From an uncultured Clostridia bacterium (GTDB taxonomy: Bacteria > Bacillota > Clostridia > UMGS1883), in assembly GCA_947630975.1 (NCBI GenBank), contig CANRJP010000012.1:1-42305 (forward strand): a stretch of DNA of 42,305 bases, in the 5' to 3' direction. The notes under the pieces were generated by a model. The model ran no database searches, was not told the DNA's origin, and was given only the letters and a program-made list of their open reading frames with translations. Both the position numbers and the translations under genes were made by a program. Below are positions 1 to 42,305 of the stretch, in pieces. Position 1 is the stretch's first letter; each line of letters begins with the position of its first letter.

Positions 1-116
1 AAAAATTGGTGTTCCGCCTCCTCGGGAAGAATAAATCTGACGAGGACATAATGGACACACTGGACATTTCCCGTGAGACCTTGATGCAGCTCAAGGCCGA
101 ATATGCCAAGGCGTGA
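1..116 (+). pseudogene. 3' end of an Rpn/PD-(D/E)XK-transposase-like gene (cut by window start)
   Basis: The reading frame enters from the left edge and encodes about 37 residues (KLVFRLLGKNKSDED... to YAKA) before TGA at 114-116. The same peptide ends the next gene, so this is the tail of a first copy. The C-terminal KxxG/KNKSDEDIM...ISRETLMQLK pattern is typical of the C-terminus of Rpn/YhgA-like PD-(D/E)XK proteins; the catalytic domain would lie upstream of the window. Whether the upstream gene is intact cannot be seen. Confidence 0.6.
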
Positions 117-377
117 GGTGCATGTTATTATGTTCGCACTGTTTGACGATGAGCAAATTTTGAACGCCACACTGAGAGACTATGAGAAAAAGGGCCGCGA
201 AGAAGGCCGCGAAGAAGGTATTGGCATAGGCGTAAAAAAGGGCCGCGAAGAGGGCATAATTGAAACCACAAAAAAATTGGTGTTCCGCCTCCTCGGGAAG
301 AATAAATCTGACGAGGACATAATGGACACGCTGGACATTTCCCGTGAGACCTTGATGCAGCTCAAGGCCGAATATGC
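1..377 (+). repeat. 106-bp direct repeat (copies at 1-106 and 272-377)
   Basis: Bases 1-106 and 272-377 are almost identical; I see one substitution (ACAC versus ACGC near base 59/330). The 271-bp period is not a multiple of three, so a tandem duplication of this length would shift the frame and create the TGA at 114-116. The first copy probably continues upstream of the window. Confidence 0.9.
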
Positions 378-387
378 AAAAGCATAA
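130..387 (+). CDS. Free-standing Rpn-like C-terminal domain protein (85 aa)
   Basis: The product starts MFALFDDEQI, has a charged KKGREEGREEG repeat stretch (about residues 19-45) and ends with the same peptide as the preceding copy. This is the C-terminal region of Rpn/PD-(D/E)XK transposase-family proteins without the nuclease domain. I chose ATG 130 because GAGGTG at 115-120 sits nine bases upstream; an in-frame ATG at 103 lies inside the repeat and has no such site. In E. coli rpn genes an internal start makes a short C-terminal protein (RpnS) that blocks the full-length nuclease, so a similar inhibitor role is possible here but is inference. It could equally be a decaying duplicate. Confidence 0.55.
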   Translation: MFALFDDEQILNATLRDYEKKGREEGREEGIGIGVKKGREEGIIETTKKLVFRLLGKNKSDEDIMDTLDISRETLMQLKAEYAKA

Positions 388-465
388 TGTGATGTATGAA
401 AAGGCGTCTCAGCTTTGCGGTGCCTTTCTTCCAAATACAAGACAAAAAACAAACGGAAAAACAGT

Positions 466-488
466 GCGAGGCAGGTTTCCTGCCTCGC
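466..488 (-). terminator. Hairpin downstream of serine recombinase gene
   Basis: GCGAGGCAGG and CCTGCCTCGC form a perfect 10-bp stem with a 3-nt loop. Reading the - strand, the stem is followed by ACTGTTTTTCC, so it probably ends transcription of the recombinase gene that stops at 514. Confidence 0.65.
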
Positions 489-513
489 GTTATCCTTAAT
501 CTGATAAGTTCTA

Positions 514-2043
514 TCACAGTCCTCGCATAATCTCATTTTTAACGGTGAACGACGGGGCTATGTTGAACTCAATAACGATCTTGTCCTTATAGACTGTTAT
601 CTTCTTTACATATCGCTCGATGATGGCGGCACGGTTTTTCAATGTGCCGTCGGCGAGCATCTTTTTTGCTTTACGAAAAGCCGATCTCAAGCCGTTTATG
701 CTTACGGTATTGTCCGATAACCTGAGCTTTGCCTCGTCAAGGGCCGCTGTAATTGACGCCTTTTCTGTTTCAAGCCCCACAAGTCTCTCGCTCAGGGCTG
801 CGGATCCGGTCTGCTCTACGACCTTTACAATATTCCTTATGCCCTTGTCTATCTCTCCGAGCTGCCTTTTCAAGGCGTCTATCTCGGTATTCAGTGCCGT
901 ATTTTTCTTGGCGGCATAGGCATTGTAGTCTTGGAGCAGCCCCGGCAGTCTCGTCTCATCAAAAATACATTCAGACAACATCCTCAGCACGGCTCCTTCC
1001 AATCTGTCCCTTTGTATTTCGGGATTTTTACACTTTATGGCACCGTTTTTCTTGGTGCATCTGTAGGATATGTAAATCGGGTGAGTGGGATTTGCCCTTC
1101 TTGACGAGCCGGCAAAAGCCGACCCGCATTCACCACACACGATTTTACCGGAGAGGAGGTATTCCTGTTTGGCCGTAAAAGCCGCTGTCCGCCGCTTACG
1201 CTCCTCCATCTTCTTTTGGACAGCTATAAAATCTTCCTTCCCGATTATGGCCGGAAGTCTGCCTTCTACACGGATGATTTCACTGTCATCCTTGGACTTG
1301 TGCCGGTTGAACTTTCCGTTGGCATTCTTTGAAGCCGATTTATTGTAAATAAAAGTCCCCGTGTACTTTTCGTTCATAAGTATTTCATACAGTGAATTCT
1401 TATCGAAAGCCGCTCCGCGCTTGGTCCTATACCCTTTTTGGTTAAGGGCTTCTATGATCTTAGTATAACCCTCGTTCTCGAGGTACATCTTAAATATCGT
1501 CTTGACAGCCTCGGCCTCATACGGATTAATAACGAGCTTCTTCGTCGTGGGGTCAACATCGTAACCTAGACACGGAGTTCCTCCGGTGTGACGGCAGGTG
1601 AGGGCATTTTCCTTAAGCCCCTTCATGACCTCACGGCGGAGATTCTTGGAATAATACTCATTATATCCCTCTATTACGCTCTAGAGCAAAATCGACTCGG
1701 GGCCGTCGTTAAATTTTTCCAGAACTGAAATCAGCTCCACGCCGCTGTTGGTGAGTTCCCGGCGGTATATCGCACTCAATGCTCTGTCCCGTGCAAATCG
1801 GTCGAGCTTATGCACTATCACAGCTTGAAACCGCCCATCCATGGCGTCCTGTATCATGTTCTGAAATTCCGGTCTTTGATCTGTTGTGCCGCTTATGCCT
1901 CTGTCCGCATAGATCTTAACAAGAGTATAACCGTTTCTATCGGCAAACTCTCTTATCGCCCTTACTTGGGCGTCTATGGACTCTTCACGCTGCATATCGC
2001 TGGAAAAACGGGCATAGGCGGCTGCGCGCCGAGATACGGCCAT
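514..2043 (-). pseudogene. Large serine recombinase interrupted by an in-frame amber codon
   Basis: Site-specific integrase of the large serine recombinase family; it would cut and rejoin short attachment sites to integrate or excise the element. The N-terminal resolvase domain shows YARFSSDMQ with catalytic Ser about residue 14 and the DRGISGT and HKLDRFARD motifs. The recombinase domain and a zinc ribbon (CGECGSAF...CTKK...CKNPEI) and coiled coil follow. A TAG at 1681-1683 splits one continuous frame: upstream ends GPESILL, downstream resumes SVIEGYNEYYSKNL, where relatives read LLESV. A GAG to TAG change explains it. The start at 2043 has an AAGGAGG site upstream. Without readthrough only the 120-residue catalytic domain is made. 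TAG is also used as a true stop here (amidase gene), so genome-wide amber recoding is unlikely. Confidence 0.85.
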
Positions 2044-2081
2044 ACTCTTACCTCCTTCCTATTGGAGTTATAAATCTTCTT

Positions 2082-2219
2082 TTATGCCGCTTCTACGTTG
2101 TTTGAACTATCATCTCCTTCTGCTGTCTCCGGGTGGAGTACACTGTGAATTGTCTCGCAAAGCAGGTCGGCAGAAGCTTCTCCACTTCCGAAAATGACAT
2201 CAAGCTCCCTTTGGGTCAT
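2082..2219 (-). CDS. 45-residue protein of unknown function in the mobilizable element
   Basis: The ATG at 2219 has an ideal AAGGAGGTG six bases upstream, so translation is credible although the frame is short. The product (MTQRELDVIFGSGEASADLL...) is acidic, with no membrane segment or cysteine motif, and I do not recognise a family. It lies between the relaxase and recombinase genes on the same strand, apparently in one operon. Confidence 0.6.
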   Translation of the reverse strand: MTQRELDVIFGSGEASADLLCETIHSVLHPETAEGDDSSNNVEAA

Positions 2220-2232
2220 GTTGATCACCTCC

Positions 2233-3153
2233 TTATGATTTTGTATGATTATCTTCGCCGTCTGTATTCACAGATGAGATAGAGTTGTTTCCCATAACTG
2301 TTGATTCCTTTGTGTTACGGGAATTTATCTCGTTTATGAAAAACACTGGCTTAATCGGGGCTTTAGGGGCTATGTTGCCGGCCATCATGCTTGCCCATAC
2401 ATCTTCAAGGAATGGCGGTGGATTGTTGGCATCGGTTCTCTCCGTGAACATTACGGCTCTGTCCACTATTTTCGTAGTTGGTCCATCTGTACCCTCGACC
2501 GTTACTACTTCCTTATAGAACGGCAGCGAATCGGGAATCTTGCCATCCTTCACAAAAACCACCGGATTAATACTGTACCTTGATTTGAATTCAGGTATTT
2601 CTCCTGCGGAGAAGTCAATGGGTTCAAGATCTTCATCATCGACGCAACCGCGAACTAATTCGAAATCTGCATCATCTCCAATATCAATATTTCCTACATC
2701 AATGGATCGCTGGTCACAAAGAAGCTGAAAATAATTTTTTAACTGTTGGAGTTCTCGCCGGCTTTGGCTATACTTGTGGCCGTCTGTTACATTTACCGTA
2801 TTTATGATGAAATGTACATGTACATTGTTTGTGTTGTTATGCACTGCATACAACACTTGAAAGTCATCATAAAACAACGCTAAATGTCCGGCAATGTCCA
2901 AAGCCTCGGACTCCGGGACCTTATCCCTGAAAGAGACGATGAAATGCACATACTGCCGTCCACCGGGCTTGTGATAAATTTTTTTTACGGCTGTCATTCG
3001 CATAAAGGCATTTTGGGCGTCTATGCCAATGCCGCCGATGAGACCCGGGCGAGTTTTCCTTGAATCAGTTATATACTCGATTCCTCTCTTAAGTTGGTTT
3101 ATTCCTCGGGCATCTGTTGAACTTTTTCGGTTATTAAACTTAATAATTGCCAT
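2233..3153 (-). CDS. Relaxase/mobilization nuclease (Mob type)
   Basis: Relaxases nick oriT and lead the transferred strand during mobilization. The core has QYVHFIVSF (about 68-75) and NNVHVHFIINTVN (about 109-121); the HxH pair is the metal-binding signature of the relaxase/mobilization nuclease domain. At 306 residues it is near the short end for the family, and its C-terminal 120 residues look low in conserved structure. It overlaps the upstream ribbon-helix-helix gene by 55 bp, so the two are translated together as relaxosome partners. No coupling protein or type IV secretion gene is visible, so the element could only be mobilized by another element. Confidence 0.8.
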   Translation of the reverse strand: MAIIKFNNRKSSTDARGINQLKRGIEYITDSRKTRPGLIGGIGIDAQNAFMRMTAVKKIYHKPGGRQYVHFIVSFRDKVPESEALDIAGHLALFYDDFQVLYAVHNNTNNVHVHFIINTVNVTDGHKYSQSRRELQQLKNYFQLLCDQRSIDVGNIDIGDDADFELVRGCVDDEDLEPIDFSAGEIPEFKSRYSINPVVFVKDGKIPDSLPFYKEVVTVEGTDGPTTKIVDRAVMFTERTDANNPPPFLEDVWASMMAGNIAPKAPIKPVFFINEINSRNTKESTVMGNNSISSVNTDGEDNHTKS

Positions 3154-3395
3154 ATTTCGTCACACGCCTCCTTTATCATAGCCTTTTCTTCCGATCCAAA
3201 TCTGCCATTTACGAGAGCACAGTCAACTTTGTGGAGGAGGGCAACAAGCTTGTGGCCTTCCTCAATATTGATGAGCTTGGAATTCAAAATGGATAATACT
3301 ATCGCTTCGGTTCGGCTTACTTGCATAAGACCTGCCCGACGTTCGATTTCTCGAAAAACGTCCTCGCTCACTTTAAGGGAGATACTCTTTTTCAT
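3099..3395 (-). CDS. Ribbon-helix-helix relaxosome accessory protein (MobC-like)
   Basis: The 98-residue product begins MKKSISLKVSEDVFREIERRA, a ribbon-helix-helix strand and first helix, followed by a helical C-terminus. Beside a relaxase such proteins usually bind oriT and regulate the mob operon; that role is inferred from position. The ATG at 3395 overlaps the TGA of the upstream primase fragment, and GGAGGTGAG lies just upstream, so I prefer it to the TTG three bases earlier. Confidence 0.7.
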   Translation of the reverse strand: MKKSISLKVSEDVFREIERRAGLMQVSRTEAIVLSILNSKLINIEEGHKLVALLHKVDCALVNGRFGSEEKAMIKEACDEIWQLLSLITEKVQQMPEE

Positions 3396-4200
3396 CAAAT
3401 CTCACCTCCTTCCCGCTCATCAGCTACAGAAGCTTTATCTTCCGACTCGCCATCGGTGTCCATATCCGGGGCAGAGCCTTTTAAGCCTATTCCTTCAAAA
3501 CCTCTCATGGGATTGCTTCCGTTCATCCTGAAACGACCATGACGTACGCCGATTAAAGAGTCAATTTTTTGGGAAAACAAAGCCCGACTTATTGGTGTCA
3601 CGGCATTTTCTCTGCAAAACTTTTTATAGGCTTCATAAAGCGTAACGGTATGTACTCGGCAATTATTGCCTTTTTCACACTGCTCGTCAACAAAAACATC
3701 AATGTTTAGGGACTGGAAAGCGTAATCGTCCAAAATGTTTTCGGAGTCCGGTAGTATAACGAAGGAGAAGTTGTTGTCGATAAGCCCCTTTAGCTCAACC
3801 ATTGCACGAAAAAATATCGCGTCCGCTTCTTCCGTCAAATGCTTCAGAAGATTGCGCTCCATTTCGCTTTTGGGAATTTCTGTCGGAAAATTAAGCACAA
3901 CAAGACGATTGATGAAGGCTCTCGAGTAATCCTCATTCTTTACCGGGGGCAGCATATTGCCTGCATATAATAATCGACACTTATTTTGGAAGAAAAACGG
4001 TGACTTGCCCTTAAATTCCCCCATAATTGTATCGCCGCCGACCAAGAGTTTAAATACTTCGATGTCGCGTATTGGAGTTGCTGAGAGTTCGCCGCAGGTG
4101 TTGAGCAGCTTGTCCTTAAGCAATGAGGAGGTTATACGAACTCCAGCAACGATATATTTCCTCGGGTCGGTGTTCGTTCTGGATATGCTGCTGCCTGAAA
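3395..4200 (-). pseudogene. 3' part of a P4-type primase/SF3 helicase, N-terminus missing
   Basis: The sequence LLNTCGELSATPIRD...FKLLVGGDTI and FQNKCRLLYAGNMLPP...RAFINRLVVLNFP matches the C-terminal half of the D5/P4-family primase-helicase (B' and sensor motifs), followed by a winged-helix-like C-terminal region. Family members are 450-800 residues with a Walker A motif before this point; here no GxxGxGKS precedes it. The frame stays open to 4336, but that stretch runs through a hairpin terminator (4217-4249) and 12-bp repeats and does not resemble the family, so homology ends near 4200. It sits at the head of the mob operon and overlaps the next gene by one base. I infer truncation by deletion or by insertion of the neighbouring prophage. 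Confidence 0.7.
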
Positions 4201-4216
4201 AACGGCGGTAAAAACT

Positions 4217-4249
4217 AAAAACACGGTAGTCAATGGCTGCCGTGTTTTT
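4217..4249. terminator. Bidirectional hairpin terminator
   Basis: AAAAACACGGTAGTC and GGCTGCCGTGTTTTT pair over 15 bp with two G-U pairs and a 3-nt loop. A-tract and T-tract flank the stem, so it can stop transcripts on either strand. It separates the mobilizable-element genes from the + strand control region. Confidence 0.8.
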
Positions 4250-4280
4250 ATGCGAATTTTTATGTGAATTTTTACGTGAA
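4245..4280. repeat. Three tandem 12-bp repeats (TTTTTATGYGAA)
   Basis: Units at 4245-4256, 4257-4268 and 4269-4280 read TTTTTATGCGAA, TTTTTATGTGAA and TTTTTACGTGAA. The first T-tract is shared with the terminator. Function unknown; iteron-like or a recombination scar are both possible. Confidence 0.75.
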
Positions 4281-4320
4281 AATTCTTCCAAAAACTCCTT
4301 AAAAAATTTCAAAAAAGGTA

Positions 4321-4349
4321 TTGACATACCACCCACTGAGTGGTATAAT
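4321..4349 (+). promoter_or_regulatory. Promoter with palindromic operator in the spacer (O1)
   Basis: TTGACA (4321-4326) and TATAAT (4344-4349) are separated by exactly 17 bp. The spacer holds ATACCAC-N7-GTGGTAT (4326-4332/4340-4346) and an overlapping smaller palindrome CCACT-G-AGTGG (4333-4343). It drives the gene starting at 4394. A repressor bound here would block RNA polymerase. Confidence 0.85.
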
Positions 4350-4393
4350 ATAATCGTAAACAGGAAATGAAAAAAAGAGAGAGGATGTTAAAC

Positions 4394-4753
4394 ATGACTA
4401 CCTATTATTTAACCACAAACCCTGAAATTTTTGGCGAAGACCTGATAATTTGCACAAATGGCAAACAATACCGTATTGTTCCGACATTGTCCAACGGTCG
4501 CGACTGTTACACCGGCGCTGATCTGTACGCCGTTCGTGAATACGTCATTGCCAAAAAGCACGGGGACGACACCGACGCGGCCAACGAGGCGGAGTACAAA
4601 AAATTAACTGACGCCTATGCCAGCAGCGAAGACCTGTTTAACTGGGATGATGTTATGACGGACATTGCCCGCGACTGTCCCGACGAAATCCACGATCTGG
4701 ATTTTGACCCCGCAGAGCTGGAAAATGCCGTTGTGCTGAGGGTTATAGACTGA
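4394..4753 (+). CDS. Acidic protein of unknown function, first gene of O1 operon (119 aa)
   Basis: I do not recognise a family. The product is strongly acidic, especially in its second half (DDTDAANEAEYKK, DLDFDPAELEN), with no membrane segment. ATG 4394 is preferred over the upstream ATGs at 4367 and 4385 because GAGAGG lies nine bases before it; the gene at 6457 has the same leader layout. TGA overlaps the ATG of the zinc-ribbon gene (TGATG), so the two are coupled. An acidic protein beside DNA-binding proteins could be an inhibitor or antirepressor, but nothing in the sequence proves it. Confidence 0.7.
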   Translation: MTTYYLTTNPEIFGEDLIICTNGKQYRIVPTLSNGRDCYTGADLYAVREYVIAKKHGDDTDAANEAEYKKLTDAYASSEDLFNWDDVMTDIARDCPDEIHDLDFDPAELENAVVLRVID

Positions 4754-5322
4754 TGGCGATATACAATAATCGTGTCTGCCGCACCTGTGGGACTGTCTTC
4801 TCCGGCGGTCCTCGGGCGTGGTATTGCCCCGAGTGTCGGTTGGAAAGACAGCGGGCACGCGGCCGGTATCATTCAAAATATGGCTATGAACGTCATATCG
4901 GCGATATCGACATTTGCAAAAACTGTGGGGCGGAATATGTTGTCAACAGCGGGATGCAAATTTACTGCGAAAATTGCCGTGATGAAATGCGCCGTCAAAT
5001 TGATAATCAGCAGGGGACGGAGTATTATTACAAACTGGATAACGACGCCCTGTTACGGCGAAAAAATCGGCGGCGTGAACTGTACCCGCAAACCAAAGAT
5101 AAAATTAACGCAGCCAGGCGGGCACGTCATCCTGAAACGTATTGCGTGAAATGCGGTGCGGTTATTAATCGCGGAAATTATTGTCCTGATTGTCGTCAAG
5201 GAATGATTTCAGTTTACAAGACCACCCATTCGCCCGCAAGGGTGGTGGATGAGTATGGTTGCAGTTACAATTATATATATGCCCTGTTACGAAACCAGAA
5301 GGAGAAAGAAAGTAATGACTGA
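4753..5322 (+). CDS. Triple zinc-ribbon protein (189 aa)
   Basis: Three paired cysteine knuckles are visible: CRTC...CPEC near the N-terminus, CKNC...CENC in the middle, and CVKC...CPDC near residue 145. Arg/Lys-rich segments between them suggest nucleic-acid binding. The C-terminal part (YGCSYNYIYALLRNQK) resembles a short helix-turn-helix-like tail. It is the second gene of the O1 operon and overlaps the next gene by eight bases. Small zinc-ribbon proteins of this layout occur in clostridial mobile elements, but I know of no assigned function. Confidence 0.75.
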   Translation: MAIYNNRVCRTCGTVFSGGPRAWYCPECRLERQRARGRYHSKYGYERHIGDIDICKNCGAEYVVNSGMQIYCENCRDEMRRQIDNQQGTEYYYKLDNDALLRRKNRRRELYPQTKDKINAARRARHPETYCVKCGAVINRGNYCPDCRQGMISVYKTTHSPARVVDEYGCSYNYIYALLRNQKEKESND

Positions 5323-5644
5323 TGGAATTTACATGAACGTGGTGCAAGACGCCATAACACAACCCGACGAGGATTTGTTCGTGAGCGAGTACGGTTATCC
5401 TGATTGGTTTGATGAAATTTCCCCGGACGGAGATGAGGCCGTAAAAATCCTTCGCGGTATACATCGGGCTGTCCATATGTCCATTCGGGATTTAATAAAT
5501 GCGATTGGTATGACGCAGGTGGCATTTGCCAGACATTTTGTAATACCGTTACGCACAGTGGAAAACTGGGCGGGCGGACAGCGAGAGTGCCCGCTGTATT
5601 TAAAACTGCTGATGGCGCAGGATTTGGGGATTTTTAAACGATAA
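5315..5644 (+). CDS. Small HTH protein, third gene of O1 operon (109 aa)
   Basis: The C-terminal half (about residues 55-100) carries an XRE/HigA-like helix-turn-helix, with MTQVAFARHF then PLRTVENWAGGQRECP, a pattern common in short clostridial regulators. The N-terminal half is acidic and unassigned. ATG 5315 has GGAG about eleven bases upstream; further in-frame upstream sequence is the zinc-ribbon gene. Its position at the end of an operon with an operator in its promoter makes it the best candidate to bind O1 and repress its own operon; this is inference. Confidence 0.75.
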   Translation: MTDGIYMNVVQDAITQPDEDLFVSEYGYPDWFDEISPDGDEAVKILRGIHRAVHMSIRDLINAIGMTQVAFARHFVIPLRTVENWAGGQRECPLYLKLLMAQDLGIFKR

Positions 5645-5661
5645 AATAAATGTTGGGATCA

Positions 5662-5693
5662 AAAAAACAGGCGCCCCGGAGCGCCTGTTTTTT
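5662..5693 (+). terminator. Terminator of the O1 operon
   Basis: AAAAAACAGGCGC and GCGCCTGTTTTTT form a perfect 13-bp stem around a 6-nt loop with T-run. The core AAAACAGGCGCC is also used in the terminator at 7878-7903. Confidence 0.9.
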
Positions 5694-5736
5694 GCAACAG
5701 CCCCGTCAGCAGTTGGAAAACTGTCGGGGCTGTTGC
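5694..5736. other. Second large hairpin after the O1 operon
   Basis: GCAACAGCCCCG and CGGGGCTGTTGC form a 12-bp stem; the 19-nt loop can fold a small inner CAGTT/AACTG stem. There is no long T-run, so it may back up the terminator, protect an RNA end, or be a protein site. It lies between convergent genes. Confidence 0.7.
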
Positions 5737-5771
5737 ATTTTGCGAGGTTCATTTATTATGGTATAATTGTA

Positions 5772-6017
5772 TCATACCGACGCGGCCATGTCAATACCCT
5801 TGCCGCCGTTTTTTGTGCGCCTAATCCACCGGATCAGCCGCCAGCGCTGAAGCCGTGAAAGGTTCGGGTTCATCCGGATCAGGGCTTCGGCCTCGCGGGG
5901 ATCCATCGACGGCAAACTGCGCAGAGCCGTTTGAAGATTTTGGACAGCTTCGGCACATGGGATGCCGGCAGCCGCTCCCACCTTGACGAAATTATAAAAA
6001 ACGTTTGTGTCAATCAT
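5772..6017 (-). CDS. Unknown 81-residue protein paired with the repressor-like gene
   Basis: The product (MIDTNVFYNFVKVGAAAGIP...) is helical, with an Arg/Trp-rich basic C-terminus (LQRWRLIRWIRRTKN) that could contact nucleic acid or membrane. No family is recognised. Its ATG lies inside the last codons of the repressor gene, so it is translated from the same autoregulated transcript. A co-regulator or modulator of the repressor is plausible from position alone. Confidence 0.65.
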   Translation of the reverse strand: MIDTNVFYNFVKVGAAAGIPCAEAVQNLQTALRSLPSMDPREAEALIRMNPNLSRLQRWRLIRWIRRTKNGGKGIDMAASV

Positions 6018-6276
6018 CCCCCGGCGCCTCCCCTTTTATCTCCTCGGCGGCCGCTGCCTCCGGTTCAATTATATCCTCGATATGACATTCTAAAACCTTG
6101 GCCACCTTGTACAGTTGATACACGTCCCGGGGAATTCTGATGCGCCGCACCCACTGGTCAATAGTACCGAGGGGGACGCCGCTCGCCTCCGACAGGGCTT
6201 TTTTTGTCATGCCGGTTTCGACCAGCTTCGTGGCCAGCGGTGTCATGTTGTCGGTGATCGTTATTTTCCTTGGCAT
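6010..6276 (-). CDS. XRE-type HTH repressor-like protein (88 aa)
   Basis: The helix-turn-helix spans about residues 20-45 (GMTKKALSEASGVPLGTIDQWV), followed by YQLYKVAKVLECHIEDII, the usual tail of Cro/CI-type domains, and an acidic C-terminus. No dimerisation or peptidase domain follows, so it is a small Cro/CI-like regulator. I start it at ATG 6276 because GGAGG lies eight bases upstream; the ATG at 6291 has none. It is transcribed away from the 6457 gene, and both divergent promoters carry a matching AACATTC-N4-GAGT operator, as expected for an autoregulated lysogeny switch. Confidence 0.8.
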   Translation of the reverse strand: MPRKITITDNMTPLATKLVETGMTKKALSEASGVPLGTIDQWVRRIRIPRDVYQLYKVAKVLECHIEDIIEPEAAAAEEIKGEAPGDD

Positions 6277-6299
6277 TTTGTCATCCTCCATTCATCATT

Positions 6300-6328
6300 A
6301 TTATAACTCATATGAATGTTTTTGTCAA
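6300..6328 (-). promoter_or_regulatory. Promoter and operator of the repressor-like gene
   Basis: On the - strand TTGACA (6328-6323) and TATAAT (6305-6300) are spaced 17 bp. The spacer reads AACATTC-ATAT-GAGTT, whose first half-site and 4-bp gap match the operator of the facing + strand promoter. Confidence 0.85.
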
Positions 6329-6377
6329 TTCGCCAAAATAAACAATCATGTGACTGTATATTTGTGCAACATTACTA

Positions 6378-6406
6378 TTGATAAACATTCGTGTGAGTGT
6401 TATAAT
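6378..6406 (+). promoter_or_regulatory. Promoter with operator O2 for the 6457 gene
   Basis: TTGATA (6378-6383) and TATAAT (6401-6406) are 17 bp apart. AACATTC-GTGT-GAGTGTT (6384-6401) is a palindrome with one mismatch and fills the spacer. It faces the repressor promoter about 80 bp away. Confidence 0.85.
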
Positions 6407-6456
6407 ATAGATGTAAACAGGAAAGGGAAATAAAAAATTTTGAAAGGATGTTTAAA

Positions 6457-6723
6457 ATGACAAAGATTGAACTGATTGAAAGATTGAACACCATCGCCAC
6501 CGCCATCGCCACCGCTCCCGGTTATCACTACGAGGTCAAGGTTAGGGACTGGGAAAACTACGGCAAATCTCGCACCTACTTCAGCATCGCTGAAACCATT
6601 GACAATTCCAAGCATTACGTTGTCCGCGACTACGGTTACTACGATAACAAAGCCGACAAATATGTTGCCGGCAAGAATAATCTGGAAGGCACCCTGTACA
6701 ACTTCAGCGGCGCAAGATTATAA
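6457..6723 (+). CDS. Unknown 88-residue protein under O2 control
   Basis: No family recognised. The product (MTKIELIERLNTIATAIATAP...) has an N-terminal helix followed by a Tyr-rich, probably beta-rich region (HYVVRDYGYYDNKADKYV). ATG 6457 has AAAGG nine bases upstream, the same leader arrangement as the gene at 4394; an ATG at 6448 is inside that leader. If the neighbouring repressor binds O2 this is the first gene expressed when repression lifts, so a Cro-like or excision-related role is possible, but no HTH is evident. Confidence 0.7.
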   Translation: MTKIELIERLNTIATAIATAPGYHYEVKVRDWENYGKSRTYFSIAETIDNSKHYVVRDYGYYDNKADKYVAGKNNLEGTLYNFSGARL

Positions 6724-6730
6724 AATAATC

Positions 6731-6762
6731 GCAGAGTGACGGTTCCCCTTCGGGGAGCCGGT
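6731..6762 (+). repeat. 3' element copy A (GCAGAGTGACGG...GAGCCGGT)
   Basis: GCAGAGTGACGG (6731-6742), a CCCC-TTCG-GGGG tetraloop hairpin and GAGCCGGT (6755-6762) follow directly after the stop of the 6457 gene. A second copy follows the 6844 gene at 7210-7239. Confidence 0.75.
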
Positions 6763-6843
6763 AAGGAATTGTCTGAATTGAAATAAAATATCAAAAAAAT
6801 CAAGGCTGAGCTATCGGCAAGACGGGCAGAAGGGAAGATTGAT

Positions 6844-7218
6844 ATGGTAGGGCGCATGAGTTTGGAAGGCTTCGAGGTTTTTAATTTTAACGATGGTACA
6901 CCGGTGCTCTCAGTCAGGCAAAATAGCGTAACTTTCGGCAAATCGGTGTCAAGAAAACTGGGTAGCCCGGAATATGTAATTTTCCTGTTCGATTATTCGG
7001 CTAAAAAAATGGCTGTCCAGGTGTGCGATAAAAACACTCCTAACGCGGTCAAATTTTCTAAGGAAAACAATTCTGGTGGGAATGTTAGGTTTTTTCACAA
7101 GGGCTTGCTTGCGGAAATCGCATTGATAACGGGGTGGAACCTCAGGGAAAGGTCGTATAGGGTCTATGGCACCTTATTGCGCGGAGAAAACGCCATAGTT
7201 TTTGACTTAGCAGAGTGA
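6844..7218 (+). CDS. Unknown 124-residue phage-associated protein
   Basis: The product has a conserved-looking core: NSVTFGKSVSRKLGSPEYV, FDYSAKKMAVQVCDK and NVRFFHKGLLAEIALITGW. I recall short proteins of this shape in clostridial phages but no assigned function. Alternating hydrophobic strands suggest a small beta domain followed by a helix. GAAGGGAAG lies eight to ten bases before ATG 6844; ATG 6856 is an alternative. A stop closes the frame near 6786, so there is no longer version. The downstream 7210 repeat links it to the preceding gene. Confidence 0.65.
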   Translation: MVGRMSLEGFEVFNFNDGTPVLSVRQNSVTFGKSVSRKLGSPEYVIFLFDYSAKKMAVQVCDKNTPNAVKFSKENNSGGNVRFFHKGLLAEIALITGWNLRERSYRVYGTLLRGENAIVFDLAE

Positions 7219-7239
7219 CGGGGCTGCAGGAGAGCCGGT
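7210..7239 (+). repeat. 3' element copy B (GCAGAGTGACGG...GAGCCGGT)
   Basis: GCAGAGTGACGG (7210-7221) overlaps the stop of the 6844 gene, and GAGCCGGT lies at 7232-7239. The outer blocks match copy A exactly; the middle differs. Confidence 0.75.
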
Positions 7240-7292
7240 CACTATCCCGGCCACACTACGAAAAAATTTTTTAAAAAATTTTCAAAAAACAC

Positions 7293-7321
7293 TTGACATA
7301 CTTAAACAAGTATGTTATAAT
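7293..7321 (+). promoter_or_regulatory. Promoter with operator O3
   Basis: TTGACA (7293-7298) and TATAAT (7316-7321) are 17 bp apart. The spacer region is a perfect palindrome ACATACTT-AAAC-AAGTATGT (7296-7315). GAGAGGAGG follows at 7331-7339 for the 7348 gene. Confidence 0.9.
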
Positions 7322-7347
7322 ATAACCATAGAGAGGAGGCGAAGAAA

Positions 7348-7464
7348 TTGAGTCGGCAAAAGAAAAACGGCAAGAAGCCTGATCCCAACAAAATCTTACT
7401 TCTTACCGCAATCTTTCAGCTTGCAGTTGCCTTGATCGAACTTATCAAGGAACTCACAAGTTGA
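7348..7464 (+). CDS. 38-residue basic-plus-hydrophobic peptide (candidate small membrane toxin)
   Basis: TTG 7348 is eight bases after GAGAGGAGG and directly downstream of a consensus promoter, so expression is credible. The peptide has a Lys-rich N-terminus (SRQKKNGKKPDPNK) and one amphipathic or membrane helix (ILLLTAIFQLAVALIELIKEL). Layout and size resemble small hydrophobic peptides of type I toxin systems and similar orphan peptides of Firmicutes mobile elements; I see no antisense RNA promoter that would prove that. A regulatory leader peptide is the main alternative. Confidence 0.6.
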   Translation: MSRQKKNGKKPDPNKILLLTAIFQLAVALIELIKELTS

Positions 7465-7544
7465 GGGCGGGGGCTTCGGCCCCTTGCCCTGCCACCAATA
7501 TTGTATCACGTTTAATCGATCTTGTCAAGTAGGAGGTGAAAATA

Positions 7545-7643
7545 ATGTTGTCAGATATTTTAAACGTCGTTGAAATCATTCTCGACCTCGCTATCGCGGC
7601 GCTGCTCTTCGCCCTGTGGCGGGAGATGAAATCGAAAAAATGA
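7545..7643 (+). CDS. 32-residue single-pass membrane peptide
   Basis: ATG 7545 follows AGGAGGTGA. The peptide (MLSDILNVVEIILDLAIAALL then FALWREMKSKK, adjoining) is one hydrophobic helix with a basic C-terminal end, like holin-like toxins and small membrane regulators. It sits between the 38-residue peptide and the ribbon-helix-helix gene, 16 bases before the latter, probably in the same operon. A TTCG hairpin at about 7467-7482 lies upstream and could tune its translation. Confidence 0.6.
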   Translation: MLSDILNVVEIILDLAIAALLFALWREMKSKK

Positions 7644-7659
7644 TCACGGAGGAATGGAC

Positions 7660-7866
7660 ATGGCTGAAAAAAGAAAAACCTACACCTCGGCAGCCGTAAA
7701 AAATCGCTATGCCGCCAAAAATTATGATCGCATAAACCTGTTCGTGAAAAAAGGGCAAAAGGACGCCATAAAGCAACGTGCCGAGGCCCTCGGTATGAGC
7801 CTGAACGAATATATAACCGGCCTTGTCCGCTCGGACATGGGAATTTCAAACGATAACGATAATTAA
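7660..7866 (+). CDS. Ribbon-helix-helix DNA-binding protein (68 aa)
   Basis: DRINLFVKKGQKDAIKQRAEALGMSLNEYITGLVRSD (residues about 22-60) is a CopG/Arc-like ribbon-helix-helix: strand, helix, SLNEY turn, helix. The tail is basic at the N-terminus and acidic at the C-terminus. ATG 7660 has GGAGG seven bases upstream; the ATG at 7654 touches the same site and is too close. As the last gene behind operator O3 it most likely represses this operon, as antitoxin or CopG-like proteins do; that is inference. Confidence 0.75.
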   Translation: MAEKRKTYTSAAVKNRYAAKNYDRINLFVKKGQKDAIKQRAEALGMSLNEYITGLVRSDMGISNDNDN

Positions 7867-7877
7867 CCACACACAAA

Positions 7878-7903
7878 AAACAGGCGCCGCATGGCGCCTG
7901 TTT
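7878..7903. terminator. Bidirectional terminator between RHH gene and amidase gene
   Basis: AAACAGGCGCC and GGCGCCTGTTT pair around a GCAT loop, with A-tract on one side. It serves both the + strand operon and the convergent late operon of the phage. Confidence 0.85.
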
Positions 7904-7913
7904 CGCATATTCC

Positions 7914-8936
7914 CTATTTCTGCACGGTATAGGCCAGGTTGATCCAGCCGGCGCCGGATTTCAGTTTTCCCCAGCCGTCCTGTTCGTCAACGATGGTGTA
8001 AACCTCGCCGCCGTAAATTTTTGTGCTGATGCCGTACCGGACGCCGGGGCCCTTACGGACATTCAGCACCGCCGCCGTGACACGCACCAGATACCAAACG
8101 GGGATCTCGGTTTCGGCGGGTGTCGGCACCTCGGTTTCGGTGGGCGTCGGGGGCTCGGTGGGCGCCGGTGCCGGATCGCCCAGCAGCTTGCCCCAGGTCA
8201 AGGGGCCGACGCTGCCGTCCACATCCAGACCATTATTTTGCTGGAACGCCTTTACCGCTGCAAGTGTGGCCGGGCCGAAGCTGCCGTCCACGTCCAGCGG
8301 CCCGAAGCCCAGGCCGTTCAATATGGTTTGCAGCCGCCGCACCGCCTCGCCGACATATCCGTAAACCAGAACAGGGGTCGGGTCTTCCTCCGCCGGAGCG
8401 CCGCCGAGTTTGTCGCGGAATTCCGACAGCCACGCGGCGTTTTTGGCCGCCGTCCCGCACCAGTAGTCCGGACAGTGTTTGCCGGTCACATCGAAATGAC
8501 GGATCACCCGCTCGACGGGGACGTTGTATTTTTCCATCAGCTGCCGCGTCAGCTCCAGGGCGTTTTCGATAGTTGCCGCAGAGGGATAAATCGCGCCGTC
8601 CTTGCGGTCGTCGCACAGTTCAATACTGATACTGTTTGTGTTGTTCACAGTCCCGTACAGCCGACCGCCGCCGGTCTGGGCGCAGTCGCCGTACTTGCTG
8701 CCGCCCACCGACCAGGCAACGCGCCCGTCGGGGACGCTGTGGGTCACGCTGTCGCTGTCAACGAAATAATGGGCGGACGCTTTGACGACCGTGTTGTGAA
8801 AATATTTGCCGTTGCCCTCGTCGGTGTCGCCGTCGTTGGCGGTGAAGTGGATCACTATGTATTTGATTTTACTCAGGGCACGGCTGCCGCCGTAGTTGCC
8901 GCTGTTGGCGGTGTTGGTTTTTAATACGTAACTCAT
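7914..8936 (-). CDS. N-acetylmuramoyl-L-alanine amidase endolysin (340 aa)
   Basis: Cuts the amide bond between muramic acid and the stem peptide to lyse the host. An Amidase_2 domain spans about 20-170: IVIHFTAN gives zinc His 30, RHFDVTGKHCPDYW gives the second His and a zinc-binding Cys. A PG_binding_1 domain follows (about 190-250; LQTILNGLGF...VDGSVGPLTWGKLL), then a Pro/Thr/Glu linker and a C-terminal bacterial SH3 domain (VLNVRKGPG...GWGKL...GWI). No signal peptide, so release depends on the holin. Its ATG overlaps the holin stop. It ends with TAG, showing amber is a normal stop in this phage. Confidence 0.93.
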   Translation of the reverse strand: MSYVLKTNTANSGNYGGSRALSKIKYIVIHFTANDGDTDEGNGKYFHNTVVKASAHYFVDSDSVTHSVPDGRVAWSVGGSKYGDCAQTGGGRLYGTVNNTNSISIELCDDRKDGAIYPSAATIENALELTRQLMEKYNVPVERVIRHFDVTGKHCPDYWCGTAAKNAAWLSEFRDKLGGAPAEEDPTPVLVYGYVGEAVRRLQTILNGLGFGPLDVDGSFGPATLAAVKAFQQNNGLDVDGSVGPLTWGKLLGDPAPAPTEPPTPTETEVPTPAETEIPVWYLVRVTAAVLNVRKGPGVRYGISTKIYGGEVYTIVDEQDGWGKLKSGAGWINLAYTVQK

Positions 8937-9274
8937 CGCGCGTCACCGCCTTTGCCGCCGTTCGCGGGAGGTCGGGGGAACATATCCCGGTAGCCGGTCA
9001 ACTGTTCGTCGGCGTCTGCCGGCTTGGGTGCGTCGTAGGTCATGGCCAGATCGGAATCGTCCAGCCCTTCGGTGGTGGGGTCGGCCACAATTCCGATGAT
9101 GGCCAGCACTGCGAACACGGCGTTTACCACCGCCAGCAGGTTCTCGCCCAAGCTTCCGAGTTCGATGCTGAAGCCGAAAACGTTGGCCACCGCCTGAATT
9201 AAAATCAGGACAGCGGGTATCAGCGCCAGCCAGAACGCTTTATTTTTCAGTCGTACAATCCAGTTGATTTTCAT
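8933..9274 (-). CDS. phi LC3-type holin (113 aa)
   Basis: Forms the inner-membrane lesion that lets the amidase reach the wall. The N-terminus INWIVRLKNKAFWLALIPAV is the hallmark of Phage_holin_1 (phi LC3 family), followed by two membrane segments (about 13-33 and 45-65) and the TTEGLDDSDLAMTYD tail. The C-terminal extension (PKPADADEQLTGYRD...) is longer than in many relatives. Overlaps the amidase gene by four bases. Confidence 0.92.
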   Translation of the reverse strand: MKINWIVRLKNKAFWLALIPAVLILIQAVANVFGFSIELGSLGENLLAVVNAVFAVLAIIGIVADPTTEGLDDSDLAMTYDAPKPADADEQLTGYRDMFPRPPANGGKGGDAR

Positions 9275-9292
9275 TTTTATCTTCCTTTCTTT

Positions 9293-9646
9293 TTAATTTT
9301 TTTCGATTAAATACTCTTGCAGCTCTGCCTTGGCCGCTTTCAAGGCGTCGATGTCATTGCCGTCGATGCCGTGTGACAGCAGCGCCAATATGGCTTTCTG
9401 CGTGACCTTGCTGCCAGTCTCGATGGATTCCATCCGCTTTTTGTCGTTGTCGAAATATTCCTTATAATCCTCGACAGTGTTTTCCAGTGCGGCCAACCGC
9501 TCGTCAACTCTTTTGGCCGGGGCCTTGGCGGACTGAACCCATTTTATTACCAACCCCACAGCGGCGGCTATACTTGAGAAGCCCGCGCAAGCCGCCACAA
9601 TTCCGGCGATGAGGGACGCCGGTGTGAATGTTATAATTGTGTCCAT
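9293..9646 (-). CDS. Membrane-anchored coiled-coil protein of the lysis cassette (117 aa)
   Basis: One or two N-terminal hydrophobic segments (SLIAGIVAACAGFSSIAAAVG and GLVIKWV) precede a charged coiled coil (RVDERLAALENTVEDYKEYF). The layout recalls XhlA-like haemolysin or small spanin-like proteins found before holins, but the sequence match is loose. GGAGGTGA precedes ATG 9646. Its place between fibre and holin genes supports a lysis role. Confidence 0.65.
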   Translation of the reverse strand: MDTIITFTPASLIAGIVAACAGFSSIAAAVGLVIKWVQSAKAPAKRVDERLAALENTVEDYKEYFDNDKKRMESIETGSKVTQKAILALLSHGIDGNDIDALKAAKAELQEYLIEKN

Positions 9647-9721
9647 GCTGTCACCTCCGTTTTTGATTGTAGGTAATGTCGAAAATTTCAGCTCGCGGGG
9701 TGCCTCTTTTTCCGCTACATA

Positions 9722-10966
9722 TCAGTCAATACCATAGTAGACTTTATGGGATAGTTGGTAGGTTATTTCCGGGTCGGCGAGCGTACAGTTTTCTGATGGG
9801 AATTGCAAAAATGCAAGGGGTAACGCTTCATCATAGGAGCTACTACTCTGTGCCCAACCGGATGAGGTATAGCGGATAGTGCCAGGAAAAGTGCCTGTGT
9901 CAAGCGTGACAAATATCTCGCCGCCTTCGCCTTCCGTATATTTGAATTCCACTTCGGTAATCTGGTCAGCGGTGTCACTACGTTTAAATGTGCAAGATAA
10001 CCCATTGATTGAACTGATATTTTTCTGGAACATTTCTTCGGTAATTGGTGTCACTGAACGTGTGAAATTGTCTTCAGAACCGTACCAACCCCAGTACTGG
10101 GAAGTAAATAGCGGGCCAAAACTAAATGTGGGTTTTAACGTGATAGTTCGTTGAGCGTAATCATATTTATCGAATTTCAGATACGTAATGGCCGCATATT
10201 TTCTTATCTCCGGTGGAACATATGCCGGTCTTGCTTGCGGAAAACCAAATAACCAAGGGTTTCGCCATAAGGTATTTTCAATTTTGTTGAATTCAGGGGC
10301 GAACGAGGCAATTATCACGGCGGTATTTGTGGGAGGTTCCGCAGTACCGTCGCTGCTAACCTGAACCGTCGAAAGTTGATTGATTATTGGGTCATAATAT
10401 ATATTTGATTGGTCACGGCGATTTACTGGGTACGTAAGGGTACGCACACCTCCGCTGTATTCACTGAACGGAGTTTGTAATTGAGAATTAGCTTCTTCCC
10501 AAGTCCAAGTAGCCATTTGTTTATTAAAATTAAATACTCTAACAAAAAAATCGCTGGGGTTGTGTACTGTCATCACATCCCTGTTTAAATCATCCTTGAC
10601 AAATTCCCACCATGCAAAACCCCACTGTACCGTAAATCCCGTTTTTGTTGTCAGCGTTTCAATATTGACCCCGCTGTCCTTCAATTCCTTCCCGGTGCCG
10701 TCGGCAAAGACGGGAAGATTGCCCTCCGTGGCTTTGTCCGGGCCGGTCACGTCTCCGGCTCCGCTGCCCTTATTATCCCACTCTTCGATTTTCTCCTCGG
10801 TAATTTTGTCCAGTGTGGTTTTATTGTCGTGGGTGTGACTGTTGTTAATGACGTCCTGTGTCAGGTTGTCCAGTTCTGTTTGGTTTTCGTGGGTGTGGGC
10901 CTTATCGGCCACATCTTTAAATTCCTCCGCCGTCACCGGCGCGGGAACGTTGGTTACTCCTTTCAT
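9722..10966 (-). CDS. Tail fibre protein with HTH-type histidine repeats (414 aa)
   Basis: The N-terminal 60 residues contain AHTHENQTELDNLTQDVINN and HTHDNKTTLDKITEEKIEEW repeats, the HxH-T/N-L-D units that bind metal along trimeric phage fibres. The rest is beta-rich with many Trp and Tyr residues and no recognised receptor domain. It is the last and distal fibre gene and probably carries the receptor-binding tip. No chaperone-like small gene follows. Confidence 0.75.
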   Translation of the reverse strand: MKGVTNVPAPVTAEEFKDVADKAHTHENQTELDNLTQDVINNSHTHDNKTTLDKITEEKIEEWDNKGSGAGDVTGPDKATEGNLPVFADGTGKELKDSGVNIETLTTKTGFTVQWGFAWWEFVKDDLNRDVMTVHNPSDFFVRVFNFNKQMATWTWEEANSQLQTPFSEYSGGVRTLTYPVNRRDQSNIYYDPIINQLSTVQVSSDGTAEPPTNTAVIIASFAPEFNKIENTLWRNPWLFGFPQARPAYVPPEIRKYAAITYLKFDKYDYAQRTITLKPTFSFGPLFTSQYWGWYGSEDNFTRSVTPITEEMFQKNISSINGLSCTFKRSDTADQITEVEFKYTEGEGGEIFVTLDTGTFPGTIRYTSSGWAQSSSSYDEALPLAFLQFPSENCTLADPEITYQLSHKVYYGID

Positions 10967-10981
10967 TTTTTCACTCCCTCA

Positions 10982-12481
10982 TTACTGCTCCCAGCCGGAA
11001 CCCACAGACACTCGTTGGTCGAAGGGTTCCGGAGCTTTCTCAAATGTTTTGAGGCCGCTTGCCTGAACCCTGCCTAACGGCACGGCCCCCGTGAGGCCTT
11101 CGGGATACGGCCTTACGTCCGCATAAAATCCGAGAGCGACTCTGCCGTTTGGTAGATAGTCGGGCACGAATCCGAAGTAGATCAGGAACAACGGATATGA
11201 AAATGTGTCGTGCAGCGTCAGAGTGACTGTTTCAAGGTCGGTGTCCAGCGTCAGGTCGGCCCCGCTGTCGCTGAGCTTGTTGACAGTTCCTGTAACGGAG
11301 TAGTTGGTGCTTTCTCCGCCGTCGATGAAGCAATAGCCCGGACAGTGGAAGGTAACCGTTGTGTCGGAAGTTTTGTCAACGGTTATTTTTGACGTCCCAA
11401 GACATATGCTGGGCGCACCCAGCCCGTCCAGCTTGGTCTTATCCGCAGCGCTCATCAGGCCATTGTCGTTTTGTGTAGCCATTGGTAAGTTCGTCCATCC
11501 ATATTGACCCGTGTCGCTTGTAACGCTGAGAAATTTGCCCCTATCAGGTGTGCCTGCAAGGGGAACAAGCGCTTGCGGAATGAGCAAACCCTTTCCTGTC
11601 GAATCTTGAAGCCCGATATCGGTGTCATCCCGAGTCAATTCATACGTCAATCCGCCTACTCTTGTCCAGCCGTCCGTACCGTCCGTGGCCCATGTGTTGC
11701 CGCTTATCCAGCCCCGACGCATATAAATAATGCTGTTCTTGACGTCGAAGGCCACCTGCACCCGCAGATTGTACCAGTCCTCGTTTTCCGCGCCCTTCAT
11801 GCCGTTGACCACCAGCAGCAGCCAGTTCACCTTGTTGCCGCCGGTGTAGGGCGGATGGTTCACGCAGTCCGCGCCCAAACCGCCGATGTACCAGCCGTCC
11901 TCCCGGCACCAGTTCACCAGCCAGCCGTTTTTCATGTTGGCGTCCGTGCTGTCCTTGCAGTGGCGGACGGGGATGTGCGTCTTGCCCCAGAAGGAGTTTA
12001 TCAGGTCGGTGAGGTACGCCTTGTCCGTGGAGCTCATCAGGCCGTCCACGCCGCCGGTGGAGCTGTAGTGTCCGTCGCCGTTCTTTACGTCGCTGGACTT
12101 GGCCTCGTTAATGCTGATATGCACAAGTCTGCTGCCCGTCCACATAACGTAGTCGCCGTAGCTGACCTTGCCGTTTGCCCCGGCGACGGTATACTTCGAC
12201 GGATATGGGCCGCTGCCCGACCGGGAATTTGTGGTGCAAAGGTAGAACCACTTGCCCACGAAGGCGTCGGTCTGACAGCTCGCCATGGTGCCGTAGGATT
12301 TATTGCCAAGGTCCTTTACTTCGTCGGTGTCGAGATACCAGGTGTAAGAACCCACGGTAGAGGAGATTTTTTCAGAGAGTTCCTCAATGGCCTCAGTTGC
12401 CGTCTCCATCAAACCGAGAACCCACTCTTTGATTTTCGTTATGAAACTTTTTTCGTGCTTGTCGTTAAAATATTTCGCCAT
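10982..12481 (-). CDS. Tail fibre/appendage protein (499 aa)
   Basis: The N-terminus is helical (HEKSFITKIKEWVLGLMETA), then a large beta-rich body with two DGLMSS/TDKAYLTDL and NGLMSAADKTKLDGL repeats of the triple-helix fibre type. Cys and Trp residues are unusually frequent for a fibre (WCREDGWYIGG, CVNHPP). The C-terminal 120 residues resemble an immunoglobulin-like beta sandwich. Shares the MSAADKTKLDG unit with its upstream neighbour. Confidence 0.75.
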   Translation of the reverse strand: MAKYFNDKHEKSFITKIKEWVLGLMETATEAIEELSEKISSTVGSYTWYLDTDEVKDLGNKSYGTMASCQTDAFVGKWFYLCTTNSRSGSGPYPSKYTVAGANGKVSYGDYVMWTGSRLVHISINEAKSSDVKNGDGHYSSTGGVDGLMSSTDKAYLTDLINSFWGKTHIPVRHCKDSTDANMKNGWLVNWCREDGWYIGGLGADCVNHPPYTGGNKVNWLLLVVNGMKGAENEDWYNLRVQVAFDVKNSIIYMRRGWISGNTWATDGTDGWTRVGGLTYELTRDDTDIGLQDSTGKGLLIPQALVPLAGTPDRGKFLSVTSDTGQYGWTNLPMATQNDNGLMSAADKTKLDGLGAPSICLGTSKITVDKTSDTTVTFHCPGYCFIDGGESTNYSVTGTVNKLSDSGADLTLDTDLETVTLTLHDTFSYPLFLIYFGFVPDYLPNGRVALGFYADVRPYPEGLTGAVPLGRVQASGLKTFEKAPEPFDQRVSVGSGWEQ

Positions 12482-12493
12482 TGTGCCGCCTCC

Positions 12494-13288
12494 TTATTCC
12501 GTCGGGAATAATTCCGCTATCAGGGATTGCGCGTCCTCGTCTGTGGCCAGTTCGATGCCGTCCAATTTGGTCTTATCAGCGGCGCTCATTGTGCCGGCCA
12601 CCGTCTTGGACGCAGCAGGGAGAGTCGTCCACTTTGCCGTGCCGGCGACGCTGTAACCCAGAAACTGTCCGGACGCTCCATCGATGGGAATGTGATTATT
12701 GCCGTTGCCGGAGGGGTGAGTGTAAACGGTGGTATCGGTGCCGTTGATTTTGATTTTGCCGTTTGTGCTGCCCTCCACCCTGGTCGCCTTTTCGGCTATG
12801 CCCGCCAGTTTGTTTTTTTCGGCGGTGGTATAGTCGTTGGTGGACAAAACCTTGCTGCCGTCCTTGGTGACATAGTTGGACAGGTCTACGAAACCGGACA
12901 GAACGTCGAATTTGTATGCGCTGCCATCGGACACCACGACAACGTTTGTGCCCTTGGGGTAGTTGTTCTCTGACCCTTCCACGAATGACGTGTTAGTGGT
13001 GAACGCGTCGGTGACATTGTACACCATCCCAAGCACGTCCTTTGTGGGCTGGGGCAGCGAGGCGAAGGCCCTTGAACCGCCGGGCTTATAAACCGCACTG
13101 ATTTTGGCGTCCACCTGTGCCTCGGTCTGATACTTGCTGTCATTGGCCAACTGACTGACTTTGGTGGGGACGCTGATTTTGTCGACCTTCCCGTCTACGG
13201 CCGATATTTGTCCCTCGACCTCGGTCTTCAGTTTTTCAATCACCTCTTTTAATGTTTTGACGCGGGAAACTTTTTCGTCTCTTTCCAT
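12494..13288 (-). CDS. Tail fibre protein with triple-stranded repeat units (264 aa)
   Basis: A coiled coil at the N-terminus (VKTLKEVIEKLKTEVEGQIS) leads into fibre repeats: YTTAEKNKLAGIAEKATRVE, HPSGNGNNHIPIDGASGQFL and MSAADKTKLDGI, found in many Firmicutes phage fibres and hyaluronidase-like appendages. The last 20 residues (ATDEDAQSLIAELFPTE) closely match the C-terminus of the preceding gene product, suggesting a shared docking or trimer cap peptide. Confidence 0.75.
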   Translation of the reverse strand: MERDEKVSRVKTLKEVIEKLKTEVEGQISAVDGKVDKISVPTKVSQLANDSKYQTEAQVDAKISAVYKPGGSRAFASLPQPTKDVLGMVYNVTDAFTTNTSFVEGSENNYPKGTNVVVVSDGSAYKFDVLSGFVDLSNYVTKDGSKVLSTNDYTTAEKNKLAGIAEKATRVEGSTNGKIKINGTDTTVYTHPSGNGNNHIPIDGASGQFLGYSVAGTAKWTTLPAASKTVAGTMSAADKTKLDGIELATDEDAQSLIAELFPTE

Positions 13289-13305
13289 GGTAAAACCTCC
13301 TATTT

Positions 13306-14286
13306 TTATTCTCCAAAAATTTCATTTATCAGGGACTTGGCGTCCTCGTCTGTTGCGATGTTTTCATTCAGCATTGCCGGTGTGGACAGCGTGCCGTCGG
13401 GAGTGATGTTTATTCCTCTGCCACCGCCAACTTTCACGCCGCCGAGGCGTGTATCAGTGGCAACGGGCAAAACGTATTCACCGGGGGTGCCTCCGCCGCC
13501 TTCTCCGCCTCCGCCGGACGCGCTGCCGTCGCGCTGGGGGAACAGCAGAGCAACGTTGGCGGTCATGTCTTCCGACGGAACGCGTTTCGCCCAAAATCTG
13601 ATTGCATGGTCCACCGCGTCATTCTCGGATGACAGTCCGGCGGCCCGGGCGATTTCGCGGGACGGTTCCAAGATGTGGACGCAGGGGAAATGTTTCAGCA
13701 GCGCCTGTTCCATGGGAACGTCCCGCTGATATTCGCCGCTGTGGGTCGGGTCGGTGGAATTTATCCAGCCGGTGTGGGGAATGACCATGTTTTCGGTTAT
13801 AATTGAATTGGCGAAATTGGATAACGCCTCTTCCACTTCGTCCCGAGTCATTACGTCCAACGTGGGCTCAACCTTGATTTCCACCGTTTCCATGTCCGAA
13901 AAAATGACGTGCATATATAATGTCAGGGAATTGGCGACGCCGGACTTTGCTATGACTTTTTCCGTGGGCGGAATGTTGCAGACAACGATCATGTCCCCGC
14001 TGTCATCGAACAGACCCGCCTCGCGAACGGTGAAGCCGCCGACGTCTGAGGGCAGCATGATTTTGATGTCAATAATGTTTTCGTCCTGTTCGTTTATCTG
14101 TTTATAGACTATCGGGCCGCGCCACGTCTCCCGCTTCAGCTTTTTCTGCGCCGTGGTGGGGACGTAGGCTTGACCGCCGCCGTCTCCGACAGCGGCTTCG
14201 GTGATGTCGACCTTGGCGCCGTTCAGAGTGGCGTCGGCAATTTTTTTAATGCCGATGTCGGTTACCATGGTTTTATATTCAGCCAT
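13306..14286 (-). CDS. Baseplate-proximal tail fibre, P2 gpH-like N-terminus (326 aa)
   Basis: Residues 1-150 (YKTMVTDIGIKKIADATLNG, TVREAGLFDDSGDMIVV) match the collar/attachment domain of P2 gpH-type fibres that dock to the baseplate. The middle contains a DNA-like insertion of unclear role (TGWINSTDPTHSG...), then a Gly-rich hinge GGGGEGGGGTPGEY followed by PVATDTRLGGVKVGGG and the TDEDAKSLINEIF end. It directly follows gpI, as H follows I in P2. Confidence 0.85.
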   Translation of the reverse strand: MAEYKTMVTDIGIKKIADATLNGAKVDITEAAVGDGGGQAYVPTTAQKKLKRETWRGPIVYKQINEQDENIIDIKIMLPSDVGGFTVREAGLFDDSGDMIVVCNIPPTEKVIAKSGVANSLTLYMHVIFSDMETVEIKVEPTLDVMTRDEVEEALSNFANSIITENMVIPHTGWINSTDPTHSGEYQRDVPMEQALLKHFPCVHILEPSREIARAAGLSSENDAVDHAIRFWAKRVPSEDMTANVALLFPQRDGSASGGGGEGGGGTPGEYVLPVATDTRLGGVKVGGGRGINITPDGTLSTPAMLNENIATDEDAKSLINEIFGE

Positions 14287-14292
14287 AAATCA

Positions 14293-14871
14293 TCATGCTC
14301 CTTTCCCCTCGGGCCAGACGTCCAGTCGCTCGACGTATGAGGCATAGGAACCGGCCTTGACGTCGGTGGGGCAATGCGTGTAATAATCTATCAGTTCCAG
14401 CCATGAGCGGACGTTTTTGCAGGCGTCCACGCCCAGAATAACATCGGTTTGCTGGGCCGCCGTGATGCCGCTGTCCGGGATGTTTATTTCCAGTTTGAAA
14501 AAATACGGACGTCCCTCGTAATCAAACCACTCCACAGCCTCGCCGCCGCCGAAGATGGAACGGACTACCCAGTTGACGGCTTCGGGGGTGCCCAGTTTTT
14601 TGTAAAATGTCAGGGTGCCCCTGACCAGCGTCCGTTTTATGTCAATGGGGTAATCTTCGGAATAACCCGGTGTCCTCAACTCCACGGCCAAAACGTCCAG
14701 TATTCTTTCCGGCAGTTGGTCGATCATTGCGATCGTTCGGGTTCTGGCCGCCAAGTCCAAAACGTGTTGTTTTTCTATTTGCAACGCGTAGGCCAGCGCC
14801 TGTATTTCCGGATTATATTTGGATTCGTTGTTGATGATGTCGGTTATCCGGCTGTCGTAAACGTTAATCAT
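14293..14871 (-). CDS. Tail protein I, P2 gpI family (192 aa)
   Basis: Baseplate wedge component linking J to the fibres. Typical features are ILDVLAVELRTPGYSEDYP, KRTLVRGTLTFYKKLGTPEAV and FGGGEAVEWFDYEGRPYFFKLE. ATG 14871 overlaps the gpJ stop, so J, I and H are translated in order. Confidence 0.9.
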   Translation of the reverse strand: MINVYDSRITDIINNESKYNPEIQALAYALQIEKQHVLDLAARTRTIAMIDQLPERILDVLAVELRTPGYSEDYPIDIKRTLVRGTLTFYKKLGTPEAVNWVVRSIFGGGEAVEWFDYEGRPYFFKLEINIPDSGITAAQQTDVILGVDACKNVRSWLELIDYYTHCPTDVKAGSYASYVERLDVWPEGKGA

Positions 14872-16018
14872 CTTCCAGCCCTCCGTAATTCACCGTTTGC
14901 TCGCCGCAGCGGGGAACTTCCGTTTCCGCCACCACGGTGAACACCGGGGCCGTGACTTCAACTCGCTTTGCGCCGGCGGCGCGGATTTTTTTAATCAGTT
15001 CCGATGGGTTAATGTCCTTGCCGATTTCGGTGGTCTGCCATTCAACAAATTCGTTTATTGCGGTGTTCACCATTTCCTGAATTTGTGTGGCGCTGCCGCT
15101 GTCGCTGCGGTTTATGTAATATTTCAGGTTAATATTGAATTGTTTTTCGGTTGGTGTTTTCACCGTGACATTATCGGTCAGGGGACGGATGTTGTTGTCC
15201 CGCAGATATTCCTGCAGCCCGTTCACTATGGTGGGGCTGGGCGTGGTGCCGTCGTCCATCAAAATATACACATCCACCGCGCCGGGAGACGGTGAAACGG
15301 GTTTCACTGATCCGATGCTGGTGTTGTACGTTTTGGCCCAGTAGATATATGCGCCCTCGGGCCCCGCCACGCTGTAGCTGAACGGCGCAAGGTAAATTCG
15401 TTCGGCGAAGCTGGCGTCCGTTTCCAGCTCAGCGCCGCCGTCCGAGGTGTCAACGTTGGTCACGCTTTCGACGTATGCGATAGGATCGACGATAATATTT
15501 ATCTGGCCGGGAACCAGATCGTTCCCCTTGACGCCCACCTCAGTGCATTCCGCCACGACGTCAACGGTGGTGTCGCCTATTTTGACTTCGGTGTATTCCG
15601 TGGTCTGGAAATATATGCCGTCGCCGTTGGTGACTCGGGTGCCCTTTGGGATTCCGATGACGTAATTCTTTTTCTCCGACAGTGTGAACCGCACCGTTAC
15701 CGTGGCCGCTGCTGCCTGTTGTCTGGTGACGCTGCGGCCCGCGCCGAGGTTGTCCAGAAATTCACCGTAGCTGTATTTCAGCAAATCCTGCTTGCCGGCA
15801 CGGTCAACGTGCATCAGGGCCAGATATACATCCTCGGCGATGGCGTTTAATAATATCCGCATAGGGTCAGCCGGGGCGAGGCTTTTCGCCTTGCCGGTGA
15901 TTTCTTTGTACTTTTTCTCGTAGTTCGCGATCAGGCGGTTCAACGTGTTTTGCAGGGTGTCGTTTTCTATGAATGACACGTCGGGCAAATCGAAAACCGA
16001 TTGCAGGGTGTTAGGCAT
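14864..16018 (-). CDS. Baseplate assembly protein J (384 aa)
   Basis: Wedge protein at the baseplate rim. The N-terminus DLPDVSFIENDTLQ...PADPMRILLNAIAEDVYLAL, the LLKYSYGEFLDNLGAGRSVTR motif and the central GTRVTNGDGIYFQTTEYTEV are standard for the gpJ family. Length is normal. Overlaps the gpW stop by eight bases. Confidence 0.93.
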   Translation of the reverse strand: MPNTLQSVFDLPDVSFIENDTLQNTLNRLIANYEKKYKEITGKAKSLAPADPMRILLNAIAEDVYLALMHVDRAGKQDLLKYSYGEFLDNLGAGRSVTRQQAAAATVTVRFTLSEKKNYVIGIPKGTRVTNGDGIYFQTTEYTEVKIGDTTVDVVAECTEVGVKGNDLVPGQINIIVDPIAYVESVTNVDTSDGGAELETDASFAERIYLAPFSYSVAGPEGAYIYWAKTYNTSIGSVKPVSPSPGAVDVYILMDDGTTPSPTIVNGLQEYLRDNNIRPLTDNVTVKTPTEKQFNINLKYYINRSDSGSATQIQEMVNTAINEFVEWQTTEIGKDINPSELIKKIRAAGAKRVEVTAPVFTVVAETEVPRCGEQTVNYGGLEDD

Positions 16019-16307
16019 TTGTTATCACCACTTTCACTTTCATCTCGCCGTCATTGGTGGCGGTGATTTCCGTTTCTTGGACGGATACTCGCGGCTCGTA
16101 GCGTCGGACTTTGTCCGCTGCCTCGACAGTGAACAGATTTTTGGCAATGTTCATCGGGCGATCCAAAATTGAATTATCTATGCCGAAATCCCGATCGAGT
16201 GGTACGGTGCCCACGGGTGTCATGAATAAATTTTGCAGGCAGCGCAGAATGTCTTCCTTGTCGGACAACTCGCCGCGAATATTAAATTCAATGTCAGCCA
16301 GCGTCAT
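16011..16307 (-). CDS. Baseplate protein W, gp25/lysozyme-like fold (98 aa)
   Basis: P2 gpW/T4 gp25-family wedge protein that nucleates sheath contraction. ILRCLQNLFMTPVGTVPLDRDFGID and the EPRVSVQETEI stretch carry the conserved PLxRDFG and EPR motifs. I start at ATG 16307, which overlaps the upstream stop (TTATGA); upstream in-frame sequence is not family-like. Confidence 0.9.
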   Translation of the reverse strand: MTLADIEFNIRGELSDKEDILRCLQNLFMTPVGTVPLDRDFGIDNSILDRPMNIAKNLFTVEAADKVRRYEPRVSVQETEITATNDGEMKVKVVITNA

Positions 16308-16702
16308 AAATATTCCTCCATCGTCACGTCCACCTTTGCGGACACCAATTCGCCGCCGGAATATATGATCTCCCAGGCTTCGCTGGTGTCTGTGATTTTC
16401 CACTGGTTTTTCCCGACGGCCTTGCCGCCGATCACCAATGTATTCACAACACCGTCCTCGACGGCGTTTTCTAAAAACTCAAGCATTGCTCTGGGTCGGA
16501 CGCCAAGCGTGGCGTTTAAATCCATGGTGAATTTTATTTTTTGAAGCTCCGGGCGCACAAATTCCGTCCGGTCTTTCAGGCCGATGCGGCTGTGACTGGC
16601 CCAAGAGGATGATACCGTCCGGGAAAAATCCCTGAATGTCAATATCCGGCTGTCGCTGGTAGAAAAAATCAGGTCATTTCCCCAACATCCGATCATTGCC
16701 AT
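16304..16702 (-). CDS. Tail protein U, P2 GpU family (132 aa)
   Basis: Starts MAMIGCWGNDLIFSTSDSRI, then a beta domain with the HSRIGLKDRTEFVRPELQKI motif and LGVRPRAMLEFLENAVEDG, matching the P2 GpU tail family. In P2 this protein acts in tail completion; here it sits between V and W inside the baseplate block, a common clostridial order. ATGA overlap with gpW. Confidence 0.85.
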   Translation of the reverse strand: MAMIGCWGNDLIFSTSDSRILTFRDFSRTVSSSWASHSRIGLKDRTEFVRPELQKIKFTMDLNATLGVRPRAMLEFLENAVEDGVVNTLVIGGKAVGKNQWKITDTSEAWEIIYSGGELVSAKVDVTMEEYL

Positions 16703-16714
16703 GGTGCCGCCCCC

Positions 16715-17047
16715 TTAACGTTCGTAATATAATTCCGGAATATCTGTTTTAATGCCGTCGCCGAAAGCGTCAAATTCTATGTGCTGCGCTTTCAGTTCCC
16801 GTGTCCCGATGTCGGCGGGCCGACAACCTTCGTGCCAGATCGGGCCAATGATCACCGCCGTTGCGCTGCCGTTGGTAAGATGGCCCACCAGCACGGTTTC
16901 CCCGACCTTTGGCCGCCAGCACGTCCACGCGAGAAAAGGGAAATTGTTTGTTGTTGAGCTGTCCCGATCCTCATATGTCACTTGGGCCGTGCCCCGTTCC
17001 AAATTGACGCTGGATATTTTTCCGATGCGTAAAACCTGTTTTTCCAT
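16715..17047 (-). CDS. Baseplate spike protein V (OB-fold, 110 aa)
   Basis: The 110 residues form the OB domain of the gpV/gp45 family (VLRIGKISSVNLERGTAQVTY, GETVLVGHLTNGSATAVIIG). The protein ends soon after that domain with the short stretch TRELKAQHIEFDAFG, so the spike helix and iron-binding tip (HxH) of P2 gpV are short or missing and may be supplied by gpD or another protein. Confidence 0.85.
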   Translation of the reverse strand: MEKQVLRIGKISSVNLERGTAQVTYEDRDSSTTNNFPFLAWTCWRPKVGETVLVGHLTNGSATAVIIGPIWHEGCRPADIGTRELKAQHIEFDAFGDGIKTDIPELYYER

Positions 17048-17060
17048 TACGCTTTTCCCC

Positions 17061-18332
17061 CTATGCCAAATATAAATCCGCCGCGTGAACCGCCGCCGTC
17101 ACTTCGCCGTCGATGCCGATAACTATGCGGTCATCGGGCAGACCGTTTCCACCCACCTGAATGACGGTGTAAACGGTGGTGTATACGAACGCCGCCAACT
17201 GGACGCCGCTGTAATCCTTGGCGCCCTGAGTGACGCGCACTCTGTCGCCGGGGCGATACTGCTTTTCAGCTTCGGCGGTTTTCTGTTCCGGTGTGTTGCT
17301 GGATATGGACACCGGCCCCGTGAATTCTCCGGTCTTTGTGAACCGCCCTTCAATGCGGCGAAGGGAGAGAGCGGTTTTAGTGCCGTTGTCAACGGTAGTG
17401 TCTGCCTGTTCGATGTAGTATTTGCCGCCAAGCTGGCCGAGCCCGTCTATTTGTACGCAGCTGGACGCGATGAACGGCCGCGCCGAGCGAAGCGTTATTT
17501 TCATTGTTGTGGTGCCTTTGTTGGCGTTGTTCAGTTTCGCCAGCGCAATCAATGTGGCCTCGGTCTGATTGTTGGCCGCATCGTTGCAGGTCAGGATGCG
17601 GTCGCCGCCGCCGATTTCCACGGTGAACGTCTGATCCTTTTCCGGGTGTTGATATTGATATTTGACACCCGTGTATGTGCCGTCGCTGGTGGTGTCCCAC
17701 GACCAGCCGGGTTCAAAATCCGCCTCGGTCATTACGGCCACAGGGTCTTTTTCTTCGTAGGCCGCTTCGTCAAATACGACGATCCGGTCATTGTATATCT
17801 TCATGGCCAGTCCGAATTTTGTTACCAGCTCGCTGTAAAATGCGCAGTCGGTCTGATTGTCCTGCGCCACGTTTTCGATGTTTATCGTGTCCGCGTCGTA
17901 GAACAGTTCCATGTTGGCCCGCTGCGCCACCTCAAGGCCTATTTCCTTGATAGTGGTATTTTCGTATGTATTAGTGCGCTCCGTCGCCTTGAACCCAGAC
18001 GACGAAGGCAGGGCGAGGGCGTCAATGGTGCAGCAGATGGGGCCGCCCTTGAAGGAAAAATCATCTACTTCAAATGTCCCGCATTTGATTTCTTCCGTGG
18101 TGCCGTCCTTGTCCCAATTTTGCAGCACGATTGACGGCTTCAGGCGGTCGCCCTTCTGTGGGAACCACGGCCCGATCCACAACCGGTCGCGGTCGTCGAG
18201 TTCCACGCTGATGCTGTCGCTGGAACCCGACGCCACGTCCGAATATTTGAAATTGGTTATATACTGGGCCATTTGCGCGGCGTCACGGTCATTATATACC
18301 ATGGCCACGGTGGCCCGCCTACCCCTCGCCAT
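17061..18332 (-). CDS. Baseplate hub, late control D-like protein (423 aa)
   Basis: P2 gpD/T4 gp27-like hub at the centre of the baseplate. Key stretches are YITNFKYSDVASGSSDSISVELDDRD near the N-terminus (shown in parts: SDVASGSSDSISVEL), RANMELFYDAD and FGLAMKIYNDRIVVFDE. The C-terminus adds an SH3/LysM-like segment (YRPGDRVRVTQGAKDYSG). ATG overlaps gpX (TGATG). Confidence 0.88.
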   Translation of the reverse strand: MARGRRATVAMVYNDRDAAQMAQYITNFKYSDVASGSSDSISVELDDRDRLWIGPWFPQKGDRLKPSIVLQNWDKDGTTEEIKCGTFEVDDFSFKGGPICCTIDALALPSSSGFKATERTNTYENTTIKEIGLEVAQRANMELFYDADTINIENVAQDNQTDCAFYSELVTKFGLAMKIYNDRIVVFDEAAYEEKDPVAVMTEADFEPGWSWDTTSDGTYTGVKYQYQHPEKDQTFTVEIGGGDRILTCNDAANNQTEATLIALAKLNNANKGTTTMKITLRSARPFIASSCVQIDGLGQLGGKYYIEQADTTVDNGTKTALSLRRIEGRFTKTGEFTGPVSISSNTPEQKTAEAEKQYRPGDRVRVTQGAKDYSGVQLAAFVYTTVYTVIQVGGNGLPDDRIVIGIDGEVTAAVHAADLYLA

Positions 18333-18547
18333 CAGCTCCGCCTCCAGTCGGGCAAATTGTCCTGATACGACTGTTCCTCGGTGACTTCCGGGATATGTAA
18401 AACTATCCCGAAAGGGAACACCGCGTAATCCAACAGGGTTATGTTTTCGCGATCCTGCATTATCCGGTCGGCCATCAGTTCATTTCCGTAAAATTTTTTA
18501 GCGATGATGTCCCAAACGTCGCCGGCCACGGTGGTATAATATTCCAT
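18332..18547 (-). CDS. Tail protein X, LysM-like (71 aa)
   Basis: A single LysM-like domain (YYTTVAGDVWDIIAKKFYGNELMADRI... ends LHIPEV), as in P2 gpX, which binds the hub to the tube. ATG 18547 has GAGGAGG seven bases upstream; the earlier in-frame start at 18592 would reach into the tape-measure gene and lacks a site. Stop overlaps the D start. Confidence 0.88.
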   Translation of the reverse strand: MEYYTTVAGDVWDIIAKKFYGNELMADRIMQDRENITLLDYAVFPFGIVLHIPEVTEEQSYQDNLPDWRRS

Positions 18548-18558
18548 GTCATACCTCC

Positions 18559-21500
18559 TCAAAAATCCCGGCGGCTGTGGTCTTTCGTCCATGCGTCCAT
18601 CATGTCATTAAATTCGTCCTGACTGATCCGGGCCGCTCCGATCATGTCTTCCCGCGTGGGGGCGTCGCCGTAGAACTGATATGTGGGATTGAATGTTATG
18701 GTGTATACCGGGCTCGGTGCGGGACTGCTCCCGCCGCCCGGCATGGGCGCATTGTCAAATTCGGCGGATATATCGCTGAAAGACATTTCCCTGCTGCCAT
18801 CGATCGCCGCGTCCAGCCTGTCAGCGGTGGCGGTCATGCTGCCGCTGCTGAAGCCCTGAAGCACGTCAGTCATTACGGCCCGCATATTTTTCCACAGTTC
18901 ACTCAGCGGCAGGACGGCTTCCTGCCCGGCTTCGCCGCCGGCCAGCAGGGTGTTACCGGACATTCCGAAGATCTGAGCGCCGGTGAGGATACCGCCCTGT
19001 TTGTACCAGCTGACCGAGAAATTCGGAGCGGAAGGCGGTTCAAGACTGAACGCGCCGGAAACCTTGATGTGCGGCACCTTCAGGTGCGGCAGTGACCAGC
19101 TGAAATTCATGGCCGCTTTCATAGCCGCCACGCCGTTCTGGACAGCTGCCACAGCCTGATTCATCTGGGTTACAATGTTGTTTCTGATGTTGTTGAATGC
19201 CGCCTGAACCGTCGCCTGTAAGAAATTTACATCCGCCGCCGTTTGTGCGGTGGTTGTGTTGAATGTTTGCAGTGATGTGTTGGCAACTGCCGCCGCCGTT
19301 GTTACTGCTGTCAACGCTGCCGTTAATGCCGCCATAGCCGCCACGCCGCTCATCGCGCCGGCTGAGAAGGCCGCTATCGCCGCCGAAGCCGCCGCCAAGG
19401 GTGCAACGACAGACATTAACGCCGCCGAGGCCGGAACCGCTGCCGCCATCATCTGAATAAACGCCGCTGAGGCCTCGCTGGCCGCTGTTCCCATAGTTGC
19501 GGACTGTGCCTGGAACATGGCCATTGCCGCAACCATCGTTATAAGTCCGGCAGCCGTGGCGTTCACCGCCATTTGCATGGCTGCGAGGGCGACATCTGCC
19601 GCTGTCAGCGATGCCGCAAACGCTGTTGTTGCCGCTGCCCCTGCCGCTACCGCTGCCGAGAACGGCAATATTGCCGCTGCCACGGGGGCGAAAGACAAGG
19701 CCAGTTTCGCCATAGACGTTACCATCCCGGAGGATGATTTTTTCATTGAATTTAAACCGCTGGCCGCTGTGGATGCCGATGCCGCTATCGTGGCCACCGC
19801 CGCCGATACCGCCACCATTTCAATGGCCAACGGTGCGAATGCCAAGTCAGCCGCTGCCGCCGCAATCGCCAAAGCGCCAAAGCCTACCGCCGCCGCCGCT
19901 GAACCTACGCCGGCCAAAATAGCGCCGGCAGAGAACACCGTCATTGCGGTGCCCAGCGCCAAAATCGCCGCCGCCCCGGATGCGCCGTACTGGGCCAAGA
20001 TCGGTAAACTGGCTGTGATTTTGGCTATGGCGGTGCCGCCGAGTATTGCCGCCCCGCTGACAACTGCCATCGCTACGCCGAAGGCTGCCAATGCGACCGC
20101 CCCGGCAATGAGCAGGGGAGCAAGTGCGCCCGCCGCCGCACCGAAAGCCAGTATTCCAACGGCAAGGCCGGCCATTACCGCTATTGTCGGACCACCAGCA
20201 GAGGCGAGTTGTATGGCCGTATTAGCCAACAGCGCCATGGCGGCCGCCGCAATTAAAAGTCCCGCTCCAAGCAGAAGCATACCTGCGCCGCCGGCGATCA
20301 ATGTCGGGCCCAGGGCTGCGGCCACTACCATAAACGCAGCTATGGCTACGGCCATTCCGGCGAACACCGCTATTGCGGGCCCGCCTGCCGCTGCAATCTG
20401 TGTTGCCGCATATGCCATAATTCCCATGCCGACACCGGCGAGAACTACGGCGGCACCGAAGGCCAACAATCCGGGCGTCGCCGCCGCGAGCTGTGAACCC
20501 ATCGCCCCGGCAATGGCCATCAACCCGGCGATGCCTCCCGCCATGACGACCAAGGCCGCGAAGGCCAAGGGCCCGGCCTCAACGAGCTTTGCCGCCGCCA
20601 GCGCCATTGCGGTCATTCCCGCCGACGCCAGCAAAACGCCGACGCCGAATGCGATAAGACCCTTTTGGCAGGTCTGTAACTGCGGCCCAAGTTTCGACGC
20701 CACCCACATCAGCGCAGCCACGCCGCTGGCCATGGCGACCATAGCCACCAACGCTTTGGGTCCTGCGTCTGCGATTTTTGTCGCCGCATCCGCCAGCAGC
20801 CACATTCCGCCCGCCGCCGCGCCAACACCGATACCGATGCCGAGAACATTTTTTGCGAATGCGGACATAACTGTTTGCTGGCTCTTGAGGCCTTTGGTCG
20901 TAGACTTTGAAAATTTGCCGAAGCTTTTGAGCGATTTCACAACGCCTTTGATTGCGCCGCCGAGACCGTCGATAATGGCGAAACCGCCTATCAGCGCCGG
21001 GGTCAACGCCAGTATTTTTTCAAACGGTGACACTGTATCGTCGCCCAAGAAATTGGCAAATCCCTTGAACGCGTCTTTGGCCGCCTGCATGAAATACTTG
21101 ACGGCTTCGACCGCCGCCTCCTTCAACTGCGGTAAATTTTGCACTATGCCTTTGCCGAACGCTACCAGCAGTTTTCCGCCCGTGTCCATCATTTTGGGTG
21201 TGAGCCGAATAAAAGCCGATGCCAGAGATACGGCCAGTTTTCCGGCGGAAGCTCCGATGGCGTCAGAGTTATTGCTGATGCCGTTAATAAACGCTTCGAC
21301 CATGTTCGAGCCCATGTCTATGAATGCGGGGGCGTGATCTGCTATGCGAGCAAACCCGTCAGCAACGATATTGCCTATTTCCGAAAACATCCCATTCATG
21401 CCGCCGCTGTTGAACGCTTTCGACAGTTGGCCGATGTATTCTGTTCCCAACTGAACTATCCCACGGGAATTTTCTTTCATCGAACCGTATATGTTTAATA

Positions 21501-22584
21501 ACAACCCATCGACCGCCGAAGAAAACAATGTTAGATCGCCTTCAAGGTTATCCAACTGCGTTGCGGCTTGCTGTGCTGCCGCGCCTATTCCGTCACTTGC
21601 CCCGGCAAGCCCGTTTTTGAATTTGTCAACAGTCGCGGCGGAGGCGGCTGTCATTTTATAAAATGCTTTCATTCCGCGCGTGGTGAATATTGTGGCTTTG
21701 AGAGCGTTTGCCTGTTCATCGCTCATTCCGGCCAAGGATGCCTTTATCTCATCGGCCACAACGTTAAAATCACGCGCTTGACCTGCACTGTCATACGCAG
21801 ATATACCCAAGGATTTTAGAGCCTTTGATGCCGCTGCTGTGGGCGTGTAAACGTCCGCCATCGCCCTGTTGAGCATGGTTGCCGCTTCGCTGCCGGTCGC
21901 ATTCTGTTCGGCGAGGCGCAACAAAGATAATGTTACACTATCCGCTGATTGTCTGTATCCTGATGCCGTGGCCGCCGCCGTACTTAACGCTTCGCCCAAG
22001 CCGGCAACATTTGTATTTGCAAGTGTTGCGCCCTTGGCCATTAAGTCCGCATAATACTGGGCGTTGTCCATGCTGTCTGCAAAACCCTTGACGGTGCCGG
22101 TTATGTAGGATGCTGAATTTTCCATTTCCATGGCGCCGGCGCTGGCCAAATTGAGCACTGTGTCTATACCTGCAATCTGCTCTTTGGCATCAAGGCCCGC
22201 CATTGCCAATATATTCAGACCTTGAGCGGCCTCGGTGGCGGTGAACTTTGTCGTTGCACCCATTTCCTTTGCCTTGGCTTCAAGGTCAGTGATTTCGCCA
22301 GTTGATTTTCCCATGGTTGCCGCCAGCTGGCTCATTGCGGTGTCGAATTGTTTTCCGACTCGCATACTGGCCGCTCCCACTGCAACGGTAGCAGCTCCAG
22401 CGGCGGCCATGGCTGCCGCTGTTGCTTTCGCTGCCATACCCAAACCTTTAACAGCAACGGAACCGACTTTGCCAGAAACGCCGAGGCCGGTCAAGCCGGC
22501 CTTTGCGCCCGTTATGGCGGCATTGAATGATTTATCTAATTGACCGACGATTTTTACCGCCAGTTGGTATTCTTTGCTTGCCAA
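18559..22584 (-). CDS. Tail tape measure protein (1341 aa)
   Basis: Sets tail length and fills the tube. Residues about 75-330 are the TP901-type core (FDTAMSQLAATMGKSTGEI, ATTKFTATEAAQGLN, GYRQSADSVTLSLLRL). From about 560 to 1110 the protein is a long run of Ala/Gly/Met-rich hydrophobic helices in loosely repeating blocks of about 35-40 residues. The C-terminal 150 residues (GGILTGAQIFGMSGNTLLAGGEAGQEAVLPLSELW) form the conserved end. It overlaps the chaperone frameshift extension by 53 bases. The repetitive GCC-rich code creates a long open frame on the opposite strand that is not a gene. Confidence 0.93.
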   Translation of the reverse strand: MASKEYQLAVKIVGQLDKSFNAAITGAKAGLTGLGVSGKVGSVAVKGLGMAAKATAAAMAAAGAATVAVGAASMRVGKQFDTAMSQLAATMGKSTGEITDLEAKAKEMGATTKFTATEAAQGLNILAMAGLDAKEQIAGIDTVLNLASAGAMEMENSASYITGTVKGFADSMDNAQYYADLMAKGATLANTNVAGLGEALSTAAATASGYRQSADSVTLSLLRLAEQNATGSEAATMLNRAMADVYTPTAAASKALKSLGISAYDSAGQARDFNVVADEIKASLAGMSDEQANALKATIFTTRGMKAFYKMTAASAATVDKFKNGLAGASDGIGAAAQQAATQLDNLEGDLTLFSSAVDGLLLNIYGSMKENSRGIVQLGTEYIGQLSKAFNSGGMNGMFSEIGNIVADGFARIADHAPAFIDMGSNMVEAFINGISNNSDAIGASAGKLAVSLASAFIRLTPKMMDTGGKLLVAFGKGIVQNLPQLKEAAVEAVKYFMQAAKDAFKGFANFLGDDTVSPFEKILALTPALIGGFAIIDGLGGAIKGVVKSLKSFGKFSKSTTKGLKSQQTVMSAFAKNVLGIGIGVGAAAGGMWLLADAATKIADAGPKALVAMVAMASGVAALMWVASKLGPQLQTCQKGLIAFGVGVLLASAGMTAMALAAAKLVEAGPLAFAALVVMAGGIAGLMAIAGAMGSQLAAATPGLLAFGAAVVLAGVGMGIMAYAATQIAAAGGPAIAVFAGMAVAIAAFMVVAAALGPTLIAGGAGMLLLGAGLLIAAAAMALLANTAIQLASAGGPTIAVMAGLAVGILAFGAAAGALAPLLIAGAVALAAFGVAMAVVSGAAILGGTAIAKITASLPILAQYGASGAAAILALGTAMTVFSAGAILAGVGSAAAAVGFGALAIAAAAADLAFAPLAIEMVAVSAAVATIAASASTAASGLNSMKKSSSGMVTSMAKLALSFAPVAAAILPFSAAVAAGAAATTAFAASLTAADVALAAMQMAVNATAAGLITMVAAMAMFQAQSATMGTAASEASAAFIQMMAAAVPASAALMSVVAPLAAASAAIAAFSAGAMSGVAAMAALTAALTAVTTAAAVANTSLQTFNTTTAQTAADVNFLQATVQAAFNNIRNNIVTQMNQAVAAVQNGVAAMKAAMNFSWSLPHLKVPHIKVSGAFSLEPPSAPNFSVSWYKQGGILTGAQIFGMSGNTLLAGGEAGQEAVLPLSELWKNMRAVMTDVLQGFSSGSMTATADRLDAAIDGSREMSFSDISAEFDNAPMPGGGSSPAPSPVYTITFNPTYQFYGDAPTREDMIGAARISQDEFNDMMDAWTKDHSRRDF

Positions 22585-22741
22585 TTAACCTTGCCGCCTC
22601 CTTCGCTGTTTCGGATAATTCTGAAATGGGTAGGCGCAGAAAATAGTCCACGCCTGTCATTAACGTCATCGACAGCTGCAAACACATTTTACGCAGCTGC
22701 TTTCCTTCGCCGGGGTTTAATCCTCGGCGTAACAAAAATTT
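22532..22741 (-). CDS. Tail assembly chaperone, -1 frame extension (E' part)
   Basis: This open frame has no ATG and overlaps the end of the E-like gene. It is entered by -1 slippage at AAATTTT (22741-22735) and encodes LLRRGLNPGEGKQLRKM... VDYFLRLPISELSETAKEA, the part seen in second-frame tail chaperones of P2-like phages. The fusion (23055 to 22532) would be about 174 residues. In P2 and lambda the longer frameshift product is needed in small amount to load the tape measure. Confidence 0.75.
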   Translation of the reverse strand, partial: KFLLRRGLNPGEGKQLRKMCLQLSMTLMTGVDYFLRLPISELSETAKEAARLIGKQRIPTGGKNRRSIR

Positions 22742-23055
22742 GCTACTGCCAAGCGAATTTTAATCGCGTCCTTCATGTTCAGCCCCTTGAAAAATTCTAT
22801 GGGGATCTTCGTGACGCGGCTGGCCAGGAATATTGTGTACGATAAATTCGCCTCGGGCTGCATGGATACGACGGCATTCCGAACCAGATATTTATCCGCT
22901 TCGATCATGTCTACCGCCGTAATGTTCTCCAGCCCGCTGAGATCGACTTCACTGTACTCTCTCCCCTCGAACTTGTATGTCTTGGAAAATTTTACAATTC
23001 TGTCTTCATCCTCTACGTTTTCGGCGGGAACGAATTCAATAATGTCTTTGTCCAT
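22717..23055 (-). CDS. Tail assembly chaperone E (112 aa, zero-frame product)
   Basis: Mu41/P2 gpE-like tail chaperone. The region YSEVDLSGLENITAVDMIEA and the C-terminal FKGLNMKDAIKIRLAVANF are typical. It lies between tube and tape-measure genes, where these chaperones always sit, and its last codons hold the slippery heptamer. Confidence 0.85.
   Translation of the reverse strand: MDKDIIEFVPAENVEDEDRIVKFSKTYKFEGREYSEVDLSGLENITAVDMIEADKYLVRNAVVSMQPEANLSYTIFLASRVTKIPIEFFKGLNMKDAIKIRLAVANFCYAED
22735..22741 (-). promoter_or_regulatory. Slippery heptamer A-AAT-TTT for -1 ribosomal frameshifting
   Basis: Read on the - strand the codons GCA AAT TTT TGT contain A AAT TTT, the X XXY YYZ form. Slipping back one base gives AAA TTT TTG and joins the E frame to the E' frame. 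It is five codons before the E stop. Confidence 0.75.
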
Positions 23056-23079
23056 TTCTATATCCGTCCTTTCCTTTTA

Positions 23080-23604
23080 TCAGGTCAACTGCTTTACTTT
23101 TGCCAACAGGTCGGTGCCGTTTACACGGAAAACGCTGTTCAGTTTGTCCAGCTCCAGCCGCTTCTTACCGTCCATTTCAATCAGGGCATAGGTGACTTCG
23201 ATGGACACGCTGCTGTCGGCGGGGCCGCCCTGTTTGACGGTGCCCAGCGCAATTTTCTTGCACCGACCCCGGAGAACGTAGCGCATACCCATATAGTCAA
23301 CGCCGCCGGTGGCTTTAACGCTGTACTGGATGGCGCCGCGAAGCGTCAATTCAACGGGATCATTGGGACTGATCAGTTTGAAATAATCCTCGTCGATGAC
23401 TCTGAACGGGATTTCCTGTTCGATGCTGCCATAACGGCCCGCAACAGTCGCTTCGTACTCGCCAAGAATGCCGGCGCCGCTGATGGTCTCGGTCAGGTTT
23501 TCAAAGTCGGGGATTGTCACCTCGCCGGTCAGGCCGACAAGTTTGTTGCCGGCATTGTAAATGTTAAAATCATGAAAGACTTCGGGGATTCCTGCGATTG
23601 CCAT
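23080..23604 (-). CDS. Major tail tube protein (174 aa)
   Basis: P2 FII-family tube subunit: IPEVFHDFNIYNAGNKLVGL at the start, EVTIPDFENLTETISGAGILG and KKIALGTVKQG. Length is normal. It follows the sheath gene by two bases, the standard FI-FII order. Confidence 0.92.
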   Translation of the reverse strand: MAIAGIPEVFHDFNIYNAGNKLVGLTGEVTIPDFENLTETISGAGILGEYEATVAGRYGSIEQEIPFRVIDEDYFKLISPNDPVELTLRGAIQYSVKATGGVDYMGMRYVLRGRCKKIALGTVKQGGPADSSVSIEVTYALIEMDGKKRLELDKLNSVFRVNGTDLLAKVKQLT

Positions 23605-23606
23605 GA

Positions 23607-25067
23607 TTATTCACCTCCCCCCGTCAGCGCTTCGCTTAGCGCGTTCGGGTCAAATTCCAAAATGTTGTGGATGTCCTCGGCGGGCACGTAGGGCGCCAGA
23701 TGCTGATGGAATGTCAGTTTGCCATCGATCAGATCGGTGACGGTGTTTTCCGATGCGTTGAATTCAATATATGCAGCCGCACATTTATCTGCGGAAACAT
23801 AGGAATTTCCACGAATGTTTTCGCTGTCAACGATGTTTTCAATCAGCCGGGTATTGGCGGGATCGTCTACCTTCTGAAAATATGTCAGGATGAAACTGTT
23901 CCCCCACCAGCTGAAGAACCGGCGGCAGCTGAACCATCTGTCCTTGGGGTCGGTGGTGGACGGATAGGCGGCGGAGTTGTTGCCCCATGTGCGCCAGCCG
24001 TTCATGTTGATGAACGTGGACACGCCGAAGCTGTTGACGGTGTTGCCCTGCGTCTGATCCAGCATTACTTCTGTGCCGTCGGCGAGAACGGTGCCGGTCA
24101 CACCGACCAGTTTGTTGGACGGGGACAGGTTGGGAACATCGTCATTGTTGGCGTCAAGATATGCCGTCAATGCTGCCATGACCGCAGACGCCCAGAAAAT
24201 CATGGAACCGGACTGAACGCAGGGCCACAGCGCCATGATGTGGGGGCTGGATATTCCTGCATCTTCCTTGGCGGTTTTGACGTCGGCGTATTTTGTGCAG
24301 CCCTCGGCGCTGCTGTCAATGTCAACAAACCCCTCACAGCGGAAATAACCGTTGATTTCCTCGCACTTGGCGGCCAGAACTATACCGACGTCGGGATCCT
24401 GCGACCAGCCGGGGGCGATAATCAGACCGGGGGTCATTCCGAAACGGGGATAAACCTGACGGAGTACCTCCAGTCCCTTTTCCTCATCGCCGCCGGAGGC
24501 GCCGATGATGTCCTTCGCCTCGACCTTGCCGGGATCGATGGACTTGGATTCAACTTGCAGCTTGCTCTCGCCGGCGACGGTGCCGTTTGCGAGAAGAGTG
24601 ATTACCAACTGACCGCCGTCATCGAAGGACAAAACGTAATCAGTTCCCTCTTGGTATGTTGTTTCGCCGCCCTCATTTTTAACGACAACGGTGTCGGGAA
24701 GAATGCCGGTTGTTTCTACAACTGCCTCCATGTTTACCACGTTGACGGTGGTGGCTTCGTTTTCCTTCTGGTGCGTTTTGGGGTCAAGGACATTCACAAA
24801 AATTACGGGTGCCACGCCTATCAGTTTAAAACTGGCGTACATGGATTGACACAGGGTGTAATTTTTGAAATCGTCGGAATAACCCAGCTGCGAAACTGCC
24901 TCCGCCCACGAATACGCGATCACCGGTTTGTTGGTGACGCCGTAGGGGTCGGCGGCCATGTTTACAGGTGCGGTGCCGAAAACGACCTGAAGACCGGCAG
25001 TCCCCAAAATCGGGGCTGTTACGCTGGTTTCCTGTTCCGATACGCGCACACCATGCTGATATGCCAT
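23607..25067 (-). CDS. Contractile tail sheath protein (486 aa)
   Basis: P2 FI-like sheath. YQHGVRVSEQETSVTAPILG, VIAYSWAEAVSQLGYSDDF and the C-terminal WFSCRRFFSWWGNSFILTYF and RGNSYVSADKCAAAYIEFN blocks are diagnostic. A variable insertion domain (about 115-180, VETTGILPDTVVVKNEGGE) faces outward in such sheaths. This gene defines the phage as a myovirus. Confidence 0.95.
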   Translation of the reverse strand: MAYQHGVRVSEQETSVTAPILGTAGLQVVFGTAPVNMAADPYGVTNKPVIAYSWAEAVSQLGYSDDFKNYTLCQSMYASFKLIGVAPVIFVNVLDPKTHQKENEATTVNVVNMEAVVETTGILPDTVVVKNEGGETTYQEGTDYVLSFDDGGQLVITLLANGTVAGESKLQVESKSIDPGKVEAKDIIGASGGDEEKGLEVLRQVYPRFGMTPGLIIAPGWSQDPDVGIVLAAKCEEINGYFRCEGFVDIDSSAEGCTKYADVKTAKEDAGISSPHIMALWPCVQSGSMIFWASAVMAALTAYLDANNDDVPNLSPSNKLVGVTGTVLADGTEVMLDQTQGNTVNSFGVSTFINMNGWRTWGNNSAAYPSTTDPKDRWFSCRRFFSWWGNSFILTYFQKVDDPANTRLIENIVDSENIRGNSYVSADKCAAAYIEFNASENTVTDLIDGKLTFHQHLAPYVPAEDIHNILEFDPNALSEALTGGGE

Positions 25068-25069
25068 TT

Positions 25070-25309
25070 TTAATTCTCTCCTTTCGGGGCGCTGTACGTC
25101 AGCGCCCGTTTATACAATGTGTAAATTGCCCCGTTATGGTTTTTTATCTGGATCATCGCCCGGGACAATTCCGAAATCGGTATGCACAGGCCGCCCAGAT
25201 ACGGGGCGTTTGATATTGCCGTCTGCAACGCTTCCGGGATTTCGTCGTAAACGGTGTTTTTTGCGGCCACACCGACTATTGTCGGGCCGACATAAATAAT
25301 TTTGTTCAT
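25070..25309 (-). CDS. Conserved small protein upstream of sheath (79 aa)
   Basis: NKIIYVGPTIVGVAAKNTVY and YLGGLCIPISELSRAMIQIK are recurrent in clostridial contractile-tail prophages, but no function is assigned. The position between the terminator-like protein and sheath suggests a tail-end or sheath-completion role. ATGA overlap upstream. Confidence 0.75.
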   Translation of the reverse strand: MNKIIYVGPTIVGVAAKNTVYDEIPEALQTAISNAPYLGGLCIPISELSRAMIQIKNHNGAIYTLYKRALTYSAPKGEN

Positions 25310-25773
25310 ACCAGTTCACTCCATTTGCGGCGTGTCGCCGGAAGATTGAACGCCATTTTTGCCGCTCCGAAAAAATAGGGGTAGCTTTCCTCGTCCTGCA
25401 ACGCCCATTCAAACGGATCAACAAATACGAATTGCCCGTCCAGCAAGGGGACTTCCTCGAAGTGATGTTGAATGGTTTCGAGGATTTCCAGCACCGCCCG
25501 GTGCCCTTGGTTTGACAGATCGTCGTCGAAGATGCCTACCAAAAGCACAACTTCTACTTTGTGGGGGTCAGTCTGGGTTGTGATGCCGCCCTCGGACAGT
25601 CGGACGATTATGTAAGGGAACGGGTCGTCATCTTCCTCGGACTTCCGCTTTGGCAAATTCTGAGCAAATACCGAAACCGGGGCGGTGTCCCCGCCGGGGG
25701 TCTTGTATACTCGCTCTTTGAACAGCTCTGCGAGTGCGGCCACCAATGCGTCTTGTAAAAATCTCGCTGTCAT
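25306..25773 (-). CDS. Tail terminator/completion protein (155 aa)
   Basis: The acidic product has DDDPFPYIIVRLSEGGITTQ, KVEVVLLVGIFDDDLSNQGH and DPFEWALQDEESYPYFFGAAKM, resembling tail terminator proteins of the gpU-fold type that cap the tube. It follows the gpZ-like gene with an ATGA overlap. The assignment rests on order and general pattern. Confidence 0.65.
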   Translation of the reverse strand: MTARFLQDALVAALAELFKERVYKTPGGDTAPVSVFAQNLPKRKSEEDDDPFPYIIVRLSEGGITTQTDPHKVEVVLLVGIFDDDLSNQGHRAVLEILETIQHHFEEVPLLDGQFVFVDPFEWALQDEESYPYFFGAAKMAFNLPATRRKWSELV

Positions 25774-26342
25774 TTTGATAAAACCCTCTCGATTTGCTGA
25801 TCGACATAGTGCTGATACAGCCGTTCAATCTCGTCTTTTAGGGGCGTTGATCTCAGACCCCGGCCCTCGTAGACCATTTCAAACTGTTTCGGCAGTGATG
25901 GGCCATGCGGTACACGCAGTGGAAAACGCTCTTTGCCCACTCTCTGGGCGGGCAGCCCGGCCACTCTGCCGCCGGTGGCGACGAAGGCCTTGATTCCACG
26001 GGAACCCACAAGTGCTTTCAATCCTGAACTGGTTAATACTTGTGCCTTTACACCGCTTTTCGGTTTTGTCATGTGAAATGCCGACAAAACCGGGGGCGCA
26101 CCCTTGACTTTGATCGTGGCAACCAGCTTCCCGACTGTGGCCTTTTCGATGTTCGCCGATGATTTGAAACCGCCGGCCTTGATGGTGTAGCGGCTTTGCG
26201 CCGCTTGCTGCAACTTCATTCTGGCCGAAACCGCCGTTTTGTTCACGGCGTCCCGGAGGGCTTTGCGGCCTTCACTTTTCATCGTGCCAAGCTTTTTTTC
26301 AATTTTTGCGAGATCGTTATGATTCCATTCGTATGTAATCAT
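25770..26342 (-). CDS. Minor tail protein Z-like neck/tail completion protein (190 aa)
   Basis: Matches the prophage minor tail protein Z family: KALRDAVNKTAVSARMKLQQ, YTIKAGGFKSSANIEKATV, FPLRVPHGPSLPKQFE. The protein is very basic, as usual. It sits between the head-closure and terminator genes and probably connects neck and tail. Confidence 0.85.
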   Translation of the reverse strand: MITYEWNHNDLAKIEKKLGTMKSEGRKALRDAVNKTAVSARMKLQQAAQSRYTIKAGGFKSSANIEKATVGKLVATIKVKGAPPVLSAFHMTKPKSGVKAQVLTSSGLKALVGSRGIKAFVATGGRVAGLPAQRVGKERFPLRVPHGPSLPKQFEMVYEGRGLRSTPLKDEIERLYQHYVDQQIERVLSK

Positions 26343-26647
26343 CGGGATCTGTTCGCCTCCAGCGTGATGGTATAAACGCCGCCCTCATCCGTGGCATCGA
26401 CAACGATGTATCTTCGCTTGTCCAGCATTAACAGCCGGTTCTGTGCGGGCAGTTCTCCGAACTCCTCCGCCTTGACGTAAATCAATATCTGGCGGGCGTA
26501 AATTCCGTCCATGTTGGATTTCATTTTCTTTTCCCGCTCAATGTGTTCCATGTCGTCGATCATGGCCGTCATTTCCACGCCGTCTATAACGTGGGTGTCG
26601 GCGAATTCATCCAGATTGAAAAACACGTTGTGAATGTCTTTCCGCAA
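26339..26647 (-). CDS. Head-tail joining/closure protein (about 102 aa)
   Basis: Resembles lambda FII/Gifsy-type head-tail attachment proteins: FFNLDEFADTHVIDGVEM and the ending RRYIVVDATDEGGVYTITLE. The start is unsettled: TTG 26647 has GAGG only a few bases away, while family-like sequence (EPEKLKFKEV) continues upstream in frame to an AGAGGAGG at about 26698 with no ATG, GTG or TTG behind it. It could be translationally coupled to the frameshifted gene before it. Overlaps the gpZ gene by four bases. Confidence 0.75.
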   Translation of the reverse strand: MRKDIHNVFFNLDEFADTHVIDGVEMTAMIDDMEHIEREKKMKSNMDGIYARQILIYVKAEEFGELPAQNRLLMLDKRRYIVVDATDEGGVYTITLEANRSR

Positions 26648-26661
26648 TACCTCTTTGAATT

Positions 26662-26951
26662 TTAATTTTTCGGGCTCCGTTTTGACCGCCTCCTCTGCGG
26701 GGTTTCGGGTATTCGCCCGATCATATCGTCTCCGGTCACCTCGCCACCCACGGCCTTTCCGGGCATACCGGGTTGGGCCGTGGCGGGAATAGCGGCCACG
26801 CGCACGGGCGGGTTATCCCCGCACCATGCGGCAGCGCCGTTTTTCACCAAGACGTCTGCTTTGCCGGCATCGTCGGTCGGCAGTTCGTCGCCGGGGTGTG
26901 AAATTCACGGTTTCCGAGTACCAGATAAATCTGGGCGATCAGGCGGCTCAT
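26662..26951 (-). pseudogene. Small connector-region protein with a frameshift
   Basis: ATG 26951 overlaps the DUF2190 stop and encodes MSRLIAQIYLVLGNREFH, then in this frame TPATNCRPTMPAKQTSW and a stop. The -1 frame continues the family-like part HPGDELPTDDAGKADVLVKN and runs to 26662. Clostridial phages carry a small protein reading ...YHPGDEL...LVKNGAA... as one frame. Two extra bases (CACACCCC instead of CACCCC, near 26900) restore one frame exactly. So it is a mutation, an assembly error, or much less likely programmed frameshifting, since no canonical heptamer is present. Confidence 0.7.
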
Positions 26952-27328
26952 ACCGCTTCGGAGGCGGCGGCTGCCTTGGCTGCGTTGGTGTTGATTTTCA
27001 CCAGAACGGTTTCATCCTCTGCGGCAGCTTCGGCGATTACGATGCCGATGGGCGCCTCTGTGCCTTCTTCTCCGGCCTTTTCCACGGCATCGTCCTTGAA
27101 TACGACCACGCTGCCCATTTCGATTTTCTCGCTTTTCTTCTTGGGCAGTGAGAAAACGCCTTCGATGTGCAGCGATCCGACCCCGTGGGGCGGGATTTCG
27201 GTGCCGGTTACACCGGCTAGGGAGCCGACCACCACAAAAGCGTTGGCGGGGATGGTTTCGTCGGTGCTGTTTGTGTAGTCTATATTTTCGCCACGCTGGT
27301 AATAGCTGGCCAGGGTTGTCTTTGCCAT
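26948..27328 (-). CDS. Capsid cement/decoration protein, DUF2190 (126 aa)
   Basis: Beta-rich protein with GENIDYTNSTDETIPANAFVV (in part), GVTGTEIPPHGVGSLHIEGVF and GSVVVFKDDAVE, matching DUF2190 proteins, which often follow the capsid gene and stabilise the shell. The last residues are Ala-rich (AAKAAAASEAV). Confidence 0.85.
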   Translation of the reverse strand: MAKTTLASYYQRGENIDYTNSTDETIPANAFVVVGSLAGVTGTEIPPHGVGSLHIEGVFSLPKKKSEKIEMGSVVVFKDDAVEKAGEEGTEAPIGIVIAEAAAEDETVLVKINTNAAKAAAASEAV

Positions 27329-27346
27329 TGCTTAATCCTCCTTTCG

Positions 27347-28885
27347 TTATTCGGCCTTGGGCAGTGTCACGCCGGTGTTTTTGGCTATGCCACGGAAGTC
27401 CCGGACGCTGATGCCCCAATCGAGATAAATATCCCAGACGAAGCCGAGGGTGCCGGGTGTCTCCATGCGGCGGACGGTCGGGGTTTCCTGGCCGTTGAGG
27501 TAATCGACCTGAATACCCCTTGCGCTGGTGGTGTCCGCAAACAGGAACCACGGGCACACACCGTCTCCGGCCAGCGCATTCAGCACGGGCGACTGTACGA
27601 CCTGAAGGGGATAGTTGAACAAGGGGTTGATGTCGTTGTTGCTGCTGCCGGTCACCTGCGCAGAATGGAAAATCACGGTGAGGTCAAATTCATAACTCAT
27701 GGGAACGACTAACGTCCGGGGGGTCATGTAAATTGCGTCGCCAAACTGATCTTTTTGCTGCTGCATCTTCAGGATGATTTCCTGAATGGATTTCTGACTG
27801 GGTGCGCTGCCTGTGCTGATCAGGTTGTTGTGCTTCTTGTCGAACAGGGGGGTGCCGTCGAAGATTGCCTTGTTGTCGAACAGCAGCTTGTAGACCTGCT
27901 TGTCGATGGTCTTCTTGGCGGCTGCCGCATACAGACCGGGCACCTCGGTCAAAAATCCGATGTCATCGTTGATGAACGCCTGGCGGGTCATGCTAAACTG
28001 CTTGCCGTATGTGTCCAGTTTGCGCTGAGGCAGTGCCTCGGTCCTGGGCATATCGGGCTTGAGCTCACCGTTTTCGGGAACAAGCAGGAAATCACCGATG
28101 CCGCCGATGACATATTCGTGATCCGCCGTGGTCTTGAAATCCTTCAAACTGCCCTTGGTGGTGATGGCCTGAAATGTGGTAGGCACCGCGTTGTACAGTT
28201 CGACAATACTTTTCCGGATCGTCTGATCCATAATGGCGGGGAATGCCGCAGTGGGATTATAGAACTGGCGGCACAATTCCCGATACAGATCATCGGGGTT
28301 CATCCGCAGCAGTTCGTTACTGTTGCGTCCCTCACGGGTCAGGCATTCGATGCCCAGATCCCGCAGGCTCATGTTTGCCAACTGGCGGGCGCCGTCAGAG
28401 ATGTTTTTGACTTGAACGCCGCTGCGGAACATCAAGGCGTCGGACGCGTCACGTCTGAAATCATCCTCGCCGTTGCCGGTAACTTTGACGCCGGTGTTGA
28501 TGGGGGCGTGGTTCTGACGCAGCTGGGTCAATATTGCCTTGCGGACATTGTCCAGACTGGCGCCGTTGGTTATGTACTGGTCGGGGCTGATGTCGAAATC
28601 GCGGCACATGGCGGTGATTTCGGCGATGCGGCTGCGCTCCACTTCAATGGCCCGGCGGGTATCTTCGCCGGTGCCGCTTTCGGCGGAATTGCCGTTCCCG
28701 GCAGGCGCGGAGGAGTTCTGCTGTTCCTCTGCGGCGACGGCGGCGTTCAGACTGTCGATTTCACGCTGCAAGGCGTTGAATTCGGTCTGTTCGTCATCGT
28801 TCAGGGAACGGTTCGCGCCCTTGGCAGCGTCCAGAATTTCCTGCTGGCGCTGGATGCGCTGCGCGAGTAACTGTTTGTTGTTCAT
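27347..28885 (-). CDS. Major capsid protein, Mu gpT-like with N-terminal scaffold-like domain (512 aa)
   Basis: HK97-fold capsid subunit. Residues about 1-75 form a coiled coil (RIQRQQEILDAAKGAN... LQREIDSLNAAV) that may act as the delta/scaffold domain and be removed by the protease. Residues about 200-512 match Mu-like gpT: IRKSIVELYNAVPTTFQAI, FGDAIYMTPRTLVVPMSYE, GTLGFVWDIYLDWGISVRD. ATG 28885 overlaps the protease stop (ATGA) and uses GGAGGT inside the protease end. Confidence 0.9.
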   Translation of the reverse strand: MNNKQLLAQRIQRQQEILDAAKGANRSLNDDEQTEFNALQREIDSLNAAVAAEEQQNSSAPAGNGNSAESGTGEDTRRAIEVERSRIAEITAMCRDFDISPDQYITNGASLDNVRKAILTQLRQNHAPINTGVKVTGNGEDDFRRDASDALMFRSGVQVKNISDGARQLANMSLRDLGIECLTREGRNSNELLRMNPDDLYRELCRQFYNPTAAFPAIMDQTIRKSIVELYNAVPTTFQAITTKGSLKDFKTTADHEYVIGGIGDFLLVPENGELKPDMPRTEALPQRKLDTYGKQFSMTRQAFINDDIGFLTEVPGLYAAAAKKTIDKQVYKLLFDNKAIFDGTPLFDKKHNNLISTGSAPSQKSIQEIILKMQQQKDQFGDAIYMTPRTLVVPMSYEFDLTVIFHSAQVTGSSNNDINPLFNYPLQVVQSPVLNALAGDGVCPWFLFADTTSARGIQVDYLNGQETPTVRRMETPGTLGFVWDIYLDWGISVRDFRGIAKNTGVTLPKAE

Positions 28886-29448
28886 GTTCTTATACCTCCA
28901 AATTTATTTTTGTTTATTTGAAGCTGAGCCTCAAAAATTTCCATTGACACGGGTTCGGTGCTCTCGGCCTCGCGGCCAACGCCCACCGTACCGTCAGCCG
29001 GTACACTGACTATGCTAATCTCGTAGGGCCACCACTTCCTTGCGATTTCAGCAGGGCCATTAAACCGGCCATCGGCGGAAACTTTCCCGGCCATAACTTC
29101 TTCAATGCTGTCAATTCGGTATCCTACGGAAACGCCTTTTAACGTGCCATTCAATACCTTTTGATAAATCAATTCCGACTGTTCATCGGTGTCAAACTCA
29201 ACTTCCGCGTAACCGCGATAGTTTTCAACCCATGCACGGATGACCTTACCGATTACCACGTCGCGGTCGTGATTGAATAGCAGAACACCCATGTCGTTTA
29301 ACCGGCTGAGATCGACCGCTCCGGGGCCGTGGTCTAATATCTCCCGTCCCCACCAGCGGTCATAGGGCTCTTCCGAGGAAAATGACAGGATAAACTTTCG
29401 CTCGTTGCCCTCGCCCTCCATCCGGGTCAGGCCGAGGGCGGTGAACAT
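28882..29448 (-). CDS. Prohead protease, HK97 family (188 aa)
   Basis: Processes capsid during maturation. MGVLLFNHDRDVVIGKV holds the family His and LNGTLKGVSVGYRID the catalytic Ser region (VSVGY). I start at ATG 29448, just after the portal stop; the frame stays open upstream to 29628 but that part lies inside the portal gene and has no family similarity. Confidence 0.85.
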   Translation of the reverse strand: MFTALGLTRMEGEGNERKFILSFSSEEPYDRWWGREILDHGPGAVDLSRLNDMGVLLFNHDRDVVIGKVIRAWVENYRGYAEVEFDTDEQSELIYQKVLNGTLKGVSVGYRIDSIEEVMAGKVSADGRFNGPAEIARKWWPYEISIVSVPADGTVGVGREAESTEPVSMEIFEAQLQINKNKFGGIRT

Positions 29449-29452
29449 TCGC

Positions 29453-31036
29453 TCAGTTGTCCCCGGTGCCGGCTTCGCCTTCGACGCCGCTGTCTGTGAT
29501 AACAGACTCCGCTGTCCCAGTGTCGGGAGCAGCTGTGCCGGTTTTGTATTGTTCGGGCTCGCCGTCGGTATATAATCCATCTTTTTGTCCAAGAATAACA
29601 CCTCCCAAGTCAACACCGTGTTTGTCACGGGCGTATTTTAAAACCTCGCAAATATCATCTATCTGCTTTTGCCAGTCGCTTCCGTTTTCGGCGGCTGACT
29701 GTTTGAACGTCTTTTGTCCGCTGGTCAATGCGACTCTCATGGCGTTAGCTTCTTTTGTCGGATCGATCCACGGTTTCGGCGGCTTGATGAACGAATGGCG
29801 AAAATACTTATCTTTATTCGTCCAAAAATCAGGAATGATTAACTTTCCGGCCAGCACGGCGGAAATCATAAATGTCTCATAAATTTCTGTCAGCACATCC
29901 GACAACAATTCATCTTCTTCCGCGTAGGTCATACCATCCTCTATCAGTGATTGCCGGGCGCTGGAATAATTCGTTTCACTCATGTCTCGGCTGGTTGCTT
30001 CGTAGGATAGGCCTTGTCCTGCGCCTATAATTCTGTGCTGTAGCTTCGTGTAGGCCGCTGCATCGGTGGCTTGACCTTGGGGATTTACCACCTGTATTTC
30101 ATCGCCCGCATTCATTTCCATCATCATTCCGGGGGCGATTGTCTTTCCGTCATAGGTTTGGCGCGGTCCTGTTGCGCCGACACCGCTTCGCCCGATGCCT
30201 GTGGTGGGGATCTGTTTTTTTATAAACACAGACAGGCAGGCTTCGATCCGCTGTTTTACGCTGACCGCCACCATGAATTCATTTATATCCCTGATGGGAT
30301 TGATAGTCTGGCTCATATCGGACATTTCCCGCAGCTGGGACGGACGCCGTTTACTGAAATAGAAAATAACGTCAGCGGCGTCAATGTAAATGGGCTCAGT
30401 GTTTGTCAAACCGTCATAATCATACTGTTTTATCCAGTATCCTACAGGGGCGTTATATGAATTGTACTCAATTCCGCCAATTACACGATTCTTTTTCTTT
30501 CGCGGAGTTAAGTGCGATGCGTCCAGCTCGTCAACTTCAAATATTTGCAATTTGAATGGCAGGACGCCGCCGGAGGTAAACCGCTTTACGAATAAAATTC
30601 CACCGTCTACCTTTTTGCGCCGAACCGCCATTCGCAGCATCTGGGTCAAACTTTGGGTGCCGGTTATGTCACAGTTGCGGCGTTGGCACCATGTTCGCCA
30701 TAGCGTTTCAATTTCGTTGTTCAGATCAGTATCCGGTGTCGCCGCCTGAAGAACCAGTCCCTTGCCGACTACATTCCGCACGAACGGGCCGATGATTGAA
30801 TTCATTATGTCGCTGTTGCGTTCAAGGTCTCGCGCCCGGGCCCGCACAATATCGCGGTCGTAACGGTCTGTATATTCCGCATTCTGATTTATTGCGTTCC
30901 AGTTATAACTTAGGCGGCCCCTGCTGCCGGCATCATAATTCCGCTGTTCTTCCAATACTTGACGCCATGCCTCACGCTTTGCGGCCTTTTCTGGACTGAT
31001 CCAGCCGATTAAATTATCCAGCCAATTCCGTTTCAT
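29453..31036 (-). CDS. Portal protein, lambda gpB family (527 aa)
   Basis: Dodecameric DNA gate at the capsid vertex. Lambda-family signatures are seen: YDAGSRGRLSYNWNAINQNA, ARARDLERNSDIMNSIIGPF, NVVGKGLVLQA, GLSYEATSRDMSETNYSSAR. Length is normal. GGGGAGG precedes the ATG eight bases ahead. The Thr/Gly-rich C-terminus is disordered. Confidence 0.93.
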   Translation of the reverse strand: MKRNWLDNLIGWISPEKAAKREAWRQVLEEQRNYDAGSRGRLSYNWNAINQNAEYTDRYDRDIVRARARDLERNSDIMNSIIGPFVRNVVGKGLVLQAATPDTDLNNEIETLWRTWCQRRNCDITGTQSLTQMLRMAVRRKKVDGGILFVKRFTSGGVLPFKLQIFEVDELDASHLTPRKKKNRVIGGIEYNSYNAPVGYWIKQYDYDGLTNTEPIYIDAADVIFYFSKRRPSQLREMSDMSQTINPIRDINEFMVAVSVKQRIEACLSVFIKKQIPTTGIGRSGVGATGPRQTYDGKTIAPGMMMEMNAGDEIQVVNPQGQATDAAAYTKLQHRIIGAGQGLSYEATSRDMSETNYSSARQSLIEDGMTYAEEDELLSDVLTEIYETFMISAVLAGKLIIPDFWTNKDKYFRHSFIKPPKPWIDPTKEANAMRVALTSGQKTFKQSAAENGSDWQKQIDDICEVLKYARDKHGVDLGGVILGQKDGLYTDGEPEQYKTGTAAPDTGTAESVITDSGVEGEAGTGDN

Positions 31037-31041
31037 GCCGT

Positions 31042-31266
31042 TTACCTCCCCTCAAAGAATGACACGTATGTATCTGAGAAAAGGTGTGAGTTGTCTTCAT
31101 CGGCGACCTGGGCCTGAAGATCATTCCTCATTTGGCGCAAAAGAGCCAAGTCTGCGCGTGTCAGAGAGCGGGAGCCGATTTTATACGACTGACCCCCTAT
31201 CAGTATTTTTTGTATTGCCGTATTTACTTCAGCCAACATCTGTTTGTTGTCGTAGTTTGCTATCAT
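31042..31266 (-). CDS. gpW-like/DUF6148 head-completion protein (74 aa)
   Basis: ANYDNKQMLAEVNTAIQKIL, GGQSYKIGSRSLTRADLALL and RQMRNDLQ match the small protein that lies between terminase and portal genes in lambda-head phages (gpW/DUF6148 type). ATG 31266 follows AGAGGG by eight bases; the TTG-type start further up is inside the terminase end. Confidence 0.8.
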   Translation of the reverse strand: MIANYDNKQMLAEVNTAIQKILIGGQSYKIGSRSLTRADLALLRQMRNDLQAQVADEDNSHLFSDTYVSFFEGR

Positions 31267-31279
31267 AGTTAATACCCTC

Positions 31280-33133
31280 TTAAATCCAACTGCCATCCGG
31301 CGTATTTATCCAATTTTGCCCTTGAGCCGTGGGTTTCGGCGATTTTATTTCAGTTCTGGGAACAATTTCTGTTTCCTGCAAGTGCAAACTTCGGACGCCG
31401 AGTATATCGGCGGCGCACATGGCGTAAACTTCGCAGTCGAGATAATGGTTGTCAGCGTGGGATGTCTTTAATTCCCAAGCTTGGGTTGTCCGCTTGCCGG
31501 AACGGACGTTCACTTTGTGCTCGGACGTCACCTGTTCGGCGTAGTCGATGTCACAGCCCTTATAAACCATCCAGCTTCCGGTACCGTTTTCTTTTTTCAT
31601 ACGCCCGGCAATCATGTCTTTGTATTTGTTGGTGTCCACTAAGACCAAATTCATTCCGTATGCACGGCTATCGGTTTTATTTACTTTGGACAATTTGAAA
31701 TGCGATGTCATGTTATTTGACGCACCCTTGCTGGGCAGCGCCCAGTCTGAGTTAGACGCACAAAAATCATAGACGATATCGGTCTGATCGCCGCTGTCGA
31801 TGAGTGCCAACTGTACAACCATGTCGGAGCCGTCTTCGCGTTTAAACGATAGATTCATTGTCTTTTCCACCTCTGCAAAGGAAGCGGCCTGCCCGTGTGC
31901 GATGTTTTGTGATGTGAGGAAATTGCCCCAAGCCCGGATTGTCCAATACAGGCAATTTTCCTGAACGTCTATACCCGCTGTCAGCAGTTTCGCCCATTCG
32001 GGAACAATGAATTCCGTCAGGTCTGTTTGCCTGTCAAGCACTGTATCGGCGTTAGTTTTCAGTCGTGTGTCTTCCCAGGGCTCAGCGAGCCAAGAATTTG
32101 TGAAGTTTTGCAACGTGTCCGGGTTGTCCTTGCTGTTTAGGAATTCACGAGCCACATCCGAAAATCGAATAAATGGACTGTAAATGGTGTTTATCCAAAA
32201 CGCCACTTTGCGGGCAACGTTTGTGTTCGTTTTGACTGTGCGCCATTCACCGTGCCGCAGCATTTTCGGTTTGTCGTGGTCTGTAATTATGCACCCGCAT
32301 TCCTGGCAAATATACACAGCCAGTTCTGCACGGTCAGCGTTGGACATACCTTCCTCGTTTGGAAATTTTATTTGTGCCCATTTCAATTCGATGTACTCAC
32401 CACAGTGAGGACACGGCACAAAAAAATGTTTCAGTACATCTGCTTCTTCCAACGCTCGCCATATGTGGCCGCTTTTTAGCGTCGGGGTCGATGTTATAAA
32501 TATTTTTTTGTTATGGAAAGTCTTTGTTCTCTCCCGTGCCAGTTTAATTGGGTCGGCCTCTTTTTTGGATGCGCCGGGGTATTTGTCTACCTCGTCGAGG
32601 AATAAAAATCGTATTGGTCTGCTGGCCAAACTGGCCGGAGAGTTCGAGCCGGAAATTGTCAGATACATTCCGTCAAATTGCAGCTCCAACTTTGACGATG
32701 CTGTTTCCCGCCAGTGGCTGCTCAGTGTCGGCGACAGTCGGAGCATGGGTTGAATTCTGTTAAGGGAAATGCTCTCGCCCAGATTTTCCGTGGGGTATAC
32801 CAACATTGTCGGTGACGGGTCTTGCTGGATTACCCAGCCGATCATGTTGAACGCTGCCTCAGTGCCTCCAAGCTGCGACGCCTTTGCGAGGATTATTTCT
32901 TCGGTGTCAAAGTTACAAAATTCGTCCATAATGCCGACAAGGTAAGGCGTATGACTATTACGCCATGGGCCTGGTATGGCGGACGATTTTGTATCAAGAA
33001 CACGGTATTTTTCGGCCCATTCTGAAACCGTTATGTTTTCCGGAGGCTTCAAAAATTGGAGTGCGCCGTATTGGTATTCAGTTATCTGATACCTGCGGTA
33101 TCGAGGTTGTGTCGTTTTTTTCACTGTCGTCAC
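31280..33133 (-). CDS. terL: Terminase large subunit, lambda gpA family (617 aa)
   Basis: Packaging ATPase and nuclease. The gpA family pattern is complete: LKPPENITVSEWAEKYRVLD, Walker A-like AKASQLGGTEA (about 83-93), Walker B RFLFLDEVDKYP (about 175-186), a zinc ribbon (CPHCGEYIEL...CQECGC) and the nuclease domain (AGIDVQENCLYW with its Asp). Lambda-family terminases cut at cos sites, so cohesive ends are expected. GTG start overlaps the small subunit gene by 56 bp. Confidence 0.95.
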   Translation of the reverse strand: MTTVKKTTQPRYRRYQITEYQYGALQFLKPPENITVSEWAEKYRVLDTKSSAIPGPWRNSHTPYLVGIMDEFCNFDTEEIILAKASQLGGTEAAFNMIGWVIQQDPSPTMLVYPTENLGESISLNRIQPMLRLSPTLSSHWRETASSKLELQFDGMYLTISGSNSPASLASRPIRFLFLDEVDKYPGASKKEADPIKLARERTKTFHNKKIFITSTPTLKSGHIWRALEEADVLKHFFVPCPHCGEYIELKWAQIKFPNEEGMSNADRAELAVYICQECGCIITDHDKPKMLRHGEWRTVKTNTNVARKVAFWINTIYSPFIRFSDVAREFLNSKDNPDTLQNFTNSWLAEPWEDTRLKTNADTVLDRQTDLTEFIVPEWAKLLTAGIDVQENCLYWTIRAWGNFLTSQNIAHGQAASFAEVEKTMNLSFKREDGSDMVVQLALIDSGDQTDIVYDFCASNSDWALPSKGASNNMTSHFKLSKVNKTDSRAYGMNLVLVDTNKYKDMIAGRMKKENGTGSWMVYKGCDIDYAEQVTSEHKVNVRSGKRTTQAWELKTSHADNHYLDCEVYAMCAADILGVRSLHLQETEIVPRTEIKSPKPTAQGQNWINTPDGSWI

Positions 33134-33707
33134 CGCCTTCCGTCTGGGCGGTGCTCTGTTTGGTTCGCCGCCGTTTTTTCGGCGGTTCGGTTATGCCTGC
33201 CACCACAAATGCAGTGAGCTGTTTTTGAACTTCGCCCGATAGATCCTTTTCGATGTGCCGTACTTCAACCGGATTCAGATATGCGGCAACTATTCCGGCC
33301 AGCCTCGATGGCAGCGACAATGCGAATTTCTTAAAAACTACGAAGAAACGCGTGTAATCCAGTGTGGCCTCCTCGACGCTGATATAATCGCCCCTTGCGA
33401 TTGCTGTTTTTAACTGGTGCAGCTCACCTTGGCTTTCTTTCAGCGCGATTTCCGCCCTTAATTTTTGCTCCCTGAGCTCGTTTTCTTTTTCTGACCGGCT
33501 TCGGCCATAGGCTTTGTCGGATAAATATTTTATATATTCCTGCACCGTGGTGATCAGGTCGTAACGGTTGCCGTTCGGGGTTTCAACAGTATGCAAGATA
33601 CCTTCCTGGGTCAGCTGTTGAATGCGACGTACTGTTATTCCGAATAATTTCGCAATGGCTTCTACCCGCTGATAACTTCCGCTGGCTAATTTTGCACCTT
33701 CGTCCAA
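33078..33707 (-). CDS. terS: Terminase small subunit, Nu1-like (209 aa)
   Basis: N-terminal winged helix (about 15-50: RVEAIAKLFGITVRRIQQLT, EGILHTVETPNG), a long helix (SRSEKENELREQKLRAEIAL) and the VRHIEKDLSGEVQKQLTAF segment fit the Nu1/DNA-packaging family. It would recognise the cos-proximal DNA. The C-terminus is basic. Confidence 0.87.
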   Translation of the reverse strand: MDEGAKLASGSYQRVEAIAKLFGITVRRIQQLTQEGILHTVETPNGNRYDLITTVQEYIKYLSDKAYGRSRSEKENELREQKLRAEIALKESQGELHQLKTAIARGDYISVEEATLDYTRFFVVFKKFALSLPSRLAGIVAAYLNPVEVRHIEKDLSGEVQKQLTAFVVAGITEPPKKRRRTKQSTAQTEGGDDSEKNDTTSIPQVSDN

Positions 33708-33726
33708 GTCTGATCCCCCTTATTTT

Positions 33727-34413
33727 TTATTTTTCGGCCCGGCCGCGATAGGGCTCGGCGCCGCAGTCCTTGTTGAATGGGACTATTTCGGAAAATAATT
33801 TGATGTACTCTGCGACCAGTTCACGATCCACCGTGACAACGGTGTTTTCACTTCGCGGATTTGTGTTGATGTTCGCGCTGCTTTCGATTAGGCAATCAAA
33901 CCGCTCGCCTTCGATGGCCATAACTTTGGCGTGGTTTCTGAACGTTACTATTCGTCCGCCGCATTCGTCGATAAATTCCAAAATGGCCGAGTAAACATCC
34001 GGATAGCTGCCGCGAAGGATTTCGCCAACAAAAAAATCTACCCGCCCAACAAGCCCCCGTTCATGCCATTTGCGCAGGTCGGTCACATCTTCGCCTGCCA
34101 TGCACCAGGTAGATAAGGCTGCATAGGTGATAGGCTGCTGTCTAAGCACCATCTTGAAAAACGTAAAACTGTCTACGTCGCCGAAGCTGAAGCAATGATA
34201 ACAGTCGCCCTCCTGCCAGTGCCAGTCAATAGCCTGTTCGAGCGCGGCTTCCGATGCCGCTTTTCGCCAAATTTGTCGCTTGCCCATACGATGGCTTACC
34301 TTGATGCTGCCCTGTTCCGGCTTCGGAACCTTTTCGGGCTCGGGATTTTCTTCAATGCCCAGGGCGGCGGCGAGATCGAAGTCATCCAGATTGAAATTAA
34401 ACGTTTCGTCCAT
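33727..34413 (-). CDS. PLD-like (HKD half-motif) phage protein, first late gene (228 aa)
   Basis: The C-terminal half has FRNHAKVMAIEGERFDCLIES then SANINTNPRSEN, the HxK(x)n...N signature of phospholipase-D-type nucleases/phosphotransferases, with H161 and K163. Only one HKD motif is seen, so it would act as a dimer, as Nuc-type endonucleases do. The N-terminal 40 residues are acidic and disordered. It is the first gene after the noncoding region and directly precedes terminase; similar PLD genes occur there in other clostridial phages, function unproven. The ribosome binding site is weak. Confidence 0.75.
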   Translation of the reverse strand: MDETFNFNLDDFDLAAALGIEENPEPEKVPKPEQGSIKVSHRMGKRQIWRKAASEAALEQAIDWHWQEGDCYHCFSFGDVDSFTFFKMVLRQQPITYAALSTWCMAGEDVTDLRKWHERGLVGRVDFFVGEILRGSYPDVYSAILEFIDECGGRIVTFRNHAKVMAIEGERFDCLIESSANINTNPRSENTVVTVDRELVAEYIKLFSEIVPFNKDCGAEPYRGRAEK

Positions 34414-34538
34414 ATCCGAGGCCTGCCTTTGCCGATTGAATAATTTGTGTTTGCGGTGTTTTTGAATGCTAAATGGATGTCAAAATTGAATTATTTTGCG
34501 GTATTTTTTTGATTTTTTAAGGCCATTTCGGGCCGGAC

Positions 34539-34602
34539 AATATAAATTAAGGTTTAAAGTGTACGGCGTAACGAAATGCCCGAAAAATTTTCACTTTAAT
34601 CC
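34539..34602 (-). promoter_or_regulatory. Candidate activator-dependent late promoter
   Basis: On the - strand a TATATT -10 (34544-34539) has no -35 match. Six bases upstream lies one arm of GGTTTAAAGTG-N30-CACTTTAATCC (34551-34561/34592-34602, one mismatch). An arm at -35 with a second arm further upstream is the usual layout for a late activator site. Transcription would start near 34531, about 118 nt before the first late gene. Confidence 0.45.
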
Positions 34603-34855
34603 GGGTACGGATCGGGCCTTCCCCGAGCCGCGACGTAATATCCGGCAGGAAGTACCTACGCCATATCGCCCCGAGGGGGGCGGCAAACTGAAAGGGCCGC
34701 ATCACAGCGACGTGACACGGCCCCATCGGCGGAAAGCCTTGGCGGTGAAGCGGGAACGGTCCGGCCCGACCGTTCCACGATATTATTCTAACACGCCAAA
34801 AGTCCAGCGAAGTCCGAACTTCACCGCCGCACCCATCCGTGCCCCCAACGCATCA

Positions 34856-34962
34856 CGCTGCACCCATGCAGCGCACAACCGCTCACGCTGCACCCATGCA
34901 GCGCACAACCGCTCACGCTGCATAGACGCAGCACACAACCGCTCGCTGCACCGATGCAGCAC
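34856..34962. repeat. Four tandem 28-30 bp palindromic repeats
   Basis: Units begin at 34856, 34886, 34916 and 34944. The first two are identical 30-mers; each unit holds GCTGCA-N4-TGCAGC or a close variant, followed by GC(G/A)CACAACCGCT. Spacing of three helical turns suits cooperative protein binding, as in iterons or cosB R-sites. Confidence 0.9.
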
Positions 34963-35242
34963 GGACAGCGGTACTGTCCATTACTGTCCGCTGTTGTCAA
35001 TAGCTGTCCCGCCCTGTCCTGTTGTGGGCGATAACGTATGCCGCCCGACGTCCGCCGCTGTGTGAGAACAAAAACCCCGGCCATATTCCCGGCCCGATAT
35101 ATTCCGCTCGCCGAGGGGGTGTGAAAATAGTGGGCCTGTTTTTTACGCCCGGCATGGGGCATATGTTTTTTAATGCCGTTTCCCGGCACTGTAATTTCCC
35201 AGCGTTTCGCCGCTGGACGGCAGCATGATTTTGACAAAAAAT

Positions 35243-35266
35243 AATCCCGGATATAAAACCGGGATT
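35243..35266 (-). terminator. Early-operon terminator
   Basis: AATCCCGG and CCGGGATT pair over 8 bp with an 8-nt loop, followed on the - strand by ATTTTTTG. It lies 130 bases after the ArpU-like gene and separates early from late transcription. Confidence 0.8.
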
Positions 35267-35395
35267 GTCGCCCCGAACCGTGGGGCCTGATGCAGTTTGA
35301 AATTTATAATAATTTTCCGGTAAAAAATTCCCAAAAAAATTTTCCGAAAAAATTCCCGGACCGTTTCCGACGGAGCTACCCCCGGTGTCACATTT

Positions 35396-35875
35396 TTAGC
35401 GGATGTTTCGGATAACGTCACGCACATGGTCAAAGGCCAGCAACTGATCCAGCCCCCGGTTATAGTATTCAAAACAGGACGAGCGCGAAAGATGCACCAT
35501 CCTCTGTATGTACGTCCACGATTTACAGTCGATATGCCTGTATTCGATGATGTCCCGTTCGGCGCACGGCGGCAGGAGGTCCAGAAGATCCATGATGTCA
35601 CGGACGCTCTGTACCTCGATGCCAAGCTGCTTTTCAATTTTTTCCTCGATCTCGCTGATTTTCAGGGTCAGCGCCGCCGCCCCATCCCCCGGGCTGCCCT
35701 TTTTTCGCCGCTGACCGCCGAAGTTGGCGGACGAAATGCCCGGATTTTTAAATTCGGCCCGAAGGTCCGCCAGCCTGAGTTTTAATACCGCTTGACGTTC
35801 CCGCGCCCGATAATACTGTGACAGATAACGTTTCAGCCGGCGGCGTTCGTCATCCGATTTGTTTATAAATTCCAT
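35396..35875 (-). CDS. ArpU/sigma-region-4-like late transcription regulator (159 aa)
   Basis: The C-terminal half ends in a sigma-70 region-4-like helix-turn-helix: DLLPPCAERDIIEYRHIDCK, then SWTYIQRMVHLSRSSCFEYYNRG. The N-terminus is a basic coiled coil (RLKRYLSQYYRARERQAVL). ArpU/RinA-type proteins sit at the end of early operons and activate late genes. Here the gene is followed by the terminator and the candidate late promoter, fitting that role. Overlaps the Rep gene end by 13 bases. Confidence 0.75.
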   Translation of the reverse strand: MEFINKSDDERRRLKRYLSQYYRARERQAVLKLRLADLRAEFKNPGISSANFGGQRRKKGSPGDGAAALTLKISEIEEKIEKQLGIEVQSVRDIMDLLDLLPPCAERDIIEYRHIDCKSWTYIQRMVHLSRSSCFEYYNRGLDQLLAFDHVRDVIRNIR

Positions 35876-36747
35876 GCCGTATCCCTCCCCGGATCGTTCC
35901 CGTTTGTCGTTTTATACAGCCGAGCGGATATGTAATATTCGCCGTTTACCGGATTGTAATACACCCGGTCGCATTCGGCCAAAGTGTAGCCCGGATAAAT
36001 TGCCTCCCAAAGCCTCCGGTTTTCGCAGTCTGAGAAAAAGCCCTCAACATCCCGACGGCGGAGCCGGCTTTGATTTTTTTTCGGCTCGGGCTTTTGTAGG
36101 TTTTTGCTGCTTGTCCATTTTCTGAACCCAACTTTCTTGGCCTCTTTTTTGTCTTTTTTCCGACCTGAAACATATCCGGTCATTCCGGCAACGCCGATGT
36201 TGGTGAACTGTAAACGTTTACAGTTGGCGAATCCGCTGTGAGGCAGCCGCTGTCTTTTCCTGCCGTTTCCCTTAAATTGCCAAGCTTCTTCAATCGCATC
36301 CCGATCCACTCCGCCGCTGAGAAAAACGTGATGATGATACCGGTCATTTTTGACGCCACGTTCGGTGACGTATATGTATTTCAATTCCGCTCCCGCCGAT
36401 TTATATATCCGTTTCAGCCTACGCATGAAATTTTGAATATATTTTATCGCCTCGGCGTCGGAGGTTGGATCGATGGCATAGGTCAGGTCAAGGATATAAT
36501 CTCCCGGCCTGAAATTCAGCAAAACCAGTCTGTCAAAATATTTACTGGCGTTTTCGTCATTCAATCGCCGCTGTGTTTCGGACGAAACACGGGTTTTTTG
36601 TTTCCGGTGTCCCTTTTTGGCCGACCGGAAGCCCGGATACAACTGTACATCTAAAAAATCATTCATGTAATATTTATTTTCTATGTACCTGTGTATCATT
36701 TTTTCTGCCTCCCGGTCAGCCATGTGGTCAATTAGATAATATCCCAT
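35863..36747 (-). CDS. HUH-type replication initiator (filamentous-phage gpII/Orf2-like, 294 aa)
   Basis: Nicks one strand at an origin and attaches through Tyr. The core has YIYVTERGVKNDRYHHHVFL with the HUH-like H138-x-H140 triad and, about 50 residues later, GMTGYVSGRKKDKK with a candidate catalytic Y192. A conserved upstream strand DYILDLTYA precedes. The family is found in clostridial phages and plasmids. It points to rolling-circle-type initiation, probably in the noncoding region 35 kb side; no nick site is proven. Confidence 0.8.
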   Translation of the reverse strand: MGYYLIDHMADREAEKMIHRYIENKYYMNDFLDVQLYPGFRSAKKGHRKQKTRVSSETQRRLNDENASKYFDRLVLLNFRPGDYILDLTYAIDPTSDAEAIKYIQNFMRRLKRIYKSAGAELKYIYVTERGVKNDRYHHHVFLSGGVDRDAIEEAWQFKGNGRKRQRLPHSGFANCKRLQFTNIGVAGMTGYVSGRKKDKKEAKKVGFRKWTSSKNLQKPEPKKNQSRLRRRDVEGFFSDCENRRLWEAIYPGYTLAECDRVYYNPVNGEYYISARLYKTTNGNDPGRDTAWNL

Positions 36748-36788
36748 ACAAGCCCGCTCGGGGCCCGAGGGCCCCGTTTGATTTTTTC

Positions 36789-36805
36789 AGAAACACCGTG
36801 TTTCT
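36789..36805. promoter_or_regulatory. 17-bp palindrome upstream of the Rep gene
   Basis: AGAAACAC-C-GTGTTTCT is a perfect palindrome about 42 bases before the Rep start, next to an AT-rich TATATT/TATATA stretch and a GGGGCCC/GGGCCCC hairpin. It looks like an operator for the Rep gene or a ParB-like site. Confidence 0.55.
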
Positions 36806-36830
36806 ACCTATATATAATATACGTGTTTTT

Positions 36831-36971
36831 TTACATTGTCGCGGCGGCGTTCACCACGGCGGCGGCCAGCCAATATATTCCGTGCCGGATGTCCCGCTGT
36901 GCAAGGCACACTATACCGGCGCCAACCTGTAAAACTATCAGCAGCGACGGAAATATCCATTTCGGGTTCAC
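36831..36971 (-). CDS. 46-residue two-helix membrane protein
   Basis: GTG 36971 follows AGGAGG by seven bases. The product (MNPKWIFPSLLIVLQVGAGI then a basic turn QRDIRHG then IYWLAAAVVNAAATM) has two hydrophobic helices. Short proteins of this exact plan occur between ParB and replication genes in clostridial phages. Function unknown. Confidence 0.75.
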   Translation of the reverse strand: MNPKWIFPSLLIVLQVGAGIVCLAQRDIRHGIYWLAAAVVNAAATM

Positions 36972-36973
36972 GG

Positions 36974-38287
36974 TCAGTCCTCCTGTCCCTGATTGAACAG
37001 TTCGTGCGTCCCATTAATATATCTCATTTCCTCATCGGCCGGCGCATAGCCCAGCTTAGCGAGAAATCCGTAAATGTTGTCAATAGTTTCATTTTCGTAA
37101 TATTCCCCGTTAAATTCGTAATGGGCGTTTCTTGTTCCATCATCGCAGAGGATTGCCAGCGTTGTCGCCGCAAGGATACTGTACAGCGACGTTTCGGCTG
37201 TGGTGTCATATTCGGCCGACACCTGTTCCCACAGGGACGTTTCGCCGTCCTCGTCGTATTCTACCCCCAGTATATACCCGAGGAAGGGGCCATCATATTC
37301 ACAATAGTTTACCAGGGCCTCGCTTATGGCCCTTAACGCGGACGGGCCGGTTTGGGTCATTGTCCGCACAAATTCACAGCGACGCTCCCACGCCCGATGG
37401 GCTATGGCGTTCAATTCGTCGATACGTTCCTTTTTCCTCTTGGTCGATTCCGCAAGTTCTTTTTTTCGGGCTGTCTGTTTGGCATCCTCAGCCGAAATTT
37501 CATCATCGCTTTTTACTTTATAAAGCTCGGCGCCGTAACTTGAAATATAAAAATTGTACTCGCCGTCTTCTGGATCGGGCTCGGGGTCGGGAACGTTTGG
37601 TTTGTATACATATTTAACACGTGTAAATTTGGCCCAATCCGGGTATGAGGTGATTTCCCGGGCGAATTTTCCCCATTCAGCTCTTACTTTTTTCTTCCAC
37701 TCCGCCGTTTTTTGGTTTTCCATGGCCTTTTTGTACTGCCAATCAAAGTTTTTGGTGCCAATGGCGTCAAGGACTTCGTTTCGGTCCTTTTCGTCGGCGA
37801 TTTCGTCCAATTTCGCATAGTCGCTCAGAGTGGCGCCCCGCTTCTGGGCCGACAGCAGCTTTTCCCGGTCGAATTTCAACAGCTTTGTCCGCCGGCGGAT
37901 GGTTGACTGTGAAATGCCGGTCTTGGCGGCGATCGCGTCCACGTCCATGCCGAAGTCCATCATCAGCTGGAATCCGTCCGCCTCCTCAATGGGCGTCAGG
38001 TCGCTTCGCTGCATATTTTCCAGCATCATCGTGGCGATCTGCTCCTGTTCGGTCATTGAACGGACGATGCAGGGCAGCTCCGTCAGTCCCGCCAGCTTTG
38101 CCGCCGCCAAGCGACGGTGGCCGATAACCACCGTGTAGCCGTAGGTGCCGGGCACCACGGTCAAATTCTGATATATGCCGCTCGCCTTTATGCTGGCTGC
38201 CAGCTCACTCAGATCCCCCAGGTCTTTCCGTGGGTTCTGAGGATGGGGATGTAATTGATCTATGGGTATGTTCCTTATCTCGTTCAT
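36974..38287 (-). CDS. ParB/Spo0J-like nuclease-type DNA-binding protein (437 aa)
   Basis: The N-terminal ParB domain is clear: IPIDQLHPHPQNPRKDLGDL, VVIGHRRLAAAKLAGLTELP and the MLENMQRSDLTPIEEADGFQ helix, then an HTH (IAAKTGISQSTIRRRTKLLK). The C-terminal 230 residues are phage-specific and acidic. No ParA is seen, so it is more likely a transcription or replication factor than a partition protein. Confidence 0.88.
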   Translation of the reverse strand: MNEIRNIPIDQLHPHPQNPRKDLGDLSELAASIKASGIYQNLTVVPGTYGYTVVIGHRRLAAAKLAGLTELPCIVRSMTEQEQIATMMLENMQRSDLTPIEEADGFQLMMDFGMDVDAIAAKTGISQSTIRRRTKLLKFDREKLLSAQKRGATLSDYAKLDEIADEKDRNEVLDAIGTKNFDWQYKKAMENQKTAEWKKKVRAEWGKFAREITSYPDWAKFTRVKYVYKPNVPDPEPDPEDGEYNFYISSYGAELYKVKSDDEISAEDAKQTARKKELAESTKRKKERIDELNAIAHRAWERRCEFVRTMTQTGPSALRAISEALVNYCEYDGPFLGYILGVEYDEDGETSLWEQVSAEYDTTAETSLYSILAATTLAILCDDGTRNAHYEFNGEYYENETIDNIYGFLAKLGYAPADEEMRYINGTHELFNQGQED

Positions 38288-38302
38288 GGTTTTCCTCCTT
38301 CA

Positions 38303-38914
38303 TTATTCTACCCACATCCGCTGTGGGATGTTTTTAATTTCCGCGTCGAAGGCATCGCCGTTTTTCCCGGTCAGGTCGGTGTATAACTGATTTATACGTT
38401 CATTTTTAGCCTCCAGCAGTGCGCCCCGCTCGTCCAGTTCCGTCACTACCGCCGTCAGGCAGTCGTGAGACGCCTTCAGGTCGAAGAATAAAACCAACGT
38501 CCGCAAAACTTGCCCGAATACTTTTATCAGCTCGTCCTTCGTCAGCCGCTTCAACCGCTTTTCCGCTTCTTGTACGGCCCAATCTTGTTCATAGTTCAGC
38601 ATATGGAAATAGTCGTATTCCCCGCTGTCGAAGCCCAGCACCTCATGCGTCGCGCCCAGCAGACCAACGGTAACATCGTCCCAGTTTTCTTTCAATATGT
38701 AGCTCTGATCGTCTATGGCCTCCATCATGGTGTAGGCCCCCGCCGACAGCTCGTCGAACATTTCCTTGTAGTCGTTGTAATACCCCTCGTCGCCCCGTTC
38801 GTAGCCGTAGGGGTCGCCGTTTTCGCCGACCTCATACAGCCAATCATGTATTTCCCACAGGCTCAATTTTTCCAGTATTGATTTTTTCCATAGCGGTTTT
38901 TTTGACTGGTTCAT
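38303..38914 (-). CDS. Unknown early protein (203 aa)
   Basis: Soluble and acidic, with a Tyr/Asp-rich N-terminal half (GDEGYYNDYKEMFDEL) and helical C-terminal half (KRLTKDELIKVFGQVLRTL). Genes like it travel with ParB genes in clostridial phages, but no function is known. GGGAGG precedes the ATG. Confidence 0.7.
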   Translation of the reverse strand: MNQSKKPLWKKSILEKLSLWEIHDWLYEVGENGDPYGYERGDEGYYNDYKEMFDELSAGAYTMMEAIDDQSYILKENWDDVTVGLLGATHEVLGFDSGEYDYFHMLNYEQDWAVQEAEKRLKRLTKDELIKVFGQVLRTLVLFFDLKASHDCLTAVVTELDERGALLEAKNERINQLYTDLTGKNGDAFDAEIKNIPQRMWVE

Positions 38915-38918
38915 GGTT

Positions 38919-39134
38919 CTACCTCCCGACTATTTGTAGCGGGCAGTCAGGAATTCGTTTGTCAAAGTATTCCGCTTCGCAGTCCAGAAAATCCATAAAG
39001 CTTCCCAGCGCCACGCAATATACCCCGACCGACCGGAAGTACGGGCAGCGGATGCACGTGGACGGCAATCCCTTCCAGTCCGTCACCACTACCACTTTGC
39101 CAAGCAGCTCGTGGGCGGGTGTTATGTCATTCAT
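38919..39134 (-). CDS. Small cysteine-containing protein (71 aa)
   Basis: CIRCPYFRSVGVYC then DCEAEYFDKRIPDCPLQ form a possible zinc-binding set of five cysteines. ATG 39134 shares its A with the stop of the DUF3850 gene (TAATG), so it is translationally coupled. Unknown function. Confidence 0.7.
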   Translation of the reverse strand: MNDITPAHELLGKVVVVTDWKGLPSTCIRCPYFRSVGVYCVALGSFMDFLDCEAEYFDKRIPDCPLQIVGR

Positions 39135-39391
39135 TACTCCGCCTCCCTGATTCCAAAGGCAACGTAGCCGTCTTTCAGTCCCCATCCGCTGAGGATATAA
39201 GTGATTTTATAAATTTTATCATTGAGGATATGACGCGGCATAGGTACTCCGTGCTCATCACAAACATTGAAAACAACGAAATCTCCTGTTTGATACCCCC
39301 TATCGTTTTCTTGGATTTCAAACGATTTACTTCCTTCCAAAACATCACGGGCAAAGTTTTCTGATAGTTTAATTTTGTGTACTTTTGGCAT
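39134..39391 (-). CDS. DUF3850/ASCH-like RNA-binding domain protein (85 aa)
   Basis: VHKIKLSENFARDVLEGSKSF, EIQENDRGYQTGDFVVFNV and ITYILSGWGLKDGYVAFGI match DUF3850, an ASCH-related domain thought to bind RNA or nucleotides. ATG 39391 follows AAAGGAGG; the open frame upstream overlaps the next gene and is not family-like. Confidence 0.85.
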   Translation of the reverse strand: MPKVHKIKLSENFARDVLEGSKSFEIQENDRGYQTGDFVVFNVCDEHGVPMPRHILNDKIYKITYILSGWGLKDGYVAFGIREAE

Positions 39392-39578
39392 CTCCCGCTT
39401 GCCTCCTTTCAAATCCCGTACAAAGATATACGTTGTGTACTGCTTCTTTTTCTGCCTTGCAATCGTAGCAGTCGATACAATAGCCCCTTGTTGTATCATC
39501 GTATATTGCATTTCGGGTGCAATCTTGGCACAGACACGTCCGCTTGTCGAAGGGGCAGGGATTTAATTGCTCAGCCAT
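39369..39578 (-). CDS. Small zinc-finger protein (69 aa)
   Basis: CPFDKRTCLCQDC, GYCIDCYDC and the later C make at least seven closely spaced cysteines, a compact zinc knuckle. Overlaps both neighbours by short stretches, within one operon. Function unknown. Confidence 0.7.
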   Translation of the reverse strand: MAEQLNPCPFDKRTCLCQDCTRNAIYDDTTRGYCIDCYDCKAEKEAVHNVYLCTGFERRQAGDAKSTQN

Positions 39579-39792
39579 CGTCTTCCTCCTTGCATTTATA
39601 CTGTTGAAATGTTGACCCTTGCACCGTGAGGCTTAAATTTCGTGCAAAACTTTTCACTGTAAAATCACGATCAACATCGTATTTGTCGGCAAGTACGACT
39701 ATTTTTTCAACTAAATCGCTTGCCATTTGGGCCATGTCGTCTGCATAGGCGTCGAACTCCTGTTCATTTAAACGGTCAATAGTTCTACTCAT
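39571..39792 (-). CDS. Unknown helical protein (73 aa)
   Basis: MSRTIDRLNEQEFDAYADDM then long helices (DLVEKIVVLADKYDVDRDF). ATG 39792 is eight bases after GGAGG; the GTG at 39801 touches that site. No family recognised. Confidence 0.65.
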   Translation of the reverse strand: MSRTIDRLNEQEFDAYADDMAQMASDLVEKIVVLADKYDVDRDFTVKSFARNLSLTVQGSTFQQYKCKEEDDG

Positions 39793-41623
39793 TTTTCTCA
39801 CCTCCGTCCATCTTCTCCCCGCAGTGAGGGCTGTTCGATTGTTGCTCTCCTGTTAATTTTAAAATGTTGTTTCCAACGACCGGCGCAAGGAAATAGCTGG
39901 CTCTTTCCATTACGTTGTTATATGCCGTTTCGCCTTGGAAGCTATCTATAACAGCCTTTTCCTCTTTGTCCATATCATTGTAAACCTTTTGGCCGTAGCT
40001 CGGAGGGAGCCATCCTCTTTGCCTGGCCGCATAGATGTTAAATCTTTCGATCAGTTCCGGACAATCAAAAACTATATGCGCGGTGCCTTTTTTGTAAAAT
40101 GTGACTGTAAAAAACTTCAGCCCTATCTTCTGTGTAATGCCGTTGTCGAAGCACATCTTCAGTTGCTTCTCCAAGTCTACCTCAACGCTCATGTGTCCGT
40201 CAAAGTAGTTCAGTATTTTTTCGATATCGGACAAAGTTTTGTACGCCTCGTAAACTCGGGGCATTCCGTCCCAGTCTGAAAATACGCCGTATGTCGGGAT
40301 AATAACTTTCTTCCCTATTTTATGGGCCTTATTGGTTTTCCACCCGTTGAAGTAATGCCTGTTCTTGGCACACTCAGGGAACCATGTATGTTCTTCTGTC
40401 AGCCTGTCGAACATGACGCCTATCTCATCCTCAATGCCCTTCTTTACCCGACTGTTCATATCTGCAACTAATGTCTTTATATTGAACTCGTCGAAATCGT
40501 ACTCCTTTAACTCACTCACCCGTTCGTAATATTCGCTTCTCAATTTACTTGTTAGTTTATTAGTGAATTTATCGTTGTTGAGCAATGCCCTCCAGTATTT
40601 ACCCCGAATTGACCTGAGATATTCGTTGACGGTTATCTCGTTGGTATCTCCGGCACCTATGAGTTTTAAGGTACATTTGTCTCGATGATAAGCGTCTTTT
40701 TTATCAGGGTTAAGGTCGCACATTATGTACGGCTTCAGATTTCTGTACTGACGGATAAGCTCTATACCGGCTTTGGCTTCCATGTTGAAATGACTTATTG
40801 CAGCTTTAATATAATCGGCCACTTCCAAGTCTTGAACGTCCTTTTCCGGCTCGTCATACCTCTCCGCTTTCCTCATCTTTTCCCAAATATCGCTTTCCTC
40901 GGGCGGTTCTTCAATGTGTACTTTCACTATGGCAACTTCGACATCTGTTCTCCGTTCCGAGTCCGAGAAAGCTTTTTCCACATACTCAATGTTGGCTCCC
41001 AGCCGATCAAGCTCTTTGGAAAGGGCTTTTCTGGTTTCTGTGTATGGGTTTCTGATGGTTTCAGCGTTCAACAGACAAATAATGCTGCCTCCGTTTTTTT
41101 GAATGTCGATCGCCTTGAGCAGATGCTTGTCTCCCTCGGAGAACGGAGGATTCATTACTATCAGGCTATATCGCTTATACGGCTTGAAGGTCAGGAAATC
41201 ATCATGAACAATATGTATGCCGTTCTCGAAAAAACTGTTGCATTCTTCCTCAAGCGAGACATATTCTTCCTCAGTTCCAGTTTTGTATACATATTTGTCT
41301 TTGTCCCTGTCATAATTTCTTTCTCTCTGGATCACTCCCATTCTTTGTTTTATGTGATCCTTCCTTTCTTCCGAGAAGTTGTACTTTAAAATCTGTCTTA
41401 AATTCGGATCTATCTCAACACAATCCACGTCAAACCGAGGATGATACCCTCTGCTTTCGTGTTCGGCCAATACCCTCAGTATATCTCCTTTCCCTGCTGA
41501 AGGCTCAAGGACGGTGTTAATGTAATTCCAATCCACGCCTTCCAGCATTTTTTTCGCAAGGTTCGGCGGCGTAGGATAAAACTCACTTGTCTCCGGATTT
41601 TCAACCAACTCAATCGGTCTCAT
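39785..41623 (-). CDS. Adenine-specific DNA methyltransferase with DUF4942 (612 aa)
   Basis: The N-terminal half is a class I SAM-dependent N6-adenine methyltransferase: motif I EPSAGKGDIL (about 40-49), the DCVEIDPNL acidic loop and catalytic NPPF (158-161). A helical linker and a DUF4942 domain (about 320-612, EHTWFPECAKNRHYFNGWKT and LPPSYGQKVYNDM) follow. Such proteins are orphan methylases that may protect phage DNA from restriction. No cognate restriction enzyme is present. Confidence 0.9.
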   Translation of the reverse strand: MRPIELVENPETSEFYPTPPNLAKKMLEGVDWNYINTVLEPSAGKGDILRVLAEHESRGYHPRFDVDCVEIDPNLRQILKYNFSEERKDHIKQRMGVIQRERNYDRDKDKYVYKTGTEEEYVSLEEECNSFFENGIHIVHDDFLTFKPYKRYSLIVMNPPFSEGDKHLLKAIDIQKNGGSIICLLNAETIRNPYTETRKALSKELDRLGANIEYVEKAFSDSERRTDVEVAIVKVHIEEPPEESDIWEKMRKAERYDEPEKDVQDLEVADYIKAAISHFNMEAKAGIELIRQYRNLKPYIMCDLNPDKKDAYHRDKCTLKLIGAGDTNEITVNEYLRSIRGKYWRALLNNDKFTNKLTSKLRSEYYERVSELKEYDFDEFNIKTLVADMNSRVKKGIEDEIGVMFDRLTEEHTWFPECAKNRHYFNGWKTNKAHKIGKKVIIPTYGVFSDWDGMPRVYEAYKTLSDIEKILNYFDGHMSVEVDLEKQLKMCFDNGITQKIGLKFFTVTFYKKGTAHIVFDCPELIERFNIYAARQRGWLPPSYGQKVYNDMDKEEKAVIDSFQGETAYNNVMERASYFLAPVVGNNILKLTGEQQSNSPHCGEKMDGGEKNE

Positions 41624-42305
41624 CTTTTACGCCCCTCTCTCCACGGAAACTCACGGCGCATATTTTCCTCACCGACAATGGGGACAAGGCTGTTCTTCAT
41701 AAATATAGGTGTTTGTGTAATGTCTGACATATAACAAAACTTGTCTATCCATTCCTTTTTCGGCGTCACTTTGCCCTTTCGGTTGCCGGTTTCAGCACCC
41801 AATATAATCCATTTGACTTCACAGCTGCAATTTTTCGGCGTGGGGTTATGGCCGTATGGATAGTCGAATTTTTCAAGAATAGGTTCTATGCTGATAAATG
41901 TGTTAAACTCGTTTCTGCTACAAAAAAACGGGTCTTTGGGTTTTGTCGAAGTAGTTCCGTACCACATATTATCTTTGATCGGCAACTTCCCTTTGTCTGC
42001 AAGGTCTACATACCGCTGTGGGTTTTTCGTGAGAAACAAATATCTGTGCTGCGGCGCTTTTTCGCAAGCGGCGAATACATCCTCAATCCAGCTATCCGGT
42101 ACCCAGTCGCCGAAAAGGTCGGCCATGCTGCAAACAAATATAGTTCGCGGCTTCGTCCAGCGCTCCGGCTCGTCGAGCCTGTAACGGTGGAATGTCGGCT
42201 CAAATCCGTATGGGTATGCGCAAATTCTATCTTTGCCGTCCTTGCATTCCGTGATTATCGGTGTGGCCAAATCGTTAATGCCTTTGAATATTCCATCCTC
42301 TGTAA
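41620..42305 (-). CDS. DUF5131 (phage Gp37/Gp68) protein, 5' end beyond the window
   Basis: TIFVCSMADLFGDWVPDSWI, HRYLFLTKNPQRYVDL, MWYGTTSTKPKDPFF and IILGAETGNRKGKV are the signature of the Gp37/Gp68 DUF5131 family, a radical-SAM-like fold. The N-terminal part with the expected CxxxCxxC cluster lies outside; the frame runs open to the window edge. A TTG at 42270 is not the true start. Overlaps the methyltransferase start by four bases. Confidence 0.85.
   Translation of the reverse strand, partial: TEDGIFKGINDLATPIITECKDGKDRICAYPYGFEPTFHRYRLDEPERWTKPRTIFVCSMADLFGDWVPDSWIEDVFAACEKAPQHRYLFLTKNPQRYVDLADKGKLPIKDNMWYGTTSTKPKDPFFCSRNEFNTFISIEPILEKFDYPYGHNPTPKNCSCEVKWIILGAETGNRKGKVTPKKEWIDKFCYMSDITQTPIFMKNSLVPIVGEENMRREFPWREGRKR

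Follow-up and report, generated by a model that had tools for sequence, protein, structure and literature searches.

Several described systems resemble parts of the prophage region analyzed here. In acr-aca operons, in which anti-CRISPR genes are accompanied by an Aca autorepressor (PMC9410906), a short phage operon features a variable small cargo first, a HTH gene last and an inverted repeat in the core promoter. Our cassette 1 shares these traits, the repeat being conserved here along with the HTH family, but contains no known acr gene, and its HTH protein, among the profiles searched, is nearest to HigA-2 and NadS and is set beside Aca by operon layout. Lambdoid three-operator switches, with two divergent promoters, three operator copies and one HTH protein, are the counterpart of cassette 2, which in contrast would control small orphan genes located next to the endolysin, through a HTH protein devoid of an oligomerisation or cleavage domain and for which no Cro partner was identified.

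Type I toxin-antitoxin (TA) systems of Gram-positive prophages (yonT/SR6/yoyJ, PMC5848175; C. difficile, PMC6563280) resemble cassette 3 in having a tiny membrane peptide (in cassette 3 a putative one) followed by a second small peptide, and an opposite-strand promoter lying between them and reading back over the first. Unlike these systems, cassette 3 has a predicted RHH operator in its sense promoter and a RHH gene in last position, while its antisense RNA and toxicity are putative. Autorepressors of the Arc/CopG/NikA type are likewise small RHH proteins with a palindromic operator in their own promoter; cassette 3 differs from them in its operator core, ACT-N6-AGT, and in its linkage to putative membrane mini-peptides.

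Architecture of the region

The analyzed window, 42,305 nucleotides of contig CANRJP010000012.1 from an uncultured Clostridia bacterium, includes part of a prophage, where the stretch between the attachment site (about 4140–4210) and the endolysin (7914–8936) consists of three small gene cassettes. As noticed in a preliminary description of this DNA, each features a promoter with a palindrome (P1, 4321–4349; P2, 6378–6406; P3, 7293–7321) and a gene for a DNA-binding protein (HTH at 5315–5644, plus strand; HTH at 6010–6291, minus strand; RHH at 7654–7866, plus strand). All three palindromes lie in spacers of 17 bp. Scanning 14 kb revealed 38 promoter-like sites (at least 9/12), against 15.2 ± 4.2 in shuffled sequences, and P1, P2 and P3 rank among the four best. 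The idea that such near-consensus promoters are special in themselves was rejected: they are ordinary strong promoters of the genus, in which A-tract plus TTGACA-17-TATAAT-like sites, with up to 3 mismatches, number 31–75 per genome.

The claim that the cassettes share one architecture and differ in the operator holds in part. The promoter chassis is partly shared, an A-tract being common to P1 and P3 and a leader, ATATA-N-AT/CG-TAAACAGGAAA, to P1 and P2, but cassette 2 is organized as a divergent switch. The regulators belong to three unrelated types, a HigA/NadS-like HTH, a XRE/HTH_26 and an Arc/NikA-like RHH protein, and the operators O1, O2 and O3 differ in core and geometry; three orthogonal, self-repressing cassettes are therefore the natural inference. 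A literature text search for the operator sequences retrieved no relevant paper among the matches listed.

Judging from the sequence, the region probably holds three independently controlled, self-repressed accessory (moron) operons. "Stacked immunity", proposed earlier, found no support, accessory operons being the better-supported guess. Each cassette would have a strong sigma-A promoter, and the −35/−10 spacer of this promoter would be the operator of the small DNA-binding protein encoded by the same cassette; bound repressor would exclude RNA polymerase, and expression would drop to a low, self-set level as the repressor accumulates. In a newly entered cell devoid of repressor, the three cassettes would fire together, and then be shut down independently. 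What the cargo genes may do is, at this stage, guessed.

Cassette 2, a proposed divergent switch with three operators

The putative XRE-type repressor of cassette 2, HTH-6010 (6010–6291, minus strand; Pfam HTH_26, 2.8e-6), is the proposed regulator of three operators, O2a to O2c, and has as downstream partner the gene of an 81-aa basic protein with no family match (5772–6017, minus strand). Its own promoter (TTGACA-17-TATAAT, 6300–6328, minus strand, 12/12) contains the predicted operator O2a, ACATTCATATGAGTTA in minus-strand reading (6304–6319), a copy overlooked in the preliminary description. The predicted O2b, ACAATCATGTGACTGT (6342–6357), lies between the two divergent promoters, and the predicted O2c, ACATTCGTGTGAGTGT (6385–6400), falls within P2 (TTGATA-17-TATAAT, 6378–6406, plus strand, 11/12). 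The latter palindrome is the one originally reported as O2: it is indeed present in the promoter, but as one of three operators in a divergent switch, not as the single site of a cassette. P2 precedes two orphan cargo genes on the plus strand, encoding 88 aa (6457–6723, no phage match and no family) and 124 aa (6844–7218, no family match). By binding O2a–O2c, HTH-6010 would control the divergent P2 as well as the promoter of its own gene.

Considered by itself, O2, with its one mismatch, is not significant (spacer-shuffle p about 0.2). It becomes convincing because its consensus, with up to 4 mismatches out of 16, has only three matches in the 42-kb window (6304, 6342 and 6385), all within one intergenic region and the first inside the HTH-6010 promoter. 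The combination of one HTH gene, divergent promoters and three operator copies is found in the window, in G003:C5 and in loci L003 and L004. HTH-6010 relatives accompanied by a like region are 55–82% identical; in L003 and L004 (HTH 55–59% identical) the three-operator geometry recurs with a different sequence.

Given the resemblance of this layout to lambdoid operator regions, the unit could be not an accessory cassette but the lysogeny switch of the prophage (a CI/Cro-like immunity region), a reading which we regard as unlikely. The HTH-6010-type unit adjoins an integrase in L003 and L004, and O2 operators are present at a second operon in G003:C5, thus forming a regulon. The divergent operon, however, encodes small orphan proteins and not replication genes, HTH-6010 is about 90 aa long and has no cleavage domain, and the contig does not reach the far end of the prophage, so that the real immunity region may lie outside the window.

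Cassette 1, an Aca-like arrangement

P1 (TTGACA-17-TATAAT, 4321–4349, plus strand) matches the sigma-A consensus at 12/12 positions and includes the predicted operator O1, ATACCAC-c-CA-c-TG-a-GTGGTAT (4326–4346; family core CAC-N-CA-N-TG-N-GTG). The palindrome first described here as two arms around seven bases is present, but its centre is not a plain loop: c-CA-c-TG-a is itself symmetric, resulting in a 21-bp palindrome with 9/10 pairs matched, which beats the spacer-shuffle null (p 0.0016).

Three plus-strand genes follow: C4394 (4394–4753), encoding an acidic protein of 119 aa (pI 4.2, net charge −16); a 189-aa zinc-ribbon protein (4753–5322; Pfam Zn_ribbon_6, 3.6e-7), homologs of which are found under O1-type promoters in L021, L022 and L025; and, in last position, HTH-5315, 109 aa (5315–5644; phrog_25567, 8e-19), the proposed Aca-like autorepressor of O1. 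The cassette ends with a hairpin (5662–5693, inverted repeat I6), flanked by a T-run on both strands and probably acting as a bidirectional terminator. The HTH-last layout is repeated in L133–L138 and L018–L066. HTH-5315 would bind CAC-N-CA-N-TG-N-GTG within P1, in operons where variable, mostly acidic cargo comes first and the HTH gene last.

The arrangement is Aca-like, and cassette 1 is possibly an anti-defence operon, C4394 being a candidate anti-defence (anti-restriction) protein. Homologs of C4394 were found at 63% (G003:C18), 65% (G000:C4) and 41–42% (G256:C86); the last sits between two ArdC-N (ArdC antirestriction) genes, a weak match (E 1.7e-5) involving a single homolog. Neither C4394 nor the 6457 protein has relatives in named phages, and, zinc ribbons excepted, the cargo proteins were assigned to no family in Pfam, PHROG, NCBIfam or PADLOC. 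An AlphaFold model of C4394, built on 4 sequences, has a mean pLDDT of 60 and no structural match with E < 0.8, and thus speaks neither for nor against a DNA-mimic fold.

Cassettes 1 and 3 might instead be type II TA operons, with the HTH or RHH protein as autorepressing antitoxin and the preceding small protein as toxin. HigA-2 is the closest to the HTH-5315 profile among solved structures (3.8e-4), NadS resembles it weakly, below the cut-off, antitoxins of the HigA/NadS-like and RHH kinds autorepress, the order in higBA is toxin-first, and other genes are fused to, or lie next to, some of the relatives, as in L009, beside a 236-aa protein. We hold this explanation to be improbable: in the libraries searched, no match to a toxin family was obtained for the mini-peptides, the cassette-2 proteins, C4394 or the zinc-ribbon protein, and the protein preceding HTH-5315 relatives, unlike a fixed toxin, differs between phages and is acidic in most cases (pI < 5 in 12/17 first cargo proteins of the family).

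Cassette 3, two putative membrane mini-peptides and a RHH protein

P3 (TTGACA-17-TATAAT, 7293–7321, plus strand, 12/12) contains the predicted operator O3, ACATACTT-AAAC-AAGTATGT (7296–7315; family core ACT-N6-AGT), with 8 perfect pairs (spacer-shuffle p 0.009). The first gene (7348–7464, plus strand, TTG start) encodes a K-rich peptide of 38 aa, MSRQKKNGKKPDPNKILLLTAIFQLAVALIELIKELTS, with a putative single transmembrane segment, a candidate type I-like toxin; a similar peptide is the first gene in L005, L010, L011 and L012. Directly 3' of it lies a hairpin, GGGCGGGGGCTTCGGCCCCTTGCCC (7465–7489, plus strand), possibly an attenuator or a 3' end, and stems follow the first ORF also in L005, L007, L010, L011, L012 and L070. 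A second putative transmembrane peptide, of 32 aa, MLSDILNVVEIILDLAIAALLFALWREMKSKK, is encoded at 7545–7643 (plus strand). Both ORFs, as judged by reading the sequence, contain long hydrophobic stretches, and neither peptide has a Pfam or NCBIfam match.

Between them, an antisense promoter (TTGACA-17-TACAAT, 7500–7528, minus strand, 11/12) reads back over the 38-aa peptide; equivalents are present in L010, L011 and L012 and absent from L005 and L006, against a background rate of 0.19 such promoters per strand-kb. The last gene (7654–7866, plus strand) encodes the Arc/NikA-like RHH protein (phrog_13890, 1.7e-15; NikA-like, 1e-4), the proposed autorepressor of O3. By binding O3, this protein would limit the two membrane mini-peptides, the first of which may also be controlled, type I-TA style, by the antisense promoter crossing it. 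Such a cassette would be a toxin-like module with two layers of control.

Operators and regulators in other genomes

Each palindrome was found to co-vary with the family of the adjacent regulator, a check proposed in the preliminary description: 8 genomes of the genus contain three sites for each operator, always with the operator's own family. A HTH-5315 relative lies 3' of the O1 pattern in 3/3 sites, the three O2 sites are all on HTH-6010-family contigs, two of them in G003:C5, and O3 is beside a RHH relative in 3/3 cases.

In viral contigs, a HTH-5315 relative, expected at 0.03 per 2 kb, is found within 2 kb after 16/31 O1 sites with a −35 and after 0/26 sites without it (Fisher p 9e-6); dereplication leaves 12/24 versus 0/6 (p 0.057). 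Symmetry of the central 7 bases of O1 is confined to sites with the HTH (p 5e-5). Among 84,980 species genomes, the O1 promoter occurs at 14 sites, and 7 of the 12 with enough flank have a HTH-5315 relative. None was detected near the other 5; of these, one is followed by a serine recombinase and another has a ParA gene downstream. A peptide scan gave no close viral relatives of HTH-5315, which came via the operator and the phage collection. In relatives found by protein and not by operator, the operator core is kept and the flanks are changed (TACCACGCAATGCGTGGTA; AGCACGCAATGCGTGCT, Streptococcus phage PH15; TACACGCAATGCGTGTA; ATCACGCAAAGCGTGAT), and the recognition-helix stretch IPxRT-xxxW is nearly invariant in the family.

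The O3 core, ACT-N6-AGT, is present in 13/102 promoters within 500 bp of a RHH gene and in 0/83 farther ones (p 3e-4), while many RHH relatives have no obvious spacer palindrome, and a second viral O3 match (L071) has no RHH gene within the 2.6 kb examined.

That the palindromes are a coincidence of strong promoters, arising by themselves because the ACA of the −35 complements the TGT/TAT of the extended −10, is highly improbable and largely refuted by these co-occurrences, seen in the genus as well as in viral contigs and species genomes, by cores conserved while flanks vary and by the presence of all three O2 copies in a single intergenic region, even though about 3% of random 17-bp spacers placed between consensus hexamers reach at least 7 on the palindrome measure, as do 2.6% of at least 114 distinct genus promoters among the matches listed, and O2 alone falls short of significance.

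Implications

Reading the accessory cassettes jointly, we tentatively propose, as a possibility we would not yet favor, that a portable chassis (A-tract, hexamers, leader) accepts different operators in its spacer, every operator being paired with a repressor of its own fold, so that a single prophage carries several insulated cassettes; that HTH-5315, together with its operator, is the hallmark of a so far undescribed family of anti-defence operons in phages of Clostridia and Streptococcus; and that cassette 3 is a module of membrane peptides kept in check by both a RHH repressor and an antisense RNA. To our knowledge, few anti-defence genes are known in these phages. Should HTH-5315 indeed act as an Aca-like repressor, small-cargo operons of Clostridia and Streptococcus phages could be searched for by its 21-bp operator, and their cargo would provide ready anti-defence candidates. 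With their fixed core and variable flanks, the three operator families would, in addition, supply naturally matched pairs of promoter and repressor with which to study how neighboring phage modules avoid cross-talk.

The arms of O1 recur in the same genome, at G000:C1:37501, with another HTH-5315 relative, and O1 may therefore lack insulation from that cassette. Finally, the O3 operator of G007 has the same arms as that of the window (G000), near-identical flanks and a GTTT loop in place of AAAC. Four substitutions with conserved arms were considered and rejected, the G007 operator being a single, exact inversion of the one in the window.

Promoters and spacer palindromes

The three promoters described at 4321, 6378 and 7293 (P1, P2 and P3, plus strand) match the consensus at 12, 11 and 12 of 12 positions, and each carries a palindrome (O1, O2 and O3) in its 17-bp spacer. 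By themselves they are ordinary, since promoters of this type are frequent across the genus. P1 and P2 share a leader, and the A-tract upstream of the -35 box, common to P1, P3 and the loci L010, L011 and L012, is widespread in the genus; between promoters of this shared chassis, the spacer is the sole difference. When each palindrome was compared with shuffles of its own spacer, O1 (p = 0.0016) and O3 (p = 0.009) exceeded the null, while O2 on its own, one of three copies, did not (p = 0.2). In host genomes (G005:C210, G003:C33, G002:C33 and G003:C19), the corresponding spacer holds LexA-like GAACAAATGTTC boxes, a chromosomal analogue of the operator-in-spacer design.

Operators and adjacent regulators

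The covariation of palindrome and adjacent regulator, put forward as a check in the preliminary description, is well supported by comparison with other genomes. In cassette 1, the co-directional genes 4394, 4753 and 5315 run up to a hairpin at 5662-5693; the product of the last, HTH-5315, is assigned to phrog_25567, and its HTH is closest to that of HigA-2. A scan of viral contigs for ATACCAC-N7-GTGGTATAAT matched 56 contigs; a site was scored as having a -35 box with at least 4 of 6 matches, and a relative of HTH-5315 was sought within 2 kb. Such a relative lies downstream of 16 of the 31 sites with a -35 box and of none of the 26 without (p = 9e-6), or, after dereplication, 12 of 24 against 0 of 6 (p = 0.057), the chance expectation being 0.03. 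The symmetric centre, which makes O1 a 21-bp palindrome, is present in HTH-positive viral sites and absent in HTH-negative ones (p = 5e-5). Across 84,980 species genomes the full promoter was found at 14 sites, with a relative at 7 of the 12 having usable flank; all named matches are Clostridia, and within the genus the figure is 3 of 3. Relatives found by protein alone, including that of Streptococcus phage PH15, keep the O1 core with changed flanks. Complete O1 promoters were also seen immediately before a serine recombinase (L210) and upstream of a ParA gene (L219), with no HTH-5315 relative found nearby. On the minus strand, 5794-5655 may encode a small RNA of about 100 nt: an 11/12 promoter (5794-5766) leads into a strong hairpin (5737-5693), after which comes a second one with a T-run (5693-5662).

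Cassette 3 opens with P3 and a 38-aa K-rich hydrophobic peptide read from a TTG start; then come a hairpin, a hydrophobic peptide of 32 aa and the RHH gene. In the genus, an RHH relative adjoins 3 of 3 O3-like sites, and ACT-N6-AGT occurs in 13 of 102 promoters lying at most 500 bp from an RHH relative versus 0 of 83 farther away (p = 3e-4). There are two viral O3 matches: L070 has an RHH gene downstream; at L071 none was found in the 2.6 kb examined. In genome G007 (L103, G007:C5:33533), O3 is exactly inverted with respect to the window within near-identical flanks, as expected if operator symmetry alone matters; the site resembles a palindrome flipped in place.

An 11/12 antisense promoter (7528-7500, minus strand) points back across the first peptide. 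At L010 and L011/L012, where the peptides differ and an HTH stands in for the RHH gene, such a promoter lies at the equivalent position; L005/L006 have none there. With a background of 0.19 per strand-kb, chance is an unlikely explanation for three of four loci, in a count where the loci had been noticed beforehand. The layout of peptides and antisense promoter is similar to yonT/SR6/yoyJ of SPbeta.

In cassette 2, the 6457-6844 operon and the gene for XRE protein 6010 are divergently oriented. The O2 consensus has only three matches in the window (6304, 6342 and 6385), one of them inside the HTH gene's own 12/12 promoter. Relatives of 6010 (82% identity in genome G003, 59% in L004, 55% in L003) are encoded facing other small orphan genes, over a three-operator intergenic region whose operator sequence differs: consensus sequences, derived by eye, are ACAnTC-RTRT-GAnTGT in the window, CCACCC-RTGT-GGGTGG in L003 and CCATRC-ACAC-GYATGG in L004. 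G003 contains a second operon with the same O2-type promoter and two of the operators, suggesting that a 6010-type protein can direct a small regulon. At this second operon (L189 4820-5010, G003:C5), a further promoter, TTGACAATCCGCCCTCTGGGTGGTAAAAT, whose palindrome is not the same, follows at once, so that two promoters with unlike operators are stacked.

Proposed mechanism and novelty

Because the operators overlap polymerase contacts at -35 and -10, a bound repressor would exclude polymerase, and, each repressor being encoded in its own cassette, expression would be self-limiting. Repression of this kind has been demonstrated for Aca proteins whose repeats lie within core promoters (PMC9410906). 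Sequence comparison lends good support to the proposed self-repressing, co-varying cassettes; it does not support the suggested role in immunity. An autorepressed small phage operon is of an already known kind; for these operator families and their combination at one locus, our searches found no earlier description.

Locus setting and cargo

The window corresponds to contig C12 in a genome of 2.9 Mb and 191 contigs, whose sampled relatives fall into a single class together with the Clostridia-like hits. By ORFs and family matches, 514-4200 appears to hold host mobile-element genes: a serine recombinase (514-2043, minus strand), apparently broken into two frames (514-1626 and 1681-2043), a relaxase-like protein, a small RHH protein and a DUF5906 primase fragment. 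A plus-strand ORF (3957-4211) ends in PATIYFLGSVFVLDMLLPEKRR, matching the C-terminus NPATIYFVGSVFVLAMPLPEKR of serine integrases in L003 and L004, which points to a likely attachment junction at about 4140-4210; the prophage was probably inserted into the DUF5906 primase gene of the element. The three cassettes are situated between this junction and the endolysin gene (7914-8936), which is followed by tail genes. The stretch between attachment site and endolysin is the usual site of accessory genes, and in PH15 and Javan273 the O1/HTH unit likewise adjoins the endolysin. Proteins encoded between promoter and HTH vary from phage to phage and are mostly acidic. C4394, the first cargo protein of cassette 1, has homologs in G003, at another prophage-like locus in the window's genome (next to an endolysin) and in G256, where two ArdC-N genes flank it; from these settings we would guess at an anti-defence protein.

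Farther along the window, at about 34820-35000, short repeats lie in a high-frequency GCTCATAACCGCTCG-like stretch, visible as repeated motifs (HAAHNRSRC) in the translated plus-strand ORF 34496-35065.
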